Source of the DNA: Chelatococcus asaccharovorans
GTDB taxonomy: Bacteria > Pseudomonadota > Alphaproteobacteria > Rhizobiales > Beijerinckiaceae
Assembly (NCBI RefSeq): GCF_003201475.1
Contig: NZ_QJJK01000002.1
Span: 434,001-498,000, forward strand
Direction: 5' to 3'
Length of the DNA: 64,000 bases
This document shows, piece after piece, positions 1 through 64,000 of the stretch. Position 1 is the stretch's first letter. The number at the start of each line of letters is the position of its first letter. A model generated the notes under the pieces. It did no database searches and was not told the origin of the DNA. It saw nothing but the letters and a program-made list of their open reading frames with translations. Position numbers and translations under genes: made by a program.

Positions 1-1
1 C

Positions 2-1120
<1,119 letters not shown>

Positions 1121-1162
1121 GGCGCCCGCCAGCGCAGCGCCCTTGGCCGCGACGCGGCGCAA

Positions 1163-1219
1163 GAGCAAATCCGACTTGAATGGAATCGTCTGATACCATC
1201 CAAGTCGGTGAATTTGCTC
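1163..1219. repeat. 57-bp palindromic intergenic repeat, copy 1 (family a)
   Basis: Imperfect palindrome that starts GAGCAAATCC and ends GAATTTGCTC, with a conserved centre AATCGTCTGATA. A second 57-bp copy lies at 45367-45423 in reverse orientation and matches at 48 of 57 positions by hand alignment. Most differences fall in the stem arms and pair with each other. It lies just after pobA in non-coding DNA. Confidence 0.85.
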
Positions 1220-1264
1220 ATTTATCGTGGTGTGGAGCATGCTTATGTTATACGGAACCACCGT

Positions 1265-1424
1265 GTCATTCCGGGGCGGGCCGAAAGGCCCGAGCCCGGA
1301 ACCCAAGAATACCAGGTTCAACAACACCACGCTTAACCGGGGAGGCACAGTCCGATGCGCCTTCATCTCGGACCTCGTGTTCATGGATTCCGGGCTCCTC
1401 GCTGACGCGAGGCCCCGGAATGAC
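1265..1424. repeat. Large structured inverted repeat between convergent genes
   Basis: A 13-bp perfect inverted repeat, GTCATTCCGGGGC at 1265-1277 and GCCCCGGAATGAC at 1412-1424, bounds about 135 bp. Inside are a GGGCC-GAAA-GGCCC hairpin just after the left arm and CCTCGC-TGAC-GCGAGG at 1397-1412. Elements of this GTCATTCCGGGG type are common between genes in Hyphomicrobiales (recalled, not searched). Lying between pobA and livF, it could also end transcription from both sides. With copy 1 of family a, it explains most of the non-coding stretch 1121-1453. Confidence 0.75.
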
Positions 1425-1453
1425 GGCGGGATTTCCTCCAAACACAGCATGCT

Positions 1454-2164
1454 CTAATGGCCAACGCCGAGCAGACGCTCCACGACCCGTTGGTCAGCAT
1501 CGAGAGCGGCGGGCGTTCCCTGCCAGGCGATCCGCCCGCGCTCAAGGATGATGACATCATCGGCGAAATCCAGCGCCGCCTTGATCCTCTGCTCGACCAG
1601 GAGGATGGTCGTCGTCCTGTCGGCGGCCAGGGCGGTCAGGGCTGCCATCAACTCGTCGCAAATGACGGGGGCCAGGCCCTCGAGCGGCTCGTCCAGCAGC
1701 AGCACGGTCGGCTGGCCCAGGATCGTCCGCGCCGTGGCCAGCATCTGCTGCTCCCCGCCACTCAGTTGCGAACCGAGATTCTTGCGCCGCTCCTTGAGCC
1801 GGGGAAACATCGCGTAGCTTTCCTCGATCGCCGATCTGGGGCGGCTTTTGAGGCCGACCTGCAGGTTCTCCTCCACGGTCAGGGACTGGAAGATGGACCG
1901 GTTCTGCGGGACATAGCCGAGCCCGCCGAGCGCGCGCGCTGAGCCATCGAGTGCGGTGATGTCCAATGCGCCGAGCGTGACATGTCCGGCGTAACGCTTC
2001 GTCTGTCCCGCGATGGAAGCGAACAGCGTCGTCTTGCCCACCCCGTTGCGGCCGAGAACGGCGAGCCTGCCGCCCGCCGGAACATGGAAGGTCACGTCCT
2101 CGATGATGCGTGTCGGACCATAGCCAGCACTGAGCCCGTGCACATCAAGCGGTGCCGCGGTCAT
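1454..2164 (-). CDS. livF: Branched-chain amino acid-type ABC importer, ATP-binding protein LivF
   Basis: One of the two ATPases of a HAAT (Liv-type) importer, acting on the inner face of the membrane. Walker A is GRNGVGKTT, the signature is LSGGEQQMLATARTI and Walker B is VLLLDEPLEGLAP, the LivF pattern. The start is placed at the ATG at 2164, with a GGGAG box 8 bases upstream, giving 236 residues. A longer frame up to 2230 has no ribosome site. It overlaps the end of livG by 20 bases and is the last gene of the leftward operon. The substrate may not be an amino acid, since the operon also carries hydroxy-acid enzymes. Confidence 0.9.
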   Translation of the reverse strand: MTAAPLDVHGLSAGYGPTRIIEDVTFHVPAGGRLAVLGRNGVGKTTLFASIAGQTKRYAGHVTLGALDITALDGSARALGGLGYVPQNRSIFQSLTVEENLQVGLKSRPRSAIEESYAMFPRLKERRKNLGSQLSGGEQQMLATARTILGQPTVLLLDEPLEGLAPVICDELMAALTALAADRTTTILLVEQRIKAALDFADDVIILERGRIAWQGTPAALDADQRVVERLLGVGH

Positions 2165-2906
2165 CGGCATAACTCCCGAGATAGGCCTGGCGCACCCGAG
2201 CATCCGCGGCGACGGCCTGCGGGGTGCCATCGAAGATGACGCCCCCGGCAGCCAGCACGATCACCTTGCGGGCGAAGCGGAACACGAAATCCATGTCATG
2301 ATCGATCATCAGCACCGCAAGGTCCGCGGGCAATTGTGCGAGTGCCCGCTCGATAAGCGCGATATCCGCACTCGGCACGCCGGCTGCCGGCTCATCGAGC
2401 AACAGCACCTTGGGCTTCAACGCCATGACCAGCGCGACTTCAAGCAAGCGCTGCTGGCCATAGGCGATGGCGCCAACAGGAACCCGGGCAATCCCGCTCA
2501 AATTGAACAGCGAGAGGATTCGGTCGGCCTCATCAACGACATCCGGCATGCTGCGGAAGTCAGCGAAGATACGTCTCGATCGTCCAAGACGTTGGAGCAT
2601 GGCGAGAGCTATATGCTCCTCGGGGGTCATCTCGGAGAACAGGCGCGTCACCTGGAAACTGCGCACCAGGCCTGCCCTGACGCGCGCGGTCGGCGACGCG
2701 CGGGTGACATCCTTGCCGTCGAGGAGGACCGTGCCGCCGTCGGGCCTGACATGGCCCGTTACGAGATTGACGAAGGTCGTTTTTCCCGCGCCGTTCGGGC
2801 CGATCAGCGCAACGCGGTCCCCCTTCCCGAGCGTGATCGACACGTCGCGGGTAACGACCAGCCCCCCGAACCGCTTTCTGAGTTGGCGCACGTCGAGAAG
2901 GCTCAT
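2145..2906 (-). CDS. livG: Branched-chain amino acid-type ABC importer, ATP-binding protein LivG
   Basis: Second ATPase of the Liv-type importer, 253 residues. Walker A is GPNGAGKTTFVNL, the signature region reads YGQQRLLEVALVMAL in place of the strict LSGGQ (usual for LivG), and Walker B is VLLLDEPAAGV. The start ATG overlaps the livM stop as ATGA, and its 3' end overlaps livF, so translation of the three is probably coupled. The C-terminal half has the LivG-type stretch LMIDHDMDFVFRFARKVIVL. Confidence 0.92.
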   Translation of the reverse strand: MSLLDVRQLRKRFGGLVVTRDVSITLGKGDRVALIGPNGAGKTTFVNLVTGHVRPDGGTVLLDGKDVTRASPTARVRAGLVRSFQVTRLFSEMTPEEHIALAMLQRLGRSRRIFADFRSMPDVVDEADRILSLFNLSGIARVPVGAIAYGQQRLLEVALVMALKPKVLLLDEPAAGVPSADIALIERALAQLPADLAVLMIDHDMDFVFRFARKVIVLAAGGVIFDGTPQAVAADARVRQAYLGSYADDRGTA

Positions 2907-3916
2907 CGCCGGCCCCCCCGCGCCCGCGTCCAGAGCGCCTCGGCTGCGCCGGTCAGCCCGCGCGGCTCGAACAGCACCACGACGATCAGCATCACCCCGA
3001 CGATGGTCAGCCAGTGGAAAGGGTTGATCGCCGCAACGAGATGCTCGAACCAGATGAACACGAATGTCCCGATCAGGGCTCCGAACAACTTCCCGACGCC
3101 GCCGAGCACCAGCATGACGAGCGCTTCCGCCGACAGCGTGAACGAGAGACTGTCCAGCCCGACCACTTTCGTCGCCACCGCCGACAAGGCCCCACCGAGG
3201 CCGGCAACCGCGCCGGCGATGGCATAAAGCTTGACGAGCGTTCCATAGACCGGCGCGCCCATGGCGCGCACCCGGACCGGGTCCTGCTTGATCCCCCGGC
3301 AGAGCATACCGAAGGGCGAGCGTATGATGACGCGCAACAACACAAAGACCACCACGAGGAGCGCGACCGCCAGGATGAAGGCGGTTCGCCCCCAGAGATC
3401 GAACCGATAAAGGCCGAATATCGGCGCTGGCGCGATGCCGGAGAGGCCATCGCTCCCGCCCGTCCAGGCGGACAGCTTGTTCGCCGCCTCATGGGCAAGC
3501 TGGACGATGGCAATGGAGAGAACCAGCTGGCCCAAGCCGCGGCCGCGCAGAATGACGACGCTCGATACGATCCCGGCCAACGCGCCCGCCACAGCACCCA
3601 CGCCCAACATGGCAAACGGGTCCGTGAACCCGAATTTGGAAGCCAGGATGCCGGCCGCATAGGCGCCCGCCCCGAACAACGCCGCATGCCCGAGCGTCGC
3701 GATACCGGCGAACCCGGTGACGAGATCAAGCGAAAGCGCCAGCATCATGATCGCGACCATGCGCGTGAACAACGCCAGGCTGCCGGGGAAGAGGACATAG
3801 AGGAGAGCAGCTGCGGCAAGGATAATCACCACGGCCGTCGCATCGACAGCCGCACTGCGACGCACCCTCCCCAGACTTGCTGCATTCCGGGCCTTGACCG
3901 TTGCGTCCGTCGTCAT
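2903..3916 (-). CDS. livM: Branched-chain amino acid-type ABC importer, permease LivM
   Basis: Integral membrane permease of 337 residues with about nine hydrophobic segments. The family block SLDLVTGFAGIATLGHAALFGAGAYAAG is followed, near the C-terminus, by GGVGKLFGALIGTFVFIWFEH. It would form the translocation pore as a heterodimer with LivH. Both ends overlap neighbours by four bases (ATGA), a tightly coupled operon. The first 20 residues are polar and could hide a slightly later start. Confidence 0.9.
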   Translation of the reverse strand: MTTDATVKARNAASLGRVRRSAAVDATAVVIILAAAALLYVLFPGSLALFTRMVAIMMLALSLDLVTGFAGIATLGHAALFGAGAYAAGILASKFGFTDPFAMLGVGAVAGALAGIVSSVVILRGRGLGQLVLSIAIVQLAHEAANKLSAWTGGSDGLSGIAPAPIFGLYRFDLWGRTAFILAVALLVVVFVLLRVIIRSPFGMLCRGIKQDPVRVRAMGAPVYGTLVKLYAIAGAVAGLGGALSAVATKVVGLDSLSFTLSAEALVMLVLGGVGKLFGALIGTFVFIWFEHLVAAINPFHWLTIVGVMLIVVVLFEPRGLTGAAEALWTRARGGRR

Positions 3917-4776
3917 CCACGACGTCCCAGCAGGCCGTGGGGAAAGACACAGACAATCGCGATGACGGCGAGATAGAAGAAGAACTCCCCAAATTCCGGC
4001 ATCAGATAGCGTCCCGTCGTCTCCACAGCCCCCAGCAGCAGGCAGGCGAGCAAGGCCCCGGGGATGGAGCCTGCGCCGCCCACGGACACCACGACCAGAA
4101 ACGTGACCATGTAGCGCAGCGCATAATAGGGCTCGATGGGGAGCAATTGCGCCCCGACGACCCCGCCGAGCGCGGCAAGCCCCACGGCCGCCGCGAAGCT
4201 GACGGCGTAGACCACCTTCGTGCGGACGCCAAGCGCAGCCGCCATCGTCGCATTGTCGACGGACGCGCGGAGCTTCACGCCGAAGGCCGTCCGCTCAATC
4301 ACGAGCCACGCGGCGGCGGCCACGACGAGACCCGTCGCCACCGCGAAGAGCTTATGCGCGGCGATCGACCGGAAGCCGATGTCCACCGGCCCCTCCAATA
4401 TCGTGGGCAGGGGTATCGTCTTCATCGAGGGGCCCATCGCGTAATTCGCGATCCCGATGATCACGAAGGTGATGCCAATGGTCATCAGCACCTGCGTGAG
4501 TTCCGGCGCACCGTAGATAGGGCGATAAAGGACGCGCTCGACGGGGATGGCGGCCAGCACCGTGCCCGCCACCGCCGCAACGATGGCAACGCCAAAAGGC
4601 ACGCCGAGCTGATGCGTGGCAAAGGCGGCGATATAGCCCCCCATCATCGCGAAAGCGCCATGGGCCAGGTTCACCACCTTCATCAATCCCATCGTCACAC
4701 TGAGACCGATGGAGATGACGAAGAGCACCATGCCATAGGCAACGGCGTCGGCCGCGATGGAGAGGACTGTCTGCAT
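3913..4776 (-). CDS. livH: Branched-chain amino acid-type ABC importer, permease LivH
   Basis: Integral membrane permease of 287 residues with about eight hydrophobic segments. The N-terminal GLSVTMGLMKVVNLAHGAF block and the C-terminal GGAGSIPGALLACLLLGAVE block are typical of LivH. It pairs with LivM, whose start it overlaps by four bases. A gap of 70 bases separates it from the upstream binding-protein gene. Confidence 0.9.
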   Translation of the reverse strand: MQTVLSIAADAVAYGMVLFVISIGLSVTMGLMKVVNLAHGAFAMMGGYIAAFATHQLGVPFGVAIVAAVAGTVLAAIPVERVLYRPIYGAPELTQVLMTIGITFVIIGIANYAMGPSMKTIPLPTILEGPVDIGFRSIAAHKLFAVATGLVVAAAAWLVIERTAFGVKLRASVDNATMAAALGVRTKVVYAVSFAAAVGLAALGGVVGAQLLPIEPYYALRYMVTFLVVVSVGGAGSIPGALLACLLLGAVETTGRYLMPEFGEFFFYLAVIAIVCVFPHGLLGRRG

Positions 4777-4846
4777 TGCGCCTCCCGACCGACCTACGCG
4801 CGCTTTCGGGGGAACGAGCGCTTCATCATGTCATCCACGGCTGAGG

Positions 4847-6013
4847 TTACGGGGCCTTCCAGCCGGGATCCCCCTGCTTCTCGAAGGTCCGGATTTCTTT
4901 ATTGATGGACTTGCCGTTCTCACTAGCCACTTCACGGAGATAGATATTCTGGGTGATATGGCGGTTCTGCGGATCGATCGTCACCGGCCCACGCGGGCTG
5001 ATCCACGAAAGGCCCTTGACCGCCTCGACCGCGGCTTTCGCGTCCTGCTTGCCCTTTGTGGCTTCTATCATCTTGGAAATGACGTACATGCCGTCATAGG
5101 CGCCGACCGCCGGGAAGGTCAGGCTCGCGGGATCGCCGATCGCCTTCGATGCCGCCGCGACGAAGGCCTTGTTCTCCGGTGAATCATGGCTGACAGCATA
5201 GTGAAAGGTCGTGAGCGTCCCCAAAGCGCTGTCGCCGAGCGCCGGCAGATCCGATTCCTGCGTAAGGTCCCCCGGCGCCAGCAAGGTGATGCCCGCCTTC
5301 TTGAGCCCGTTCTCTGCGAAAGCCTTCATGAAACCAAGCGTGGCCGGCCCCGAGGGCAGAAAGGCAAACACCGCCTCGGCCCCCGAGTCCTTGATGCGCT
5401 GCATGATGGGGCTGAAGTCGTTGGTATTCATGGGCATACGCACCGAGGCGACAATCTCGCCGCCGGCATCCTTGAAGCCTTTGACGAAGGCGGACTCGGC
5501 GTCGACGCCTGGGCCGTAGTCCGTGACGACGGTAATGGCCTTCTTGATGCCACGTTCCCGCGCGACGGCGGCCATCGGCGTTGACGTCTGCCAGGTCGTG
5601 AACGACGTGCGCACCACATAGGGGCTCGCATTCATGATGGCCGAGGTGGCTGCGTTGAAGACCACCATCGGCACGTTGCCCTCCACCAGAATCGGCGCCG
5701 CCGCCATCGCATCGGGCGTGTAATAATAGCCCGCGAGATAGCGTACGCCCTCACCGACAATGAGATCCCGCGTCAGCGCGGCGGATTTGGCGGGATCGGC
5801 CGTAGGCAGGTCGCGGTAGACGATCTCGATCGTATCGTTGCCGATCTTGTTGCCGTTCAGCGCAAGCCAGGCGTCGATCCCAGCCTGGAAATTACGGCCC
5901 TGCTGGGCCGCCGGGCCCGAGAAAGGGCCGACCACACCAATCTTGATCGTATCGGCGATGGCCACGCCACCGCTCAGGACGAGAGCCAGCGCGAGTAAGG
6001 TCAGCCGTTTCAT
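4847..6013 (-). CDS. Liv-type ABC importer periplasmic solute-binding protein
   Basis: Periplasmic receptor (Peripla_BP_6 type), 388 residues from the ATG at 6013, which has GGGAGGA close upstream. The N-terminal MKRLTLLALALVLSGGVAIAD is a Sec signal peptide, followed by TIKIGVVGPFSGPAAQQGRN, the usual opening of LivK-like proteins. VYRDLPTADPAKSAALTRDL and VGAYDGMYVISKMIEATKG are also family-like. Encoded with two oxidative or lyase-type enzymes, it may bind a hydroxy acid, keto acid or aromatic acid rather than leucine. That is inferred from context only. Confidence 0.9.
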   Translation of the reverse strand: MKRLTLLALALVLSGGVAIADTIKIGVVGPFSGPAAQQGRNFQAGIDAWLALNGNKIGNDTIEIVYRDLPTADPAKSAALTRDLIVGEGVRYLAGYYYTPDAMAAAPILVEGNVPMVVFNAATSAIMNASPYVVRTSFTTWQTSTPMAAVARERGIKKAITVVTDYGPGVDAESAFVKGFKDAGGEIVASVRMPMNTNDFSPIMQRIKDSGAEAVFAFLPSGPATLGFMKAFAENGLKKAGITLLAPGDLTQESDLPALGDSALGTLTTFHYAVSHDSPENKAFVAAASKAIGDPASLTFPAVGAYDGMYVISKMIEATKGKQDAKAAVEAVKGLSWISPRGPVTIDPQNRHITQNIYLREVASENGKSINKEIRTFEKQGDPGWKAP

Positions 6014-6277
6014 ATCAGTCCTCCCGAAACCGCGGGCATGCCGGACGCTCACCTCAGCCGGACAGCCCTGAGGCACCGCTTGGCACGGTTGCCCCTGATC
6101 CGAACATTTTGCAAATCCTCCCCATCGGGAGAAATGAAAATGTAGCGAGGATCTATAGCTCAGGGATTATATGTGCAGAACCCGGAGATTATCGCGAAAC
6201 GCATCGGACCAGGGCACCGTCATCCGCATCGCTCGAGCACACCCCCCGGGGCAGGTGCCGTGTTCAGCGCGATCCCG

Positions 6278-7441
6278 TCACGCTGAACGCTCGCGGGTGG
6301 AGAGGCACTCCCTGCGGCGCTGCGCGAGATCGTCGACGGAGGCGATGCCGGCCAGCGCCATGCTCATCGTCAATTCCTTCCGCAGCATCTCCAGCACGCC
6401 GACCACGCCTGAGGCGCCAGCCGACGCGAGACCATAGGCGTAGCTTCTCCCGAGCAGGCAGCCGTCAGCCCCGAGCGCCATCGCCTTGAGCAGATGGCTT
6501 CCACGCCGAATGCCGCTGTCGAAGAGAATTTCGAGCTCTCCCGAATACCGGCTGGCGATCGCCGGCAGGGCGGCGATCGAGGACATGCCGCCGTCGAGCT
6601 GTCGCCCGCCGTGGTTGCTGACAACGACGCCGCGCGCTCCGACCCCGATGGCACGCGCGACGTCCTCGGGATCGGTGATGCCCTTCACGACGACCCTTCC
6701 CTGCCAGCGCTTCACCACCGCCTCGAGGTCGTTCCAGGTCAGGTCCCTCTTGAGCTGCTGCGACATGTGGGCCGCCTGCGCGATCAACCCGCGCCCGACA
6801 TCGTCCCACTGCGCATAATTGCCGAGCCCGCGGCCGAGAGCCCGCCAGGAACGCGCGAACCAGCGTGGATGGAGTGCGCAATCAAGGACCATGCTGAGCG
6901 GCGGACGCGCCGCCGAGCGGTACCCGTTGCGCAGATCGCGATCGCGCATGCCGGGATGTGTCGTATCGACGGTCACAACGAGGTTTTTGAACCCGGCCTC
7001 GGCGGCGCGCCAGAGAAGCTCCTCCGTGCGCCCGGGGTCGTTCAGCACGTAGAGCTGGAAAGCGTCGCCCTCCTGCACCTCCGGCGCCACCTCCTCGATA
7101 CTGCACACGGAAAAACTCGACAGACATGCGCTGACGCCCGCAGCATGCGCTGCTTGAAAGGCAAGAACCTCCCCCCGCGGGTAGAGCATGCCGAGCGAGC
7201 CGATCGGTGCGAGGGCCACAGGGAACGAAGCCGTGCGTCCAAGGACAGGCCCAGCCGTGTCCACCGTTCGGCCGTGCAGCACCTTCTGGCGGATATAGAT
7301 GTTATCGAAATCTGCCGTGTTGCGGGCGAGCGTCGACTCATCGAGCGCCCCGCCATCGACATATTCAAAGAGGGTGCGCGGCAGAACCGATCGCGCGGTC
7401 AGGCGATAGTCGTGCACGGATGCCGCTCTTCGCCTCAACAT
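6278..7441 (-). CDS. FMN-dependent 2-hydroxy-acid dehydrogenase (LldD/mandelate dehydrogenase/glycolate oxidase family)
   Basis: Cytoplasmic or membrane-associated flavoenzyme that oxidises an L-2-hydroxy acid to the 2-keto acid. The 387-residue length fits the family. SNHGGRQLDG at 275-284 carries the catalytic His277 and its Arg, K253 in VVKGITDPED and FDSGIRRG at 307-314 contact FMN, and RDRDLRNG at 166-173 is the usual loop motif. YVLNDPGRTEELL replaces the commoner YVxxDR stretch. GGAGG lies 10 bases before the ATG. It sits between the RraA-like gene and livK, so the importer probably delivers its substrate or product. Confidence 0.88.
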   Translation of the reverse strand: MLRRRAASVHDYRLTARSVLPRTLFEYVDGGALDESTLARNTADFDNIYIRQKVLHGRTVDTAGPVLGRTASFPVALAPIGSLGMLYPRGEVLAFQAAHAAGVSACLSSFSVCSIEEVAPEVQEGDAFQLYVLNDPGRTEELLWRAAEAGFKNLVVTVDTTHPGMRDRDLRNGYRSAARPPLSMVLDCALHPRWFARSWRALGRGLGNYAQWDDVGRGLIAQAAHMSQQLKRDLTWNDLEAVVKRWQGRVVVKGITDPEDVARAIGVGARGVVVSNHGGRQLDGGMSSIAALPAIASRYSGELEILFDSGIRRGSHLLKAMALGADGCLLGRSYAYGLASAGASGVVGVLEMLRKELTMSMALAGIASVDDLAQRRRECLSTRERSA

Positions 7442-7485
7442 TGGTGAAAATCCTCCACAGCCGCGCCTGTTTCATCGCCGCCGGA

Positions 7486-8232
7486 TTACCGGCGACTGAC
7501 CTGCGCTGCCTTCCACGCCTCGAATTCGCCTCGCGCGTCCTGCGCCAGGGGATAATAGCGCCGGAGATCCCCGCCCTCGAGCAGGCGGATGCGCGAGTAG
7601 TCTTCCCATTCGTGCCAGACGGAGCCTTTCTGCAGGAGTTCTTCGGCGGCGACCGCGGGCACGGCGATCGCGCCGTCGTCGTCCGCGACGATGATATCGC
7701 CCGGCAGCACAAGGACGCCGCCACAGGCGACGGGGACGTTGACGGCGAAGGGCATGAGCTCGGTCTGGGTGTGGAAATTCGGCGTGAAGCCACGCACCCA
7801 GAGCGGAACCTCAAGCTTGCTGACATTGGGAAAATCGCGGAGACAGCCGTCAACCACCATGCCGGCGCCGCCCCGGCCCTTGAAATAGGCCAGCATCATC
7901 TCGCCAAAGATGCCGGCCGTCATGCAGCCCCTCGCATCGACCACGACGACGTCGCCCGGTTCCGTCTGGTAGAGCACATGCCGGTGAAGCTGCGCTTCCG
8001 GATTACCGTACTCGTCATCCCCGTAGATATCCCGCCGCTTGGGCATGAACTGCAACGTCAGCGCAGGACCGGCGACCGTCACGCCAGCCGCATGCGCCTT
8101 GATGGGCCCGGCCATGAAGACGTTCTGATAGCCCATCCGATAGATGACGCTCGAAAGCTTGGCGGTTCCGATCGACTTCAGACCCTCAACCAGCTCTGCG
8201 CGAGGCCGGACAATGGTGTTGATTGGCTGCAT
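7486..8232 (-). CDS. RraA-like protein (HMG/CHA aldolase family)
   Basis: Member of the RraA/HMG aldolase fold, 248 residues. Some relatives cleave 4-hydroxy-4-methyl-2-oxoglutarate or decarboxylate oxaloacetate using a divalent metal, and others bind RNase E. The active-site pattern is present: GE at 110-111 in IFGEMMLAYFKGRGG and DGCLRD at 128-133, where Arg and Asp contact substrate and metal. A GGGAGGG box lies 6 bases before the ATG. It is the first gene of the leftward operon. An aldolase or decarboxylase role on a keto acid made by the next gene is an inference. A second RraA-like gene is at 42049. Confidence 0.85.
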   Translation of the reverse strand: MQPINTIVRPRAELVEGLKSIGTAKLSSVIYRMGYQNVFMAGPIKAHAAGVTVAGPALTLQFMPKRRDIYGDDEYGNPEAQLHRHVLYQTEPGDVVVVDARGCMTAGIFGEMMLAYFKGRGGAGMVVDGCLRDFPNVSKLEVPLWVRGFTPNFHTQTELMPFAVNVPVACGGVLVLPGDIIVADDDGAIAVPAVAAEELLQKGSVWHEWEDYSRIRLLEGGDLRRYYPLAQDARGEFEAWKAAQVSRR

Positions 8233-8258
8233 GAGCGCCCTCCCAATTCATTTGCTCT

Positions 8259-8290
8259 AGATATCTAGATATGTTGTGATTAGCTGTCAA
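8259..8290 (-). promoter_or_regulatory. Leftward promoter with palindromic operator over the -10 box
   Basis: On the minus strand TTGACA (8290-8285) is followed after 17 bases by TAGATA (8267-8262), a good sigma70 promoter for the RraA/Liv operon. The -10 box lies inside the perfect 12-bp palindrome ATATCTAGATAT (8261-8272). The 13-mer AGATATCTAGATA at 8259-8271 recurs exactly at 8442-8454. Confidence 0.7.
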
Positions 8291-8421
8291 CTCAGCACGC
8301 GACGCGGCTTACCGCTCATCCGTCAAATCGCTCGTCGATATTATTAAGTCTTTGATTAATAATATTTTACTGAATCTCGTGCGATCGCGACAAGCATAAC
8401 AGCTGCGCGCACCTCCCCCAC

Positions 8422-8454
8422 TTGACGGCAGAAAGTCGCACAGATATCTAGATA
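8422..8454 (+). promoter_or_regulatory. Rightward promoter with the same operator over the -10 box
   Basis: TTGACG (8422-8427), a 17-base spacer and TATCTA (8445-8450) form a sigma70-like promoter for the 8483 operon. The -10 is the left half of the palindrome TATCTAGATA (8445-8454). It is in an exact 13-base repeat of the site in the leftward promoter. A dimeric repressor, perhaps the GntR protein encoded at 12667, could shut both operons. Confidence 0.68.
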
Positions 8455-8482
8455 AGTAGAACACTAATGGGAGGGACGCATC

Positions 8483-10054
8483 ATGGTGATCTCGATCGCG
8501 AGCATCAGCAGGCGGGGGTTGCTGCAGTCAGGTTTGGGCGCGGGTGTCGTTTTGACGGGCCTGCCGGCCCGGGCTCAGGAGGCGCCGAAGCGCGGCGGCA
8601 CCATCGTCGCGTCGACCGATGTCCAGCCGCGCAGCCTCGATCCGGTGATGGGTAACGCGCCCACGAGTGATCGCTACACGACCGGACATATCTTCGATTC
8701 ACTGCTGCGCCAGGAAGAAGACGGGAGCCTTTCTCCCTGGCTGGCGGAATCCTGGGAGGTCACCGACGGCGGCAAGGGGATCGTCTTCCGTCTGCGCCGC
8801 GGCGTCACGTTCCACGACGGAACGCCATTTAACGCCGAAGCGGTGAAGATCAACCTCGATCGGACGCGCGACCCCGCGGTCGGTGCCACCCGCGCCGTCG
8901 ATCTCATGGGGATCGAGTCGGTTGAAGTCCTGGACGATCACACCGTCAAGATCGCGCTCAAGGAAGTCAATGCAGGCATGCTCGCCGCCTTCTCGGTCGA
9001 GCCCGGCATGATGTCCTCGCCCAAGGCTCTGAAGGAGAACAGCGTCGCCGACTACGGGCTGAAGCCCGTCGGGACCGGGCCTTTCGTCTTCCAGAACTGG
9101 GTGGTGGGTAGCCATGTCGAGCTGCGCCGCAACGACTCCTACTGGCGCCAGGGCGTCGACGGCAAGGCGCTGCCCTATGCGGACAATCTGCGTGTGCGCT
9201 ACATCACGAACCCGGCGGTCAAGCTGATTGAGGTGAAGGCCGGCTCCGTGCACGTAGCCGACAACATCCCGCCCAACGAATATCCGGGCATTGAGCGCGA
9301 TGCCAACCTCACCCTGTTGAAAGTGCCGCCGGGCGTCATGCAATGGCTCGCCTTCAACACACGTCGCGCACCGATGACCGACGAGCGCGTGCGCCGCGCC
9401 GTCAGCCTCGCGGTCGATCGCAGCTTTATTTTCGACCTCGTGGCGGATGGCTATGGCGCGGTCGCGCGCGGACCGGCGGCCCCTTCGGGCTGGGACTATA
9501 ACCCCGAACAGCCGAAAATTCCGCCGCACGATATCGAGGAAGCGCGCCGCCTGCTGGCCGAAGCCGGGTACGGCAAGGGGTTGAAGCTCTCCATGCTGAT
9601 CATCCAGCGCGAACCGGACACGCAGATTGCCCAGGTGATCCAGCAGCAGCTCGCCGATGTCGGCATCGAGGTCGAAATCAACGCGCCCGACCGCAGCGCG
9701 GTCGGCGCCATCCGGCAATCCGGCGCCTGGGATATCTATATGGCGCGCTTCAATGTTCCGCGGCCCGATCCGGTTCAGATCTATGATTTTCACTATGGAC
9801 GTAACGCGAGCCAGAACTTTGCGCTGATCGAGGGGGACGAGGATTTGTTCGCGGCGGTTGACGCCGGCCGCACGCATCTCGATCGGGATGTGCGCAAAAA
9901 ATACTATCTCGATGTGCAGAACATTCTGGTCGGTAAATCCTACTATGCCTTCCTCTTGTTCAGGGAGGCACGCCACGTCGCGCGGAAGAACCTGCGGAAC
10001 CTTAACGTCGACGGCGGTGGCGTGTGGAATATGGCCGAGGCATGGCTCGCCTAG
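8483..10054 (+). CDS. Oligopeptide/dipeptide-type ABC importer solute-binding protein
   Basis: Periplasmic SBP_bac_5 (cluster C) receptor of 523 residues. The N-terminus SRRGLLQSGLGAGVVL with a twin arginine suggests Tat export, with cleavage near ARA-QEA. RGGTIVASTDVQPRSLDPV opens the mature domain, and the FRLRRGVTFHDGTPFNAEAV block is the family signature. GGGAGGG lies just before the ATG. Genes of this operon for acid-sugar enzymes suggest a sugar-acid or related ligand rather than a peptide, an inference. The permeases come only after three enzyme and regulator genes, and no ATPase gene follows. Confidence 0.92.
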   Translation: MVISIASISRRGLLQSGLGAGVVLTGLPARAQEAPKRGGTIVASTDVQPRSLDPVMGNAPTSDRYTTGHIFDSLLRQEEDGSLSPWLAESWEVTDGGKGIVFRLRRGVTFHDGTPFNAEAVKINLDRTRDPAVGATRAVDLMGIESVEVLDDHTVKIALKEVNAGMLAAFSVEPGMMSSPKALKENSVADYGLKPVGTGPFVFQNWVVGSHVELRRNDSYWRQGVDGKALPYADNLRVRYITNPAVKLIEVKAGSVHVADNIPPNEYPGIERDANLTLLKVPPGVMQWLAFNTRRAPMTDERVRRAVSLAVDRSFIFDLVADGYGAVARGPAAPSGWDYNPEQPKIPPHDIEEARRLLAEAGYGKGLKLSMLIIQREPDTQIAQVIQQQLADVGIEVEINAPDRSAVGAIRQSGAWDIYMARFNVPRPDPVQIYDFHYGRNASQNFALIEGDEDLFAAVDAGRTHLDRDVRKKYYLDVQNILVGKSYYAFLLFREARHVARKNLRNLNVDGGGVWNMAEAWLA

Positions 10055-10163
10055 GTGACCTGCGCGCTGCGGCGCCGGGACAGCAACGTAGATCAGGCAC
10101 CCTCTGCCATCACCGCATAGTCGGCTTTGCGGCCGTCAAAGAAAACGAGCGGACTTAGACATC

Positions 10164-11354
10164 ATGAAGATCGTCGACTTTCGCGTCACATGTGTCGCCA
10201 TACCCTTGAATGCCAAGCTGCGCCACAACCGTGGTGTTCATCCAGGCCGCTTCCAGCGCACGATCATCGAGCTCATCACCGACGATGGCATCATCGGCAT
10301 CGGCGAGGTCGGGGGCGGTGATCAGCGTCGCGCAATGGAAAAGTTCCGCCCCCATCTGATTGGGCTGGACCCTTTCCACCTGAATACCATCAAGCTGCGC
10401 GTGCTGCGCTCGACCTACTATATCTCCAATGCGCTCATCTACGCGGCGATCGAGATGGCCTGTCTCGATATCCAGGGCAAGGCGCTCGGGCGGCCGGTTC
10501 ACGATCTGCTGGGCGGCGCCGTCCGTGAGGCTGTCCCGTTCATCGGCTATCTGTTCTGGCGTTACGACAGGCCCGGTGGCGGCGACGACACCTGCGCGGA
10601 GGATGTCGCGGATCATTGCGTCGAATTGAGCGAAACGCTCGGCATCAAGGCGATGAAGCTCAAGGCGGGCGTGATGGCGCCCGAGGAAGAGGCGCGATCG
10701 CTGGAGTTGTGCCGGAAGAAGCTCGGTGACCGCTTCGGGCTGCGCATCGATCCCAACGGGGTGTGGTCCGTGCCGACGGCGACGCGGATCGGGCAGCGTC
10801 TCGAGCCGCTCGGTCTGCAGTTCTACGAGGACCCATCCTGGGGCCTCACCGGCAACGCTGCGGTCCGATCCGCCGTGCGTATTCCCATCGCGACCAACAT
10901 GTATCCCGCGCGCTTCGACGATCTGGCGCCGGGCATCCGCCTGGGGGCGGTCGATATCATCCTCACCGATCTGCACTATTGGGAGGGCCCGCGGGGCGTA
11001 TTGGAACTGGCGGCTGTGTGCCGCACCTTCGGCCTCGGCATGGCGATGCATTCCGGCACCGAATTCGGCATCGAACTCGCCGCGATGATCCACACAGCAG
11101 CCTCCATTCCGGAGATGACCTTCGAGGGCGATGCCCACTACCACTACCTGGAAGACGACATCATCGCCGGTGGAAAGATGACCTACACGGACGGCATGAT
11201 CGCGGTCCCGCAGGGTCCCGGCCTCGGGGTCGCGATCGACCAGGACAAGCTCCGCTTCTACGCGGACTATTTTGAAAAGATGGGCGACTACTACGGGAGC
11301 TGGCCGCGCGACGCCCGGCGCCCGGACTGGGTGCCCATGACCGGTGCGATCTAG
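10164..11354 (+). CDS. Enolase-superfamily acid-sugar dehydratase, glucarate-dehydratase-like
   Basis: Mandelate racemase/muconate lactonizing enzyme family protein, 396 residues. After the N-terminal capping domain, the barrel shows KxK (K165, K167), metal ligands D196 in RIDPNGVW and E222 in YEDP, the third-ligand region AVDIILTDLHYWEG and a base His296 in MAMHSGTEFG. The block ATNMYPARFDDLAPGI resembles the glucarate dehydratase subgroup. It would abstract the proton next to a carboxylate and dehydrate an aldarate or aldonate to a keto-deoxy acid. A paralogue with the same residues is at 40810. The exact substrate cannot be told. Confidence 0.87.
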   Translation: MKIVDFRVTCVAIPLNAKLRHNRGVHPGRFQRTIIELITDDGIIGIGEVGGGDQRRAMEKFRPHLIGLDPFHLNTIKLRVLRSTYYISNALIYAAIEMACLDIQGKALGRPVHDLLGGAVREAVPFIGYLFWRYDRPGGGDDTCAEDVADHCVELSETLGIKAMKLKAGVMAPEEEARSLELCRKKLGDRFGLRIDPNGVWSVPTATRIGQRLEPLGLQFYEDPSWGLTGNAAVRSAVRIPIATNMYPARFDDLAPGIRLGAVDIILTDLHYWEGPRGVLELAAVCRTFGLGMAMHSGTEFGIELAAMIHTAASIPEMTFEGDAHYHYLEDDIIAGGKMTYTDGMIAVPQGPGLGVAIDQDKLRFYADYFEKMGDYYGSWPRDARRPDWVPMTGAI

Positions 11355-11507
11355 GACCGATCGACATTCAAGAATTGCCCAAGCCATACCATCGTCATCA
11401 CCGGGCTTGTCCCGGTGATCCCGACCGGAAAGGCGCCTCCATACATCGGGATGGCCGGGACAAGCCCGGCCATGACAGCTGGATACGCTGAATGTCGATT
11501 GAACCTA
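11352..11507. repeat. MITE/REP-like repeat copy 1 (family b)
   Basis: The core 11394-11507 is a 114-bp copy of 45557-45670 in the same orientation, nearly identical through the stretch that ends GAATGTCGATTGAACCTA. Within it, ACCGGGCTTGTCCCGGT and GGCCGGGACAAGCCCGGCC are nested palindromes. This copy also has outer inverted repeats, ATCGACATTCA (11360-11370) against TGAATGTCGAT (11489-11499). It lies between the enolase-family gene and the dehydrogenase gene, inside an apparent operon. Confidence 0.85.
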
Positions 11508-11533
11508 GCGGAATGGCAGGAGATCAAAGCGCC

Positions 11534-12640
11534 ATGCGGGCCGGAGCGCTCAAGCCCGATGACCTCGCGGATATTCTCGCCGCCGTCCTTCGCGCCGCGG
11601 GTTGCGCGGCCGATATCGCGGGAGAAGTGGCTGCAGCGCTGGTCGATGCCGATCTCTCGGGCCACGGCACCCACGGATCGCGCCAGATCGACTTTTACGT
11701 CGAACGGCTGAAGCGCGGCGAGGTCGACGGGCACGCCCGTCCGACCATCGCGAGCGACACGGGCAGCCTGATCCGTATTGCCGGCAACCGCGCGTTCGGC
11801 CAGATCGCCGGCGCATTTGCCGCCCATCTCGGCGCGGAGCGTGCAAGGCGGGATGGCCTCTGCCTGATCTGCCTTGCCGGATCAGGCCACCTTGGCCGCA
11901 ACGGCCGATGGGCCGAGATCGCCGCCGCGGAGAACGTCGGCTCGCTCCATTTCGGCCAGGGGATTGCGCAGAGCGGCCCTGTCGCTCCCCATGGCGGCCG
12001 CGAGGGGCGGCTCAATACCAACCCCATCGCACTCGGCCTGCCGGGCACCACGCCCCACACGCCGATCGTGCTCGACTGCGCGACCTCGGCCGTATCGGGC
12101 AGTACGATCAAACAGGCCCATGATCGCGGGGGCCTGCTGGACGCGCCCTGTCTCGTGAGGACCGACGGCACCGTCACCGCCGATCCCGCTGCCTTCATGA
12201 CGGGCGATGCCGCCGTCATGACTTTCGGCGGCTTCAAGGGCTTCGGTCTCTCGGTCTTCAGCGAGATCCTCTCCACCATCGTCGCGACCGCCGGGGACGC
12301 CAAGCCCGCGACCAACAGCCTGTTCTCCGTCTATTTCTCCGTCGAAATGCTGATGGACATGGGGGACTATTCCGAGCGCCTTGCGGCCTATCGCGAGCGC
12401 ATCGTGACATGCCCGCCCGTGCCCGGCGGCGACGCTGTCATGCTGCCCGGGGATCGTTCCCGCAAGGCGCGCCATCAGGCAATGGAAGCGGGCTTCACCC
12501 TGTCCGCCGATTCAGCACAACACGTGCGTCGGGCCGCAGAACGCGTGGGGATTTGGGAAGACCTCGCCGACCACTACCCGCAACTGCGATATTGGAGGCA
12601 GGACCCCGACGCCGGGGGCGGCGACGGATCGATTGGATAG
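11534..12640 (+). CDS. Malate/L-lactate dehydrogenase-family oxidoreductase (Ldh2/YlbC/DpkA type)
   Basis: NAD(P)-dependent oxidoreductase of the Ldh_2 fold, whose members reduce or oxidise 2-keto/hydroxy acids, ureidoglycolate or cyclic imines. SGHGTHGSRQIDFYVERL carries the catalytic His, followed by ARRDGLCLICLAGSGHLGRNG and RLNTNPIALGLPG. The chosen ATG at 11534 (368 residues) has GGAGA about 10 bases upstream. In-frame ATGs at 11513 and 11492 exist, but the latter lies inside the repeat. Its place after the dehydratase suggests a step on the resulting keto acid, an inference. Confidence 0.82.
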   Translation: MRAGALKPDDLADILAAVLRAAGCAADIAGEVAAALVDADLSGHGTHGSRQIDFYVERLKRGEVDGHARPTIASDTGSLIRIAGNRAFGQIAGAFAAHLGAERARRDGLCLICLAGSGHLGRNGRWAEIAAAENVGSLHFGQGIAQSGPVAPHGGREGRLNTNPIALGLPGTTPHTPIVLDCATSAVSGSTIKQAHDRGGLLDAPCLVRTDGTVTADPAAFMTGDAAVMTFGGFKGFGLSVFSEILSTIVATAGDAKPATNSLFSVYFSVEMLMDMGDYSERLAAYRERIVTCPPVPGGDAVMLPGDRSRKARHQAMEAGFTLSADSAQHVRRAAERVGIWEDLADHYPQLRYWRQDPDAGGGDGSIG

Positions 12641-12666
12641 CGGCAGAGAGAAAAGGGACCAGGCCT

Positions 12667-13398
12667 GTGGTAGCAGCCAGGATAAGCGACCGACGTAGAC
12701 TGTCATCGATCGTTGCTCAGGAGATCACGAAGTGGATCATCAACGGAACCTTGAAGGCCGGCGATGCACTTCCTCCGGAAGCTGAGATCTGCCGACAGTT
12801 CAACGTCAGCAAACCGACCGCGCGCGAGGCTATCGACAATCTCAGCGTGATGGGAATCGTCAAGGTCCAGCAGGGCAAGCAAACCACCGTCAATCCTCTC
12901 AACTCGCTGGTGCTTGAGGACTTCTTCCGTTACGCGGTGCAAACCTATCCGGAAGGCCTCTACGATATCGTGGAGCTTCGCCGGGGGCTTGAGACCGAGG
13001 CCGCCGCGCTCGCCGCCGAGCGCATCACGGACGACGAGGCGCAGCTCTTGAAGGCGCTGACGGAGCGGCTGCGCGCGGGCCTCTACTCGCCAGCCGAATG
13101 GCTGTCGACGGACTATGAATTCCATGCCGCCATCGTCAGGGCCTCGAAGAACAAGCTGATCCTGCAGACCTTCAACGGTATCAGCGAGCATGTCCGCTAT
13201 GTCCAGCGCGTCTGCCACATGCAGCGCGACATGCGCGTGCCGGACTACAACATGCGCCTTCACGAAAAGATCGCCGAGGCGATTATCGCGGGGGACCCGG
13301 GGCGTACGCGAACATTGATGTTCGAGCATTTCGGCTACGTCCTGCCCTTCGTCGCCGCCATCGTGAACGACAAATCCCGCCTGAGTGAGATCTTTTGA
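12667..13398 (+). CDS. GntR-family transcriptional regulator, FadR/FCD subfamily
   Basis: DNA-binding regulator of 243 residues from a GTG start with AAGGGA upstream. A longer frame upstream overlaps the dehydrogenase gene and is not credible. The winged HTH is at about residues 8-75, with LPPEAEICRQFNVSKPTAREAIDNL. The C-terminal FCD ligand domain keeps Asp/His ligands in STDYEFHAAIVRASKN and LHEKIAEAIIAGD, so it probably binds a metal and a small acid. It is inside the operon it likely controls. The TATCTAGATA pair at 8261 and 8445 is a candidate target. Confidence 0.87.
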   Translation: MVAARISDRRRLSSIVAQEITKWIINGTLKAGDALPPEAEICRQFNVSKPTAREAIDNLSVMGIVKVQQGKQTTVNPLNSLVLEDFFRYAVQTYPEGLYDIVELRRGLETEAAALAAERITDDEAQLLKALTERLRAGLYSPAEWLSTDYEFHAAIVRASKNKLILQTFNGISEHVRYVQRVCHMQRDMRVPDYNMRLHEKIAEAIIAGDPGRTRTLMFEHFGYVLPFVAAIVNDKSRLSEIF

Positions 13399-13405
13399 GA
13401 CAGCG

Positions 13406-14356
13406 ATGGTCAAGATCCCGAAGTTCCTCCTGAGCCGGCTCGCGCAGATGCTGCCCGTTCTGTTCCTGGCATCTGTGATCGTATTCGCGATTACGAATCT
13501 GCTCCCCGGCGACCCGACCTACGCCCTGCTCGGCGAGACGGCGAGCGAGGCCGAACGCGCGGCAGCACGGGTCCGCTACGGATTGAACGATCCGCTGCCG
13601 GTGCAGTATTTTCGCTGGCTAACGACGATCCTCGGCGGGGATCTCGGACGATCACTCTACCGCAACCAGTATGTTCTCGACATGCTGATCGGCCGAATTC
13701 CGGTAACCCTCCAGCTCTGCCTTATGTCGATCACGCTCGCCGTCGCCATCGGCGTCCCCGCGGGCGTGGTCGCAGCCAAATGGCGCGGCAGCACCGCCGA
13801 TATCGTGGTCAGCGTGCTCTCCATGGCCAGCGTCGCGATGCCCTTCTTCTGGGCCGGCATCCTGCTGATCATCGTCTTCTCCCTGCATCTCGGATGGCTG
13901 CCGTCCTCCGGCTATGTGCCCTTCACGACGGACCCGCTGCGCAACCTCCAGCTCATGGTCCTGCCGTCGATCACGATCGGAACCTCCTTTGCCGGGCTGA
14001 TCATGCGGCAGGTGCGCGGTGCCATGCTCGAGATCATGAGTTTCGACTATATCCGCACGGCGCGCGCCAAGGGCGCCTCGGAGATGCGCGTCATCTTCCG
14101 GCACGGCCTTCGCAATGCGCTCATACCCGTGATCACCGTCGTCGGGCTGCAGACCGGCGCGCTCCTCGGCGGCGCGGTTGTGGTGGAATCCGTGTTCTCC
14201 CTCCCCGGGCTCGGTTCGATGATGATCGAGAGCATCTTCTCGCGCGACTATCCGGCCATCCAAGGCGCGGTCCTGTTCAGCGTCTGCTGCGTCCTGCTCG
14301 TCACCGTGATTGTCGATGTGCTCTACGCCGTCGTCGATCCGCGCATCGAATATTGA
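13406..14356 (+). CDS. Oligopeptide-type ABC importer permease (DppB-like)
   Basis: Inner-membrane permease of 316 residues with six hydrophobic segments. It begins FLLSRLAQMLPVLFLASVIVFAITNLLPGDPT, the usual DppB opening, and has the EAA loop DYIRTARAKGASEMRVIFRHGLRNALIP. The ATG at 13406 is preferred to a GTG at 13385 that overlaps the regulator gene. It would pair with the next gene product to form the pore. No ATPase gene follows in this operon. Confidence 0.9.
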   Translation: MVKIPKFLLSRLAQMLPVLFLASVIVFAITNLLPGDPTYALLGETASEAERAAARVRYGLNDPLPVQYFRWLTTILGGDLGRSLYRNQYVLDMLIGRIPVTLQLCLMSITLAVAIGVPAGVVAAKWRGSTADIVVSVLSMASVAMPFFWAGILLIIVFSLHLGWLPSSGYVPFTTDPLRNLQLMVLPSITIGTSFAGLIMRQVRGAMLEIMSFDYIRTARAKGASEMRVIFRHGLRNALIPVITVVGLQTGALLGGAVVVESVFSLPGLGSMMIESIFSRDYPAIQGAVLFSVCCVLLVTVIVDVLYAVVDPRIEY

Positions 14357-14366
14357 GGAGCATGCC

Positions 14367-15236
14367 ATGTCGATGGCCGTTGCGGCGATCCCCATTTCGC
14401 CGACCCAACGCTATATCAGGCGTTTCGCGACCCACAAGCTCGGGGTCATAGGCCTTCTCTTCCTCACACTCGTGGTCATCGCGGCCGTTTTTGCGCCTTG
14501 GGTCGCCCCCTACCCGCCCCAGCGCATATTGACGCGCGCGCTCCAGGCGCCGTCCTGGAAATACTGGTTCGGCACGGACGAGATCGGTCGCGACGTCTTC
14601 AGCCGGATCGTCTGGGGATCACAGATCTCACTGCAGGTCGTCGGTTACTCGATCGCGGGCGCCGCCATCGTCGGCGCAACCGTCGGGCTTATCGCCGGCT
14701 ATGTCGGAGGCTGGCTCGATATCATTCTGATGCGGATCATGGATGCTATCCTGGCCTTTCCGTTCCTGATCTTCGCGCTGGCAATCGTTGCCATCCTCGG
14801 ACCGTCCGTACAGAATTCCGCGATCGCCATTGCGATCGCCAAGTCGCCCGGCTTCGCGCGTATCGTGCGCAGTGAAGTCTTGAGCCTGAGAGGACGTGAA
14901 TTCATCAAGGCTGCGATTGTCCTCGGCGCCACCAATCAGCGCATCATCACGCGGCATCTCTGGCCGAATATCACGGGCAATCTGATTATCTATGCCTCGT
15001 TGAGTGGATCCACCGCGCTCATTACCGAGTCCTCGCTGTCCTTCCTCGGGCTTGGCGTGCGGCCGCCGGCCCCAAGCTGGGGCTATATGATCGCGGTGGG
15101 CATGGATCACTGGCAATATTGGTGGATGAGCGTGTTTCCGGGCCTGGCGATCTTCCTGACGGTTCTGGCCTTCAATTTCGTCGGCGATGCGCTGCGTGAT
15201 GCATCCGACTCCAAGCTCGACCTCGGCACATCCTGA
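14367..15236 (+). CDS. Oligopeptide-type ABC importer permease (DppC-like)
   Basis: Second permease, 289 residues, six hydrophobic segments. FGTDEIGRDVFSRIVWGSQISL is the DppC signature, and the EAA loop reads EFIKAAIVLGATNQRIITRHLWPNI. The ATG at 14367 has GAGGAG 8 bases upstream, and the frame before it overlaps dppB. It is ten bases after dppB and ten bases before the oxidoreductase gene, so all three are co-transcribed. Confidence 0.9.
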   Translation: MSMAVAAIPISPTQRYIRRFATHKLGVIGLLFLTLVVIAAVFAPWVAPYPPQRILTRALQAPSWKYWFGTDEIGRDVFSRIVWGSQISLQVVGYSIAGAAIVGATVGLIAGYVGGWLDIILMRIMDAILAFPFLIFALAIVAILGPSVQNSAIAIAIAKSPGFARIVRSEVLSLRGREFIKAAIVLGATNQRIITRHLWPNITGNLIIYASLSGSTALITESSLSFLGLGVRPPAPSWGYMIAVGMDHWQYWWMSVFPGLAIFLTVLAFNFVGDALRDASDSKLDLGTS

Positions 15237-15246
15237 GAGGACCACC

Positions 15247-16155
15247 GTGGGACAGGAGAACGGATCCCGCCCGTCCCGGGTGCTGGTGACGGGTGCCGCC
15301 GGGAGGCTTGGACGGCTGGCCGTCGCACATCTCAGCCAAGCGGGCCGATATCAGGTCATTGCGACCGACCGGGTGCCCCTGCCTGACGGCGTGGCAGCCG
15401 ATCTCACCCAACCGGCCCTCCAATGGGCGGGGCTCCTGGAGGATGTCGATGCCATCCTCCATTGCGCCGGCCATCGCGGGCCCGACACGACCTGGCGGGA
15501 GGCCCAGGACCTCAACCTCGATATGAGCCTGCGGCTGATGATGGCCGCGCGCCGACGGGTCAGCCGTTTTGTCTTCCTCAGTTCCAACTGGGTGATGGCG
15601 GGCCACCGCTTCACGGAGGGGGCCATCACGGCCGATCGCGATCCGGATCCCATCAACCCCTACGGCATGGCCAAGCTGGCGATCGAGCGCGTGGGCGTCG
15701 CGCTGGCCGAGGCCGGCGACTTCGACTTCGTCGCCCTCAGGATCGGCATGGTCATCGCCGATCCTCTGGAGGCCGCCCGTCGGCTTCCGTCGCTGCGCCG
15801 CTGGTCGCAGGGGATGTGGCTGAGCGGGACGGATTTCTGCGAGGGGATCGAGAAGGCTCTCACCGCGCCTATCGACAGCGCGAGCGTGCTCAATCTTGTT
15901 TCAGACAATCCCGGCACGCGCTGGGACATCTCCGAAACCATGCAAAGGATCGGCTATGCGCCCACCACCGGCTGGCAGGCCGACGTATCAGAGGCGCAGA
16001 CGAGAGCCGAGGATACCGCTGCCCGGCTTAACTGCTGTCGGGGTGAGATCATCCGGCATCTGACGGCCGGAAGCGCCGACGGATCGGATAAAGCGGCTGC
16101 GCGCTGTGTGCAAATCCTCACCCGCGCGGAGAAGGGACCGAAGGAACCGAAATAG
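15247..16155 (+). CDS. NAD-dependent epimerase/dehydratase family protein, uronate-dehydrogenase-like
   Basis: Extended SDR of 302 residues from a GTG start with GAGAGG upstream. VLVTGAAGRLGRLAVAHL is the NAD-binding glycine motif, SSNWVMAG follows the third strand, and the catalytic Tyr-Lys is YGMAK. The stretch RIGMVIADPLEAARR-LPSLRRW-SGTDFCEGIEKAL matches the plan of uronate dehydrogenases, which oxidise glucuronate or galacturonate to aldarolactones. This is a recognition from memory. Together with the glucarate-dehydratase-like gene, it suggests a uronate-to-aldarate route. A paralogue is at 42718. Confidence 0.75.
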   Translation: MGQENGSRPSRVLVTGAAGRLGRLAVAHLSQAGRYQVIATDRVPLPDGVAADLTQPALQWAGLLEDVDAILHCAGHRGPDTTWREAQDLNLDMSLRLMMAARRRVSRFVFLSSNWVMAGHRFTEGAITADRDPDPINPYGMAKLAIERVGVALAEAGDFDFVALRIGMVIADPLEAARRLPSLRRWSQGMWLSGTDFCEGIEKALTAPIDSASVLNLVSDNPGTRWDISETMQRIGYAPTTGWQADVSEAQTRAEDTAARLNCCRGEIIRHLTAGSADGSDKAAARCVQILTRAEKGPKEPK

Positions 16156-16192
16156 GTTTCAATGCGCCGCCTCCACACACGTCGCGCGCAAC

Positions 16193-16214
16193 GGCAATCG
16201 AATTGCCTTATTTT
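16193..16214 (+). terminator. Probable Rho-independent terminator before the large-protein island
   Basis: GGCAAT-CGA-ATTGCC stem-loop (16193-16207) followed directly by TTATTTT. It lies 38 bases after the uronate-dehydrogenase-like gene and before the next operon, so it separates the catabolic operon from the island. Confidence 0.6.
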
Positions 16215-16258
16215 GCTGGTCATCGTTGCCGGGCTCGGGTAGCATTCTGCCATCCTGC

Positions 16259-17272
16259 ATGGACATCGGATCGGGGTTGTCATCGATCATGCCCGTTCGC
16301 AAGACCGAAAGCCGTATTCCGGAGAATTGTCAGGCTTCCGATCTCGGACAGGCCAGCCTTTCGGCCGATGGGCGCTCGATCCTTGTATCATTCATTACAT
16401 CGCCGCTCGTTATAGGCCGCGACAATACTTTCGTCGTCTTCGTGACGGATGCGGCTGTCGCTGCCTCTCTGCAGTCATTTGAATGGTCCTTCGCGGAAAC
16501 CGGCAGCCCGCCGCATGTCGAAACGACGACCATGGGCGAGATCAGCTATCGTCCGCAGGCGACCGGACGACTGACGACAACGGTGCGCTGCCTTGACGGC
16601 GGCGGAACCGCGCTCGCGACCCTCACGCTCACGCAGGCGGTGGTTCAGCCGCATGCGGGGCTTGAGGCGATGATCGCGGCGGGCGCTGACGAGGCAGGCC
16701 CTTCGGCCGCCAATCCGGATGTGTCGCGCGAGCTCGTCAACGACTATAATATCTACTATCAGAACGCGGCCCCGCGCTCCGCCGCGGCGGATGACGGCTT
16801 CCGGCGTCTTCTCTTCGCCGTCCTGATGGAGAGCGCGCTGCAATGCGATGCCGTGCGGCGCAAGGCTGACCTTGCTGCGCTGGCTATGGTGCTGAATGCG
16901 GGCACCGCCGGTTTCGCGACCCTCGCGGGCTGTGGGCTGGGGGTGGCGGGGCTGCGTCCGGCACTCCTCGCCATGACAGTCGGCCCCTATCTGCCCTGGA
17001 CGGAACTGCCCAGCGAAGGGCCTGCCCGCAGCCTCGCCAATGAGGAACTGCGCCGCAAGACGGCCGCGCTGCCTGAGGCCGTGCGCATCGACCTCTTCAA
17101 CCTCATCCGCTTTCCCAAAAGCAGTATCACGCATTGCGGGCGGGTGATCGAGGCCCTGCGCGACCGCTATTTCAACGGGATCGATTTCAATACGGTCCTG
17201 AGCGAATTGTCCGGTACGCGCGCTCACTGGATCAACAGACATTACCGGGAAGGCCCCTTGAAACGCGGGTGA
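16259..17272 (+). CDS. Hypothetical protein, Ig-like segment plus helical domain (island gene 1)
   Basis: I do not recognise this family. The start is uncertain. ATG at 16259 gives 337 residues and ATG at 16289 gives 327. The frame upstream of both overlaps the preceding gene. An N-terminal beta-rich part (SLSADGRSILVSF to RLTTTVRCLDGGGTALATLTLTQ) looks like an Ig/PKD-type fold. The rest is helical, with a hydrophobic glycine-rich stretch (AALAMVLNAGTAGFATLAGCGLGVAGL). No signal peptide is seen. It is 42 bases upstream of the possible peptidase gene and is probably the first gene of a six-gene operon. Confidence 0.72.
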   Translation: MDIGSGLSSIMPVRKTESRIPENCQASDLGQASLSADGRSILVSFITSPLVIGRDNTFVVFVTDAAVAASLQSFEWSFAETGSPPHVETTTMGEISYRPQATGRLTTTVRCLDGGGTALATLTLTQAVVQPHAGLEAMIAAGADEAGPSAANPDVSRELVNDYNIYYQNAAPRSAAADDGFRRLLFAVLMESALQCDAVRRKADLAALAMVLNAGTAGFATLAGCGLGVAGLRPALLAMTVGPYLPWTELPSEGPARSLANEELRRKTAALPEAVRIDLFNLIRFPKSSITHCGRVIEALRDRYFNGIDFNTVLSELSGTRAHWINRHYREGPLKRG

Positions 17273-17314
17273 CAGGCAACATTCCCGCCGATCCGTGCGG
17301 GCTGGAGGGTCGGA

Positions 17315-18532
17315 ATGGGGAGGACGAGCAAGCGTTCGCAGACGGCCGGCCACGAGGCCATCCGTCAGCTTGCGCCCAATACGGCTCCCGAAGGGCCGGG
17401 GCCTGATCCCGGTGGCGGGCCAGTCTCGACCTTTCCCTTGCCGCCGGCGCTCGAGACCGCCGCGCAAGCCTTCAAGCAGCTCTTCACGGACAATGGCTCG
17501 GAATACCACCTGCTTGGCGGCCAGTTCGCCCTGGTGCGCGCCATGCGCGCCGCCCTCAAGACCAGGATTTACGATATCAACGACACCGCCCTGCGCGAGG
17601 CACTCCTGGCGCTTGTCGAAGGCGATGGCTGGGGTGATCTCTCCGGCGCGCTGCGCTCGGCCGGCGTGCGGATCGGCCAGGCCTACCAGAACGGCCTGCC
17701 TGCCGGGCACCCCGACAAGACAAAGCCGCTCGGCGTGCTGCGATCTGGCTCGACGGTCACAGGCACCACCGCCTATACGTCGGCAACGACCTCCGCACGC
17801 GCGACAATGAATGCCGCGCAGGTCTCCGCTGCCGACAAGGCCGTCGCCACCGCCGTACTCAACGATAGTACCGCCAACGGCGCGTGGGCTTATGGTCGAG
17901 TGAACCAATGGCTCGGCCAACCCAAGCTCGCCGCTGCGACATTCGACAAGGTGTCCTTGCCCCGGCAATGCGCGCTGTTTCTTGACTCGCTCGTTATGTG
18001 CGGTTCCGCGTCGCAGTTCACCGCGAAACAACTCTTGAAAACGCGCAATGTCGCTGCGCAGTCGCTGCCAGCATTCACGCCGGTCACCCTGACCAATCTG
18101 AATGCCAAGGACGACCGATCGACGACAACCAATCTGATGTTGAACTATACGCCCAGCCAGCTGCAGACTGTCGTCGCGGCCGCGAGGACGCTTCTCAGCG
18201 GCGGAGGCTATCTTGTCGCCGGCTGCTTGAGCGGCCGCAAGTACGAAGCCGGAGAACATCCGTTTCCCGAACATTACATTCTTCTCTTTGCTGCCGACGA
18301 CAATACGTTTCTGTTCTGGGACCCGGATGTTTCGGTCACCGATATCGCTGAACTGAGCGGGAAACTTGGACCTGCTATCGGAGTTCTGTTCTACGACAAT
18401 TCCGATGCCGCCCGGCCGAAGCTCTCGACCGGTCTCAATTTCAACGATCTCTCTGATGTCGACATCAGCGGGCACCATACCAAGCACCCAAAACGCCACC
18501 GTTATCAGATCGTGACCCTGCAAAAGCCATAG
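17315..18532 (+). CDS. Hypothetical protein with possible papain-like cysteine peptidase fold (island gene 2)
   Basis: Protein of 405 residues with a clear start (GGAGGG 6 bases before ATG). No family was recognised with confidence. The C-terminal half has the order Cys219 (RQCALFLDSLVMCG), His320 (EHPFPEHYILLFA) and Asp336 (FLFWDPD). Helix with Cys, strand after His, then Asp is the layout of papain-like C39/NlpC-type peptidases and transglutaminases. YLVAGCLSGRK precedes the His strand. No signal peptide. The N-terminal 40 residues are proline/glycine-rich and probably disordered. A processing or modifying role towards the large neighbours is a guess. Confidence 0.75.
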   Translation: MGRTSKRSQTAGHEAIRQLAPNTAPEGPGPDPGGGPVSTFPLPPALETAAQAFKQLFTDNGSEYHLLGGQFALVRAMRAALKTRIYDINDTALREALLALVEGDGWGDLSGALRSAGVRIGQAYQNGLPAGHPDKTKPLGVLRSGSTVTGTTAYTSATTSARATMNAAQVSAADKAVATAVLNDSTANGAWAYGRVNQWLGQPKLAAATFDKVSLPRQCALFLDSLVMCGSASQFTAKQLLKTRNVAAQSLPAFTPVTLTNLNAKDDRSTTTNLMLNYTPSQLQTVVAAARTLLSGGGYLVAGCLSGRKYEAGEHPFPEHYILLFAADDNTFLFWDPDVSVTDIAELSGKLGPAIGVLFYDNSDAARPKLSTGLNFNDLSDVDISGHHTKHPKRHRYQIVTLQKP

Positions 18533-18558
18533 CCCTTGTCTGGAGTGAGCCCTGCATC

Positions 18559-21500
18559 ATGTCCCAGAACGCCCTCACCTCCCTGCTGTGTGACATCGCG
18601 GTGGCGTTCGGATCGATCGCCGACATCGATACAGCCGAGCGGGCTGCAGCCTTCTTCGCCAAGCTCGGCTATGCCGTGCCAGGGGCGGCGGCGCTGGGGG
18701 CGCTCTCGGGCCTCAAGAGCGCGGTGGCCGGGCTTGGCGGAAGCGTCCGGGCCTCCGCCAGCATCGACAGCGACAACGGCAAGCTGGCCGCCAATATCGA
18801 TCTCGTCGCGCGGCTCGCGGCGGTCACTGATGCCATGCGCCAGGTCCAATCGGCCCTCCAAGGCGCCGGTGTCCCCAATCTCGGCGAGCTCGTGCCCCGG
18901 CTGACCGACCAGCTCCTGCTCGACCATATCGATCGCGCGCTGCCGCAGCTGCACGAGGGCCTCCTGCTCATGGGGCTGATCGATTGCAATGCGACGCCGG
19001 CCAACGGCCAGCCCATGCGGCGCATCAACTGGCGGCGCCTGAGCGCCTTGCTCACCGCACCCGGCGAGATCGCCCGGGATGTCTACCGCTTCGACACCAA
19101 CCTCGATATCGACCTGCTCCTTGCACGTTTGGAGGCGCTGATGCGCGCCTCCGGCATGCCGGGCGGGCGCTACCCGCAATCGGCTGCCACCAAGGCCGCT
19201 TTGGGCAATGCGGGCACCGGACTGCCCGAACTGCGTTTCCCCTTCTTCCAGAAAGGCTTCACGCCCGAGACCTACAGCCAGTTCGGCATCACCATTTCGC
19301 CGGCCGAGGCCACGGGGGGCAAGAAGAAGGGCGTGGCGCTCCTCCCCTATATCCGGGGCGGAAACAGCTTCCAGTTCAATGTCTGCGACCGGGGTGAGCT
19401 CGTCTTCTCGTCCACCGCCGACATTCGCAAGGTCGGCTTTGCCCTGCGGCCGCCTCTCTCGGCGGAAGGGCTCTTCGACCTCACCGGCGCCTTTGGCGCC
19501 AATCTCGCCATCCGCGAGAAGAAGGCGCGCGCGGAGGAAGTCATCCTCATCGGCTCGCCCGGCGGCACGCGCCTGTCCGTCCAGGGCCTCGGCTTCAACG
19601 TCTTCGCTGGCACGCCGCAGGGCAAGCTCGACCTCGGCGTCGAAGCCGAAATCGGCGCCTTCCGTTTCGTCATCGATGCCGGCGAGGCAGACGGCTTTCT
19701 GCAGAAGGTTCTCTCCGGCCTGCATGTGGAAGCGGAAACAGACCTCGCCTTCGGCATGGCGCTGCTCTCGGGCTTCACTTTCCGCGGCGGCGGCAAGCTC
19801 GCGCTGGAGCTCAGCACCCATATCGATCTCGGCCCGGCCAAGATCGAAGGCATCCGGCTCGGCCTCGGCCCGAGCAACGACCGCTTCAGCCTCGATACGG
19901 GGGCGCTGCTGAAGTTCGATCTCGGACCGCTCAAGGCGGTGGTCGAGGATATCGGCCTCTCGACCGGCCTCGATTTTCGTCCCGGCAATCTCGGCCCCGC
20001 AAACCTGTCTGTCGGCTTCAAGCCGCCGAAGGGCGTCGGACTGTCCGTGGATGCGGGCGTCGTCACGGGTGGCGGCTATCTCAGCCTCGATCCCGAACGG
20101 GGCGAATATGCCGGCGCCATCGAGCTCAGCTTCAGCGGCATCGTCGCGCTCAAGGCCTTCGGGCTCATCTCGACCAGGATGCCCGATGGCTCGAAGGGCT
20201 TTTCCCTCGTCATCATCATCTCGGTCGAGTTCGGCACCGGCATCCAGCTCGGCTTCGGCTTCACGCTGCTGGCGGTCGGCGGCCTCATCGGCCTCAACCG
20301 GACGATGAATCTCGAAGCGCTGATGGACGGCGTGCGCACCGGCGCGATCGAATCCATCATGTTCCCGCGGGACGTGGTGGCGAACGCACCGAAGATCATC
20401 AGCGATCTCCGGACGTTGTTCCCGGCTCAGGAAGGAACCTTCCTCATCGGGCCGATGGCCAAGCTCGGCTGGGGCACGCCGACGCTGGTCAGCGTCTCGC
20501 TCGGGATCATCATCGAGATCCCGGGCAATATCGCCATCATCGGCGTCCTGAAGGTGGCGATCCCGGCCGAAGATGCGCCGCTCATCATCCTTCAGGTCAA
20601 TTTCGCCGGCGCGATCGAGTTCGACAAGCAGCGCATCTATTTCTTCGCGTCGCTGTTTGAATCCCGCGTTGTGTTCCTTACCATCGACGGCGAAATGGGG
20701 CTGCTCGTCGCGTTCGGCGACGACGCGAATTTCGTCGTCAGCGTCGGTGGTTTCCACCCCCGTTTCGCGCCGCCGCCGCTGCCCTTCCCGAGCCCCCGAC
20801 GCATCAGCGTCAGCCTCCTCAGCACACCAGTGTCGCGGGTGAGGATCGAGGGCTATTTCGCCGTCACCGCCAATACCGTGCAATTCGGAGCCCGCGTCGA
20901 GGTCTATTTCGGCTTCAGCGCCCTCAACGTCAAAGGCCATCTCGCCTTCGACGCATTGTTCCAGTTCTCGCCCTTCCGCTTCATCATCGAGATCTCCGCT
21001 TCGCTATCGGCGAATGTCTTCGGGGCGGGGCTGTTCTCGGTGCGCGTCCGGGGCGAGCTGCAGGGTCCCGCGAAATGGCGCATCAGAGGCCAGGGGTCAA
21101 TCTCTCTGCTCTTCTGGGATGTCGATGTGGACATCAACGAGAGTTGGGGCGAGAGCGCCGATACCCTGCTGCCGCCGGTCGCGGTGCTGCCGCTGCTCGC
21201 CGGCGAATACGCCAAGATGGAGAACTGGCGGGCAATCCTGCCCCCGGCGAACGGGCTCTTCGTCACGCTGCGCAAGATGTCGGCCGAGGAAGCCGCGCTC
21301 GTCCTGCATCCCGTCGGCCATCTGGCGATCAGCCAGCGCGCCGTTCCGCTCGCCATCAAGCTCGACAAGATCGGCAATCAGGCGCCGAGCGACGTCAATC
21401 GGCTGACCATCGACGTCGGCGGCGGGGGCCTCGCCAAGCGCGACGACGCCTTCGAGCCCTTTGCGCCGGCGCTGTTCCAGAATTTCTCAGACGCCGACAA

Positions 21501-21942
21501 GCTGTCGCGGCCAGCCTTCGCGCCGGAGAAATCCGGCCTGCATTTGTCGGCCGCAGGCGCGGATCTCAGGACAAGCCGCATGGTGAAACGCATCGTGCGC
21601 TATGAAGAGATCATCATCGACAACAACTTCAAGCGCTTCACGCGGCGTTTCTTCCTCTTCGCCGGCACGCTGTTCAATTTCTTCCTGGACGGGGCGGCGA
21701 TCACCCATTGCGCGCTCTCGAAGGCAGCCAAGACGAAGCTCGATCCCTTCGCGGACAAGATCACCGTGATGCCGGAGACCTTCACGGTGGCTTTCCAGGC
21801 GACCAACAAGGCCTTCGCCGCCAATGCCGGCGCCTTCCGCAGCGAGGCGAGCGCCCGCCAGTTCATGAATGACGTCGTCGCAAACGATCCCGCGCTCGTG
21901 GACGCCGTGCACGTCATTCCAAGCTACGAGCGGGCGGCATGA
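18559..21942 (+). CDS. Very large beta-rich protein, DUF6603-like (island gene 3)
   Basis: Protein of 1127 residues. An N-terminal helical part (about 1-210) is followed by some 700 residues of short alternating hydrophobic/polar strands with many glycines. The block at about residues 500-640 (GYLSLDPERGEYAGAIEL, LISTRMPDGSKGFSLVIII, LGFGFTLLAVGGLIGLNRT, MFPRDVVANAPKIISDLRTL) recalls DUF6603, a family of unknown function, from memory. No signal peptide or classical transmembrane helix is seen. Amphipathic strands of this kind occur in barrels and in lipid-handling grooves, but the function is unknown. It is 26 bases after gene 2. Confidence 0.82.
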   Translation: MSQNALTSLLCDIAVAFGSIADIDTAERAAAFFAKLGYAVPGAAALGALSGLKSAVAGLGGSVRASASIDSDNGKLAANIDLVARLAAVTDAMRQVQSALQGAGVPNLGELVPRLTDQLLLDHIDRALPQLHEGLLLMGLIDCNATPANGQPMRRINWRRLSALLTAPGEIARDVYRFDTNLDIDLLLARLEALMRASGMPGGRYPQSAATKAALGNAGTGLPELRFPFFQKGFTPETYSQFGITISPAEATGGKKKGVALLPYIRGGNSFQFNVCDRGELVFSSTADIRKVGFALRPPLSAEGLFDLTGAFGANLAIREKKARAEEVILIGSPGGTRLSVQGLGFNVFAGTPQGKLDLGVEAEIGAFRFVIDAGEADGFLQKVLSGLHVEAETDLAFGMALLSGFTFRGGGKLALELSTHIDLGPAKIEGIRLGLGPSNDRFSLDTGALLKFDLGPLKAVVEDIGLSTGLDFRPGNLGPANLSVGFKPPKGVGLSVDAGVVTGGGYLSLDPERGEYAGAIELSFSGIVALKAFGLISTRMPDGSKGFSLVIIISVEFGTGIQLGFGFTLLAVGGLIGLNRTMNLEALMDGVRTGAIESIMFPRDVVANAPKIISDLRTLFPAQEGTFLIGPMAKLGWGTPTLVSVSLGIIIEIPGNIAIIGVLKVAIPAEDAPLIILQVNFAGAIEFDKQRIYFFASLFESRVVFLTIDGEMGLLVAFGDDANFVVSVGGFHPRFAPPPLPFPSPRRISVSLLSTPVSRVRIEGYFAVTANTVQFGARVEVYFGFSALNVKGHLAFDALFQFSPFRFIIEISASLSANVFGAGLFSVRVRGELQGPAKWRIRGQGSISLLFWDVDVDINESWGESADTLLPPVAVLPLLAGEYAKMENWRAILPPANGLFVTLRKMSAEEAALVLHPVGHLAISQRAVPLAIKLDKIGNQAPSDVNRLTIDVGGGGLAKRDDAFEPFAPALFQNFSDADKLSRPAFAPEKSGLHLSAAGADLRTSRMVKRIVRYEEIIIDNNFKRFTRRFFLFAGTLFNFFLDGAAITHCALSKAAKTKLDPFADKITVMPETFTVAFQATNKAFAANAGAFRSEASARQFMNDVVANDPALVDAVHVIPSYERAA

Positions 21943-21964
21943 AGGCGGGGACGAGGGCGATCGG

Positions 21965-24900
21965 ATGAGCATCATCGGCACCTATTCCTTCCTGCCGTGG
22001 CTGCGCCAGGGTCTTGCCAACCAGATCGCCTCCGCGGATTTCGATCCGGGCGTGAAGGTCAGGGCTTCGGTCAGCATCGATCTGACGCTGGCCGGCGACA
22101 AGCTCGACGGCGGCACGGCATCCGAGACGGTGAGCCGACCCATGGCGCTGTTCGGCCCCGGCGATATCGTCGGCATCGACAAGCGCGCCATCGTCCGTGT
22201 CGAGCCGCGCGACTGGGTCACCAATTTCGAGCCCAACTATCTGCCGGCCATCGAATTCTATGACGAGGACTTCCCCTGGCGCTACACACCGGCTGCGCCT
22301 GATCTCGGCCGGGGGCGCCTGCGGCCATGGCTCGCCCTCGTCGTCCTGGCAGAAGGCGAGTTCAAGGACGGCAAGGCAGGCCTCGACCGGCCGCTCCCTT
22401 ATATCGACGTCGGCAATCTCGCCGCCTTTCCCCGCGCCGACGAGCTTTGGGCCTGGGCCCATGTCCATGTCAACCGCAGTCTCGCGGCAGGCGATGGTGA
22501 GTTCGTCTCGACGGATGCGAATGCGGTGCAGGCCAGGCTCGGCGCCCTTCTCGCGGACAATCCGGACCTTGCCTATTCGCGCATCATCTCGCCGCGCAAG
22601 CTGGCGGAGAACACTGCCTATCACGCCTTTCTCGTGCCGACCTTCGAGACGGGGCGTCGCGCCGGCCTCAAGATCGAGATCGGCGACGATGTGCCCGCGA
22701 CACTGTCCGCCTGGGACGCGGGTCCCCGGCCGGAGCCGCAGAGCTTTCCCTATTATCATCGCTGGTTCTTCCACACGGGGGCACGTGGCGATTTCGAGAT
22801 GCTCGTCCGCCTGCTCAAACCGAAGCCGGTCGATCCGCGCGTCGGCACGCGGGAGATGGACGTGCAATATCCCGGCGCCAATGTCGCAGGGCTCGACAAG
22901 CCGGAGCTCGGCGGCATCCTCAAGCTCGGCGGCGCGCTGCGGCCGCCGGCCAAGGTGCCGGCCGCGCCGCCCGACATGTTCGAGACCTGGGACGATCCCT
23001 TTCCGAGACCCCTGCAGGAGGATCTCGCCCAGCTCATCAACCTGCCGGACGACTACCAGCGCGCCGGTGATCCAGACCCGATCATCGCGCCGCCCCTTTA
23101 CGGAACCTGGCACGCCCTGACGAAGCGGGTGCTGAACGAGGCTGACGGGGCGCCGGCAGCGAACCCGGACAACTGGGTGCACCGGCTCAATCTCGATCCG
23201 CGCTTTCGCGTGCCGGCGGGCTTCGGCACCCGCGTCATCCAGGACAACCAGGACAAATACATGGATGCGGCCTGGGAGCAGGTCGGCAACGTCCTCGAGG
23301 CGCAGCGCCGCATCCGCTTCGGCCAGTTCGCCGTCAAGGTCAGCGAGATCTGGTATGACCGCCATCTGCTGCCGCTGGTCGGCGTCAGCCGCCAGAAGGC
23401 CCTTCTGCTCATGGCGCCGCTGAACAAGCGTATCCTGGCGGGGGCTTTCACCATTCACCATGCGCAGGCGTCGAGCCTGCTGCAGCCGGTCATGACATCG
23501 GCGCCACTCCGCCGCGTCATCCGGCCGCGCGGGCGGCTGATCAGCGCCCTTCCCTTCGACGCCGCACGCCCGCCTGACCAGCTCATCGAGCGCGTCAACA
23601 GAGGCGAGGTGAGCGCGGCACCTCCCAAACAGACACCGCCCGGCCTCTTCACCGCCGATCAGGCGGCAGACGCGCTCGTGCCGGCCGCCGCGCCGCCCTG
23701 GGTGGTGGACTGGCTGAAGCGCCTGCCGCGGCTGCCATGGCTCGTCATCCTCGTCGCCATTCTCATCGCTCTCCTCTGCCTCCTGCTGCTGTCACCAACC
23801 ATCGGGGTCCTCCTGGCGGCCCTCGTCATCGCCGTCGCCGTCTATCTCAGGCGGTGGCTCAACCAATGGGCTCCGTCCGTCGCCGCGTCAGAGGCCTTGA
23901 AGGAGGACAACCAGACGCCGGAGGCGGTCGATGCGATGCCGGGGGCGGGAGGCTTCGTCATCACCGAGCCGGACTCGGGTTATGTGCCCGGTCGCGGGCC
24001 GGACAGCCAGGAGGCGACGCGTTTCAAGACCGCCCTGAAGGAGGGTTTCGCGCTCGTGCAGGCAAGCGCCGTGGCCGGCGGCGCCCCGGTCCGGCGTCCG
24101 CTCGATCTCGACGACCTCACCGCGACAGCCGTCAAGGCGATCAACCCCACGCAGACCATCCCGCGCCGGATTCGCGCCGGCCTCTTCGTTCCGCCCCGCC
24201 TGATCGCCGAGATCGGCGAAGCCTTCGTCGAGCCCATGGCCTATCCGGTCATCGACCAGCCGATGTACGAGCCGCTGACGGCGCGGTCTTCGGAGCTGTT
24301 CCTGCCGAACATCAATCTCATCGCGAATAATTCGATCACGCTGCTGGAAACCAACCAGCGCTTCATCGAATCCTACATGGTCGGCCTCAACCATGAATTC
24401 GCGCGCGAACTTCTTTGGCGGGAATATCCGACCGACCAGCGCGGCTCGACCTTCCGCCAGTTCTGGGATGTGCGCTCGTTCTTCAACAGGGACAATCTTG
24501 ACGACGCGGCGCTGAAGGAAAAGCTCCGCGACATCAAGCCTCTCCACACATGGAGCCGGACCTCGGCGCTCGGCAGCCACGACAACCGGGAGGCGGTCGC
24601 CGGGGCGACGGAGGAAGAGCTGGTCCTCGTCATCCGCGGCGAATTGCTGAAACGCTATCCGACCGCCGTGATCTATGCCCATCGCGCCGTCTGGCAACGC
24701 AAGGACGATGGCACGGAGGCCGACAAGGCCCGCGAGCCGTGGGATCGGCATGGCCCAATCGACAATCTCAAGGAGCGGCGCCTCGCCCCCCTCACCGCCG
24801 CCGAGGAGGCCAATCCGCCGAAGTCCAAGGTCCTGACGCCGCTCTACCAGGCGCGCGTCGAGCCCGACATCCATTTCTTCGGCTTCGACCTCACGGTCGA

Positions 24901-25270
24901 CAAGGCCAAGGGGGGCACGGGCGCCCATCCCGACGACGACCCAGGCTGGTTCTTCGTCATCAAGGAGCGGCCCGGCGAACCGCGCTTCGGCCTCGACATC
25001 GAGAAGCAGCCAAAACTGAATGTCTGGAACGATCTCGCGTGGGACGACGTACAGCCCAATGCGCCGGGCAGCCATATCGAGATCGCGACGGCGCCCGCCG
25101 CCTTCACGCTCGTGACGCCGACCGGCACCGACAGCGAGAAGGCCGTGCAATTCGCCGACGACAAGAAGATCGCCTGGAGCCGCGCCATGAGCTCCGCGGA
25201 GCTTGCCTATATCCTCTTCCAGGCCCCTGTCCTCGTTGGCGTCCACGCCAGCGAAATGCTTCCGAAGTGA
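21965..25270 (+). CDS. Very large protein with a central transmembrane hairpin (island gene 4)
   Basis: Protein of 1101 residues from the ATG at 21965. The family is not recognised. The soluble N-terminal part begins MSIIGTYSFLPWLRQGLANQI and includes RPWLALVVLAEGEF and FPYYHRWFFHTGARGDFEMLVRLL. At about residues 588-632 two hydrophobic helices run back to back (LPWLVILVAILIALLCLLLL, then IGVLLAALVIAVAVYL), followed by RRWL. The C-terminal 470 residues include FIESYMVGLNHEFARELLWREYP, YPTAVIYAHRAVW and DPGWFFVIKERPGEPRFGLD. With no signal peptide, both large parts are predicted to lie on the same, probably cytoplasmic, side. Confidence 0.82.
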   Translation: MSIIGTYSFLPWLRQGLANQIASADFDPGVKVRASVSIDLTLAGDKLDGGTASETVSRPMALFGPGDIVGIDKRAIVRVEPRDWVTNFEPNYLPAIEFYDEDFPWRYTPAAPDLGRGRLRPWLALVVLAEGEFKDGKAGLDRPLPYIDVGNLAAFPRADELWAWAHVHVNRSLAAGDGEFVSTDANAVQARLGALLADNPDLAYSRIISPRKLAENTAYHAFLVPTFETGRRAGLKIEIGDDVPATLSAWDAGPRPEPQSFPYYHRWFFHTGARGDFEMLVRLLKPKPVDPRVGTREMDVQYPGANVAGLDKPELGGILKLGGALRPPAKVPAAPPDMFETWDDPFPRPLQEDLAQLINLPDDYQRAGDPDPIIAPPLYGTWHALTKRVLNEADGAPAANPDNWVHRLNLDPRFRVPAGFGTRVIQDNQDKYMDAAWEQVGNVLEAQRRIRFGQFAVKVSEIWYDRHLLPLVGVSRQKALLLMAPLNKRILAGAFTIHHAQASSLLQPVMTSAPLRRVIRPRGRLISALPFDAARPPDQLIERVNRGEVSAAPPKQTPPGLFTADQAADALVPAAAPPWVVDWLKRLPRLPWLVILVAILIALLCLLLLSPTIGVLLAALVIAVAVYLRRWLNQWAPSVAASEALKEDNQTPEAVDAMPGAGGFVITEPDSGYVPGRGPDSQEATRFKTALKEGFALVQASAVAGGAPVRRPLDLDDLTATAVKAINPTQTIPRRIRAGLFVPPRLIAEIGEAFVEPMAYPVIDQPMYEPLTARSSELFLPNINLIANNSITLLETNQRFIESYMVGLNHEFARELLWREYPTDQRGSTFRQFWDVRSFFNRDNLDDAALKEKLRDIKPLHTWSRTSALGSHDNREAVAGATEEELVLVIRGELLKRYPTAVIYAHRAVWQRKDDGTEADKAREPWDRHGPIDNLKERRLAPLTAAEEANPPKSKVLTPLYQARVEPDIHFFGFDLTVDKAKGGTGAHPDDDPGWFFVIKERPGEPRFGLDIEKQPKLNVWNDLAWDDVQPNAPGSHIEIATAPAAFTLVTPTGTDSEKAVQFADDKKIAWSRAMSSAELAYILFQAPVLVGVHASEMLPK

Positions 25271-25279
25271 GAGGGCGTC

Positions 25280-28200
25280 ATGGCTGATTTCGACGATCTG
25301 CGTGCCGCCCTCAACACAACACGATCGGCGCTCGATGGTCTCCAGGGTGAGATCGCGGCGCTCAGGGCGCGCCTGAAACGCCTCGAGGACGCGGACGCCG
25401 CGGCTGCCCGCCACTTCAACCCGCGTGACGAAGCCGACGTCGCGGCACGGGAGCGCCGCGCGGCGGACAAGCGCCGTCTCGCATCCGCGCTCGCGGACCT
25501 GCGCGCGCGCGAAAAGGCGGCCCTGACTGACGAAATCCGCATCCGCACCGATTTCGCCGATTTCACGGATCCGCGCAGGGGGATAGCCAACCTCAGCGAC
25601 GCGACGCCGATCCTCATGATGCCAATCCGGCTTGAGACGCGCTTCAAGCCTGCGCGGGAGACCGGCGCGGGTACCGATGAACTCTGGCTACGCATCTATC
25701 CCGATGACTGCTTCATCACCACCTTCGATCCGGCACTGACCGCCGCGGAAGCGGCGGATGCGCGGAGCTGCTGGGCCGGCATCTGGTCAGCCGGCGGCCA
25801 TGAGGATGAGGAACGCGCCGCCTGGCGGGCCATCGCCACCACCCATGGCGCGGGGCGGGCCGGCTGGATCGTCGATCAGTTCCCCGACATTGCGGCCGCG
25901 GCCCGGCCGACGAAGCCAAGGCCGCAGGACATCATCCTGACCGTCGTCACCGAGACGCCCCTGCCCGCCGCCGAGGCGACGGCGCTCGCCCCGTTCTGGC
26001 AGGCTGCCTGGCGTGCCCAGGGCGACGCGACCGCGTTGACGGCGGCACGGGAGGCGCTTGAAGCGGCCCTGGGCGTGGAGCGCGCCGCGGCGATCGCGGC
26101 CGAAACCACGCCCGTCAATTTTGACGTGACGCCGGCGGCGGGCAACGATCCGGCGAGCCTCAATGTCGCCGTCGCCTTCCTCGTTTTTCCTCCCGTCGAG
26201 ACCAAGGAGAGCGCCTGGGCGAGCGCGCCGAAGATGACGCTCCTGCCGGATCGCTTCGTCTTCATCGGCTATCGCGGCAATGCGGCTCCGCGCATCGTCC
26301 TCGGCAACCCCGTACCGGCAACGCTCTTCGTCGGGCCGGATCCGCGGGCGGACGCAACGAGCCAGATCCGGCATGACGACGACGGCGATATCGTGATGCC
26401 GGACGAACTCAAATGGATGACGGACTTCCCGCAGGCCGTCGAGAACGGCATGGGCTTGCGGATCGCGCTCGATCCGGACGAGGCCAGGGGTGGCTTCGAC
26501 CGGGTGCTCGTTGTCGGCCTGCGCCTGAGTGCCGACGCCCCCGAGGGGGCCGCACAATTCGCGGAGCTGCTGCGCGGCCACGCCTGCGGCCGGACCGGGC
26601 TCGCCGTCCTGCCGCAGGGCACGCCGACCAACAACACCGAGACGGTCTCCTCCGGTCACGCCCGCCTCGACGATCCGGATGCCGCCTTCGACGATCGCAA
26701 GTCGGCGCTTTTCACGCCCGATGCCGACTGGCTCGACAAGCGCGACGGCGAATGGCTGGCGGACTATCTCGGCATCGACGCGCAAGTCTTCGCGCATGTG
26801 CATGGCGCCGGCGCGACCGACCAGCTCGCCGCGCGCGCCATGAACACCGCGCTCTGGCCGGCCACCCTGGGCTACTGGATGGAAAGCCTGATGTCGCCGG
26901 TCTTTCGGCGTCGGGTGATCGAACAAACGCGCGGCTTCTTCAATCGCTATGTCATCGCCGGCGGCGCCGTGCCGGCGCTGCGCATCGGTGCCCAGCCTTA
27001 CGGCATCCTGCCCGCAACGGCCTTCTCACGCATGGCATGGCTCGACGCGCGTGAGCGCCCGCTCCTGCGCGGCGAGGACCCGACACTCGCCTTTCTGCGG
27101 GAGCTGCGCCGGATCATCGCCGCCTTCGAGACGGACTGGCGCGCGATGGGCGCCGGCCTCGCCCATGTCGGCAAGGCGGGCGACCCGCACCAGATCCTGC
27201 TCGATATCGTCGGGCTTCACTCCGGCTCGGTGGAATGGTCGCAGCGCTATGCCGAAAGCCTGAAGACGGTCTTCAACCGCCTCAACCTGCTCGGCCTCGG
27301 CGGGCTCATGGAGAAGATCAATATCAGCGTGCGCCAGGCGGCCGCCCGCCAGATCCTGAGCAATCTCGGCTATGCCGGCGAGGAGACGCCGGAGATCTTC
27401 GACAAGCTCTTTTCGGGCCGCCACAACCTCCTCAAGGGCGGCGTCGTGGATGACGTCCCGCTCTCGGAGACGGCCCCCATCCGCGCCTATACCGCCGACG
27501 GCCGCAATTACATCGAATGGTTGAGCGCGGCTTGCGGCACCTCGCTCAATGTGCTCTATGCCCAGGACGGCTTCCTCGACGACACGCCGCCGAAAGCCTT
27601 GCTCTACCTGATGCTGCGCCATGCCTTGCAGCTCGGCTACCACGATGTCGGCATCCGCCTCTATGAGAACGCCGCCCTGATGACGCCGGCCGCAGCCGTC
27701 CTGGCCCGGCAGGACAGTCCCTTTCTTCATATCCAGACAGCGAACACGGTCAGCGAGAGCCGCTACCAGATTCTCCACAACGCCGAGGTCACGATCACGG
27801 GCTCGGCGACCCAGACGGTCTCCGATTTCATCACGGCGCAGTTGCCGACCTTGAACCTCGCCTTGCATCTGCGGGACCAGCGCGCCGCCCTCGAGCGCCT
27901 GAAAACGGAACCCACCGCGCGCCTCGAGCGGGTTTTCGCCGATCATATCGACTGCCTGAGCTACCGGCCGGATGCCTGGCTGCTCGGCCTTGTCACCTAT
28001 CAGCTCACGCGCATGCGCAATATCGCCGATGGCGAGGACCGTGAACCCCGGCGCGGCCTTTATCTCGGCGCTTATGGCTGGCTGGAGGACTTGAGGCCGG
28101 AGAACAAGCATCTGACACCGGTCAGGCTCGATGACCCTGCCCTCGCCGCAGATTTCGGTCATCCGGACGCCCCGCCCTTGATGCGCGACGACACCAACCA

Positions 28201-30853
28201 GGGTTCTATCCATGCGCCGTCGCTCAATCACGCCGTCGCGGCGGCGGTGCTGCGCAACGGCTATATCACCAACGCGGGCAAGCCGAACGGCGAGACCATG
28301 GCGGTCAACCTCTCCTCAGAGCGCGTGCGCACTGCGCTTGCCCTGCTGGAAGGCGTACGTGCGGGCCAGGGCCTAGGCGATCTCCTCGGCTACCAGTTCG
28401 AGCGGGGACTGCACGACCGCCATGGGCCTATCGAGGTCGACAAGTTCATCTATAAATTGCGCAAGGCCTTCCCAATCCGGGCCGACCGTATGGCCTCCAC
28501 CCGCACCGGGGAGGGCGTGCCCATCGAAGCGATCGAGGCGCGCAACGTCATCGATGGCCTCGCCCTGGTCAACCACATGAAAGCGGGTGGCGCCTCGACC
28601 TATCCTTTCGGCAAGGCGAACCTGCCGCCTGCCACCGCCGCCGAGGCCGCCGCGATCAACGCGGAGGCGCAGGCCCTGGTCGATGCCCACGACGCCGTCG
28701 CGGATCTTGCGCTCGCCGAGGGCGTCTACCAGGCCGTGCTCGGCAATTACGACCGGGTGGCCGCCACCTATGATGCCTATGCACGCGGCAACTTCCCGCC
28801 GGAGCCGGAGGTGGTCCGCACGCCGCTCGACGGCATCGGCCTGACCCATCGCGTCGGCCTGCATCTCGATGCGACCGCGAGCCCCACCGCCTCGCCGCTT
28901 GCGGGCGTCGCGATGACCCCGCGCGCTGAGGCCGAGCCCGCCCTGAACCGCTGGCTCGCAAGCGTCTTGCCCCCGCCCGCTGATGTCGGCTGCGTCGTTG
29001 CTTTCACCGAGGCCGCCACGGGTGCAGCGCGGACGCGCGAGGTGACACTCGCCGATCTCGGCCTCCAGCCGAGCGACAGCCTCGCCCTCATCGGCCATGA
29101 CAGCGATCAGGCCATGCGCGAGATCGATGACCGCGTCCTCCGCCATGTGATGGAGAATTTCGCGCCGCGCCCCGACAAGCCGGTCACGATCCGCTATATG
29201 GAAACGCAGGCCGCCCCCATCTCCATCTTTGCGCTCAGCCCGCTGCTCAGGGCGTTGCGGCAGCTCACCACCAAGTCGCGCGCGTTGAAGCCGAGCGACC
29301 TCACCCTGATGAATGAGGCGACTGTCGCCCAGGACGCCGCGCCGGTCATCGATAAGACAAGGCTCGATCTGGTAGAGACGGCGATGGCGGGCCTCCACGC
29401 TGATCTCACGGCTTTCCAGGCCGCGCTCGATGGGCCGCTCGCCGATCTCGACAACCGCCGCGGCGAGATCCTCGACCCTATCGACGATCACGTGACGGCG
29501 CTGGTCGCGCTCCTGGCGCGGGCGGCGCTCTTCGCCATACCGCAAGCCGGCTGGGGGATGGCCTACGACTTCAAACGGCGCAGCTATGCCGCCGTGCTCG
29601 CGCAATTCAGCGAGCGGGTCGCGCGCTGGGACGCCCAGCTGGCCGTCTTCGATGCGACGGTCACCACCTATGGCGCCCTGCCGGTGGTGACGAGCGACGA
29701 CGAGCGCTTCAGGCTGCTCGTCCAGGCGGAACAGGCGATTTCGGCGAGGGCGACGGAGGTGCTGCCGCTGACACCGGCCGCCTTCCTCGCGGACCTGACA
29801 ACGAAACGCGCCGCTTTCGTCGCCAAGCAGACGGCACTCAAAAGCCTTGACGTCACGACGGAAACCGGGCTCGCCGGCCTCCTCGCCGAGGCCGCCGGCC
29901 ATCTCCCGATCGACAGCTTCGACCCCCTGCCCTTCACGCTCGCGGAGCGCGAAGCGGAGATCATTCGCTTTGCCGAGGATGCGGCCTTGCTCAGCGCCAC
30001 GATCGTGGCCGAGATTGAACGCCGCCTGACCCTATGCCAGAACCACTTCGACGCCCACGACGCGGCCGCGACAGCGACTGAAGCCGCCACCGCGCTGGAA
30101 AAGGCGGCAAAGGCCCTCCTCGGCGAGGATTTCCGCATCATCCCGACATTCCGCCTCGGCGCGGCCCAGGGTAGCGAACTGGCGAACGCGCTGGCAGCCA
30201 GCCAGTCCGGCGATCTCTTTGCCTATCTGACCGCAGCACCGGACCCCGCAACGCCCCCCGTCGCGCCCTTGCCCGTGGAAACCTGGCTCGCGGGAATTGC
30301 CCGGGTGCGCGACAAGCTTCGCGCCTTCGAGCAGATCGCAACCTTTACCGGCGCTTTCGGTCTCGATGAACCGGAGCTGACGCCCCTGCAACTGCCCTTC
30401 CAGCCGGATGACCGCTGGCTTGCGCTGGAATTCCCACCGGATCTCGCGCTGGACAAGGACCGGCTGCTCTATAGCGCGGTCTTCGCCGCCCCATTCGACG
30501 GAACGGCGAGCCAATGCGGCCTGCTCCTCGACGAATGGACGGAGACGATCCCCGGCGCCGCCGCCACCACCGGCATCGCCTTTCATCACGACCGGCCCAA
30601 CACGGAGGCGCCGCAGACCATGCTTCTCGTCACGCCCAGCGATTTCCGGGGGGCATGGCAGTGGGACGACCTGGTCGACGCCCTCAACGAGACGCTCGAC
30701 CTCGCCAAGCTGCGCGCCATCGAGCCGGCCCATATCGACGCCACGCCCTATGCGCCCTTCCTGCCGGCGACCGTGATGGCCGCCCAGGCGCGGCAACTGA
30801 CCATCGCCGCCAATCTCGTGCTCAACAACAGCTTCAACCTTGTCCGGCCTTAA
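25280..30853 (+). CDS. Giant protein of 1857 residues (island gene 5)
   Basis: The largest gene in the window, with GAGAGGG before the ATG and only 9 bases after gene 4. I do not recognise the family. Residues 1-90 are a charged heptad-rich coiled coil (LDGLQGEIAALRARLKRLED), then comes MMPIRLETRFK-ELWLRIYPDDCFITTFDP. Later segments include AARAMNTALWPATLGYWMES, RIGAQPYGILPATAF and long alpha-helical, again coiled-coil-prone stretches at about residues 1370-1600. The C-terminal 150 residues look globular (FDGTASQCGLLLDEWTETIP, TPSDFRGAWQWDDLVDALNE). No signal peptide or membrane segment is seen. It is likely a scaffold for the complex made by its neighbours, which is inference. Confidence 0.82.
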   Translation: MADFDDLRAALNTTRSALDGLQGEIAALRARLKRLEDADAAAARHFNPRDEADVAARERRAADKRRLASALADLRAREKAALTDEIRIRTDFADFTDPRRGIANLSDATPILMMPIRLETRFKPARETGAGTDELWLRIYPDDCFITTFDPALTAAEAADARSCWAGIWSAGGHEDEERAAWRAIATTHGAGRAGWIVDQFPDIAAAARPTKPRPQDIILTVVTETPLPAAEATALAPFWQAAWRAQGDATALTAAREALEAALGVERAAAIAAETTPVNFDVTPAAGNDPASLNVAVAFLVFPPVETKESAWASAPKMTLLPDRFVFIGYRGNAAPRIVLGNPVPATLFVGPDPRADATSQIRHDDDGDIVMPDELKWMTDFPQAVENGMGLRIALDPDEARGGFDRVLVVGLRLSADAPEGAAQFAELLRGHACGRTGLAVLPQGTPTNNTETVSSGHARLDDPDAAFDDRKSALFTPDADWLDKRDGEWLADYLGIDAQVFAHVHGAGATDQLAARAMNTALWPATLGYWMESLMSPVFRRRVIEQTRGFFNRYVIAGGAVPALRIGAQPYGILPATAFSRMAWLDARERPLLRGEDPTLAFLRELRRIIAAFETDWRAMGAGLAHVGKAGDPHQILLDIVGLHSGSVEWSQRYAESLKTVFNRLNLLGLGGLMEKINISVRQAAARQILSNLGYAGEETPEIFDKLFSGRHNLLKGGVVDDVPLSETAPIRAYTADGRNYIEWLSAACGTSLNVLYAQDGFLDDTPPKALLYLMLRHALQLGYHDVGIRLYENAALMTPAAAVLARQDSPFLHIQTANTVSESRYQILHNAEVTITGSATQTVSDFITAQLPTLNLALHLRDQRAALERLKTEPTARLERVFADHIDCLSYRPDAWLLGLVTYQLTRMRNIADGEDREPRRGLYLGAYGWLEDLRPENKHLTPVRLDDPALAADFGHPDAPPLMRDDTNQGSIHAPSLNHAVAAAVLRNGYITNAGKPNGETMAVNLSSERVRTALALLEGVRAGQGLGDLLGYQFERGLHDRHGPIEVDKFIYKLRKAFPIRADRMASTRTGEGVPIEAIEARNVIDGLALVNHMKAGGASTYPFGKANLPPATAAEAAAINAEAQALVDAHDAVADLALAEGVYQAVLGNYDRVAATYDAYARGNFPPEPEVVRTPLDGIGLTHRVGLHLDATASPTASPLAGVAMTPRAEAEPALNRWLASVLPPPADVGCVVAFTEAATGAARTREVTLADLGLQPSDSLALIGHDSDQAMREIDDRVLRHVMENFAPRPDKPVTIRYMETQAAPISIFALSPLLRALRQLTTKSRALKPSDLTLMNEATVAQDAAPVIDKTRLDLVETAMAGLHADLTAFQAALDGPLADLDNRRGEILDPIDDHVTALVALLARAALFAIPQAGWGMAYDFKRRSYAAVLAQFSERVARWDAQLAVFDATVTTYGALPVVTSDDERFRLLVQAEQAISARATEVLPLTPAAFLADLTTKRAAFVAKQTALKSLDVTTETGLAGLLAEAAGHLPIDSFDPLPFTLAEREAEIIRFAEDAALLSATIVAEIERRLTLCQNHFDAHDAAATATEAATALEKAAKALLGEDFRIIPTFRLGAAQGSELANALAASQSGDLFAYLTAAPDPATPPVAPLPVETWLAGIARVRDKLRAFEQIATFTGAFGLDEPELTPLQLPFQPDDRWLALEFPPDLALDKDRLLYSAVFAAPFDGTASQCGLLLDEWTETIPGAAATTGIAFHHDRPNTEAPQTMLLVTPSDFRGAWQWDDLVDALNETLDLAKLRAIEPAHIDATPYAPFLPATVMAAQARQLTIAANLVLNNSFNLVRP

Positions 30854-30862
30854 GGATCCGCG

Positions 30863-32731
30863 ATGTCCGAGAAGCTCATCACGGCCAATCTGGCCTCAAC
30901 GATCGCCACGCGCGCCCTGCCGGGCATCACCCAATGGAACAGGCTCGAGGGCCGTCCGCGCACCGAGAATTTTGAACGGGCCCTGCGAGCGGAAATCCGC
31001 GATCCGCTATGGCTTCTGAGCCGCCAGTGGCAGATGGGTGAATTCCGCGGCGATGACGCCGGCTCCCCGATTTTTGCCAGGACCCGCATCGAAACGACGC
31101 GGCTCACAGGCTATCGCGCCGCCCATGGCTCGGCCGAGGCCTTCGACACATCGCTGCCGCTGGAGGCGCGTGTCGAGCCGCTGCCGCTCGCCCTCTCCCT
31201 CGGCGACCACGACATTGCCCTCGATATCCGGCTGATGTTGGGGCGTTACTGGCTGAAGCTGATCAAGGCTCTGCCCCAGGCTGCCCGCGGCCAGTATATC
31301 GCGGCCTATCCCATCCATGCGCCCGACCCGAATGACGCGAGCGATGCGCCGACGCTCGCTCACGCGGAGGCCTGGGCGCAATTCGCCGCCGTGGCCGGCC
31401 GGGCGATGGATGGAGCCAGGCTCTATGCCTATCTGAAGGCCGATCCGGCGCACCGCGCCTCCGACGGCATCGCAGCCCTCGCCGGTAGTGAGGCGCAGGC
31501 CGACGCGCAGGGCGTGCGTTTCCTCGCCTGGTTCGAGAAACTCCTGCACCAGCCCGCCGAGGGTTCCGCCTTCGTCCCGGAACGGCTCGAGTATCAGTTC
31601 AGCTGTTCGACGCCCGCCGCCGCCGGCACGGATAAGGTCTATGTCGCGGATCAATACTTCCAGGGACATCTCGACTGGTACAATTTCGACAGCGACCCCA
31701 CGCAGACGACGCTTGGCGAGGCAACAGCCGAGGGCGAGATCACTGAGGCTGTTGAGCCCGAGGTGACGACCCTGACGACCCTGCCGGCGCAGGCGACCTT
31801 CAACGGCATGCCCAACACACGCTGGTGGGCCTTTGAGGATGGCCGGACCAATTTCGGCGACATCAAACCCGATACGACGGACCTCGCCAAGCTCCTCCTG
31901 ATCGAGTTCGGCCTCGTCTATGCCAATGACTGGTTCGTCGTGCCCTTCGTCGTGCCGGCCGGCGCGATCGCCACGATCAAGGGAATGGCCGTCACAAATG
32001 TCTTCGGCGAGCGCATCTGGATCGAGGCGGCTGGTCGCGGGGCCGATGACGACTGGCAGCGCTGGGCCCTGTTCCTCACGAGCGTCAAGGGGCAGGGCCA
32101 CCAGGCGGCGGACCTGAGCCTCATGATACCCCCGACCGCCCAGAAGACGCTGGAAGCTGCTCCCCTCGAGGAGGTCATTTTCGTCCGCGACGAGATGGCG
32201 AACATGGTCTGGGGACTGGAGAAGACCGTGCCCCTGCCGTCCGGCATGCCGAAGCCCGGCGCCGCCGCCGCCCGCGAAACGCGGCTCTTCTTTGAAAAGG
32301 ACGTGGAACGGCGCCTCGGCGCCCCACCGCAACCGCCACCCGCGGCGAGTGGCGCCAAGATCCGCTACAAGGTCATGAGCACGGTACCTGAAAATTGGAT
32401 CCCCATGATCCCGGTGCATGTGCCCGGCGACAATCGCGAGGTTCAGCTCCAGCGCGCGTCCATGCCGCGCATCATCGAGGGCGATCCCTCGCCTCCAGCC
32501 AGCGTACGGCCGCGCACATCGCTGCTGCGCCATGGGCTCGATCAGGCACCGCCACAGCCCTATTTCCTGCACGAGGAAGAAGTCTCGCGCGCCGGCGTGC
32601 GCGTGACCAAGAGCTTCCAACGCACGCGCTGGCGCGATGGCCGCGTGTGGTTGTGGCTCGGGCTCCGCAAACAGACCGGCCGGGGCGCAGGCTCGAGTGG
32701 CCTCGCCTTCGACCGCATCGTCGATCTGTAA
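30863..32731 (+). CDS. Hypothetical protein of 622 residues (island gene 6)
   Basis: Last gene of the large-protein operon, starting 9 bases after gene 5 with AAGGA upstream. The family is not recognised. A strongly conserved-looking N-terminal block, IRDPLWLLSRQWQMGEFRGD, is followed by LRLMLGRYWLKLIKALP-like helices (residues about 123-140) and a middle beta-rich part with RLEYQFSCS, DWYNFD and NTRWWAFEDGRTNFGDI. It contains IEFGLVYANDWFVVPFVVPAG and ends in basic FQRTRWRDGRVWLWLGLRKQTGRG. No signal peptide. Many tryptophans sit in short motifs, suggesting a structural or ligand-binding role that cannot be named. Confidence 0.82.
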   Translation: MSEKLITANLASTIATRALPGITQWNRLEGRPRTENFERALRAEIRDPLWLLSRQWQMGEFRGDDAGSPIFARTRIETTRLTGYRAAHGSAEAFDTSLPLEARVEPLPLALSLGDHDIALDIRLMLGRYWLKLIKALPQAARGQYIAAYPIHAPDPNDASDAPTLAHAEAWAQFAAVAGRAMDGARLYAYLKADPAHRASDGIAALAGSEAQADAQGVRFLAWFEKLLHQPAEGSAFVPERLEYQFSCSTPAAAGTDKVYVADQYFQGHLDWYNFDSDPTQTTLGEATAEGEITEAVEPEVTTLTTLPAQATFNGMPNTRWWAFEDGRTNFGDIKPDTTDLAKLLLIEFGLVYANDWFVVPFVVPAGAIATIKGMAVTNVFGERIWIEAAGRGADDDWQRWALFLTSVKGQGHQAADLSLMIPPTAQKTLEAAPLEEVIFVRDEMANMVWGLEKTVPLPSGMPKPGAAAARETRLFFEKDVERRLGAPPQPPPAASGAKIRYKVMSTVPENWIPMIPVHVPGDNREVQLQRASMPRIIEGDPSPPASVRPRTSLLRHGLDQAPPQPYFLHEEEVSRAGVRVTKSFQRTRWRDGRVWLWLGLRKQTGRGAGSSGLAFDRIVDL

Positions 32732-32840
32732 TAAGCCGAAAGGCGCTTGAGCACCGGATGCATGAGGTCGCGAGGCGGCCGCGCGCCGATTGGCCTGTCC
32801 AATTTACCTATTATCCGACCCATATCTGCGAGATTGCCGC

Positions 32841-32878
32841 TTGACGCCCGAATTCTCCTTGATATTGTCCTGACCAAT
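32841..32878 (+). promoter_or_regulatory. Promoter and PdhR/LldR-like operator before the GntR gene
   Basis: TTGACG (32841-32846), 16-base spacer, TATTGT (32863-32868). The -10 overlaps the near-palindrome ATTGTCCTGACCAAT (32864-32878), which resembles the ATTGGTNNNACCAAT type bound by FCD regulators such as PdhR and LldR. It ends 20 bases before the ATG of a GntR/FCD gene, so autoregulation is likely. Confidence 0.6.
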
Positions 32879-32898
32879 AGATCTTTCCGGGAAGCGGT

Positions 32899-33645
32899 AT
32901 GACCAATCCAGCGACCAAGACAACGCCGGCACTGTCGATCGTGCGCAACAAGCGTGTCTATGAGCAGATCGCCGAGCAGATCGGTGACATGATCCGGTCC
33001 GAGCAGTATCGCGCGGGCGACCGCATTCCGCCGGAGCGGGATCTTGCCAAGCTGCTCGGGGTCAGCCGACCCTCGGTCCGCGAGGCGATGATCGCGCTGG
33101 AAGCCGCAGGCCTGATCGAGGTTCGCGTGGGCGACGGCACCTACGTCCGGGAGGCCGCGGCGACGACCGGCGTGATGCCATGGTCGGCCGGCGCCGATCC
33201 GGGGCCTGGGCCGCTGGAGCAGTTTCAGGCGCGTCGCCTCATCGAGACCGAGATGGCCGCCCGCGCCGCCGTCAGTGCCACCGCGGGGGAAATCCAGGAG
33301 CTGGAAGCACTGGTCGAAGAGATGGCGCGGGTCTATCCCACGCTTGACGACTTCGACGACAAGCTCGGCTTCCGTTTCCACACCGCGCTCGCCCGCGCCG
33401 CGCGCAACGGCGTCCTCGCCAATGTGGTCGAATATCTCTGGACGCTGCGCGACAGCGACATGTGGCGGCATCTGCGCCGCCGCGTCGTCACGCCCGACAA
33501 TCGGCGCCAGGTCGTCATCGATCGTCGTGAGATCGTCGCCGGCATCGCCGAGCGCAACCCCGTACGCGCCAAAGCGGCCATGATCGCGCTGCTCGATCGC
33601 GCCGAGCGGCGCTACTTCGGGCCCGACGACGAAGAGTTGAAGTAA
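32899..33645 (+). CDS. GntR-family transcriptional regulator, FadR/FCD subfamily
   Basis: Regulator of 248 residues. The winged HTH at about residues 17-85 reads RIPPERDLAKLLGVSRPSVREAMIALEAAGLIEVRVGDGTYV in order (shown in part). The FCD domain begins near residue 110 with RRLIETEMAARAAVSA. One Asp/His pair is present (DKLGFRFHTALARAARN), but the usual last metal His of the HRAI-type helix is Arg here (RREIVAGIAERN), so metal binding may be altered. It stands just upstream of an oligopeptide-type importer operon and probably controls it and itself. Confidence 0.88.
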   Translation: MTNPATKTTPALSIVRNKRVYEQIAEQIGDMIRSEQYRAGDRIPPERDLAKLLGVSRPSVREAMIALEAAGLIEVRVGDGTYVREAAATTGVMPWSAGADPGPGPLEQFQARRLIETEMAARAAVSATAGEIQELEALVEEMARVYPTLDDFDDKLGFRFHTALARAARNGVLANVVEYLWTLRDSDMWRHLRRRVVTPDNRRQVVIDRREIVAGIAERNPVRAKAAMIALLDRAERRYFGPDDEELK

Positions 33646-33756
33646 AGCCCCGGCGACGCGGGGAGGAAACGTCGCATCAACGGCAATCGGACAGCAAAGC
33701 CACGCCGGCTCCGCGAAGAAATCCGATGCCTGCAAGACAACGGAGAGGAATGAAGG

Positions 33757-35703
33757 ATGGGGCTCATTCGCATGACGCCGTCACGGCGTAGCCTTTTGCT
33801 TGGCAGCGCCGCAGCCATCGCCCTGCTGGTGCCGCATATCGCGGCCGCACAGGAAGCCTACAAGGAAGCGCCGGCACTCGCCGCGCGTGTTGCCAAGGGC
33901 GAACTGCCCCCGGTCGCCAAACGGTTGCCGACCAACCCGCAGGTCATCAAGCCCAACAAGGAAATCGGTCGCTACGGTGGGACGTGGCGGGCGACGATGC
34001 TCGGCGCCTCCGACCATTGGTGGCTGATCAAGACGATCGCCTATGATGGACTTATTCGCTACGATCTGGATACGAAGGGCTATGTCGGCAACCTCGCGGA
34101 AAGCTTCGAGGCCTCGCCGGACGGCAAGGAATTTACTTTCAAGCTGCGCGACGGACTGAAATGGTCTGATGGCCAGCCCTTCACATCGGCCGATATCCAA
34201 TTCTGGTTCGACAGCGTCGCCAAGAATTCCCAGCTGACGCCAAGCCTGCCCTCCTGGTTGCGTACGGCGAGCGGACCCGTGGAGATTACCTCTCCCGACG
34301 CGCGCACCGTCAAATTCGTCTTCAAGGAACCGAACGGCCTCTTCCTGCGCAACCTCGCGTCGAACTCCAATATCGGCGACAATCCCCCGATCGAAGGGTT
34401 TCCCAAGCATTTCCTCGCCAAGCTCCACGCCGACCACAATCCGAACGCCGATGCTGAAGCCAAGGCGGCCGGCTTCTCCGGTTGGGTCGAACGCTTCACG
34501 ACGGTGACCGGCCCCCTGAGCCGCTGGCGCTTCACCGGCCTGCCGACCATGCAAGCCTGGGTTCTGACCGCGCCCTATGACGACAAGCGCCGGGTGGCTG
34601 CTGAACGCAACCCCTATTACCACAAGGTCGATCCGAACGGGCAGCAGCTTCCTTATCTGGACGGCTATGATTTCCGGGTCGTCGACGACGCCGAGGCAAT
34701 GGTCCTGCGCGCGACCGCCGGCGAAATCGATCTCCAGGACCGTACGCTCGCCAGCCTGCGCAACAAGTCGGTGCTTTTCGACAACCAGGAGAAGGGCAAG
34801 TATCACTTCTTCGAGGTGCCGCAGCCGCATCACAATACGATGGTGCTGTTTCTCAACCACAACCATGCCAATCCGCAGAAGCGCGCGCTGATCCAGAACA
34901 AGGACTTCCGCATCGCGCTGAGCCACGCGATCAACCGCAAGGAAATCATCGATCTTGTGTATTACGGCCAAGGTGAACCCTGGCAGGTCGCGCCGCGCAA
35001 AGGCTCCGTCGGCTACGACGAAAAGGTCGCAAAGCAATATACGGAATACGACAAGGCAAAGGCGAACAAGATCCTCGACGAGTTGAAGCTGGACAAACGT
35101 GATTCCGCAGGCTTCCGCATCGGCCCGGATGGATCGCGCCTCAGCATCATCGTCGAAGCACCGTCCGACTTCCGGCCCGACTGGATCGACGTGCTCGAGA
35201 CGGTCAAGAAGCACTGGAAGGAGGTCGGCGTCGATCTGCAGATCAGGCCGCTCGGCCGCGCACTGATCCGCAACCGGGCGCTGGCCAACGAGCACGAGGC
35301 CTTCGTCTTCCTCGGCAACGGCGGCGAGGACATCGACCTCGTCATGCATCCCGACAACTTCCTGCCTTACGACCAGACCGGCTACCGCACCTTCGCGCTG
35401 CTGTGGTCCAACTGGTTCGCCGGCAAACAGCCATCCGAGGAGCCTCCGGAGAACATCAAGAGAGCCTTTGAGCTCTACCGCAAGGTCCAGTCATCGCCCG
35501 ATCCGAAAGTCCAGGGCGAAGCGATCAAGGAGATCGTCAAGATCAGCGGTGACGAGTTCTTCAATATCGGCATTTCGCTGGCACCGCCCGGCTATGGCCT
35601 GATTGCCAACTCCATGCGGAACGTGCCGGATTCGATTACCGATATCGGCACTATTCCGTATATCGGGGTCGTCAAGCCGGAGCAGTTCTTCAAGGCGCAG
35701 TAG
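33757..35703 (+). CDS. Oligopeptide-type ABC importer solute-binding protein, long form
   Basis: Periplasmic SBP_bac_5 receptor of 648 residues, longer than the usual 500-540. The N-terminus has SRRSLLLGSAAAIALLVP with paired arginines and a cleavage site near AAA-QEA, consistent with Tat or Sec export. The mature start PPVAKRLPTNPQVIKPNKEIGRYGGTW and the block FTFKLRDGLKWSDGQPFTSADI are typical. An in-frame ATG at 33772 is an alternative start. It is the first gene of the A-B-C-D-F operon. The ligand is unknown. The acid-sugar enzymes encoded downstream suggest an acidic sugar or glycoside, an inference. Confidence 0.92.
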   Translation: MGLIRMTPSRRSLLLGSAAAIALLVPHIAAAQEAYKEAPALAARVAKGELPPVAKRLPTNPQVIKPNKEIGRYGGTWRATMLGASDHWWLIKTIAYDGLIRYDLDTKGYVGNLAESFEASPDGKEFTFKLRDGLKWSDGQPFTSADIQFWFDSVAKNSQLTPSLPSWLRTASGPVEITSPDARTVKFVFKEPNGLFLRNLASNSNIGDNPPIEGFPKHFLAKLHADHNPNADAEAKAAGFSGWVERFTTVTGPLSRWRFTGLPTMQAWVLTAPYDDKRRVAAERNPYYHKVDPNGQQLPYLDGYDFRVVDDAEAMVLRATAGEIDLQDRTLASLRNKSVLFDNQEKGKYHFFEVPQPHHNTMVLFLNHNHANPQKRALIQNKDFRIALSHAINRKEIIDLVYYGQGEPWQVAPRKGSVGYDEKVAKQYTEYDKAKANKILDELKLDKRDSAGFRIGPDGSRLSIIVEAPSDFRPDWIDVLETVKKHWKEVGVDLQIRPLGRALIRNRALANEHEAFVFLGNGGEDIDLVMHPDNFLPYDQTGYRTFALLWSNWFAGKQPSEEPPENIKRAFELYRKVQSSPDPKVQGEAIKEIVKISGDEFFNIGISLAPPGYGLIANSMRNVPDSITDIGTIPYIGVVKPEQFFKAQ

Positions 35704-35711
35704 AGCCAATC

Positions 35712-35734
35712 CCGCCCCGGTCAGGCCGGGGCGG
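35712..35734 (+). promoter_or_regulatory. GC hairpin between binding-protein and permease genes
   Basis: Perfect 9-bp stem CCGCCCCGG / CCGGGGCGG with a 5-base loop, 8 bases after the binding-protein stop and with no T-run. Hairpins in this place usually stabilise or partly terminate the message so that more binding protein than permease is made. Confidence 0.55.
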
Positions 35735-35761
35735 CCCATCCCGCACAGGGACGTCGCATCC

Positions 35762-36754
35762 ATGTTTGCTTTTATCATCAGGCGCACCGCGCTGATGGTG
35801 CCGACGATGCTCATCATCTCGGCCATCGTCTTCGTGGTGATCCAGCTGCCGCCCGGCGACTTCCTCGACACCCTTGCCTCCCAGCTCGCATCGCAGGGGG
35901 AGGGACTGGCCGACTCGCAGATCGCGCTGCTCAGGGAGCGCTATGGGCTCGATCAATCGATCCTCGTCCAGTATCTCAAATGGATCACCAATATCGTCAC
36001 GGCCCTCGATTTCGGGCAGTCGTTCGAGTGGAACAAGGCGGTGCTCGATGTCATCGCGCCGCGCTTCTGGGTCACGCTTGGCATTGCGCTGCTGTCCCTG
36101 GCGCTGACCGCCGTCGTTGCCATTCCCTGCGGCATCTATGTCTCGCTGCGCCAGTATTCGCTCGGCGATAATCTGGCGACATTCTTCAGCTTTCTCGGCC
36201 TCGCCGTGCCGAACGTCCTGATGACGCTGGTTCTGATGTATGCGAGCTTCACCTTGTTCGACAGCAATCCCGGCGGCCTGTTCAGCGCGCAATATCAGGA
36301 TGCGCCCTGGTCCGTGGGGCGCGTCCTCGATCTCCTGGCGCATCTGTGGATCCCGGCCGTTGTTCTCGCGACGGCCGGCACCGCCGAGGTGGTCCGGGTG
36401 ATGCGCGCCACCATGCTCGACGAGTTGTCAAAGCCCTATGTGGACACCGCGCGCGCCAAGGGGCTCACCGAAGCCCGTCTGACGATGAAGTATCCCGCCC
36501 GCATCGCGATCAACCCGATCGTGTCGAAGCTCGGGTGGATGATACCGATCATCGTATCGAGCGAAGCGGTCGTCAGTATCGTTGCCGACATTCCGACGAT
36601 GGGTCCATTGCTCCTGCGCTCACTGCTGGCACAGGACATGTATCTCGCCGGCGCCATCATTCTTCTGCTCGCATTCCTGACGGTCATTGGAACGCTCATC
36701 TCCGACATCCTGCTTGCGCTGCTTGATCCGCGCATCCGCCATGCGATGGAGTAG
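35762..36754 (+). CDS. Oligopeptide-type ABC importer permease (DppB-like)
   Basis: Inner-membrane permease of 330 residues from the ATG at 35762. The frame upstream overlaps the binding-protein gene. MFAFIIRRTALMVPTMLIISAIVFVVIQLPPGDF is the normal opening, and the EAA loop is PYVDTARAKGLTEARLTMKYPARIAINP. Six hydrophobic segments are seen. SQIALLRERYGLDQSILVQYLKWI is the usual periplasmic loop of DppB. It is followed after 2 bases by the DppC-like gene. Confidence 0.91.
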   Translation: MFAFIIRRTALMVPTMLIISAIVFVVIQLPPGDFLDTLASQLASQGEGLADSQIALLRERYGLDQSILVQYLKWITNIVTALDFGQSFEWNKAVLDVIAPRFWVTLGIALLSLALTAVVAIPCGIYVSLRQYSLGDNLATFFSFLGLAVPNVLMTLVLMYASFTLFDSNPGGLFSAQYQDAPWSVGRVLDLLAHLWIPAVVLATAGTAEVVRVMRATMLDELSKPYVDTARAKGLTEARLTMKYPARIAINPIVSKLGWMIPIIVSSEAVVSIVADIPTMGPLLLRSLLAQDMYLAGAIILLLAFLTVIGTLISDILLALLDPRIRHAME

Positions 36755-36756
36755 CC

Positions 36757-37920
36757 ATGTCGTCCGCCACTGACACGACAGCCGCCGCGCCGGCTCCAGC
36801 CGTTCCCGCCGCGATCGCCGCACAGGAAAGCCGCCTGGCCGGCGCCAGCGAGTGGCGCCTCATCTGGTGGCGTTTCCGCCGCCACCGCCTCGCTTTCGCG
36901 TCCGGCATCGTCGTCCTCGCGATCTACGTGATTGCGCTCCTCGCCGACCCGATCGCGCCGGCCTCGACCGAGGCCTCGAAACCCCAATACACCTATGCAC
37001 CGCCGCAGATGCTGCATCTCTTTCGCACGACGGATGACGGCTGGCGCTTCGAGCCGCATGTCCTCGGCTATCGCGTCCAGATCGATCCACGTGCCATGCG
37101 ACGCAGCTTCGTGACCGATCCCGATACGGTCATCCCCGTCGGGCTCTTCGTCCGCGGCGATCGCTACAGCTTCCTCGGACTGTTCGAGAGCGACCTCCAT
37201 CTCTTCGGCCCCATCGAGGCCGGCCAGCCGTTCTTCCTGCTCGGTGCCGACAGGCTGGGGCGCGATGTGCTGAGCCGAACGATCCACGGCGCGCGCGTCT
37301 CGATGTCGATCGGCCTCGTCGGCGTCCTGATGAGCCTCGCCATCGGCGTGGTGCTCGGCGGCCTCTCGGGCTATCTCGGCGGCCTCGTCGACAGCGCCAT
37401 CCAGCGCACCATCGAGATCATCCGCTCGATCCCGACGATCCCGTTATGGATGGGGCTCGCTGCCGCAGTACCCCTCACCTGGCATCCGCTCGCCGTCTAT
37501 TTCGCCGTCACGGTCATTCTGTCGCTGATCGGCTGGACGACCATCGCGCGGATCGTCCGTGGCAAATTCCTGTCCCTGCGCAACGAGGATTTTGTCGTCT
37601 CGGCGCGGCTCGACGGTGCTTCGCAAACGCGCATCATTCTCGTGCACATGCTGCCGTCGTTCTACAGCTACATCATCGCCGCGACGACGCTCGCCGTGCC
37701 GACGATGATCCTCTCGGAAACCGCGCTCAGCTTCATCGGCCTCGGCCTGCAGCCCCCCATGGTGAGCTGGGGCGTGCTGTTGAAGGAAGCGCAGAACATC
37801 CGCTCGCTGGCGAGCGCACCCTGGCTGTTCGCGCCCGGCGTTGCGGTGATGATCGCCGTCCTGTCGCTGAGCTTCCTGGGCGACGGCCTCCGCGATGCCG
37901 CGGATCCCTATCAGAAATGA
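36757..37920 (+). CDS. Oligopeptide-type ABC importer permease (DppC-like) with long periplasmic loop
   Basis: Permease of 387 residues, nearly 100 longer than the DppC-like protein encoded at 14367. The extra length is a soluble insertion after the first membrane segment (about residues 65-155, with PPQMLHLFRTTDDGWRFEPHVLG), before the signature LGADRLGRDVLSRTIHGARVS. The EAA loop is DFVVSARLDGASQTRIILVHMLPS. Long-loop DppC proteins occur with some large binding proteins (family knowledge), and the partner here is a 648-residue one, which fits. The N-terminal 35 residues are Ala/Pro-rich and cytoplasmic. Confidence 0.9.
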   Translation: MSSATDTTAAAPAPAVPAAIAAQESRLAGASEWRLIWWRFRRHRLAFASGIVVLAIYVIALLADPIAPASTEASKPQYTYAPPQMLHLFRTTDDGWRFEPHVLGYRVQIDPRAMRRSFVTDPDTVIPVGLFVRGDRYSFLGLFESDLHLFGPIEAGQPFFLLGADRLGRDVLSRTIHGARVSMSIGLVGVLMSLAIGVVLGGLSGYLGGLVDSAIQRTIEIIRSIPTIPLWMGLAAAVPLTWHPLAVYFAVTVILSLIGWTTIARIVRGKFLSLRNEDFVVSARLDGASQTRIILVHMLPSFYSYIIAATTLAVPTMILSETALSFIGLGLQPPMVSWGVLLKEAQNIRSLASAPWLFAPGVAVMIAVLSLSFLGDGLRDAADPYQK

Positions 37921-37928
37921 GGGCTGAG

Positions 37929-38966
37929 ATGAGAGCGCCCACCGCCGCGCCCCTGCTCGAGGTCGACAACCTCCGCACCCATTTCACGACGCCGGGCGGC
38001 CTCGTGAAGTCGGTCGATGGCGTCAGCTTCACGGTCGGCCACCAGGAAACCGTCTGCATTGTCGGCGAATCCGGGTCCGGCAAGTCCATCACCGCGCGCT
38101 CGATCATGGGGCTCGTCCGGCGGCCGGGGCGGGTCGTCGGCGGACGGATGAACTTCCGCCTGCGCGACGGATCGACGGTCGATCTCGCGGCCATCCCGCC
38201 GGATTCGGCGACCTACCGCGCCATTCGCGGACGCGAGATCGGCATGATCTTCCAGGAGCCGATGTCCGCCCTGTCGCCGGTGCACACCATCGGCAGCCAG
38301 ATCGAGGAAGGCATTCGTCTGCACCTCGGTTTTGGCGCGCGGGCGGCGCGCGAACGCGCGGTCGATGCGCTCGAGAAGGTCGGCTTTCCCGGCGCCCGCC
38401 AACGGCTGAATACTTATCCGTTCCAACTGTCCGGCGGGCTACGCCAGCGCGTCTGCATCGCCATGGCGCTTGCCTGCGAGCCGAGCCTTCTGATTGCGGA
38501 CGAGCCGACGACGGCTCTCGACGTGACCACCCAGGCGAATATCCTCGAGCTCCTGCTGCGCCTGCAGGGCGAGCTCGGCATGGCGATCGTCTTCATCACC
38601 CATGACCTCGGCGTCGTGGCGGAGATCGCCGATCGCGTTGTCGTCATGTATCTCGGCCAGGTCATGGAGGCCGGGCCTGCCAGCGGCATTCTCGGCCATC
38701 CCCGCCACCCCTATACCCGCGGGCTCCTGCGCTGCGTCGCCGACATCGAGGGCGACGGGCTCCTGCGCGCCATTCCGGGGATCGTCCCGCATCCCCTCGC
38801 CCGCCCACCCGGCTGCCCCTTCAGCACGCGCTGCGAGGAGATGATGCCCGGCCTCTGCGACACCACGGCTCCCGAACTGCTGGCGATCAACGGCGAGAGC
38901 CGGGTCCGGTGCCATCTGTGGTCGAGCGGCCAGCCGCATGTAACCGAAGGGGCAGTCCATGGCTGA
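37929..38966 (+). CDS. Oligopeptide-type ABC importer ATP-binding protein (DppD-like)
   Basis: ATPase of 345 residues. Walker A is GESGSGKS, the Q-loop is [17 protein letters not shown], the signature is [15 protein letters not shown] (Leu where Met or Gln is common) and Walker B is [16 protein letters not shown]. The C-terminal oligopeptide-transporter extension is [19 protein letters not shown]. Of two in-frame ATGs, 37929 is preferred because GAGGG lies five bases upstream. The ATG at 37917 would overlap dppC by four bases. It probably works with the next gene product as a heterodimer. Confidence 0.91.
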
Positions 38967-40029
38967 GCCGATCCTCTCCGTCCAGGACCTGCAGCAGCAT
39001 TTCCACCGCCGCAAGGGCTTCCTGAAGCGCGAGACCACCACGGTCCGCGCCGTCGACGGCGTCTCCTTTGATCTCATCGAGGGTGAAACCCTCGGGCTGG
39101 TGGGTGAATCCGGCTGCGGGAAATCGACCACCGGCCGCGCCATCGTCGGCGCCTACCGTCCCACGGCCGGATCGGCTCTCTACCGATGCACCGATGGGCA
39201 AACGATCGACCTCGTTCAAGCGGATCCGGCGGCACGCCGCGCCGTCTTCAGGGAGATCCGTCTCGTCTTTCAGGATCCGCAGTCCTCGCTCAATCCGCGC
39301 ATGCGGGTCATCGACATCGTGGGCGAGCCGTTGCGCAATTTCGGCCTCGCCAGCGGCGCGGCGCGGCGCGAGCGCGTCGGCCAGCTCCTCGCCCAGGTCG
39401 GCCTCAGGCCCGAATACATCGACCGCTATCCCCATGCCTTCTCGGGTGGCGAGCGTCAGCGCATCGGCATCGCCCGCGCCATCGCCACAAAGCCGCGGCT
39501 TCTGATCGCCGACGAGGCCGTCTCGGCACTGGACGTGTCCATTCGCGCGCAGATCCTCAACCTGCTCGTGGAGCTGCAGGCGAGCCTCGGGCTCACCTAT
39601 CTGTTCATCTCCCACGACATGAGCGTTGTCCGGCGCATCGCTTCCCGGGTGGCCGTCATGTATGTCGGCCGCATCGTCGAGATCGCGCCGACGGCGGACA
39701 TCTTCCGGCAGCCGCTCCATCCCTACAGCCGCGCGTTGCTGTCGGCGGTGCCCGACGTCAACCGGCCGAAGTCGGCGCATTCACGCCGCATTCGCCTGAC
39801 GGGCGAGGTCGCCGATCCGGCGAACCCGCCATCCGGCTGTCACTTTCACCCGCGCTGCCCCTTTGCCAGCGATCGCTGCCGCACCGAGGCACCGGTCCTG
39901 CGCCGCATCGCCGGCAGCGGCGAGGTCGCCTGTCATCACGCCGAAGCGATCGCGGCCACGGGTCCCGTGACCTCATCGGCGCAACCCGTCATATCCCAGG
40001 AAGGAACACAACTATGGACAACGGCTTGA
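38959..40029 (+). CDS. Oligopeptide-type ABC importer ATP-binding protein (DppF-like)
   Basis: ATPase of 356 residues. Walker A is [14 protein letters not shown], the Q-loop [16 protein letters not shown], the signature [16 protein letters not shown] and Walker [15 protein letters not shown], all DppF-type. The C-terminal [14 protein letters not shown] is the usual extension, which binds an iron-sulfur cluster in some members. It overlaps dppD by eight bases and the following SDR gene by 16 bases. These two ATPases may also serve the ATPase-less DppBC pair at 13406-15236. Confidence 0.91.
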
Positions 40030-40772
40030 AGGGACGCGTCGTCTTCATCACCGGCGCCGGTGGCGGTATCGGCCGCTCGATCGCCCGGCACTTCGGCGCC
40101 GAAGGCTCGCGCGTCATCGCCACCGATATCGATGCGGCGGCGGCCGAACGCACGGCCGCGGAGATCCGCGAGGCCGGCGGCGAGGCCGACGCCCACGGGC
40201 TCGATGTCGCCAGGCGCGACGCCGTGTTCGCCGTGGTCGGGACGGTCACGCGCAAGCACGGCAAGATCGATGTGCTCGTCAACAATGCCGGCGTGGTCGG
40301 CCTCGCCAAGATCGAGGAGATCACCGACGCGGAATTCGACCGGCTCTATGGCGTCAACGTCAAGGGCAAGCTCTGGTGCATGCAGGCCGCGGTACCCTCG
40401 ATGAAGGCCCAGAACTGGGGCAGGATCGTCAACCTCTGCTCCGTCTCCGGCAAGACGGGCGGCCGCCTGCCCTATGCGCATTACACCTCGTCGAAGGGTG
40501 CGGTGTGGACGATGACGATGGCGGCCGCACATGAATTCGCGCCCTGGAACATCAACTGCAATGGCGTGGCGCCCGGTTCCGTCATCGGCACGGCCTTCTC
40601 CAAGGATTTCGAGCTCTCCAATGATCCGGAGGTGCTGCGCGCCTCGATCCCGCTCGCCCGCCGTGGCCAGCCGGACGATATCGCCCCCGCCGTGGTGTTC
40701 TTGGCCTCCGAAGGCGCCCGCTACATCACGGGCGAGCTCATCGACGTGAACGGCGGCCTGCATATGGACTGA
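40014..40772 (+). CDS. Short-chain dehydrogenase/reductase
   Basis: Classical SDR of 252 residues starting at the ATG at 40014 with AGGAAGGA upstream. The long open frame before it overlaps dppF and is not coding. The cofactor motif is TGAGGGIG, the NNAG motif is present, and the active site is Ser in LCSVSGKTGG with YTSSK further on. DIDAAAAERTAAEI, with Asp after the second strand, suggests NAD(H). In the operon, it may oxidise a sugar or sugar acid before the enolase-family dehydratase, an inference. Confidence 0.88.
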   Translation: MDNGLKGRVVFITGAGGGIGRSIARHFGAEGSRVIATDIDAAAAERTAAEIREAGGEADAHGLDVARRDAVFAVVGTVTRKHGKIDVLVNNAGVVGLAKIEEITDAEFDRLYGVNVKGKLWCMQAAVPSMKAQNWGRIVNLCSVSGKTGGRLPYAHYTSSKGAVWTMTMAAAHEFAPWNINCNGVAPGSVIGTAFSKDFELSNDPEVLRASIPLARRGQPDDIAPAVVFLASEGARYITGELIDVNGGLHMD

Positions 40773-40809
40773 GGCTGCGGAGTGAAAATCCTGCAATGAG
40801 GATGCTGCC

Positions 40810-42024
40810 GTGAGTTCCCTGAGAATTGAATCGATTGAATGCATACCCGTCACGGTGCCGATAGAGGCCCCTATCCTCACCTGTTACGGCTCGCTCGGCT
40901 CCTATCCGCGCGTCATCATCAAGATCGTCGCCGAGAATGGCCTCGTCGGGTATGGCGAGACGTCAGCCCGATACAAGGCCGATACGTTCCGGATGTTTGA
41001 GAACATCTTCAAGGGCGCCAGCCCTTGGGAATCAACGCGCCTGATCAACCGGATCAAGCACTGGAACTACTATCCCTGGCAGAAGCCGGAACCGCTGATG
41101 GCCGGGCTGGAGATCGCCTGTCTCGATCTGGTCGGCAAGGCCACGGGCGAACCGCTGCACCGGATTCTCGGTGGAAAGATCCACAACGAGGTGCCCGTCG
41201 CCTCCTACCTGTTCTATCGGCATGCGAATGCCGAGGGCTATGGTAAGATCCATTCTGTCGAAGAGGCGGTCGACTTCGCCAAGGCGCAAGTCGCCGACTA
41301 TGGATTCTCCGCCCTGAAGCTCAAGGGCGGCTATTTCCCGCCGGAAACCGATCGCGATACGCTCTATGCCCTGCGGGATACCTTCGGCCGGGACATGCGC
41401 CTCAGGCTCGATCCGCAGGGATGCTGGACGCCCGTCACGGCGATCCGCATCGGCCGGCAGCTCGACGCCATTGATCTCGAATACTACGAAGATCCTTGCT
41501 GGAACGCCGCTGCAATGGCCCAGGTCCGCAAGTCCGTGACGACGCCGCTCGCCACCAACATGTGCGTCACCCAGTTCGAGGAGTTTCATCCCGCGACCCA
41601 GCTCGGCGCGGTCGATGTGGTGCTGAGCGACATCTGGTACTGGGGTGGCGTGCGCGCCACCATGGCGGCTGATCGGATGTGTCACGCCACGGGCATCGAT
41701 CTCGGCATGCATTCGAGCGCCGAACTCGGGGTGGCCTGGGCCGCGATGATCCACGTGGCGAGTGCCATGCCCCACATGAAGCTCGCCATCGACTGCATGA
41801 ATCTCCATCTCGCCGACGACATCATCGTCGGTGGCAAGATCGTGCCGCGCAATGGCGTTGTCACGCCGCCGGACGGGCCCGGCCTCGGCATCGAGATCGA
41901 TGAGGACAAGCTCGCCAAATATGGCGCGCTGGCCACATCGGGCGCTGCCAATGACCGCTACCTCAATCCCAATCTGGCCGATAGCGCCCGCCCGGGCTGG
42001 TCACCCCACAGCCCCGCCTGGTGA
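40810..42024 (+). CDS. Enolase-superfamily acid-sugar dehydratase (second copy)
   Basis: Mandelate racemase/glucarate-dehydratase-like enzyme of 404 residues with a GTG start and ATGAGGA upstream. Active-site residues in order are K170/K172 (ALKLKGG), D201 (RLDPQGCW), E227 (YYEDP), the AVDVVLSDIWYWGG region and His301 (GMHSSAELG). ATNMCVTQFEEFHPATQLGA is the glucarate-dehydratase-type loop. It has the same plan as the protein at 10164 but is clearly diverged, so the two probably act on different stereoisomers. Confidence 0.87.
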   Translation: MSSLRIESIECIPVTVPIEAPILTCYGSLGSYPRVIIKIVAENGLVGYGETSARYKADTFRMFENIFKGASPWESTRLINRIKHWNYYPWQKPEPLMAGLEIACLDLVGKATGEPLHRILGGKIHNEVPVASYLFYRHANAEGYGKIHSVEEAVDFAKAQVADYGFSALKLKGGYFPPETDRDTLYALRDTFGRDMRLRLDPQGCWTPVTAIRIGRQLDAIDLEYYEDPCWNAAAMAQVRKSVTTPLATNMCVTQFEEFHPATQLGAVDVVLSDIWYWGGVRATMAADRMCHATGIDLGMHSSAELGVAWAAMIHVASAMPHMKLAIDCMNLHLADDIIVGGKIVPRNGVVTPPDGPGLGIEIDEDKLAKYGALATSGAANDRYLNPNLADSARPGWSPHSPAW

Positions 42025-42048
42025 TGCCCCCATAAGAAAGACACGACA

Positions 42049-42714
42049 ATGCAGCTCGACACTCACGATTGGCCTTCCATCGCCGAGCGCTTCAAGCGCC
42101 TCTATACGCCGGCCGTCTGCGACGTCCTCGATTCCTACGAACTGCGTTTCCAGTTCGTGCATCACTCCATTCGCCCGCTCGATCATCGTCTGATGGTCGC
42201 GGGGCCGGCCTTCACCATCGTCGGCACGTCGAATTCGACCCGTGACCAGACGAAGCGGATGGGCCCGCGTGTCATCGACAGCTTCCTGCCGCATGTCGTG
42301 GCCTGCTACGACACCATGGGCGACGAGGAGACGGGTGTTTGGGGTGAGCTCTGGAGCGCCGGTGCGGTGCGACGCGGCTGCGTCGGCGCTGTCGTCGACG
42401 GTGGCATCCGCGATACCGCCTATATCCGCCGCGCCGGCTTTCCGATCTTTCATAAATACTGCATTCCCGGCGATGCCGTTGGCCGTTTCAACATCGTCGA
42501 CTTCGGCTGCCCCGTGTCCATCGGCGGCGTGCGCGTCAATTTCGGCGACTATGTCTTCGGTGATGAAGACGGCGTCGTCATCATCCCGCGCGAATTGACG
42601 CTGGAGGTTCTCGAACGCGCGGAGGAGGTCTGCTCCAAGGAGAACCGCATCCGCGACGCGATCCAGGACAATACGTCTCTGGCCGATCTCTACAAGACGT
42701 TCGGCAAGTTCTGA
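42049..42714 (+). CDS. RraA-like protein (second copy)
   Basis: RraA/HMG aldolase-family protein, 221 residues. Active-site motifs are VWGELWSAGAVRRG (GE at 99-100) and DGGIRDTAYIRR (117-122). It is shorter than the copy at 7486, and the two differ greatly outside these motifs. It lies between the dehydratase and the uronate-dehydrogenase-like gene. That fits an aldol cleavage of a keto-deoxy acid, though RraA-fold proteins near such genes are often of unproven activity. Confidence 0.85.
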   Translation: MQLDTHDWPSIAERFKRLYTPAVCDVLDSYELRFQFVHHSIRPLDHRLMVAGPAFTIVGTSNSTRDQTKRMGPRVIDSFLPHVVACYDTMGDEETGVWGELWSAGAVRRGCVGAVVDGGIRDTAYIRRAGFPIFHKYCIPGDAVGRFNIVDFGCPVSIGGVRVNFGDYVFGDEDGVVIIPRELTLEVLERAEEVCSKENRIRDAIQDNTSLADLYKTFGKF

Positions 42715-42717
42715 GCG

Positions 42718-43599
42718 ATGACAGCGAAGATCCGCAGCGTCCTCGTCACGGGTGCGGCCGGGCTGCTCGGGCGCGCGGTGGTCTCGACCCTCAATTCCGC
42801 GGGGCATCGGGTCACCGCGCTCGATCGCGTCGACGCCCCCGTGCCGGATGGCGTGCGCCCGGTGGTCGACGACCTCAGCGACCGCGAGCGGCTGGAACAT
42901 CTGCTGACCGGCATCGACGGCGTCATTCACTGCGCCGCCTATGCGATCCCGCAGGCTGCACGGGAGGATATCGTCTTCACGGGCAACGTCACGGCGACGA
43001 CGAATATTCTGCTCGCGGCGGAAGCGAGTGGCATCAGCCACTTCGTCTATGCCTCCAGCCAATCGGCGCTCGGCCTCGCCTATGCACCGGAGATCATCCC
43101 GCCGGACAGGTTGCCGGTGGACGAGACGCATCCCTGCCGCCCGCGCGAAGGCTATGCGCTGAGCAAGCACGTGGGCGAGCAGATCTGCGCGATGGTCGCC
43201 GGACGCTCCAGCGTTGCCGTCACGGCGCTGCGCTTCCCCGTGATCTGGGCCGCCGAGCGGTTCGCCGAACACACGGCCAAACGCCTCGGCGATCCCGCCC
43301 AGGCCGCCAAGAGCCAATGGGCCTATGTCGACCTGCGTGATGCCGCGCGCGCTTGCCGGCTTGCCATCGATCATGAGGGACAGCGCGGATTTACCCTCTA
43401 CAACATTGCAGCGCCCTGGCCCTTCGCGATGGCCGAGGCGGAGGCAAAGCTCGCCATCGCGTATGGCACAATCCCGATGCGCGCCGGCTGGCATCCCGGA
43501 CAGGCCGTCTTTACGCCGGAAAGGGCTCGCCAGGACCTCGGCTTCCTCGCAGAATGGCGATGGACGCCGGAAGGGATCGAACGCATCGCGCCGGAATGA
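42718..43599 (+). CDS. NAD-dependent epimerase/dehydratase family protein, uronate-dehydrogenase-like (second copy)
   Basis: Extended SDR of 293 residues, 3 bases after the RraA-like gene. VLVTGAAGLLGRAVVSTL binds NAD, HCAAYAIPQ follows strand 4, YASSQSALG carries the catalytic Ser, and YALSKHVGE the Tyr-Lys pair. LRFPVIWAAERFAEHTAKRL replaces the RIG region of the copy at 15247, so the substrate may differ. It is the end of the second acid-sugar cassette. Confidence 0.8.
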   Translation: MTAKIRSVLVTGAAGLLGRAVVSTLNSAGHRVTALDRVDAPVPDGVRPVVDDLSDRERLEHLLTGIDGVIHCAAYAIPQAAREDIVFTGNVTATTNILLAAEASGISHFVYASSQSALGLAYAPEIIPPDRLPVDETHPCRPREGYALSKHVGEQICAMVAGRSSVAVTALRFPVIWAAERFAEHTAKRLGDPAQAAKSQWAYVDLRDAARACRLAIDHEGQRGFTLYNIAAPWPFAMAEAEAKLAIAYGTIPMRAGWHPGQAVFTPERARQDLGFLAEWRWTPEGIERIAPE

Positions 43600-43633
43600 G
43601 GGAACACTTGAGAGAATAAGGGAGGGCTCATCG

Positions 43634-44521
43634 ATGTCGTCGTTCGCTGACACTGTTCACACGGCGCCTGTTGCCTGGCCTCCGCCGAAGCGCCTGAAGC
43701 CGAGGACGGGCACGGCGCCCGATGGCATGCCGGCCCGCGCGATCACACCGGCCGAGGTGACGGACCGCCTGTCCAGCCGATTGCGCGACCTGGTGGGGCC
43801 CGGACGGCGCTGGAGCTACGCCGAGATCTCCGCGCACACCCTCATCGATGTCCGCACCCTCAAGGCCTATGTGCGCGGCACGGCTTGCCCCAATCTCGCC
43901 AAGTACAAACGGCTCGTGGTCGTGATGGGCCCCGAGGTCGCGATCGACCTCAACCGGATGTTGGGTTGGGAGCCGCGCATCGGCAATGATCCGCCGGAGG
44001 CGCTCGACCTCGGCGCGCTGGAGGCCGCGCTCCTGCGCGCCGAGCAAGCGCTCGCCGGCCTTGACCGCGCGCGGCAACCCGGCCCGTCGGGTCTGATCAA
44101 GCCAAATTCCCACACGGCCACCGCGCGCGTGGCCGACACGCGGCCTGAATTCGCCCGCGCACTGCCTGCCCAGGCGATCACGCCGGCGGCGATCGCCGCA
44201 AGGCTGAGCTATCGGCTGAGGCGCATGCTCGATGGCGAGGGCAACAGGAGCATCGGCGGCATCGCCGAGGCCACCGGTATCTCGCGCGGCGTGATCGAGG
44301 CCTATGTCGCCGGTACCGCCTGCCCCAACCTCGCGCGCTACTTCCGGCTGGAGCGCGTGCTCGGCCAGGAGCTCGGCATCGAATTCGCCCTCATGCTCGG
44401 CTGGAGGCCGCGCTATCAAGCCAGCCGCAATGTCGCCGCGCCGCTCATCGAGGCCCTGCACGGCAGCGTGCGCGCCTGCCTCGATACGCTGGAGCGCATC
44501 AAAGGCACCGATGGGCGGTGA
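43634..44521 (+). CDS. Protein with two tandem HTH-like repeats, putative DNA-binding
   Basis: Protein of 295 residues with a strong ribosome site (GGAGGG, 7 bases). Residues 37-116 and 182-261 are two copies of the same module: AITPAEVTDRLSSRLRDL and AITPAAIAARLSYRLRRM at the start, then YVRGTACPNLAKYKRL / YVAGTACPNLARYFRL and MLGWEPR / MLGWRPR at the end. The middle of each (SAHTLIDVRTLKAYVRG; AEATGISRGVIEAYVAG) looks like an XRE-type helix-turn-helix with recognition helix. Both repeats in one chain would act like a built-in dimer. Function is unknown. It follows the catabolic operon by 34 bases and converges on an SDR gene. Confidence 0.8.
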   Translation: MSSFADTVHTAPVAWPPPKRLKPRTGTAPDGMPARAITPAEVTDRLSSRLRDLVGPGRRWSYAEISAHTLIDVRTLKAYVRGTACPNLAKYKRLVVVMGPEVAIDLNRMLGWEPRIGNDPPEALDLGALEAALLRAEQALAGLDRARQPGPSGLIKPNSHTATARVADTRPEFARALPAQAITPAAIAARLSYRLRRMLDGEGNRSIGGIAEATGISRGVIEAYVAGTACPNLARYFRLERVLGQELGIEFALMLGWRPRYQASRNVAAPLIEALHGSVRACLDTLERIKGTDGR

Positions 44522-44525
44522 AAGG

Positions 44526-45305
44526 TCAGCGGCCGCCGGTCGCGTCGATGAAGGCACCGGTCACGAAGGACGACCGTTCGGACAGCAGAAACAGGACGAC
44601 TTCGGCGATCTCTTCCGGGCGGCCGGGACGGCCCATCGGAATGATCCGCCCCATGCGCTCATAATGCCCCGGGCCATCGACATCATGGGCGGGCGTCATC
44701 ACCGTGGCGGGGCGCACCGCATTGATGCGAATGCCTTCGCCGCCCACTTCGACCGCGGCGTTCAAGGTGAAGCCGTCGACCGCCGCCTTCGCGGCGGCAT
44801 AGAGAACAAGCCCCTCGGCCGTCGCCTTGCGGCTCGTTGGCCCGCCGCGCCGGGCACAATCCGAGGAGATGTTGACGATCGAGCCGCCCTTGCCGCCATG
44901 GCGGGTCGACATCCTGCGCACGGCTTCGCGCGTACACAGCATGGTGGACACGACATTGAGCGCCATGATGCCGTGCATCTGGGCGACGGTCGCCTCCTCG
45001 ACGCGGGCGCCGTCAGGCCCGAGCACGATCTTGCCGCCGCCCGCGTTGTTCACAAGGCCGGCGATGGGGCCGAGTTCAAGATCCACCTGACGGAACATGG
45101 CGACGACGGCCGCCTCATCCGTCACGTCGGCCTGGACCGCGATGGCACGCCCGCCCGCCTCACGGACGGCGGCCGCGACCTCCTCAGCTGCCGCGCGGGA
45201 CGTATTGTAGTTCACGGCGACATCCCACCCATTGCGGCCGAGGACCGGGCAGATGCCCGCGCCGATCCCGTGGCTACCGGCGGTGACGATGGCGACAGGT
45301 CTCAT
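44526..45305 (-). CDS. Short-chain dehydrogenase/reductase, 3-oxoacyl-ACP-reductase-like
   Basis: Classical SDR of 259 residues on the minus strand. The cofactor motif is TAGSHGIG, then NNAGG, Ser in VNISSDCARRG, and the active pair in YAAAK. NYNTSRAAAEEVAAAV after strand 2 (Asn, Ser, Arg) hints at NADP(H). It ends 4 bases from the tandem-HTH gene with which it converges. Its upstream region holds a perfect hairpin of the palindromic repeat family. The role is not evident from neighbours. Confidence 0.87.
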   Translation of the reverse strand: MRPVAIVTAGSHGIGAGICPVLGRNGWDVAVNYNTSRAAAEEVAAAVREAGGRAIAVQADVTDEAAVVAMFRQVDLELGPIAGLVNNAGGGKIVLGPDGARVEEATVAQMHGIMALNVVSTMLCTREAVRRMSTRHGGKGGSIVNISSDCARRGGPTSRKATAEGLVLYAAAKAAVDGFTLNAAVEVGGEGIRINAVRPATVMTPAHDVDGPGHYERMGRIIPMGRPGRPEEIAEVVLFLLSERSSFVTGAFIDATGGR

Positions 45306-45322
45306 CTGATCGCTCCCTGCTA

Positions 45323-45351
45323 GAGCAAGTCCGTCTGTTGCGGACTTGCTC
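45323..45351. repeat. Perfect 11-bp stem hairpin related to the palindromic repeat
   Basis: GAGCAAGTCCG / CGGACTTGCTC with a 7-base loop. The outer GAGCAA-TCCG is shared with the 57-bp element that begins 16 bases further on, so this looks like a shortened relative. It sits in the leader of the minus-strand SDR gene. Confidence 0.75.
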
Positions 45352-45366
45352 CGATCGAAAATTAAC

Positions 45367-45423
45367 GAGCAAATTCAAAGTCTGAGATGGTATCAGACGA
45401 TTCCATCTCAGACGGATTTGCTC
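45367..45423. repeat. 57-bp palindromic intergenic repeat, copy 2 (family a, reversed)
   Basis: Reverse-orientation copy of 1163-1219 with the same length. Its arms GTCTGAGATGG / CCATCTCAGAC pair perfectly, although their sequence differs from copy 1 at four stem positions, three of them compensated on both sides. With its neighbours, it explains most of the gene-free stretch 45306-45780. The remaining 45424-45520 shows nothing I can name. Confidence 0.85.
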
Positions 45424-45520
45424 TAGACGCCAGTGGCGGCGTCTCCGATGCGAATGGCAGGAACGATAACCGCGATGGGGACCGAGAACCTTGTTCAATC
45501 GTGGCAAAGCACGAGGGGCG

Positions 45521-45670
45521 GCCTAGGATCAACCGAATTGCCGCAAGAGTTACGTTGTCATCACCGGGCTTGTCCCGGTGATCCCGACCGGAGAGGCGCC
45601 CCGATTTATCGGGATGGCCGGGACAAGCCCGGCCATGACAGCTGAGAACGCTGAATGTCGATTGAACCTA
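45521..45670. repeat. MITE/REP-like repeat copy 2 (family b)
   Basis: The core 45557-45670 (114 bp) matches 11394-11507 in the same orientation with few changes. The left end CTAGGATCAA and the right end TTGAACCTA are inverted relatives, suggesting a non-autonomous mobile or REP-type element. It ends about 110 bases before the sugar importer operon. Confidence 0.83.
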
Positions 45671-45780
45671 AACCGCAACCAGCCGACGCACGTTCCGGCT
45701 CCATGCGTTTTGCAGCAAACCGTCATTGTAACCCCTCAAGCCACGCAGCATTCTCTTCGAAACGATAAGGGGAACGTCCT

Positions 45781-46731
45781 ATGGCCCTGCCAGAAACGGC
45801 GGATTACTGGGGCAGCCGGCCGCCGCAGCCGCTCGTGATGCCGCGACGGCGGCGCCCGCTCCTATCCGCCGACGAGATCCGCGCCTATGGCTTCGTCGCG
45901 CCGCTCGTGGTGCTTGAAATCCTGTTTGTCGTCACGCCGCTGGTGATCGGCTTCTACTACAGCCTGCATCGGGTCGATTACTTCGAACTGACGTCGTTCC
46001 GGGGCTTCGACAACTATTGGCGCGTCCTGACATCCCCGATGGTTCTCGCAAGTCTCGCCGCGACTGCCATCTTCGCCATCGGCGCGCTCATCCTGACGTT
46101 GTCTGTCGGCTTGAGCCTCGCACTCTATCTCGAGCAGGATACGCGCTGGAACATCTTTGCGCGGGCTGCGGCACTTGTGCCCTATGTCATCTCGATGCTC
46201 GTGGGCTCGCTTCTGCTCCGCTGGATCTTCTCCACGGATTCGGGGCTGGTGGCGGCCGCACTCGGCCCCTTTGGGCTCGGCGACACGACAATCCTCGCCG
46301 ACCCCACGGCGGCGATGGGCGCGCTCATCTTCAACGCCGGCTGGCGCGACAGCGCCTTCGCCATGATCCTGCTGCTCGCCGGGTTGAAGAGCATTCCGCC
46401 CCAGCTGCATGCTGCCGCCCGTGTCGATGGTGCAAGCGCGTGGTACCGCTTCCGCCACGTCACGCTGCCGCTCATGCGCATTCCGATCCTGATCGCGGTG
46501 GTGCGCCTGCTGATCCATTTCGTGAATGTGCTCACCTTCGCGCTGGTGCTGACCGGCGGAGGCCCGAACGGGGCGACACAGACGATGGGGCTGGCGATGT
46601 ATCGGCTTGGTTTCCTCGACGCGCGCATCGGCGAAGCCAATGCACTCGCCATCCTCGTGTTCCTGTTCAATATCGTGCTCATCGCCATCAATGTCGTCTT
46701 GTTCAGCGAACGCCGGAGGGCTGCACCATGA
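45781..46731 (+). CDS. Carbohydrate-type ABC importer permease (UgpA/MalF-like)
   Basis: Inner-membrane permease of 316 residues, AAGGGGAA before the ATG. Six hydrophobic segments begin with IRAYGFVAPLVVLEILFVVTPLVIGFYYSL. The EAA loop is LHAAARVDGASAWYRFRHVTLPLM. Cytoplasmic N-terminal 35 residues are Pro/Arg-rich. It is the first gene of a CUT1-type operon and overlaps the next permease gene by four bases. The transported compound is likely a sugar or polyol. Confidence 0.91.
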   Translation: MALPETADYWGSRPPQPLVMPRRRRPLLSADEIRAYGFVAPLVVLEILFVVTPLVIGFYYSLHRVDYFELTSFRGFDNYWRVLTSPMVLASLAATAIFAIGALILTLSVGLSLALYLEQDTRWNIFARAAALVPYVISMLVGSLLLRWIFSTDSGLVAAALGPFGLGDTTILADPTAAMGALIFNAGWRDSAFAMILLLAGLKSIPPQLHAAARVDGASAWYRFRHVTLPLMRIPILIAVVRLLIHFVNVLTFALVLTGGGPNGATQTMGLAMYRLGFLDARIGEANALAILVFLFNIVLIAINVVLFSERRRAAP

Positions 46732-47597
46732 GGCCGGATTCGCCAGGCAAGGCCGCGATCCCGCTCTGGAAGCGCCGCCAGCGGATGCGCGCGCTGGTGC
46801 GCCGCGCCATCAATCTGGCCATCGCACTCGTCGCCCTCTTCCCGATCCTCTGGGGATTGTCGACGTCTTTCAAGACGACCCCCGAGCTTGCCACATTCCC
46901 GCCCACGCTGCTGCCCGCGCATCCCACTCTGGAGCACTACGCGCTTTTGTTTCGGACGGGTATCGAGCGCTACATGCTGAACAGCGTCTTCCTGTCCGCC
47001 GCGACGGTCATCGGCTGTCTCGCCTTCGGCAGTCTCGCGGCCTATGCGATGGCGCGCGTCAAGTTCCGCGGCGGAAACACGCTGCTTCTCGTTATCGTCG
47101 CGCTGATGAGTATCCCGCTGCCGTCTCTCCTGGTGCCGACTTTCACCTTCCTTGCGCAACTCGGGCTTCTTGACAGTCTGACCGGCCTTGCGCTGCTTTA
47201 TATCGCCTATCAATTGCCGATCGCCGTCTGGGTGCTCTACGGATATTTCCTCACCATTCCGATCGAGCTTGAACATGCCGCGCGCGTCGACGGCTATTCC
47301 CGCTTTGCGACGCTGCGCAAGGTCATCCTGCCCCTGTCGGGGCCGGGCCTGGTCGCTGCCGGCCTGTTCGTCGTTACATTCGCCTGGAACGACTTTGTCG
47401 TCGCCGTGGCGATGACCTCGTCCGATGCAGTCAGAACGCTGCCCGTCGCCATCTACGGCTATCTCGGCTTCTATGGCCGCGAGTGGGGGCCGCTGACGGC
47501 CTCGGCGATACTCTCCACCATTCCCGTCATTGTCGTCTTCATCGTCTTCCAGCGCTTCTTCCTGGGCGGAATGACGAGCGGCGGCGTCAAGAGCTGA
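46728..47597 (+). CDS. Carbohydrate-type ABC importer permease (UgpE/MalG-like)
   Basis: Permease of 289 residues from the ATG at 46728, with GGAGGG upstream and an ATGA overlap with the first permease gene. ALVALFPILWGLSTSFKTTPEL is the classical opening, and the EAA loop is IELEHAARVDGYSRFATLRKVILPLSGPGL. Its partner is the preceding gene product. The longer open frame to the left overlaps that gene and is ignored. Confidence 0.91.
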   Translation: MRPDSPGKAAIPLWKRRQRMRALVRRAINLAIALVALFPILWGLSTSFKTTPELATFPPTLLPAHPTLEHYALLFRTGIERYMLNSVFLSAATVIGCLAFGSLAAYAMARVKFRGGNTLLLVIVALMSIPLPSLLVPTFTFLAQLGLLDSLTGLALLYIAYQLPIAVWVLYGYFLTIPIELEHAARVDGYSRFATLRKVILPLSGPGLVAAGLFVVTFAWNDFVVAVAMTSSDAVRTLPVAIYGYLGFYGREWGPLTASAILSTIPVIVVFIVFQRFFLGGMTSGGVKS

Positions 47598-47602
47598 ATG
47601 CC

Positions 47603-48781
47603 ATGACCACATCCGTCCAGTTCCGCGGCGTCACGAAACGCTTCGGCTCCGCCGAGGCACTCTCGGCCCTCGATCTCAAGGTCGAGCCCGGCGAGTTCGT
47701 CTCGCTGCTCGGCCCGTCGGGGTCGGGAAAATCGACCACGCTCGGCCTTCTCGCCGGGCTCATCGAGGCTGATGAAGGCGAGATCCTGATCGGCGATCGC
47801 ATCGTCAACGATATCGGGCCTGAAGGCCGCGACATCGCCATGGTGTTCCAGAACTATGCCCTCTATCCGCATATGACCGTCTTCGAGAACCTCGCCTTTC
47901 CCTTGCGCGCCCGCGGGCGGCGGCGCCCGGAGAGCGAGATCGAGAGCCGCATCGCGGCGGTGGCCCATGCGCTCGGCCTGCCCGACCTGCTGCATCGCTA
48001 TCCCCGCGAATTGTCGGGCGGACAACAGCAGCGCGTCGCGCTCGGTCGCGCCATGATCCGCGAACCGAAGGTCTTCCTGCTCGACGAGCCTTTGTCGAAC
48101 CTCGATGCGCGGCTGCGCATCCGCATGCGCCACGACATCAAGGCTCTCCATGCAGCGATCGGCTCGACGATCATCTATGTCACGCATGACCAGGCCGAGG
48201 CCTTGTCGATGTCATCCCGCATCGCCATTTTCGACAAGGGAAAGCTGCAGCAATACGCATCCCCCTTCGAGATATACAATCGTCCGGCCAATATCTTCGT
48301 TGCCAATTTCGTCGGCGAGCGTGAGACACTCTTCCTTGACGGGGCCATCGCGACAGATCCCGCGCTTTGCTTTCGCTGCCGCGATGAGGCATTGGCGATC
48401 CGCCCGGGCGCAACCAACCTCGGCGCCGTCGCCGGGCGCCCGCTCAAGCTCGGGCTTCGCACGGAGGCTGTCGAGCTCGTCCCCGCCGACGCCCCCGCCG
48501 CTTTCCCCGTCACCGTCTCACAGATCGAGCTCGCCGGGCCGGATATCATCGTCTATGCCACGACCGGCACAGGCATCGAGCTTTGCTGCCGCGTGCCCGC
48601 AAACCGCCCGATCGCGCGCGGCGACCGGTTGCATGCGGCGCTCGTGCCGGAGGCGCTGCATCTTTTCGATCCGGAGACAGGGGCCGCGATCGCGCTGCCG
48701 GCCCTGGAGAATAGCCAAGGCCGCCGCGAACCCGCGGCCGCCGCATTCGCCTACAAGGACGCCGTCCAAAGAACGGCCTGA
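47603..48781 (+). CDS. Carbohydrate-type ABC importer ATP-binding protein (UgpC/MalK-like)
   Basis: ATPase of 392 residues. Walker A is GPSGSGKSTTL, the Q-loop MVFQNYALYPHMTV, the signature LSGGQQQRVALGRAM and Walker B VFLLDEPLSNLDA. A C-terminal TOBE/OB regulatory domain (about residues 235-370) is typical for CUT1 ATPases that interact with regulators or form dimers. It is six bases after the permease gene. Confidence 0.91.
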   Translation: MTTSVQFRGVTKRFGSAEALSALDLKVEPGEFVSLLGPSGSGKSTTLGLLAGLIEADEGEILIGDRIVNDIGPEGRDIAMVFQNYALYPHMTVFENLAFPLRARGRRRPESEIESRIAAVAHALGLPDLLHRYPRELSGGQQQRVALGRAMIREPKVFLLDEPLSNLDARLRIRMRHDIKALHAAIGSTIIYVTHDQAEALSMSSRIAIFDKGKLQQYASPFEIYNRPANIFVANFVGERETLFLDGAIATDPALCFRCRDEALAIRPGATNLGAVAGRPLKLGLRTEAVELVPADAPAAFPVTVSQIELAGPDIIVYATTGTGIELCCRVPANRPIARGDRLHAALVPEALHLFDPETGAAIALPALENSQGRREPAAAAFAYKDAVQRTA

Positions 48782-48805
48782 GGGGCGCGCCAGGACGCGT
48801 GCCCC
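48782..48805 (+). promoter_or_regulatory. GC hairpin ahead of the binding-protein gene
   Basis: GGGGCGCG pairs with CGC and GCCCC, leaving a two-base bulge, directly after the ATPase stop. No T-run follows. It may adjust expression between the ATPase and the binding protein. Confidence 0.4.
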
Positions 48806-48854
48806 GGTTTAAGCACGCGCAACCTGACCGCCAGAGACCAACGGGAGGAAACCA

Positions 48855-50168
48855 ATGTCAGCTCAACAATCGCGTGGATTGACGTCGCGTGCGGTTGCGC
48901 TCGCGGGTATCGTCGCCAGCATGATCACCGCCGGGCCGCTCGCGGCCCAGACCACGGTCACCATGTGGACGTTCCTCGATCCCAACAAGACATCGCCGCG
49001 CGAGGTGGCGCTCAAGGAGATCATAGCCGGCTTCGAAGCGGCCAATCCGTCCATCAGGATCAAGGTGGAGCCGCAGGACTTCGCGCAGATGCCGCCCAAG
49101 TTCTTCCTCGGCCACCGGACCGGTGGCAATCCGGACCTCGTCTGGATCGACGCGAAGAATCTTGGCGGCCTCTCGCAATCCGGCGCCGGAGCCGATCTCA
49201 ACGCGCTCGTCACCAAAGCCTGGTCGCAGGCCGACCGCGACGACTTCTTCGTGAAGGCGGGCTGGAATGCCGCGCTGAAGGACGGCAAGCTGACGGCCAT
49301 GCCGCTCTTTCATGGCGCGAGCGTCATCTACTATCGTAAGGACCTGTTGAAGGCGGCCGGCATCGATCCCGCCAGCCTCACGACATGGGACGCGCTCGCC
49401 GCAGCCGCAAAGAAGCTCACAACCGACAAGGACGGCGACGGCCGTGTCGACGTCTGGGGCTTCGGCATGCCGCTTGCCGCCATCAAGACGGAAAGCACTC
49501 CAGCGCTTATCGGCATGCTGGATCAGGACGGCGGCCCCTTCAAAGGCTGCAAGGCGAACTATGCGACGCCCGAGGGTATCAAGTCCCTTGGCTTCACGGC
49601 GGATCTCATCACCAAGGACAAGGTGACCCCACAGGAGGCCCTCGTCCAGAATGTCGACGACATTACCGAACAGTTCACCGCCGGGCGCTATGCGATGGCG
49701 ATCACGTCCAATCTTCGATTCAGCGTCATCGCCAAGGCTGCCGCCTTTGGTGGCGACAATATCGGCATCATCGCCTGGCCATCGTGGTCCGGCAAGAAGC
49801 CCGCACCGATGCCGGTGTCCGGCTGGTGGATCGCCGCCTGGCAGAAATCGCCGCGCCTCGCCGAAGCCGCGAAGTTCATCGATTATCTCGCCAGCAAAGA
49901 CTCCATCGCCAAATGGATGACGGTCGGCGGACAGGTGCCCATCCGCAAGTCCCTTCTCGACAGTCCTTTCCTCAAGCAACCCGCCAACGGCTGGATGACG
50001 ACCATGGTCGATGCCTGGAGCACGTCGAGCTGGATGGAACCGACCGAATGCAACACGCGCACCTTGCAATCGGCCCTCAACGAGGCGGTCAGTCGGGTCG
50101 TCCTTGACAAGGTTGACCCAAAGGCCGCCCTTCAGGAGGCCGAGCGGAAGTTCGCCGACGCGCAATAA
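48855..50168 (+). CDS. Carbohydrate-type ABC importer solute-binding protein (SBP_bac_1)
   Basis: Periplasmic receptor of 437 residues with GGGAGGA before the ATG. The N-terminus TSRAVALAGIVASMITAGPLAAQ is a Sec signal. The mature protein starts TTVTMWTFLDPNKTSPREVALKEIIAGFEAANPSI, the family-1 pattern for sugars and glycerol-3-phosphate. KAGWNAALKDGKLTAMPLFHGASVIYYRKDLLKAAGI is also typical (quoted in part of a longer block). It lies last in the operon, an order opposite to the other importers here. Confidence 0.9.
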   Translation: MSAQQSRGLTSRAVALAGIVASMITAGPLAAQTTVTMWTFLDPNKTSPREVALKEIIAGFEAANPSIRIKVEPQDFAQMPPKFFLGHRTGGNPDLVWIDAKNLGGLSQSGAGADLNALVTKAWSQADRDDFFVKAGWNAALKDGKLTAMPLFHGASVIYYRKDLLKAAGIDPASLTTWDALAAAAKKLTTDKDGDGRVDVWGFGMPLAAIKTESTPALIGMLDQDGGPFKGCKANYATPEGIKSLGFTADLITKDKVTPQEALVQNVDDITEQFTAGRYAMAITSNLRFSVIAKAAAFGGDNIGIIAWPSWSGKKPAPMPVSGWWIAAWQKSPRLAEAAKFIDYLASKDSIAKWMTVGGQVPIRKSLLDSPFLKQPANGWMTTMVDAWSTSSWMEPTECNTRTLQSALNEAVSRVVLDKVDPKAALQEAERKFADAQ

Positions 50169-50221
50169 TGGGCGCGACTATCGAATATCGTTTGCCGGCG
50201 ACTTTCGCGACGCGCAGCCAT

Positions 50222-50246
50222 CGGCCGCCACTCGAAGCGGCGGCCG
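50222..50246. terminator. Bidirectional terminator-like hairpin between convergent operons
   Basis: Perfect 8-bp stem CGGCCGCC / GGCGGCCG with a 9-base loop, in the 78 bases between the sugar importer and the leftward polyamine-type importer. It ends exactly where the permease gene ends. There is no T-run, so termination may need Rho. Confidence 0.5.
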
Positions 50247-51077
50247 TCAGGCCCGGCGGCCTGTGAAGACATTCAAGCCGACGAGCCGATCAATCGCGAT
50301 GACGATAATGGCCGACCCGATGACGGACCAGGTGGAAACCGCCGCAATGATCGGCCGATATTGATAAAGGAGATATTCATAGATCTTGATCGGCAGCGGC
50401 TGGAGTTCCCGGGGTGTCAGGAAGATTGACACCGAGAAGTCGTTCCACGACGTGATGAAAGCGAATAGAAAACCGGCGATCACGCCCGGTTTGATCAGCG
50501 GCAGCGTAATGGACAGAAAAGTCCGCCAGGGCGTTGCGCCGATGCTGCTTGCCGCATCTTCCAAGGCCGGGTCGAGATTTTCGGTAACAGCCGTAATCGT
50601 TCTCACGGGGTAGGGCATCGTGATAATGATATGCCCGATCATGAGGACAAACAGGTTCGTCAGGCCGAAGATATACATCATGACCTGATAGAGGGCGAGC
50701 GCGAAGATGACCGATGGGACCAGAAGCGGGCCCATGAAGGACAGTGTCAAGACGCGCCCCACCGCCGGCGACATTCTGCGTAACACCAAGGCCACGGGCA
50801 GCGCAAACAGCGTCGATACCGATGCAGAGACGAGCGCAACGACGAGGCTGACCATGGCGCCGTTGACGAAGCTGCCTTCGGTCAGCGCCATCACCATCCA
50901 CTTCAGGCTCAGCGACCGCGGCGGAAAGGTCATGGAATCCGCGTTCAGGGCCGAACCCGCCACGACGATGAGCGGCGCGACGACGAAGATAAAACTGCAG
51001 AACGCGGCGATCTCCAGGCCCGTCGGCAAGCGGAGCCGGAACGTCGATCGATTGAGGTTGTGCGAAGCGGCGGCCAT
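50247..51077 (-). CDS. Polyamine/iron-type ABC importer permease (PotC-like)
   Basis: Inner-membrane permease of 276 residues, GAGGTGAG before the ATG. Six hydrophobic segments; GLEIAAFCSFIFVVAPLIVVAGSALNA opens the domain, and the EAA loop is LEDAASSIGATPWRTFLSITLPLIKPGV. It is the last gene of the leftward operon. Its neighbours make it the partner of the next permease. Confidence 0.9.
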   Translation of the reverse strand: MAAASHNLNRSTFRLRLPTGLEIAAFCSFIFVVAPLIVVAGSALNADSMTFPPRSLSLKWMVMALTEGSFVNGAMVSLVVALVSASVSTLFALPVALVLRRMSPAVGRVLTLSFMGPLLVPSVIFALALYQVMMYIFGLTNLFVLMIGHIIITMPYPVRTITAVTENLDPALEDAASSIGATPWRTFLSITLPLIKPGVIAGFLFAFITSWNDFSVSIFLTPRELQPLPIKIYEYLLYQYRPIIAAVSTWSVIGSAIIVIAIDRLVGLNVFTGRRA

Positions 51078-51081
51078 GGAC

Positions 51082-51987
51082 TCACCTCAAGGTCCGAAAC
51101 GTTCGGCTGACGACAAACAGGTAGATCGCCGTGATCAGTAAGCTCAGAATTGTCAGGCTGATCCCGATGGCCGCGGCGAAGGGGAAATTGCCCTGGATGG
51201 CGGCCTGCTCGTAAGCCATCATGCCCATCATGCGCACCCGCCCGCCGCCCATCAGGGCCGGAATGGCGAAGGCGGCCGCGTTGAGCGTGAACGCGATCAA
51301 CGTTCCCGCGACCACGCCGGGCAGGGAAAGCGGGAAGGTTACAGCCCAGAAGGTTCTGTAGCGATTGGCCCCGACACTGGCCGCCGCTTCCTTCAAGGCT
51401 GGATCAATGGCCGCGATGACGCCAATCAGCGGGAGAACGACATAAGGGACGGCGATCTGTATGAGGCCGATGAGAACGCCAAGCTCCGTGTACATGATGC
51501 GTATACGCGGCATCCCGATCAGTCCGAAGACGCTGTGAACAAGGCCGCCGTTCATCAGGAGCACGTTGAGGCCGAATATGCGAATAACGATGTTCACCGC
51601 CAGCGACACAACAACCATGCTCGTTATCAGGCCGCGCCGCTGCGGCGGAAGTTCGGCGATATAATAAGCCAGCACATATCCGATCAGTAACGCAAATACT
51701 GTCGACAGAACAGAAAGCTTGATTGTGGTCCACAGCGCCGTCTCGAGATAGAACGGATCTGTCCAAAATCGCGCATAGTGCTCCAGCGTGCCGGTGAATT
51801 CCGGCGGGCTGCCGATTTCATGGGTGGAGAGACTGGTGGCGACCAGCCAACCCATCGGAATGAAGAAGAACACGACCACGAAGACGAAAGGCAAGAACAC
51901 CGAGCTGCGGCCGAGCAGTTCACCCGCATTCACCCCAAGGCCACGCCCGCGGATCTCAGTCCTCTGCAATGACTGCGTTGCTGACAT
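51082..51987 (-). CDS. Polyamine/iron-type ABC importer permease (PotB-like)
   Basis: Permease of 301 residues. VFLPFVFVVVFFFIPMGWLVATSL is the first membrane segment and the EAA loop is LKEAAASVGANRYRTFWAVTFPLSLPGV. Its start overlaps the ATPase gene by 32 bases, indicating coupled translation. It forms the pore with the following gene product. Confidence 0.9.
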   Translation of the reverse strand: MSATQSLQRTEIRGRGLGVNAGELLGRSSVFLPFVFVVVFFFIPMGWLVATSLSTHEIGSPPEFTGTLEHYARFWTDPFYLETALWTTIKLSVLSTVFALLIGYVLAYYIAELPPQRRGLITSMVVVSLAVNIVIRIFGLNVLLMNGGLVHSVFGLIGMPRIRIMYTELGVLIGLIQIAVPYVVLPLIGVIAAIDPALKEAAASVGANRYRTFWAVTFPLSLPGVVAGTLIAFTLNAAAFAIPALMGGGRVRMMGMMAYEQAAIQGNFPFAAAIGISLTILSLLITAIYLFVVSRTFRTLR

Positions 51988-53038
51988 TTATCCTGACCTT
52001 GTCTCCGGGCTCCAGCACGTCGGCATTGGAGCGCTCCTGCAGGAACAGGAGCGTGTCGGACCCGTCATCCGGACTGAGGCCGTAACGGACAGCTGCCCCC
52101 TCGTAGATGACCTCGCGAACAACGCCACTGAATTCGTTTGCCGCGACAGGAGATGGTTCACGACGAAGAAGCATCCACTCCGGCCGCACGATGACGCGAA
52201 CCTTGTCACCCGATCGCACCCCGCTCGGCGCATAGGCGTCGACGACCGACCCGCCGGCGAGCCTCACGCGGCCGCGTTCGTTCCCTTCGATCGCCAGCAC
52301 GTCGCCATCGATGAAATTGGCGCTCCCGAGGAAGCCGGCAACGAAACTGTTGGCCGGTCGCTCGTAGACCGTACGGGGATCAGCCACCTGCTGGATGCGG
52401 CCGGATTGCATGACGACCACCCTGTCCGACATCGACAGGGCCTCCTCCTGGTCATGCGTGACGAACAGCATCGTCACCCCGAGGGAACGCTGCAGGCGCT
52501 TGAGCTCGATGCGCATATCCTCGCGGAGACGTCGATCCAGGTTGGACAGAGGTTCGTCAAGAATGATGACCTCGGGGTCGATCGCCAGAGCGCGCGCCAT
52601 CGCGACGCGTTGCTGCTGCCCCCCGCTCAACTCGCGCGGGTAACGATCCTTCAGTCCCGTCAGGCGCACCATCTCAAGCGCCCGATCAACCCGGCGGGCG
52701 ATCTCCTCGCGCGCCAGCTTGCGGATGCGCAGACCGAACGCGAGGATCTCGAAGACCGTCATATGCGGCCAGAGGGCATAGTTCTGGAAAACAACGCCGA
52801 TGTTCCTGCGATAGGGCGGAAGATGCGTCACATTTCTTCCCCGTATCGTGACCTGGCCCTCATCGGGGATAATGAACCCCCCGATGATGCGAAGTGTCGT
52901 CGTCTTGCCGCAACCGCTCGGGCCGAGAACCGTGACAAATTCGCCGCGCTTGATCTGCAGCGAAACGTCGTTGAGAACGTCCACGTTTCGGTATCGCTTG
53001 CCGCAATGCGAAAGTTCTATATCGATACTGTCAGACAT
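51956..53038 (-). CDS. Polyamine/iron-type ABC importer ATP-binding protein (PotA-like)
   Basis: ATPase of 360 residues from the ATG at 53038, whose A is shared with the TAA stop of the binding-protein gene. Walker A is GPSGCGKTTTLRI, the Q-loop VVFQNYALWPHMTV, the signature LSGGQQQRVAMARAL and Walker B VIILDEPLSNLDRR. The C-terminal TOBE domain begins near residue 270 (RLAGGSVVDAYAPSG). A longer frame to 53074 has no ribosome site. Confidence 0.91.
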   Translation of the reverse strand: MSDSIDIELSHCGKRYRNVDVLNDVSLQIKRGEFVTVLGPSGCGKTTTLRIIGGFIIPDEGQVTIRGRNVTHLPPYRRNIGVVFQNYALWPHMTVFEILAFGLRIRKLAREEIARRVDRALEMVRLTGLKDRYPRELSGGQQQRVAMARALAIDPEVIILDEPLSNLDRRLREDMRIELKRLQRSLGVTMLFVTHDQEEALSMSDRVVVMQSGRIQQVADPRTVYERPANSFVAGFLGSANFIDGDVLAIEGNERGRVRLAGGSVVDAYAPSGVRSGDKVRVIVRPEWMLLRREPSPVAANEFSGVVREVIYEGAAVRYGLSPDDGSDTLLFLQERSNADVLEPGDKVRINVSNAVIAED

Positions 53039-54060
53039 TACCGCTGAACTTCCCGGTCCCAGCGGGACTGCCACTGATCATAAACCGTCACAATGTATTT
53101 CCAGTCGGCGCTCTGGAGATCGTCAATGTTCTTCGGGTTGAGCATAAGCTTTGCCTGCAGTTCGGGAGGCAACACCGTATTGCGGTTCGTCGGGAAGTAG
53201 CCGAGCTTCTCGGCCATACGGACCCCGGATTCCGGGCTGAGCAGATGATTGACGAGCTTCTGGGACAACTCGCCATTCGGCCGGCCAGCAACAACACTGA
53301 GGGTCGAGGACAGGGGAAAGAACCCTTCCTTCGGAATGGCACCCTGGATCTTGACCCCCTCGACATCGCGCGCCCAGGCAATGCGGCCGTCGGTCCACAT
53401 GCTCATCGCAATCTGATCGTTGCGATAAAGCTCAAGATGATCGGCATGGGCATTGATCCACACATCGATATTGCGGGCGATCTTTGCGAGTTCGGCGAAG
53501 CCGGCGTCCGGATTGCGCTCACTGCCGCCCGCGAGCTTCGCGAACAACGTGATTAGCTCGATATTTTCCGGGCGAAAGCCGCGCAGCGCTATACGGCCCT
53601 TATACTCCGGCTTGGCGAGATCGTACCATGATTCCGGCGGCTTCACCTCCGCTGGATTATAGGCAATTACATAAGCACCGAAATTGGCGGCGATGACAGC
53701 GTCCGAGTAGATCGCCTTGGGATGAAGCGCCTTTAGATTTGGAATAAGCTTCGCATCCAACGGCGCGAAGGACCCCTCCGCCTCCATGCGCAGCGCGAAG
53801 ACCGGATCGGAAACGATAACATCGATCTCCTTGTTGCGGACGCGCGCGATATTATTGGCGCCCGATCCCGGAATGATCGTGACCTTGACGTTGTTCTCCT
53901 TCTCGAAGGACTTCACGCTTTCGGCCATCGCCTCATCATAGGCGCCGCCGAAGCCGCTCAAGATCAGCTCGCGTTGCTGCGCCGCAGCGACAGAGCCGAA
54001 AGTCGCAACCGCTGTGACGATCAGGCCGGCAAGCACGGCCCGACTCTTTATCCACTTCAT
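53038..54060 (-). CDS. Polyamine/iron-type ABC importer solute-binding protein (PotD/AfuA-like)
   Basis: Periplasmic receptor of 340 residues. The ATG at 54060 has GGGG 8 bases upstream and starts MKWIKSRAVLAGLIVTAVATFG, a Sec signal cleaved near AAA-QQR. An ATG at 54096 would add a charged leader. LILSGFGGAYDEAMAESVKSFEKENNVKV is the usual N-terminal block of the SBP_bac_6/8 group for polyamines, iron or phosphonates. It heads the leftward operon. A GTATATAC site at 54462-54469 suggests co-control with the divergent paralogue pair beyond. Confidence 0.9.
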   Translation of the reverse strand: MKWIKSRAVLAGLIVTAVATFGSVAAAQQRELILSGFGGAYDEAMAESVKSFEKENNVKVTIIPGSGANNIARVRNKEIDVIVSDPVFALRMEAEGSFAPLDAKLIPNLKALHPKAIYSDAVIAANFGAYVIAYNPAEVKPPESWYDLAKPEYKGRIALRGFRPENIELITLFAKLAGGSERNPDAGFAELAKIARNIDVWINAHADHLELYRNDQIAMSMWTDGRIAWARDVEGVKIQGAIPKEGFFPLSSTLSVVAGRPNGELSQKLVNHLLSPESGVRMAEKLGYFPTNRNTVLPPELQAKLMLNPKNIDDLQSADWKYIVTVYDQWQSRWDREVQR

Positions 54061-54597
54061 GACTCGTTCCCCTTTTTTGGCTTTTTTGTCCGCCATGTCG
54101 ACTACAACGGGCGGTGGAATACGATCGTGTCCGATCTGAGCGGAAGATGCTCTAACGCTGCTATTGTCGCGTCACACTCAAACCATGACACTGCGACGAC
54201 TATTCAGTACAATGACGTTTTTACTGACGACCAACATGATACGCTCCGCCTCGCGCCAGATCACATGCCGCCGAGCTATCGACACACAGATGCCAGTTCT
54301 TCGAAGACGAGACACAAGGCACAGGGCCCGTGGGAGCTGGAGGATGGCTGTCGGTATCGGCGCCGGCCTCGCGAGCAACCGCCCCGCCGGCTCGGACATA
54401 TTCAGCTCCAACCGAAATGCTGAAACAAGCACCTCCTGTGTCGAAGGCATATCGCCATTTAGTATATACATTTACACAGGCTGAAGAGGGGCGCAAGCAT
54501 CATTTCGGAATGCCCGGCTTATCTGGGCTCTCTGACGCAACCGTTCCGGCCGGCCTCGTGCTCACCCTGGGCATCCGCCAGCCTACAGCTTCGCGGA
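54061..54597. other. Gene-free leader region of the PotD-type operon
   Basis: About 540 bases between two minus-strand genes. Short open frames here have no ribosome sites and no recognisable products. The only clear sites are the palindrome at 54462-54469 and the TATACT box that overlaps it on the minus strand. That implies a long leader of some 400 bases or a further promoter closer to the gene. Confidence 0.6.
54458..54474 (-). promoter_or_regulatory. HutC-like operator upstream of the PotD-type operon
   Basis: TTTAGTATATACATTTA contains the perfect 8-bp palindrome GTATATAC (54462-54469). The same core followed by NTTTA occurs at 55851 before the plus-strand paralogue. On the minus strand, TATACT here could be a -10 box. 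Confidence 0.5.
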
Positions 54598-55557
54598 TCA
54601 GACGAGCGAAACGGTGAGCCAGATCTGTTCCTTGGTCTCGAAGGTGCTCTGCCAGACGCGACGACCAACCTCATCAAGGCGATCAGCGTGCTCGGGGATG
54701 ACCTCGCCGAGGACGGGCTGGGCAAGATCCTCAGTCGTCGGCCCATATTGCACAATGAACTTCTGGCCCGTTGACTGCGAGAACCGGATGCGGCCCTTCG
54801 GCGCATCGCAGATGCGCTCACGCACCTGGATCGGCGCCGTGCTGATCAAGGGCGTCCACGCATACATGGATTCCCCGGTCACCACCGCGTGGTCCTGGAG
54901 GATCCTGAAGGGCAAGGCCGCGATGACATCCCGGCAGAGCTCCGGGTTCTCGTTGACCGCGAGAAACGCATCGACGCTGATACCAAGCGGATCCCACGTC
55001 AGCCTGATCCTCCGGCCATCCCGGATAGGCACGCGACGCGAAAGATCCATGAGCGAGGGCACCTGCTCCTCGGGCTTATCGTAGACGAATTGCTTGCCGA
55101 GCCCCCATGGAAAATAGTGAAAGGACCACGCGGCGAGCTGATTTGTATAGGCGCAAAAAGCTCTCACCGCATCGATCGCCTCCTCGCGGCTTTCCGCCGA
55201 CGGAAGGTGTTCGCGCAGGGCAAATGCAAGAAGCCCCATGTCCGGAAACCCGCTATAGCGGAGATAGTTGCTATAGGAATGATCAAACGAGTTCAGAATA
55301 AAGCAAAACTGTTCAAGCGAGATATCTCTGTTTTCGATAATGTGAACCAGCGGATAGTAGGTATACATCGAATAATCGCGGATCATCCCGGCAGCGATAT
55401 CCCATGTACCGAAATATTGCCCGTAGCTACCTGCCTTGTTCTCCAGATTACCACTGCGAAACGCGCGGATCTCCTGCGGCTCGTTGTGAAGGATGGCGGC
55501 TGTCCGCTCCTTCGTCGCCTTGACAACATCGCGCAAACTTTGAAATGACATGTCCAT
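54598..55557 (-). CDS. Two-domain protein: helical domain then cyclophilin-like (DUF3830-like) domain
   Basis: Protein of 319 residues. Residues about 1-160 are a helical, aromatic-rich domain with SYGQYFGTWDIAAGMIRDYS and AAWSFHYFPWGLGKQF. Residues about 180-319 form a beta domain with GRRIRLTWDP, GESMYAWTPLISTAPI, RERICDAPKGRIRFSQSTG and LAQPVLGEVIPEH, which I place in the DUF3830 cyclophilin-like family from memory. Every motif has a counterpart in the gene at 55914, but with the two domains in reverse order. A second ATG at 55551 is better spaced from GGGG than the first. No signal peptide, so cytoplasmic. Ligand and role unknown. Its regulator and transporter neighbours suggest handling of an imported compound. 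Confidence 0.85.
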   Translation of the reverse strand: MDMSFQSLRDVVKATKERTAAILHNEPQEIRAFRSGNLENKAGSYGQYFGTWDIAAGMIRDYSMYTYYPLVHIIENRDISLEQFCFILNSFDHSYSNYLRYSGFPDMGLLAFALREHLPSAESREEAIDAVRAFCAYTNQLAAWSFHYFPWGLGKQFVYDKPEEQVPSLMDLSRRVPIRDGRRIRLTWDPLGISVDAFLAVNENPELCRDVIAALPFRILQDHAVVTGESMYAWTPLISTAPIQVRERICDAPKGRIRFSQSTGQKFIVQYGPTTEDLAQPVLGEVIPEHADRLDEVGRRVWQSTFETKEQIWLTVSLV

Positions 55558-55599
55558 TCACCCCGTAACCTTGATGGCATGGCGGCCTCGCCGCCTGCA

Positions 55600-55636
55600 T
55601 TGGATATACCATTAGATCATATTTGTACATACAATA
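55600..55636 (-). promoter_or_regulatory. Two HutC-like operators before the minus-strand paralogue
   Basis: TTGTACATACAA (55623-55634) is the reverse complement of TTGTATGTACAA, the core recalled for HutC operators. TTGGATATACCATTA (55600-55614) is a weaker copy. Both lie 45-80 bases upstream of the minus-strand gene start. Confidence 0.55.
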
Positions 55637-55759
55637 ACGCACGGCGGATCAGCTCTGGCAATGCGCTTTTTTTGGGCTTCCGACAGCTATCCATCGGCGG
55701 GGCGGGTGAGCCTTCGTGATGGGAGAGCGGCTGCTGAAGGGCTCAGGAGCCCAGTAAAG

Positions 55760-55783
55760 TAGACATAAGCAGCATTATGTCTA
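55760..55783. promoter_or_regulatory. 9-bp inverted repeat in the divergent region
   Basis: TAGACATAA / TTATGTCTA with a 6-base spacer, perfect pairing. It could be a second operator or part of the promoter of the plus-strand gene. No other copy was noticed in the window. Confidence 0.5.
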
Positions 55784-55846
55784 TAATAAATTTCGACCAA
55801 CGACGAACCTTGGCGTGAAAACCGCTTGCGCCCGTGGTGGGTTTCA

Positions 55847-55863
55847 TTTTGTATATACCTTTA
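55847..55863 (+). promoter_or_regulatory. HutC-like operator before the plus-strand paralogue
   Basis: TTTTGTATATACCTTTA holds TTGTATATAC (55849-55858), centred about 60 bases before the start codon at 55914. The palindromic core GTATATAC is the same as at 54462. TATATA inside it may double as a -10 box. Confidence 0.55.
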
Positions 55864-55913
55864 AGGGCTTTTGTCGACTTTCGCGCCCTTCCCACCATGA
55901 AAGGACTGCAACG

Positions 55914-56873
55914 ATGGGCAGATTAATCGATATCAGATGGCCTGAGCTCGACATCATGGTCGTCGCCGAATTGGCGGACGAGCAGAACCCCGAGATGTGC
56001 GAGGAGTTCTGGCAGGATCTGCCGTTCAAGGTCATGCAGGCCCACCCGGTTGTGTCGGGCGAGTCCTTGTACGCGTGGACGCCGACGATCAGCACGGCGC
56101 CCGTGCGGCACCGCGAACGCATCGTGGATTGCCCGGTGGGACGGCTGCGGTATTCACAGGCAACGGGAAACAAATTCTCGATCCAGTACGGCAAGGGCCT
56201 GGAGCCGCTCGCGCAGCCTGTTCTCGGCATGGTCCTGCCGGAGTATCATCATCTGTTACCCGTCGTCGGCAAGGCCATCTGGAACAATCTCTTCTTTGCG
56301 AAAGAGCAGATTTTCGTGGAAGTTAGCCCCCACGATCCCGCCGAAGCCTTCAAGGGTGAAGGGCGCTTCGCCAATCTCAAGGGCGCGGCCGCGGAATTCT
56401 ATGCAGAAGCCAAGCGTATCCAGACGGTCGAGCCCGAAGACTTGCGCCGCATCCGGTCTGGTGAGATCGGCGACACAGGCACGTATGGACAGTACTTTAC
56501 AGCGTGGGATTTCGCCAATGGCATGCTGCGCGACTATATCATGTACACGGCATATCCCTTGCTGAAGCTGGTTGATACACTATCGCACAAGGATCTTATC
56601 GCGGCGGTTGATGCTTTCGATCCGGCCTATTCCGAATACCTCGGCTATTCCGGGCTCGAAACTCTCCTCGATTTCTCGGTCAAATTGCGCGCTGCTATCC
56701 GCGAAACCGAGGACAAGGAAGAACTGCGCACCCTGATGCGGACGTTCATCATGTATGGCAATCGCCTTTGCGCCTGGTCCTATCACTATTTTCCATGGTA
56801 CCTGGGCATGTTCTATGGCCGCAAGATCAACGGCCAGGAATTTCCGGGTCGCTTCAACCCCGTGAAGTCCTGA
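55914..56873 (+). CDS. Two-domain protein: cyclophilin-like (DUF3830-like) domain then helical domain
   Basis: Protein of 319 residues, the same length as its divergent paralogue, from the ATG at 55914 with AAAGGA 8 bases upstream. Residues about 1-138 are the beta domain (GRLIDIRWPEL, GESLYAWTPTISTAPV, RERIVDCPVGRLRYSQATG, LAQPVLGMVLPEY). Residues about 150-305 are the helical domain (TYGQYFTAWDFANGMLRDYI, CAWSYHYFPWYLGMFYG). The order is the opposite of the gene at 54598. A 33-codon upstream extension overlaps the operator and lacks a ribosome site. No signal peptide. Function unknown. Strict conservation of Trp, Tyr and Arg in both copies suggests a shared ligand pocket. Confidence 0.86.
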   Translation: MGRLIDIRWPELDIMVVAELADEQNPEMCEEFWQDLPFKVMQAHPVVSGESLYAWTPTISTAPVRHRERIVDCPVGRLRYSQATGNKFSIQYGKGLEPLAQPVLGMVLPEYHHLLPVVGKAIWNNLFFAKEQIFVEVSPHDPAEAFKGEGRFANLKGAAAEFYAEAKRIQTVEPEDLRRIRSGEIGDTGTYGQYFTAWDFANGMLRDYIMYTAYPLLKLVDTLSHKDLIAAVDAFDPAYSEYLGYSGLETLLDFSVKLRAAIRETEDKEELRTLMRTFIMYGNRLCAWSYHYFPWYLGMFYGRKINGQEFPGRFNPVKS

Positions 56874-56882
56874 TCAACACGC

Positions 56883-56909
56883 GGGGCAGGCCGGGGATCG
56901 GGCTGCCCC
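56883..56909 (+). terminator. Possible terminator after the plus-strand paralogue
   Basis: Stem GGGGCAG / CTGCCCC with a 13-base loop, starting 10 bases after the stop codon. No T-run. The rest of the gap to 57174 contains nothing else I can identify. Confidence 0.4.
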
Positions 56910-57174
56910 ACGCAACCGTCAGGCGCCGTCGCCGCCGATCATGGAACGGCGCGGGGCAGCAGGACCTGGTTTTCAGCTGGTGCTTTGGTCTCCTGGCTGT
57001 CGCGATCACTCTTGGCTGTGGCGATCAACAGAGACGTAAAGCTTTACTCGATTTAAGTTCCTGAAGCCGCGGATCGGGAATATTGATACAGATTGGATCA
57101 GTTTTGCGGCCCCGGATCCGGGTGTTATAGATGACAGTTGAGTTGCGGTGATTTTGCCCCAAGAGGTCTGGTTG

Positions 57175-57966
57175 GTGGACGAACAGGACGCTTCAGCGGT
57201 TGCCCCCTCCGCAAAACGCGACGCGCGCGCGGACAAGCAGGCCATGCCGTTATATGCAGAGATCCAGCGCGACATCGAACGCAAGATCATGACCGGCGAA
57301 TGGGGAACGGGCACACGGATCCCCCCGGAAACGGAGCTTGTCGAGGTTTATAATTGTTCGCGGATGACCGTTAACAAGGCGCTGTCCAGCCTGGCCGCAG
57401 CCGGTATGATCACGCGAAAGCGGCGCTCGGGATCGTATGTCGCACCTCCCCGGATCGAGGAGCCCCTCACCTATATCCAGGATATCCGCGCCGAAATTCT
57501 GGCCACGGACCGGTCCTACCGTTTCGAGATCGCCAACCGCAGCATCCGCAAGGTCACCGAGGCCATCGACGCGCGGCATGTCGGCGTACCCGTCGGCACG
57601 CGACTTTTATATCTGGAAGTCATGCATTTCGCAGACAATCTGCCCTTCACGATGGAGACCCGGCAGATCAATCTGGATGCGGTCCCTCAGGTCGAGCGCC
57701 TCCAGTTCAAAAGCGAGCCCCCCGGGAGTTGGCTATTGAGCAACGTGCCGTTCAGCGAGGGCGAACATTCGATCCGGGCCATTTCTGCCGATGCCATGAT
57801 CGCCAAGAAACTGCAGATCGTCGAGCGCACCGCCTGCATCTCCATCGCGCGCCGCACCTGGCTCAATGGCGAGCTCATCACCTTTGTAAGATTGATTTAC
57901 CCGGGCGACCGTCACCGCTTCATCGTGCGTTTCAGCCCGTCATCTTCCGCCTTCGGTTCGCTCTAA
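57175..57966 (+). CDS. GntR-family transcriptional regulator, HutC/UTRA subfamily
   Basis: Regulator of 263 residues from the GTG at 57175 (AAGAGG 8 bases upstream); a GTG at 57148 is the alternative. The winged HTH is PLYAEIQRDIERKIMTG, then RIPPETELVEVYNCSRMTVNKALSSLAAAGMI and KRRSGSYVAPP. The C-terminal UTRA ligand domain includes LLYLEVMHFADNLPFTMETRQINLD and FVRLIYPGDRHRFIVRFS. UTRA regulators often sense the substrate of the linked pathway. HutC-type sites lie before the PotD-type operon and both permuted paralogues, so all three are likely targets. Confidence 0.88.
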   Translation: MDEQDASAVAPSAKRDARADKQAMPLYAEIQRDIERKIMTGEWGTGTRIPPETELVEVYNCSRMTVNKALSSLAAAGMITRKRRSGSYVAPPRIEEPLTYIQDIRAEILATDRSYRFEIANRSIRKVTEAIDARHVGVPVGTRLLYLEVMHFADNLPFTMETRQINLDAVPQVERLQFKSEPPGSWLLSNVPFSEGEHSIRAISADAMIAKKLQIVERTACISIARRTWLNGELITFVRLIYPGDRHRFIVRFSPSSSAFGSL

Positions 57967-58241
57967 CGGGTCAATACCGCGGCTCTACTCCCCCGCCGAC
58001 GCCTTTCGTTGAGCGCGACGAATGCTACGATGCCGTGCGCGAAGCCTTCGCGCCCGCGGCAGGAGTCGTTGATCCCTCCTAAGGGCTTGATCTCGCCAGT
58101 GCGTGCCGCGACCAACCCGTCAGGGATCCTTCCCTGCGCGACGAGCCGCGGGGACTCACGCGAGACTGCCCGCTGTCGCAGATCGTGGCGGCGATCGCAC
58201 CTGCGCGGGCGGCAGGGGTAGATCCGTCCGGCTTCTTCGCG

Positions 58242-59798
58242 TCAGCCCTGGCGCTGGCGAGGAGCACCCCCGCTTCGTGCGGGGAAGGTGATCGGAGATT
58301 CAACCGGCATCGCACCCACGTCATGCTCGGGCCAGAAGCGCCCTTGCGTCCAGGTGAACTGCCCGCGGGTGAAATAGCCGATCCCGGGCGTCCGCAGCAT
58401 CAAGGGCCTCGCGAGACCTGCAAAGTTCAAGGTGAAATGATAGCCGGACTTGACGACGATGCAGTCCTGATCCGCGATCATGATGCCGTTGCTCTCGAAG
58501 GCGGCCGGATCATGCGTAAAGCCCGGCTTGCTCGTGACGAGAACCCTGATGCGCCCATCGATCTCCAGTACAGCAACGGGCCCGAGAGCCGTCGGTTCAC
58601 CACCGCGATACGGGCCGCGCATCTCGAACAGGCCGTCACCGAGACTGACGATGCGGGCTTCGACGTCGAGGGGCGCAAAGCCCGGCGTCATCCCGCCGCC
58701 GAGCTGAAACCGCGCAACCTGCCCGGCCCCGAGCGTCTGCGCCCTGGCGACGCTGGCGGCATCGGTGATCGGCACAGCGGCGCGCAACCCGTCCCCACGC
58801 GCCAGCAAGGCAGCCAGGATCGCGGTGGAATCCCCCGGCGCGCCGGCGAGCACCCGGTCGCCCATGTCGGCGAGGACATAAGGTTCGGTTCCCCGGTTCG
58901 CCGCGACGCGCGCGAGCGCCTCGTCGATCGTCAGCAGGTCATCGACGAATTCCTCGCGCTTGCGCCAGAATGCCTCGCCCAATTGCGCGGCTGCATTCCG
59001 CGCGCCGTCCTCTGCCCCTTCGGCGCTCGTGACGACGACGGCCTGGCCCATACCCGCGTCGTCCAGGAAGCGAAATACGTTGTAGAGCGAAATGTCCCAG
59101 ATCCCGGCCGTCCGCGATGTGAGGTCCCGGGCCATGTCGTGGAGTTCCCGCAGAGGGCCTATCGCGGTCTCGTTGCCGCCCGGCAACAGCATGGGAACCT
59201 TAACCAGGGTGCGCACCGGCCGGAGTGAGCCGTCGAGCACGGCGAGAACGCCTTGGGCGACCTTCTCGCCGCAGGCGACCACGTCGGAATGCGGGTTCTC
59301 CTTACACGCAATGCAGATGTCGGTGGCCAGGAGCATGGCTTCCGTCACATGCGCATGAAGATCGAGCCCCACGCCGATCACGACCTCCCGGCCCGCCGCC
59401 GCGCGCACGTCGCGCAGCAGATCGCCCTCGGCATCCGGCAGCACGGTGGTGCCCATCGCACCATGCAGTTCGAGCACGATCGCGTCGGGCGCATAGGCCG
59501 CGACGGCCGCGCATATCTCCCCCTTGAGAGTGAGATAGAAATCGTGGTCGACGAGCCCGCTCGGCGGTGCCGAGGCCGAAAGCGCCGGGATGAGCTCCAC
59601 GCCAGCCTCATCAAGGACGGAGATGATGCCGCCGAGCGTCGTGCCTGATCCTCTCGCCTCGCTCAGCACGCCCTCCCCTCTGGAGAGGACGAAGCAGTCC
59701 GCCGGCGTCGGGATCGGGCTGAAACCGTGCGATTCATGGAAGATCCGCGCCACCATGACGCGCGGCGGATTACGAACGGCCCTGTTCATCTCGGACAT
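58242..59798 (-). CDS. M81-family metallopeptidase (MlrC/microcystinase C-like)
   Basis: Cytoplasmic protein of 518 residues, in the usual range for the family. The N-terminal domain has RVMVARIFHESHGFSP, LELHGAMGT at 110-117, D146/H148 in GLDLHAHVTE and His170 in KENPHSDV, which match the proposed zinc ligands of MlrC. The C-terminal domain begins near residue 320 with VLADMGDRVLAGAPGDSTAIL. It is the last gene after a PotA-B-C set. Relatives next to transporters may hydrolyse small peptide-like or amide compounds rather than microcystin. The first ATG may not be the start; later ATGs at residues 4 and 15 are possible. Confidence 0.88.
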   Translation of the reverse strand: MSEMNRAVRNPPRVMVARIFHESHGFSPIPTPADCFVLSRGEGVLSEARGSGTTLGGIISVLDEAGVELIPALSASAPPSGLVDHDFYLTLKGEICAAVAAYAPDAIVLELHGAMGTTVLPDAEGDLLRDVRAAAGREVVIGVGLDLHAHVTEAMLLATDICIACKENPHSDVVACGEKVAQGVLAVLDGSLRPVRTLVKVPMLLPGGNETAIGPLRELHDMARDLTSRTAGIWDISLYNVFRFLDDAGMGQAVVVTSAEGAEDGARNAAAQLGEAFWRKREEFVDDLLTIDEALARVAANRGTEPYVLADMGDRVLAGAPGDSTAILAALLARGDGLRAAVPITDAASVARAQTLGAGQVARFQLGGGMTPGFAPLDVEARIVSLGDGLFEMRGPYRGGEPTALGPVAVLEIDGRIRVLVTSKPGFTHDPAAFESNGIMIADQDCIVVKSGYHFTLNFAGLARPLMLRTPGIGYFTRGQFTWTQGRFWPEHDVGAMPVESPITFPARSGGAPRQRQG

Positions 59799-59879
59799 CC
59801 ATTGGTTCGGACAAGAGGGTATTTCCGGCTTGGCTCCGAGGACACGCTCTGGAGCCGGCGAGCCTCGATGGCGGGAATG

Positions 59880-60740
59880 CTACGGTGCGGCTTTTGCGCC
59901 GCGGCTGCGCAGCCACTCGACCCCGCCCATCAGGACGAGCGAGATGACCACCATGACCGTCGATGCCGCAGCGATGACCGGCGTCAGGTTGTAGTCGATG
60001 TCCTCGAAGAGCTTGCGCGTGATGGTCTTGCCCTCGACGCCGGAGATGAAGAACGCAACCGTCGCTTCGTCGAAGGAGGCGAGGAAGGCGAAGACCGCGC
60101 CGGCTGCGACGCCCGGAGCAATATTCGGCAGCACCACATGCCAAAAGGCCTGGGCACGCGTGGCGCCACAGTTCAAGGCGGCGAGTTCGAGAGCGGGATC
60201 GATCCGCTGCAGCGAGGCCGACACCGTCAGCATGACATAGGGCACCGACATCATGGTATGGGCGATCGCGAAGCCGAAGAAATTGCCCGTCAGCCCAATT
60301 GGCGCGAAGACGAGGTAAAGCGCGACCGCCAGCACGATATGGGGAACGATCAGCGGCGCGAGCGTCAGCGCCTGCAGCGCGGCGGCACCCGGAAGGCTGC
60401 CGCGCACGATGGCAAAGGATGCGAGCGTCCCGACAATCGTCGCCGAGACGGTCGTCGCCACCGCGATCTTCAGGCTGAACCAGGTTGCGCTCATCCAGTC
60501 CGCGTCAGCGAAATAGGCGTGATACCACTTCAGCGTGAAACCCTTTGGCGGGAACTGGATATAGGAGGCCTCCCCCAGCGACATCGGCACGACGAGCAGG
60601 GTCGGCAACAGGAGGAAAATGAGGACGAGACCGACGAATCCGTGGAGAAGCCAGCGGCCAAGATGCGGTGACAAGGCCGCTCGGGATGCCGGGGGCGATT
60701 GCAACACGTCCAAAGCGGGGGTTTCGGAGAGTGTCGACAT
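59880..60740 (-). CDS. Polyamine-type ABC importer permease (PotC-like)
   Basis: Permease of 286 residues from the ATG at 60740; the open frame further upstream overlaps the preceding permease gene. WLLHGFVGLVLIFLLLPTLLVVPMSL is the first segment, GEASYIQFPPKGFTLKWYHAYF follows, and the EAA loop is LELAALNCGATRAQAFWHVVLPNIAPGV. The start shares one base with the stop of the previous gene (TGATG). Confidence 0.9.
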   Translation of the reverse strand: MSTLSETPALDVLQSPPASRAALSPHLGRWLLHGFVGLVLIFLLLPTLLVVPMSLGEASYIQFPPKGFTLKWYHAYFADADWMSATWFSLKIAVATTVSATIVGTLASFAIVRGSLPGAAALQALTLAPLIVPHIVLAVALYLVFAPIGLTGNFFGFAIAHTMMSVPYVMLTVSASLQRIDPALELAALNCGATRAQAFWHVVLPNIAPGVAAGAVFAFLASFDEATVAFFISGVEGKTITRKLFEDIDYNLTPVIAAASTVMVVISLVLMGGVEWLRSRGAKAAP

Positions 60741-61606
60741 CAGGCACCCTTTCCAAAGCGAAGGAACCGCCGAAACAGGCCGACCAGACCCAATGTGACC
60801 ACGAGCAGAACCCCGGCCAGCGCGCCGGCAAACGGCCAGTTGAGGAGTTCGGTCGTCTGCTGGCCGATCAGGGTGGCGATGGTCAGGTTCTGTGGCCCAC
60901 CGACCAGGGCCGGGGTGACGTAGAAGCCCAGGGCCAGGATGAAGACCATGATCGACCCGGCATAGATGCCGGGAAGGCTGAGTGGCAGCGTGACGGCGAT
61001 GAAGCTCGTCCAGGGCCCGGCGCCGAGATTGCGCGCGGCGCGGTCGAGCTCCGGCGGGATCGATCGGAGCGAGGAAAAAATGGGGAGGATCATGTAGGGC
61101 ATGAGCACATGGGTCATCGCCACGATCACGGCCCCTTCGGTGTAGATCAGCTTCAGCGGCTCGTTGATCACGCCCCAGCTCATCAGCGTACTGTTGACGA
61201 CCCCGGTTCGCTGCAGCAGTACGATCCACGCGTAGGAACGGACGAGAACGCTGGTCCAAAGCGGTATCAGGACACAGGCAGCGACCAGCATCGCGGCGCG
61301 TCCGCCGAGCTTCGACATGACGAGCGCGACGGGATAGCCCAGGACGAAGGCGAGACATGTGACGACCGCCGCCGTCTGCACGGTGCGCAGCAGGATCTTC
61401 AGGAAGATGGGCTCCTGCACGATGCGCAGATAGTTCTCCGCGGTCGGCGACGGGGTGAACACGCTGCCCCACAGAAGCTTGGCGACGGGCAGCAGAAAGG
61501 CGAGGCCGAGCAGCAGGATGAGTGGCAGCGCGAGCGTCAGCGAGGCGGGCCTTGAGAGTTGCCCGGCTGTCGCGCGATCCGTGGCGGCAACTGTCGCATT
61601 GGCCAT
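60740..61606 (-). CDS. Polyamine-type ABC importer permease (PotB-like)
   Basis: Permease of 288 residues, six hydrophobic segments. SLTLALPLILLLGLAFLLPVAKLLWGSVF opens the domain, and the EAA loop is LDRAARNLGAGPWTSFIAVTLPLSLPGI. It is four bases after the ATPase gene. It should pair with the next gene product. Confidence 0.9.
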   Translation of the reverse strand: MANATVAATDRATAGQLSRPASLTLALPLILLLGLAFLLPVAKLLWGSVFTPSPTAENYLRIVQEPIFLKILLRTVQTAAVVTCLAFVLGYPVALVMSKLGGRAAMLVAACVLIPLWTSVLVRSYAWIVLLQRTGVVNSTLMSWGVINEPLKLIYTEGAVIVAMTHVLMPYMILPIFSSLRSIPPELDRAARNLGAGPWTSFIAVTLPLSLPGIYAGSIMVFILALGFYVTPALVGGPQNLTIATLIGQQTTELLNWPFAGALAGVLLVVTLGLVGLFRRFLRFGKGA

Positions 61607-61609
61607 CGC

Positions 61610-62749
61610 TCAGTCCTCGCCCGCGAAGACGCGAACGGCGCCGGGATCGAGCCGCACGAACGCCCGGCCGCGCTGCTCGACGCCGCTGTCCCGATGGGAC
61701 GAGGGCACCTGCACCTGAAGCTGCGTTCCGTCGTCGGATCTGACGATCAGGGTGCGATGCGACCCCAGGAAGATGGTGGTTTCGATATCTCCCGCAATCG
61801 CCCCCTCGCCATTCTGCGTCGGGCTCAAGCTCTCGGGACGCGCGGCAATCTGCACGGGGCGCCCGATCGCGACATCATCGCGTCCGCCGAGCTGGGACCG
61901 CGCCACGCTGATCGTCTGTCCTGAAACCGTGATGGCGATCGAGCGATCATCCAGCCCGCTGACGATCCCTTTCAGAAAATTCATCTTACCGATGAAGTCG
62001 GCGACAAAGCTGCTGTTCGGTTCGTGATAGAGCGACACCGGGCTGCCGAGCTGCTGGATGCGCCCCTTGTCCATCACCGCGATCCGGTCGGACATCGTCA
62101 GCGCTTCTTCCTGATCATGCGTGACATAGATGATCGTGACGCCGAGGCTCGCATGCAGCGTCTTGATCTCGATCTGCAGCTCCTCGCGCAGCTTCTTGTC
62201 GAGCGCGCCGAGCGGCTCGTCCATCAGAAGGACCGGCGGCTGGAAGACCAGCGCCCGCGCCACGGCGACGCGCTGCTGCTGCCCACCCGAGAGCTGCGCC
62301 GGCGCCCGGCCGCCGTAATCCTGCAGCCGGACACGCGCCAAGGCCTGTTCGACGAGCGGGGCGATCTCGGCCTTGGCCAGGCCGCGCATCTTGAGCGGAA
62401 AGGCGACGTTCTGCGCCACGCTCATATGCGGGAACAGGGCGTAACGCTGAAAGACCATGCCGATGCCGCGCTTGTTCGGCGGAACATGGGTGAGATCCCG
62501 GCTCCCGAGCGTGATCGATCCTGAGCTCGGCGTCTCGAACCCTGCCAGCATCATCAGAAGCGTGGTCTTGCCCGAGCCTGAGGGACCAAGGAGTGAGAGG
62601 AATTCTCCGGCCTCGACATGAAGATCGACATTATCGACGCCGACGATGGACCCAAACCGCTTCGATATGCCTTTGATGGCAATAGCTTCGCCTTTCGGAG
62701 GCGACAGGCCTCGGCTTGCCTGCAAGACGTCGCTGGACATCCCGTTCAT
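61610..62749 (-). CDS. Polyamine-type ABC importer ATP-binding protein (PotA-like)
   Basis: ATPase of 379 residues. Walker A is GPSGSGKTTLLMML, the Q-loop MVFQRYALFPHMSV, the signature LSGGQQQRVAVARAL and Walker B VLLMDEPLGALDKK. A TOBE domain occupies the last 110 residues. It heads the leftward operon (ATPase, PotB, PotC, M81 peptidase). No binding-protein gene belongs to this operon within the window. It may lie beyond the right edge. Confidence 0.91.
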   Translation of the reverse strand: MNGMSSDVLQASRGLSPPKGEAIAIKGISKRFGSIVGVDNVDLHVEAGEFLSLLGPSGSGKTTLLMMLAGFETPSSGSITLGSRDLTHVPPNKRGIGMVFQRYALFPHMSVAQNVAFPLKMRGLAKAEIAPLVEQALARVRLQDYGGRAPAQLSGGQQQRVAVARALVFQPPVLLMDEPLGALDKKLREELQIEIKTLHASLGVTIIYVTHDQEEALTMSDRIAVMDKGRIQQLGSPVSLYHEPNSSFVADFIGKMNFLKGIVSGLDDRSIAITVSGQTISVARSQLGGRDDVAIGRPVQIAARPESLSPTQNGEGAIAGDIETTIFLGSHRTLIVRSDDGTQLQVQVPSSHRDSGVEQRGRAFVRLDPGAVRVFAGED

Positions 62750-62825
62750 GTTCCCGCTTCAAACCTCTGCAAGTGCGCTGGACCCGGCCTTCTTATCAAG
62801 ACAGGGCCGCGGATAATTTTGATGT

Positions 62826-62858
62826 TTGATGTATCATTTATTGGGCTATGCTTGTCAA
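62826..62858 (-). promoter_or_regulatory. Leftward promoter with FadR-type operator over the -10 box
   Basis: On the minus strand, TTGACA (62858-62853), 17-base spacer and GATACA (62835-62830). TTGATGTATCAT (62826-62837) overlaps the -10 and is a variant of the perfect palindrome TTGATGCATCAA at 62918. It likely drives the PotABC/M81 operon. Confidence 0.6.
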
Positions 62859-62917
62859 CCGCCAAATTTCGCTCATCGACCACGGTTGGACTGGCGGCGT
62901 AACGAGACTGCCGCTAT

Positions 62918-62929
62918 TTGATGCATCAA
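62918..62929 (+). promoter_or_regulatory. Perfect palindromic operator before the GntR gene
   Basis: TTGATGCATCAA, perfect 12-bp palindrome, 17 bases before the ATG of the GntR/FCD gene. Autorepression is the simplest reading. Variants occur at 62826 and 63670. Confidence 0.65.
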
Positions 62930-62946
62930 GCAACATGAGGATTGCC

Positions 62947-63633
62947 ATGTCGGAGCATCTGCTCGCCGGGGTCGTCACACCCATCGCCCGCCAGTCGAAC
63001 CTGGGTGAACTGACCTATGCACGCCTGAAGGAGATCATTGTCGCCGGCTCCTTTCCGCCGAACGAGAAGCTCACCGTCAGGTCGGTCGCGGCTGCCCTTG
63101 GCGTGAGCACGACGCCGGCCCGGGACGCGATCAACCGGCTCCTCTCCGAAGGCGCGCTCGTCAACGAAGGCCCCAAGACGGTCGTTATCCCCTCCCTGAC
63201 GCTGGACGCGCTCGACGAGGTCACCGCCACACGCCTCGCCCTCGAAGGGCTTGCCGCGGAACGGTCCGTGCTCGCGGCGGCGCCCGCGGATGTCACGGCG
63301 CTGGAGCTGATGCAGGCGGCCATCAATTCCGGGTTGGACGCTGCGGACTATCGCGAGGTCCTCAAGGTCAACCGCGAATTCCATTTCCTGATCTACCGCC
63401 TGTCCGGCTGGCCGCGTCTCGTGGCGATGATCGAATCGCTTTGGCTGCGGGTAGGTCCATCTCTCAACGAACTCTATCCGGACTTCGCCCAGAACCGGCG
63501 GGGTGTTTCCAATCACATGGCCGCCATCGACGGCCTGCGCGCCAAGGACGGCGCGAAGGTCCGATTCGCCATGGAGCAGGACATCCGCGACGGCTATGTG
63601 CGCCTGAAGGCCATGATCACGTCCCGTGGCTGA
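62947..63633 (+). CDS. GntR-family transcriptional regulator, FadR/FCD subfamily
   Basis: Regulator of 228 residues from the ATG at 62947, preferred because GAGGA is five bases upstream. A start at 62935 is possible, and a longer frame covers the operator. The winged HTH is LTYARLKEIIVAGSFPPNEKL then VRSVAAALGVSTTPARDAINRL. The FCD domain keeps VNREFHFLIYRLSG and NHMAAIDGLRAKD, so the His ligands are intact. It is divergent from the PotABC/M81 operon and upstream of an aminotransferase gene. TTGATGCATCAA-type sites at both promoters and its own suggest it controls all three. Confidence 0.87.
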   Translation: MSEHLLAGVVTPIARQSNLGELTYARLKEIIVAGSFPPNEKLTVRSVAAALGVSTTPARDAINRLLSEGALVNEGPKTVVIPSLTLDALDEVTATRLALEGLAAERSVLAAAPADVTALELMQAAINSGLDAADYREVLKVNREFHFLIYRLSGWPRLVAMIESLWLRVGPSLNELYPDFAQNRRGVSNHMAAIDGLRAKDGAKVRFAMEQDIRDGYVRLKAMITSRG

Positions 63634-63669
63634 CCATCGCCAACCCAATCGCAGGCTGGATCGATATTT

Positions 63670-63696
63670 TTGTTGCATCAAATATCAATTTATACT
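63670..63696 (+). promoter_or_regulatory. Promoter and operator before the aminotransferase gene
   Basis: TTGTTGCATCAA (63670-63681) is one base away from the palindrome at 62918. TATACT (63691-63696) is a good -10 box, with T-rich DNA in the -35 position under the operator. Confidence 0.5.
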
Positions 63697-63744
63697 TAGC
63701 TCGTCTCGACCGCTCGCTCTCCAGCGGCTCTTGGATCGAGAACA

Positions 63745-64000
63745 ATGACGGCAACGACGACCGAAGGTCACAACTCCGTAGGGAGCGCTTCGCGGGAAGC
63801 GTTCGAACGCGCGCAGCGCGTCTTCATCGACGGCACGACGCGCGTGACAATCGAGCGCGACCCTATCCCGCGCTACATGGACAGGGGCGAAGGCGCCTAT
63901 CTCGTCGATATCGACGGACGGCGCTTCCTGGACCTGAACGGGAACTTCACAACACTCATTCACGGCCATCGTTTTGCACCGGTGATCGAGGCGGTCACGC
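63745..64000 (+). CDS. Class III aminotransferase, N-terminal part (cut by window end)
   Basis: Open to the right edge, 85 residues visible from the ATG at 63745. SREAFERAQRVFIDGTTR, RYMDRGEGAYLVDIDGRRFLDL and GNFTTLIHGHRFAPVIEAV match the N-terminus of pyridoxal-phosphate class III enzymes close to glutamate-1-semialdehyde aminomutase. As part of a transporter and peptidase locus, a catabolic omega-amino-acid aminotransferase is likelier than a heme-synthesis enzyme. The PLP lysine lies outside the window. Confidence 0.8.
   Translation, partial: MTATTTEGHNSVGSASREAFERAQRVFIDGTTRVTIERDPIPRYMDRGEGAYLVDIDGRRFLDLNGNFTTLIHGHRFAPVIEAVT

Follow-up and report, generated by a model that had tools for sequence, protein, structure and literature searches.

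A divergent gene pair with Pictet-Spenglerase-family domains in two orders in Chelatococcus asaccharovorans: a probable role in the breakdown of a cucumopine-type opine

Genes and domains at the locus

Two adjacent, divergent genes, each with an open frame of 319 codons, were found in the window (the whole 64-kb stretch of DNA analyzed), as a sequence-only reading of this DNA had described (Table 1). We refer to them as HB (helical-beta) and BH (beta-helical) from the order of their domains. In BLASTP comparison of the two window proteins, the beta domains were 54% identical (137 aa, 154 bits, E 6e-49) and the helical domains 39% identical (150 aa, 115 bits, E 1e-34), and their order was opposite, confirming the two common domains in reversed order noted earlier. 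The BH frame was also open from a GTG at 55815, upstream of the ATG, giving 352 aa. The identical length of HB and BH, formerly taken, with the reversed motifs, as a sign of permutation or of two fusions, looks like a coincidence because translated relatives ranged from 315 to 328 aa (315, 318, 320, 323, and 328 aa).

Table 1. Features of the HB/BH locus (positions in the window)
Feature	Position	Strand	Remarks
ABC transporter permease, PotC-like	50247..51077	-	
ABC transporter permease, PotB-like	51082..51987	-	
ABC transporter ATPase, PotA-like	51956..53074	-	
ABC transporter substrate-binding protein	53038..54096	-	77-79% identical to plasmid-island counterpart
HB gene (helical-beta)	54598..55557	-	319 aa from ATG, open frame
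HB beta domain	54601-55023	-	residues 179-319
HB conserved Glu276 codon	54730-54732	-	
HB helical domain	55084-55533	-	residues 9-158
HB/BH start-codon gap	55558..55913		356 bp; putative divergent promoter region
Putative HutC operator TGTACATACA	55624..55633		matches consensus TGTA-N2-TACA
BH gene (beta-helical)	55914..56873	+	319 aa from ATG, open frame
BH beta domain	55914-56333	+	residues 1-140
BH conserved Glu97 codon	56202-56204	+	
BH helical domain	56379-56819	+	residues 156-302
HutC-type GntR repressor	57148..57966	+	TIGR02018, 263.8 bits (cut-off 220)

The pair is flanked by genes for a Pot-like ABC importer and by a gene for a HutC-type repressor, the latter sharing 80% identity with its counterpart in the plasmid islands described below. 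The putative operator, TGTACATACA, was the sole match to the HutC consensus in the 64 kb (0.04 expected). Exact HutC sites were absent from 4 of 11 scanned loci, and the sole exact site of pRi2659 fell within a permease gene. There was no match in the window to hutH, other hut genes, or the hydantoinase/oxoprolinase pair; in the rest of the genome, hutH was located on contigs 7 and 18 and a hydantoinase/oxoprolinase pair on contig 12. No exporter gene was recognized among the seven genes examined beside HB/BH in the window. A search of the same genome for RolB gave no match, the control being likewise silent.

Family assignment and conserved glutamate

The helical bundle Cucumopine_C (PF18631; Pfam cut-off 27) was detected in residues 9-147 of HB (70.9 bits) and residues 160-291 of BH (61.2 bits). 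In sequence comparisons, HB was collinear with KslB and BH with McbB, both domains being matched in each case. HB and BH thus belong, as judged from sequence, to the cucumopine synthase/McbB/KslB Pictet-Spenglerase family, and not only to DUF3830 (PF12903), to which the beta part had previously been likened. A likeness to DUF3830 does exist, in BH only and below the Pfam cut-off (19.4 bits; cut-off 26), and HB gave no DUF3830 listing at E up to 1; DUF3830 was rejected as the full identity on this score. Plasmid records label the BH-type protein 'DUF3830 family protein'. An NCBIfam search listed no family for HB or BH at E up to 1.

E276 of HB and E97 of BH aligned with Glu97 of McbB, which we take to be its catalytic residue. 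Glu occupied this column in all 25 fused HB and all 16 fused BH proteins (mikimopine type included), in 25 of 28 split B-H units, and in 5 of 5 split H-B units.

Single chains were folded, and the models were of moderate to poor quality, with a mean pLDDT of 64.4 (HB) and 56.3 (BH). The HB model matched KslB with Z 18.7 and an rmsd of 12.4 over 261 residues, and domain placement was, therefore, not reproduced; its beta part matched cyclophilin-like folds. In the BH model, the beta half was poor and only the helical part found a match.

KslB (PDB 9ns6, 9nst, 9k0a) is a bacterial Pictet-Spenglerase with the domain order of HB and full-length similarity to it; it joins L-Trp and 2-oxoglutarate to a beta-carboline, whereas the window HB lies beside an importer and HutC. 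McbB (PDB 3x27) has the domain order of BH and the aligned Glu97, but uses Trp and oxaloacetaldehyde, decarboxylates and oxidizes, and is distant from BH in sequence.

Histidine-utilization islands of Ri/Ti plasmids and the T-DNA synthase

The head-to-head HB/BH genes with importer and HutC repressor were also present in the histidine-utilization island of cucumopine-type Ri/Ti plasmids. The order importer, HB, BH, hutH, and hutC was shared by pRi2659, pAvCG412, the pTi of NCPPB 3554, Microvirga puerhi, and one further genome (G003), and the window matched the plasmid islands in the order of head-to-head HB/BH, importer, and HutC. In the islands, hutH adjoined BH, and other hut genes and a hydantoinase/oxoprolinase pair were close by. 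All 13 Agrobacterium/Rhizobium plasmid records that contained BH also contained HB, several of these records being of the same or near-identical plasmids. BH lay directly upstream of hutH in pRi2659 and loci L065 and L118, and HB did so in L113 and L114; HB in L110 and split B-H in L112 were one gene away from hutH.

The window BH was 87-89% identical to BH of the plasmid islands, and the window HB only 55-57% identical to their HB, the value for the bacterial gene of pRi2659 being 57%; the substrate of the window HB may, therefore, differ.

The T-DNA of these plasmids carried a second copy of HB. In pRi2659, the gene at the opine-synthase position was a copy identical to the bacterial HB gene over 829 bp, and the T-DNA copies of pAvCG412 and the A. 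vitis CG957 plasmid were 97.8 and 99.1% identical, respectively, to their own bacterial HB gene over 864 bp. Between pRi2659 and pAvCG412 (A. vitis), identity was 85% for the T-DNA copies, 78% for BH, and 77% for hutH. T-DNA border matches were also found and are counted in support of the cucumopine reading. The T-DNA records read 'hypothetical protein', and we assigned the names cus and mis on the basis of position in the T-DNA, opine type, and protein family. In pRi2659 and the A. vitis Ti plasmids, the T-DNA cus has the HB order and is nearly identical to the bacterial HB of its own plasmid; unlike the window HB, it is made in plant cells as a synthase.

Cucumopine and mikimopine derive from histidine and are diastereomers that differ at C-4 (PMC9103826). 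In the mikimopine plasmid pRi1724, the enzyme was encoded by separate B and H genes in an island with hut genes, and a fused BH gene (mis) occupied the T-DNA synthase place. These genes have the two domains of the window pair and are linked to hut genes, but form a different clade with a separate BH fusion.

Distribution and origin of the two domain orders

PF18631 was detected in five of the 60 genomes sampled as relatives, the present genome and three congeners being among these five. At the class level it was detected in four of 385 genomes (the present one counted; two over the cut-off), and at the phylum level in one of 398, which was the present genome. In the sample of the family around A. 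vitis, five of 199 genomes gave a match (A. vitis itself counted; four over the cut-off). Both genes were retained in 3 of 3 other genomes of the genus searched; the loss of one gene from relatives, which had been named as evidence against the earlier reading, was not seen there. Of 16 genomes, 12 had both HB and BH, and the other four had fused BH without fused HB (two MAGs, one case at a contig end, and one isolate draft). In Enterobacterales, the genes were 5-15 kb apart. HB without BH was found as KslB and in Paraburkholderia, Rhodococcus, and Streptomyces. The Mimosa symbiont Paraburkholderia phenoliruptrix had two HB genes, one behind hisZ-hisG with hisC and an MFS transporter gene as neighbors, and the other near hutH without BH. 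A division into HB for synthesis and BH for breakdown was rejected, the second Paraburkholderia copy also being HB and 98% identical to the first.

The trees started from 124 domain units, of which 75 were distinct; 74 of these were used, after removal of one with a short beta piece. L102, in which the two domains lie in overlapping frames, escaped the pairing rule; seven of the 12 G807 copies were retrieved, and L105 gave no match. Several long branches were flagged in the domain trees. On the joined data, fused HB (25 rows) and fused BH (15, without the mikimopine type) formed one group (99/96), and split two-gene operons were its nearest relatives in the first tree (97). A change of domain order relating HB and BH was supported. 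Two routes would fit: a single fusion with permutation, or duplication of a split operon with fusion in each copy. The single-domain trees did not separate them. HB was one clade on the joined data (97/94) and on the beta domain (98/96); in the helical-domain tree it was not one clade, with two changes, and a constrained HB clade was not rejected (AU p 0.295). On the beta domain alone, the fused group showed two changes (AU p 0.31). The window HB grouped with Enterobacterales and a Rhodobacteraceae MAG (96), as might be seen if a gene of another clade had replaced it, but its constrained placement with genus-mates and Ri/Ti genes was not rejected (AU p 0.107).

Discussion

The locus probably serves the uptake and reverse Pictet-Spengler breakdown of a cucumopine-type opine or a close natural analogue, the T-DNA synthase being a borrowed HB. 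The cucumopine reading is built on observed homology, the conserved Glu, a gene order shared with cucumopine-type plasmids, a T-DNA copy that is nearly identical, and a HutC gene with an operator match; from these we infer the reaction direction, the substrate, the roles of HB and BH, and regulation. The Pot-like importer would bring in the opine, formed from L-histidine and 2-oxoglutarate, or its analogue, and HB and BH would open the ring to L-histidine and a 2-oxo acid, with the conserved Glu of the beta domain as the acid/base. HutH, encoded elsewhere in the genome, would irreversibly remove histidine and pull cleavage forward, and HutC would repress the divergent promoter until urocanate is present. 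HB and BH would be paralogues, probably differing in stereochemistry or in the keto acid accepted, while the T-DNA cucumopine synthase would be a copy of HB running forwards in the plant.

Against cucumopine breakdown, the window locus has neither the hutH nor the hydantoinase genes seen on the plasmids, its HB is far less similar to the plasmid HB than its BH is to the plasmid BH, several of the scanned loci have no exact HutC site, one Paraburkholderia HB has a context fitting synthesis, and the characterized relatives KslB and McbB run forwards. If the locus instead made the adduct, HB and/or BH would join histidine and a keto acid, and the importer would recover the product (e.g., a metal chelator or an exported nutrient). 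The forward direction of KslB, McbB, and the T-DNA synthases (gene names inferred) and the Paraburkholderia operon agree with this, but HutC beside HB/BH, the operator match between the genes, the many relatives in which hut genes adjoin HB, BH, or the split genes, and the lack of a recognized exporter among the seven window neighbors make it improbable.

A division of labor, with HB opening the ring and BH performing another step on the same compound (on a lactam, decarboxylation, or epimerization), is a doubtful but more serious alternative. It would agree with the much stronger conservation of BH than of HB between loci and with the hut-linked Paraburkholderia HB without BH; moreover, McbB, the solved protein with the BH order, also decarboxylates and oxidizes (PMC7024544). 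On the other hand, BH directly upstream of hutH in three loci is placed as a histidine-releasing enzyme would be, and the hydantoinase/oxoprolinase pair could handle a lactam. The proposal that the two proteins form one heteromeric enzyme, each supplying half a pocket, appears very unlikely, even though the head-to-head pair is kept across several genera and the two genes occur together in most genomes and in all the opine plasmid records: KslB is HB alone, HB is found without BH and BH without fused HB, the Enterobacterales genes are separated, and both proteins have the catalytic Glu. The heteromer suggested earlier is not supported in an obligatory form.

For mannopine, too, synthesis genes on the T-DNA (mas) are relatives of genes with which the bacterium degrades the opine (moc); this precedent involves genes that differ from HB/BH in chemistry and show no domain permutation. 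In the literature searched, which included the available text of PMC8554961, PMC6733357, PMC10745273, PMC11351324, PMC10410297, and PMC12568777 and lay mostly outside subscription journals, no statement linking HB/BH genes to opine breakdown was found. A cucumopine-catabolic region of pAtAg67 was defined by Hooykaas et al. 2022 (Plasmid 121:102629), as cited in PMC10745273, and is probably an island of the same kind as the plasmid relatives of the window. The earlier remark that no description of such a pair was known must be qualified: this region may include the pair, and the solved structures of McbB and KslB show the two domain orders.

More broadly, and tentatively, HB and BH could represent a patchy class of opine-eating reverse Pictet-Spenglerases, split or fused in both orders, in soil, plant-associated, and insect-associated bacteria. 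Agrobacterium T-DNAs would have taken up such enzymes on two or more occasions, HB giving rise to the cucumopine synthase and the split type to the mikimopine synthase, with the HB synthase and degrader kept near-identical by repeated copying, and the Mimosa symbiont might likewise use a histidine-based rhizopine.

If the proposed breakdown is correct, a tumor or hairy root would make the exact food of its bacterium by means of the bacterial degrading enzyme, placed in T-DNA and run forwards. A reverse Pictet-Spengler reaction would then be available in enzymatic form, as would a series of natural versions of one enzyme (split, HB, and BH), and the idea lends itself to a simple test in which a single protein runs in both directions. 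The locus also points to cucumopine-type chemistry in bacteria remote from Agrobacterium and, in a nitrogen-fixing symbiont, to what may be a rhizopine based on histidine.

Domain architecture and family assignment

The minus-strand gene (HB, helical then beta domain) and the plus-strand gene (BH, beta then helical domain) showed significant similarity in both the beta domains (54% over 137 aa; E = 6e-49) and the helical domains (39% over 150 aa; E = 1e-34), confirming the sequence-only reading of divergent genes with two common domains in reversed order. Its assignment to DUF3830 was incomplete: DUF3830 was under the cut-off in BH and unlisted for HB, and the helical part of both proteins belonged to PF18631 (Cucumopine_C), well over the cut-off. 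Structure models of HB and BH were of modest quality.

Coordinates of the two genes in the window
Gene	Position	Strand	Residues
HB	54598-55557	minus	319
BH	55914-56873	plus	319

HB matched KslB (9ns6) from end to end (E = 1e-93), while the best match, 9uwa (7e-97), was not titled KslB; BH matched McbB (3x27) from end to end (5e-33). E97 of BH was aligned with the catalytic Glu97 of McbB, and E276 of HB corresponded to the same position via the HB/BH alignment. Among 74 domain units, this column was Glu in all fused HB (25/25) and fused BH (16/16), and, where the two domains were separate genes, in 25 of 28 split B-H and 5 of 5 split H-B pairs. Lys87 of BH (His in McbB) was conserved in every fused HB (25/25) and in all but one fused BH (15/16), the exception probably being the mikimopine-type protein. 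PDB titles describe KslB as a bacterial Pictet-Spenglerase, with structures containing L-Trp or the product of L-Trp and 2-oxoglutarate, and these substrates are also named in PMC12513458.

Gene context in the window and in other genomes

To the left of HB, the same strand encoded a Pot-type importer (binding protein, ATPase and two permeases), and to the right of BH was a HutC repressor gene (TIGR02018; 263.8 bits against a cut-off of 220). The HutC operator consensus, TGTA-N2-TACA (PMC12977541), was matched only once in 64 kb (0.04 expected), at 55624 between HB and BH. Among ten other loci scanned, exact sites were intergenic in five (L032, L034, L036, L037 and L039), within a gene in L044, and absent in L030, L033, L045 and L065. 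Since the G+C content of the 50-58 kb stretch (53-63%, mostly <60%) was lower than that of its surroundings (61-70%), this stretch appears to have been acquired. An M81/MlrC-type metallopeptidase was encoded at 58242-59798 (minus strand), and a 41% identical relative lay shortly past the right end of the window (L064, 4777-6219).

The same gene order (importer-HB-BH-HutC) recurred, with an additional hutH separating BH from HutC, in pRi2659, Agrobacterium vitis pAvCG412 and the NCPPB 3554 pTi, and also in Microvirga puerhi and a same-genus genome (G003). Identities to the window at these loci were 87-89% (BH), 73-82% (importer), 80-81% (HutC) and 55-57% (HB); the window HB may act on a different adduct from the plasmid HB. 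HB was present in 13/13 Agrobacterium/Rhizobium plasmid records with BH, some of which represent the same plasmid type, and fused HB in 12/16 whole genomes with fused BH; the other four comprised two MAGs, a third genome whose BH gene lies at the end of a contig, and a draft genome of an isolate. The plasmid islands also carried hutG, hutI, formimidoylglutamate deiminase and a hydantoinase/oxoprolinase pair, together with hutU where annotated. According to PMC8554961, pRi2659 is cucumopine-type and pRi1724 mikimopine-type, and lactamase/hydantoinase genes are tied to rideopine, another lactam-forming opine.

Genome G117 had two modules next to each other (L116, 1-19000), one of mikimopine type with a split pair, RpiR and a hydantoinase pair, and one of cucumopine type with HutC, BH and HB. 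Because BH in NZ_MZ773647 (69224-70178) and HB in NZ_MZ913312 (27047-27992), two Agrobacterium plasmid records, were each matched in two pieces, these genes may be broken.

Phylogeny of the four architectures

Every helical match uncut by a locus end had a joined or adjoining beta match, giving 25 fused HB, 16 fused BH, 29 split B-H and 5 split H-B distinct units; one split B-H unit was excluded from the trees (74 rows) because its beta piece was short. On the joined data, fused HB and fused BH formed one group of 40 (support 99/96), whose nearest relatives were split pairs (first tree; support 97), and the T-DNA mikimopine-type fusion was located elsewhere, outside this group. A single clade of all fused BH was rejected (AU test, p = 3e-9). 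Single-domain trees were compatible with both options of the sequence-only reading, one fusion followed by permutation or two fusions.

The genome of the window contained seven copies: the HB/BH pair, two more fused HB and three split pairs. On its contig 18 (L060, 8358-12265), a split B-H pair faced a fused HB between ABC transporter genes, with a second hutH nearby; two enzyme types within one locus were recurrent. The Oscillospiraceae genome G807 had 12 PF18631 copies, and those analysed (L043, L076, L086, L091, L096 and L099-L101) were separate beta and helical genes, locally as alternating arrays.

Putative T-DNA synthases and bacterial HB

One half of cucumopine and mikimopine is 2-oxoglutarate. 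Both opines are histidine-derived and distinguished at C-4 (PMC9103826). In pRi2659, the T-DNA gene adjoining the right-hand border match was an HB (L059, 32234-33196), with no mismatches to the bacterial HB of the same plasmid over 829 bp but different ends and flanks. Of the two border matches, that at 18475 was exact and that at 33434 had one mismatch. The T-DNA-side copy of pAvCG412, 189 bp from a border match, was 97.8% identical to its bacterial HB over 864 bp. The corresponding value for strain CG957 was 99.1%; since the T-DNA copies of CG957 and pAvCG412 were identical, they represent one case. T-DNA HB genes are recorded as "hypothetical protein", and are assigned to cus (cucumopine synthase) because of their T-DNA place, opine type and family. 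Between pRi2659 and pAvCG412, identities were 85% (T-DNA copies), 83% (bacterial HB), 78% (BH) and 77% (hutH). These identities within and between plasmids thus indicate separate copying of the gene body, from synthase to degrader or the reverse, in each of the two plasmid lines.

The pRi1724 T-DNA gene at the same place, with border matches on both sides, was a fused BH, whereas the nearby island encoded the two domains as separate genes, with identities of 54% (beta) and 40% (helical) to the two halves of the T-DNA gene. A 137-bp beta-domain patch shared by this T-DNA gene and the split pair had 76% DNA identity (L057, 25138-26064 against 27055-28022), above their general level, and is maybe a copying tract.

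Proposed role in opine metabolism

On the most likely reading, the opine would be imported first and its ring then opened by reverse Pictet-Spengler chemistry involving the conserved Glu, and the released histidine would pass to HutH; this direction of reaction is suggested by gene context. The gene immediately preceding hutH was HB in L113 and L114 and BH in pRi2659, L065 and L118; in L110 (HB) and L112 (split B-H), the distance was one gene. In the genome of the window, hutH was found on contig 7 (over the cut-off), and a second on contig 18 (just under the cut-off) with other family members nearby. Part of this cucumopine-catabolic account may already be published.

The Paraburkholderia phenoliruptrix symbiosis plasmid had an HB behind hisZ-hisG (L109, 17985-20987), with hisC and a gene for an MFS transporter in the vicinity and nifW ~15 kb away. 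A second HB, sharing 98.2% identity with the first over 968 bp but not its flanks, was among amino-acid ABC transporter genes, with hutH one gene away and hutU and more hut genes following (L110, 14227-17817). These copies could reflect a nutrient that is both made and eaten, possibly a histidine-based rhizopine.
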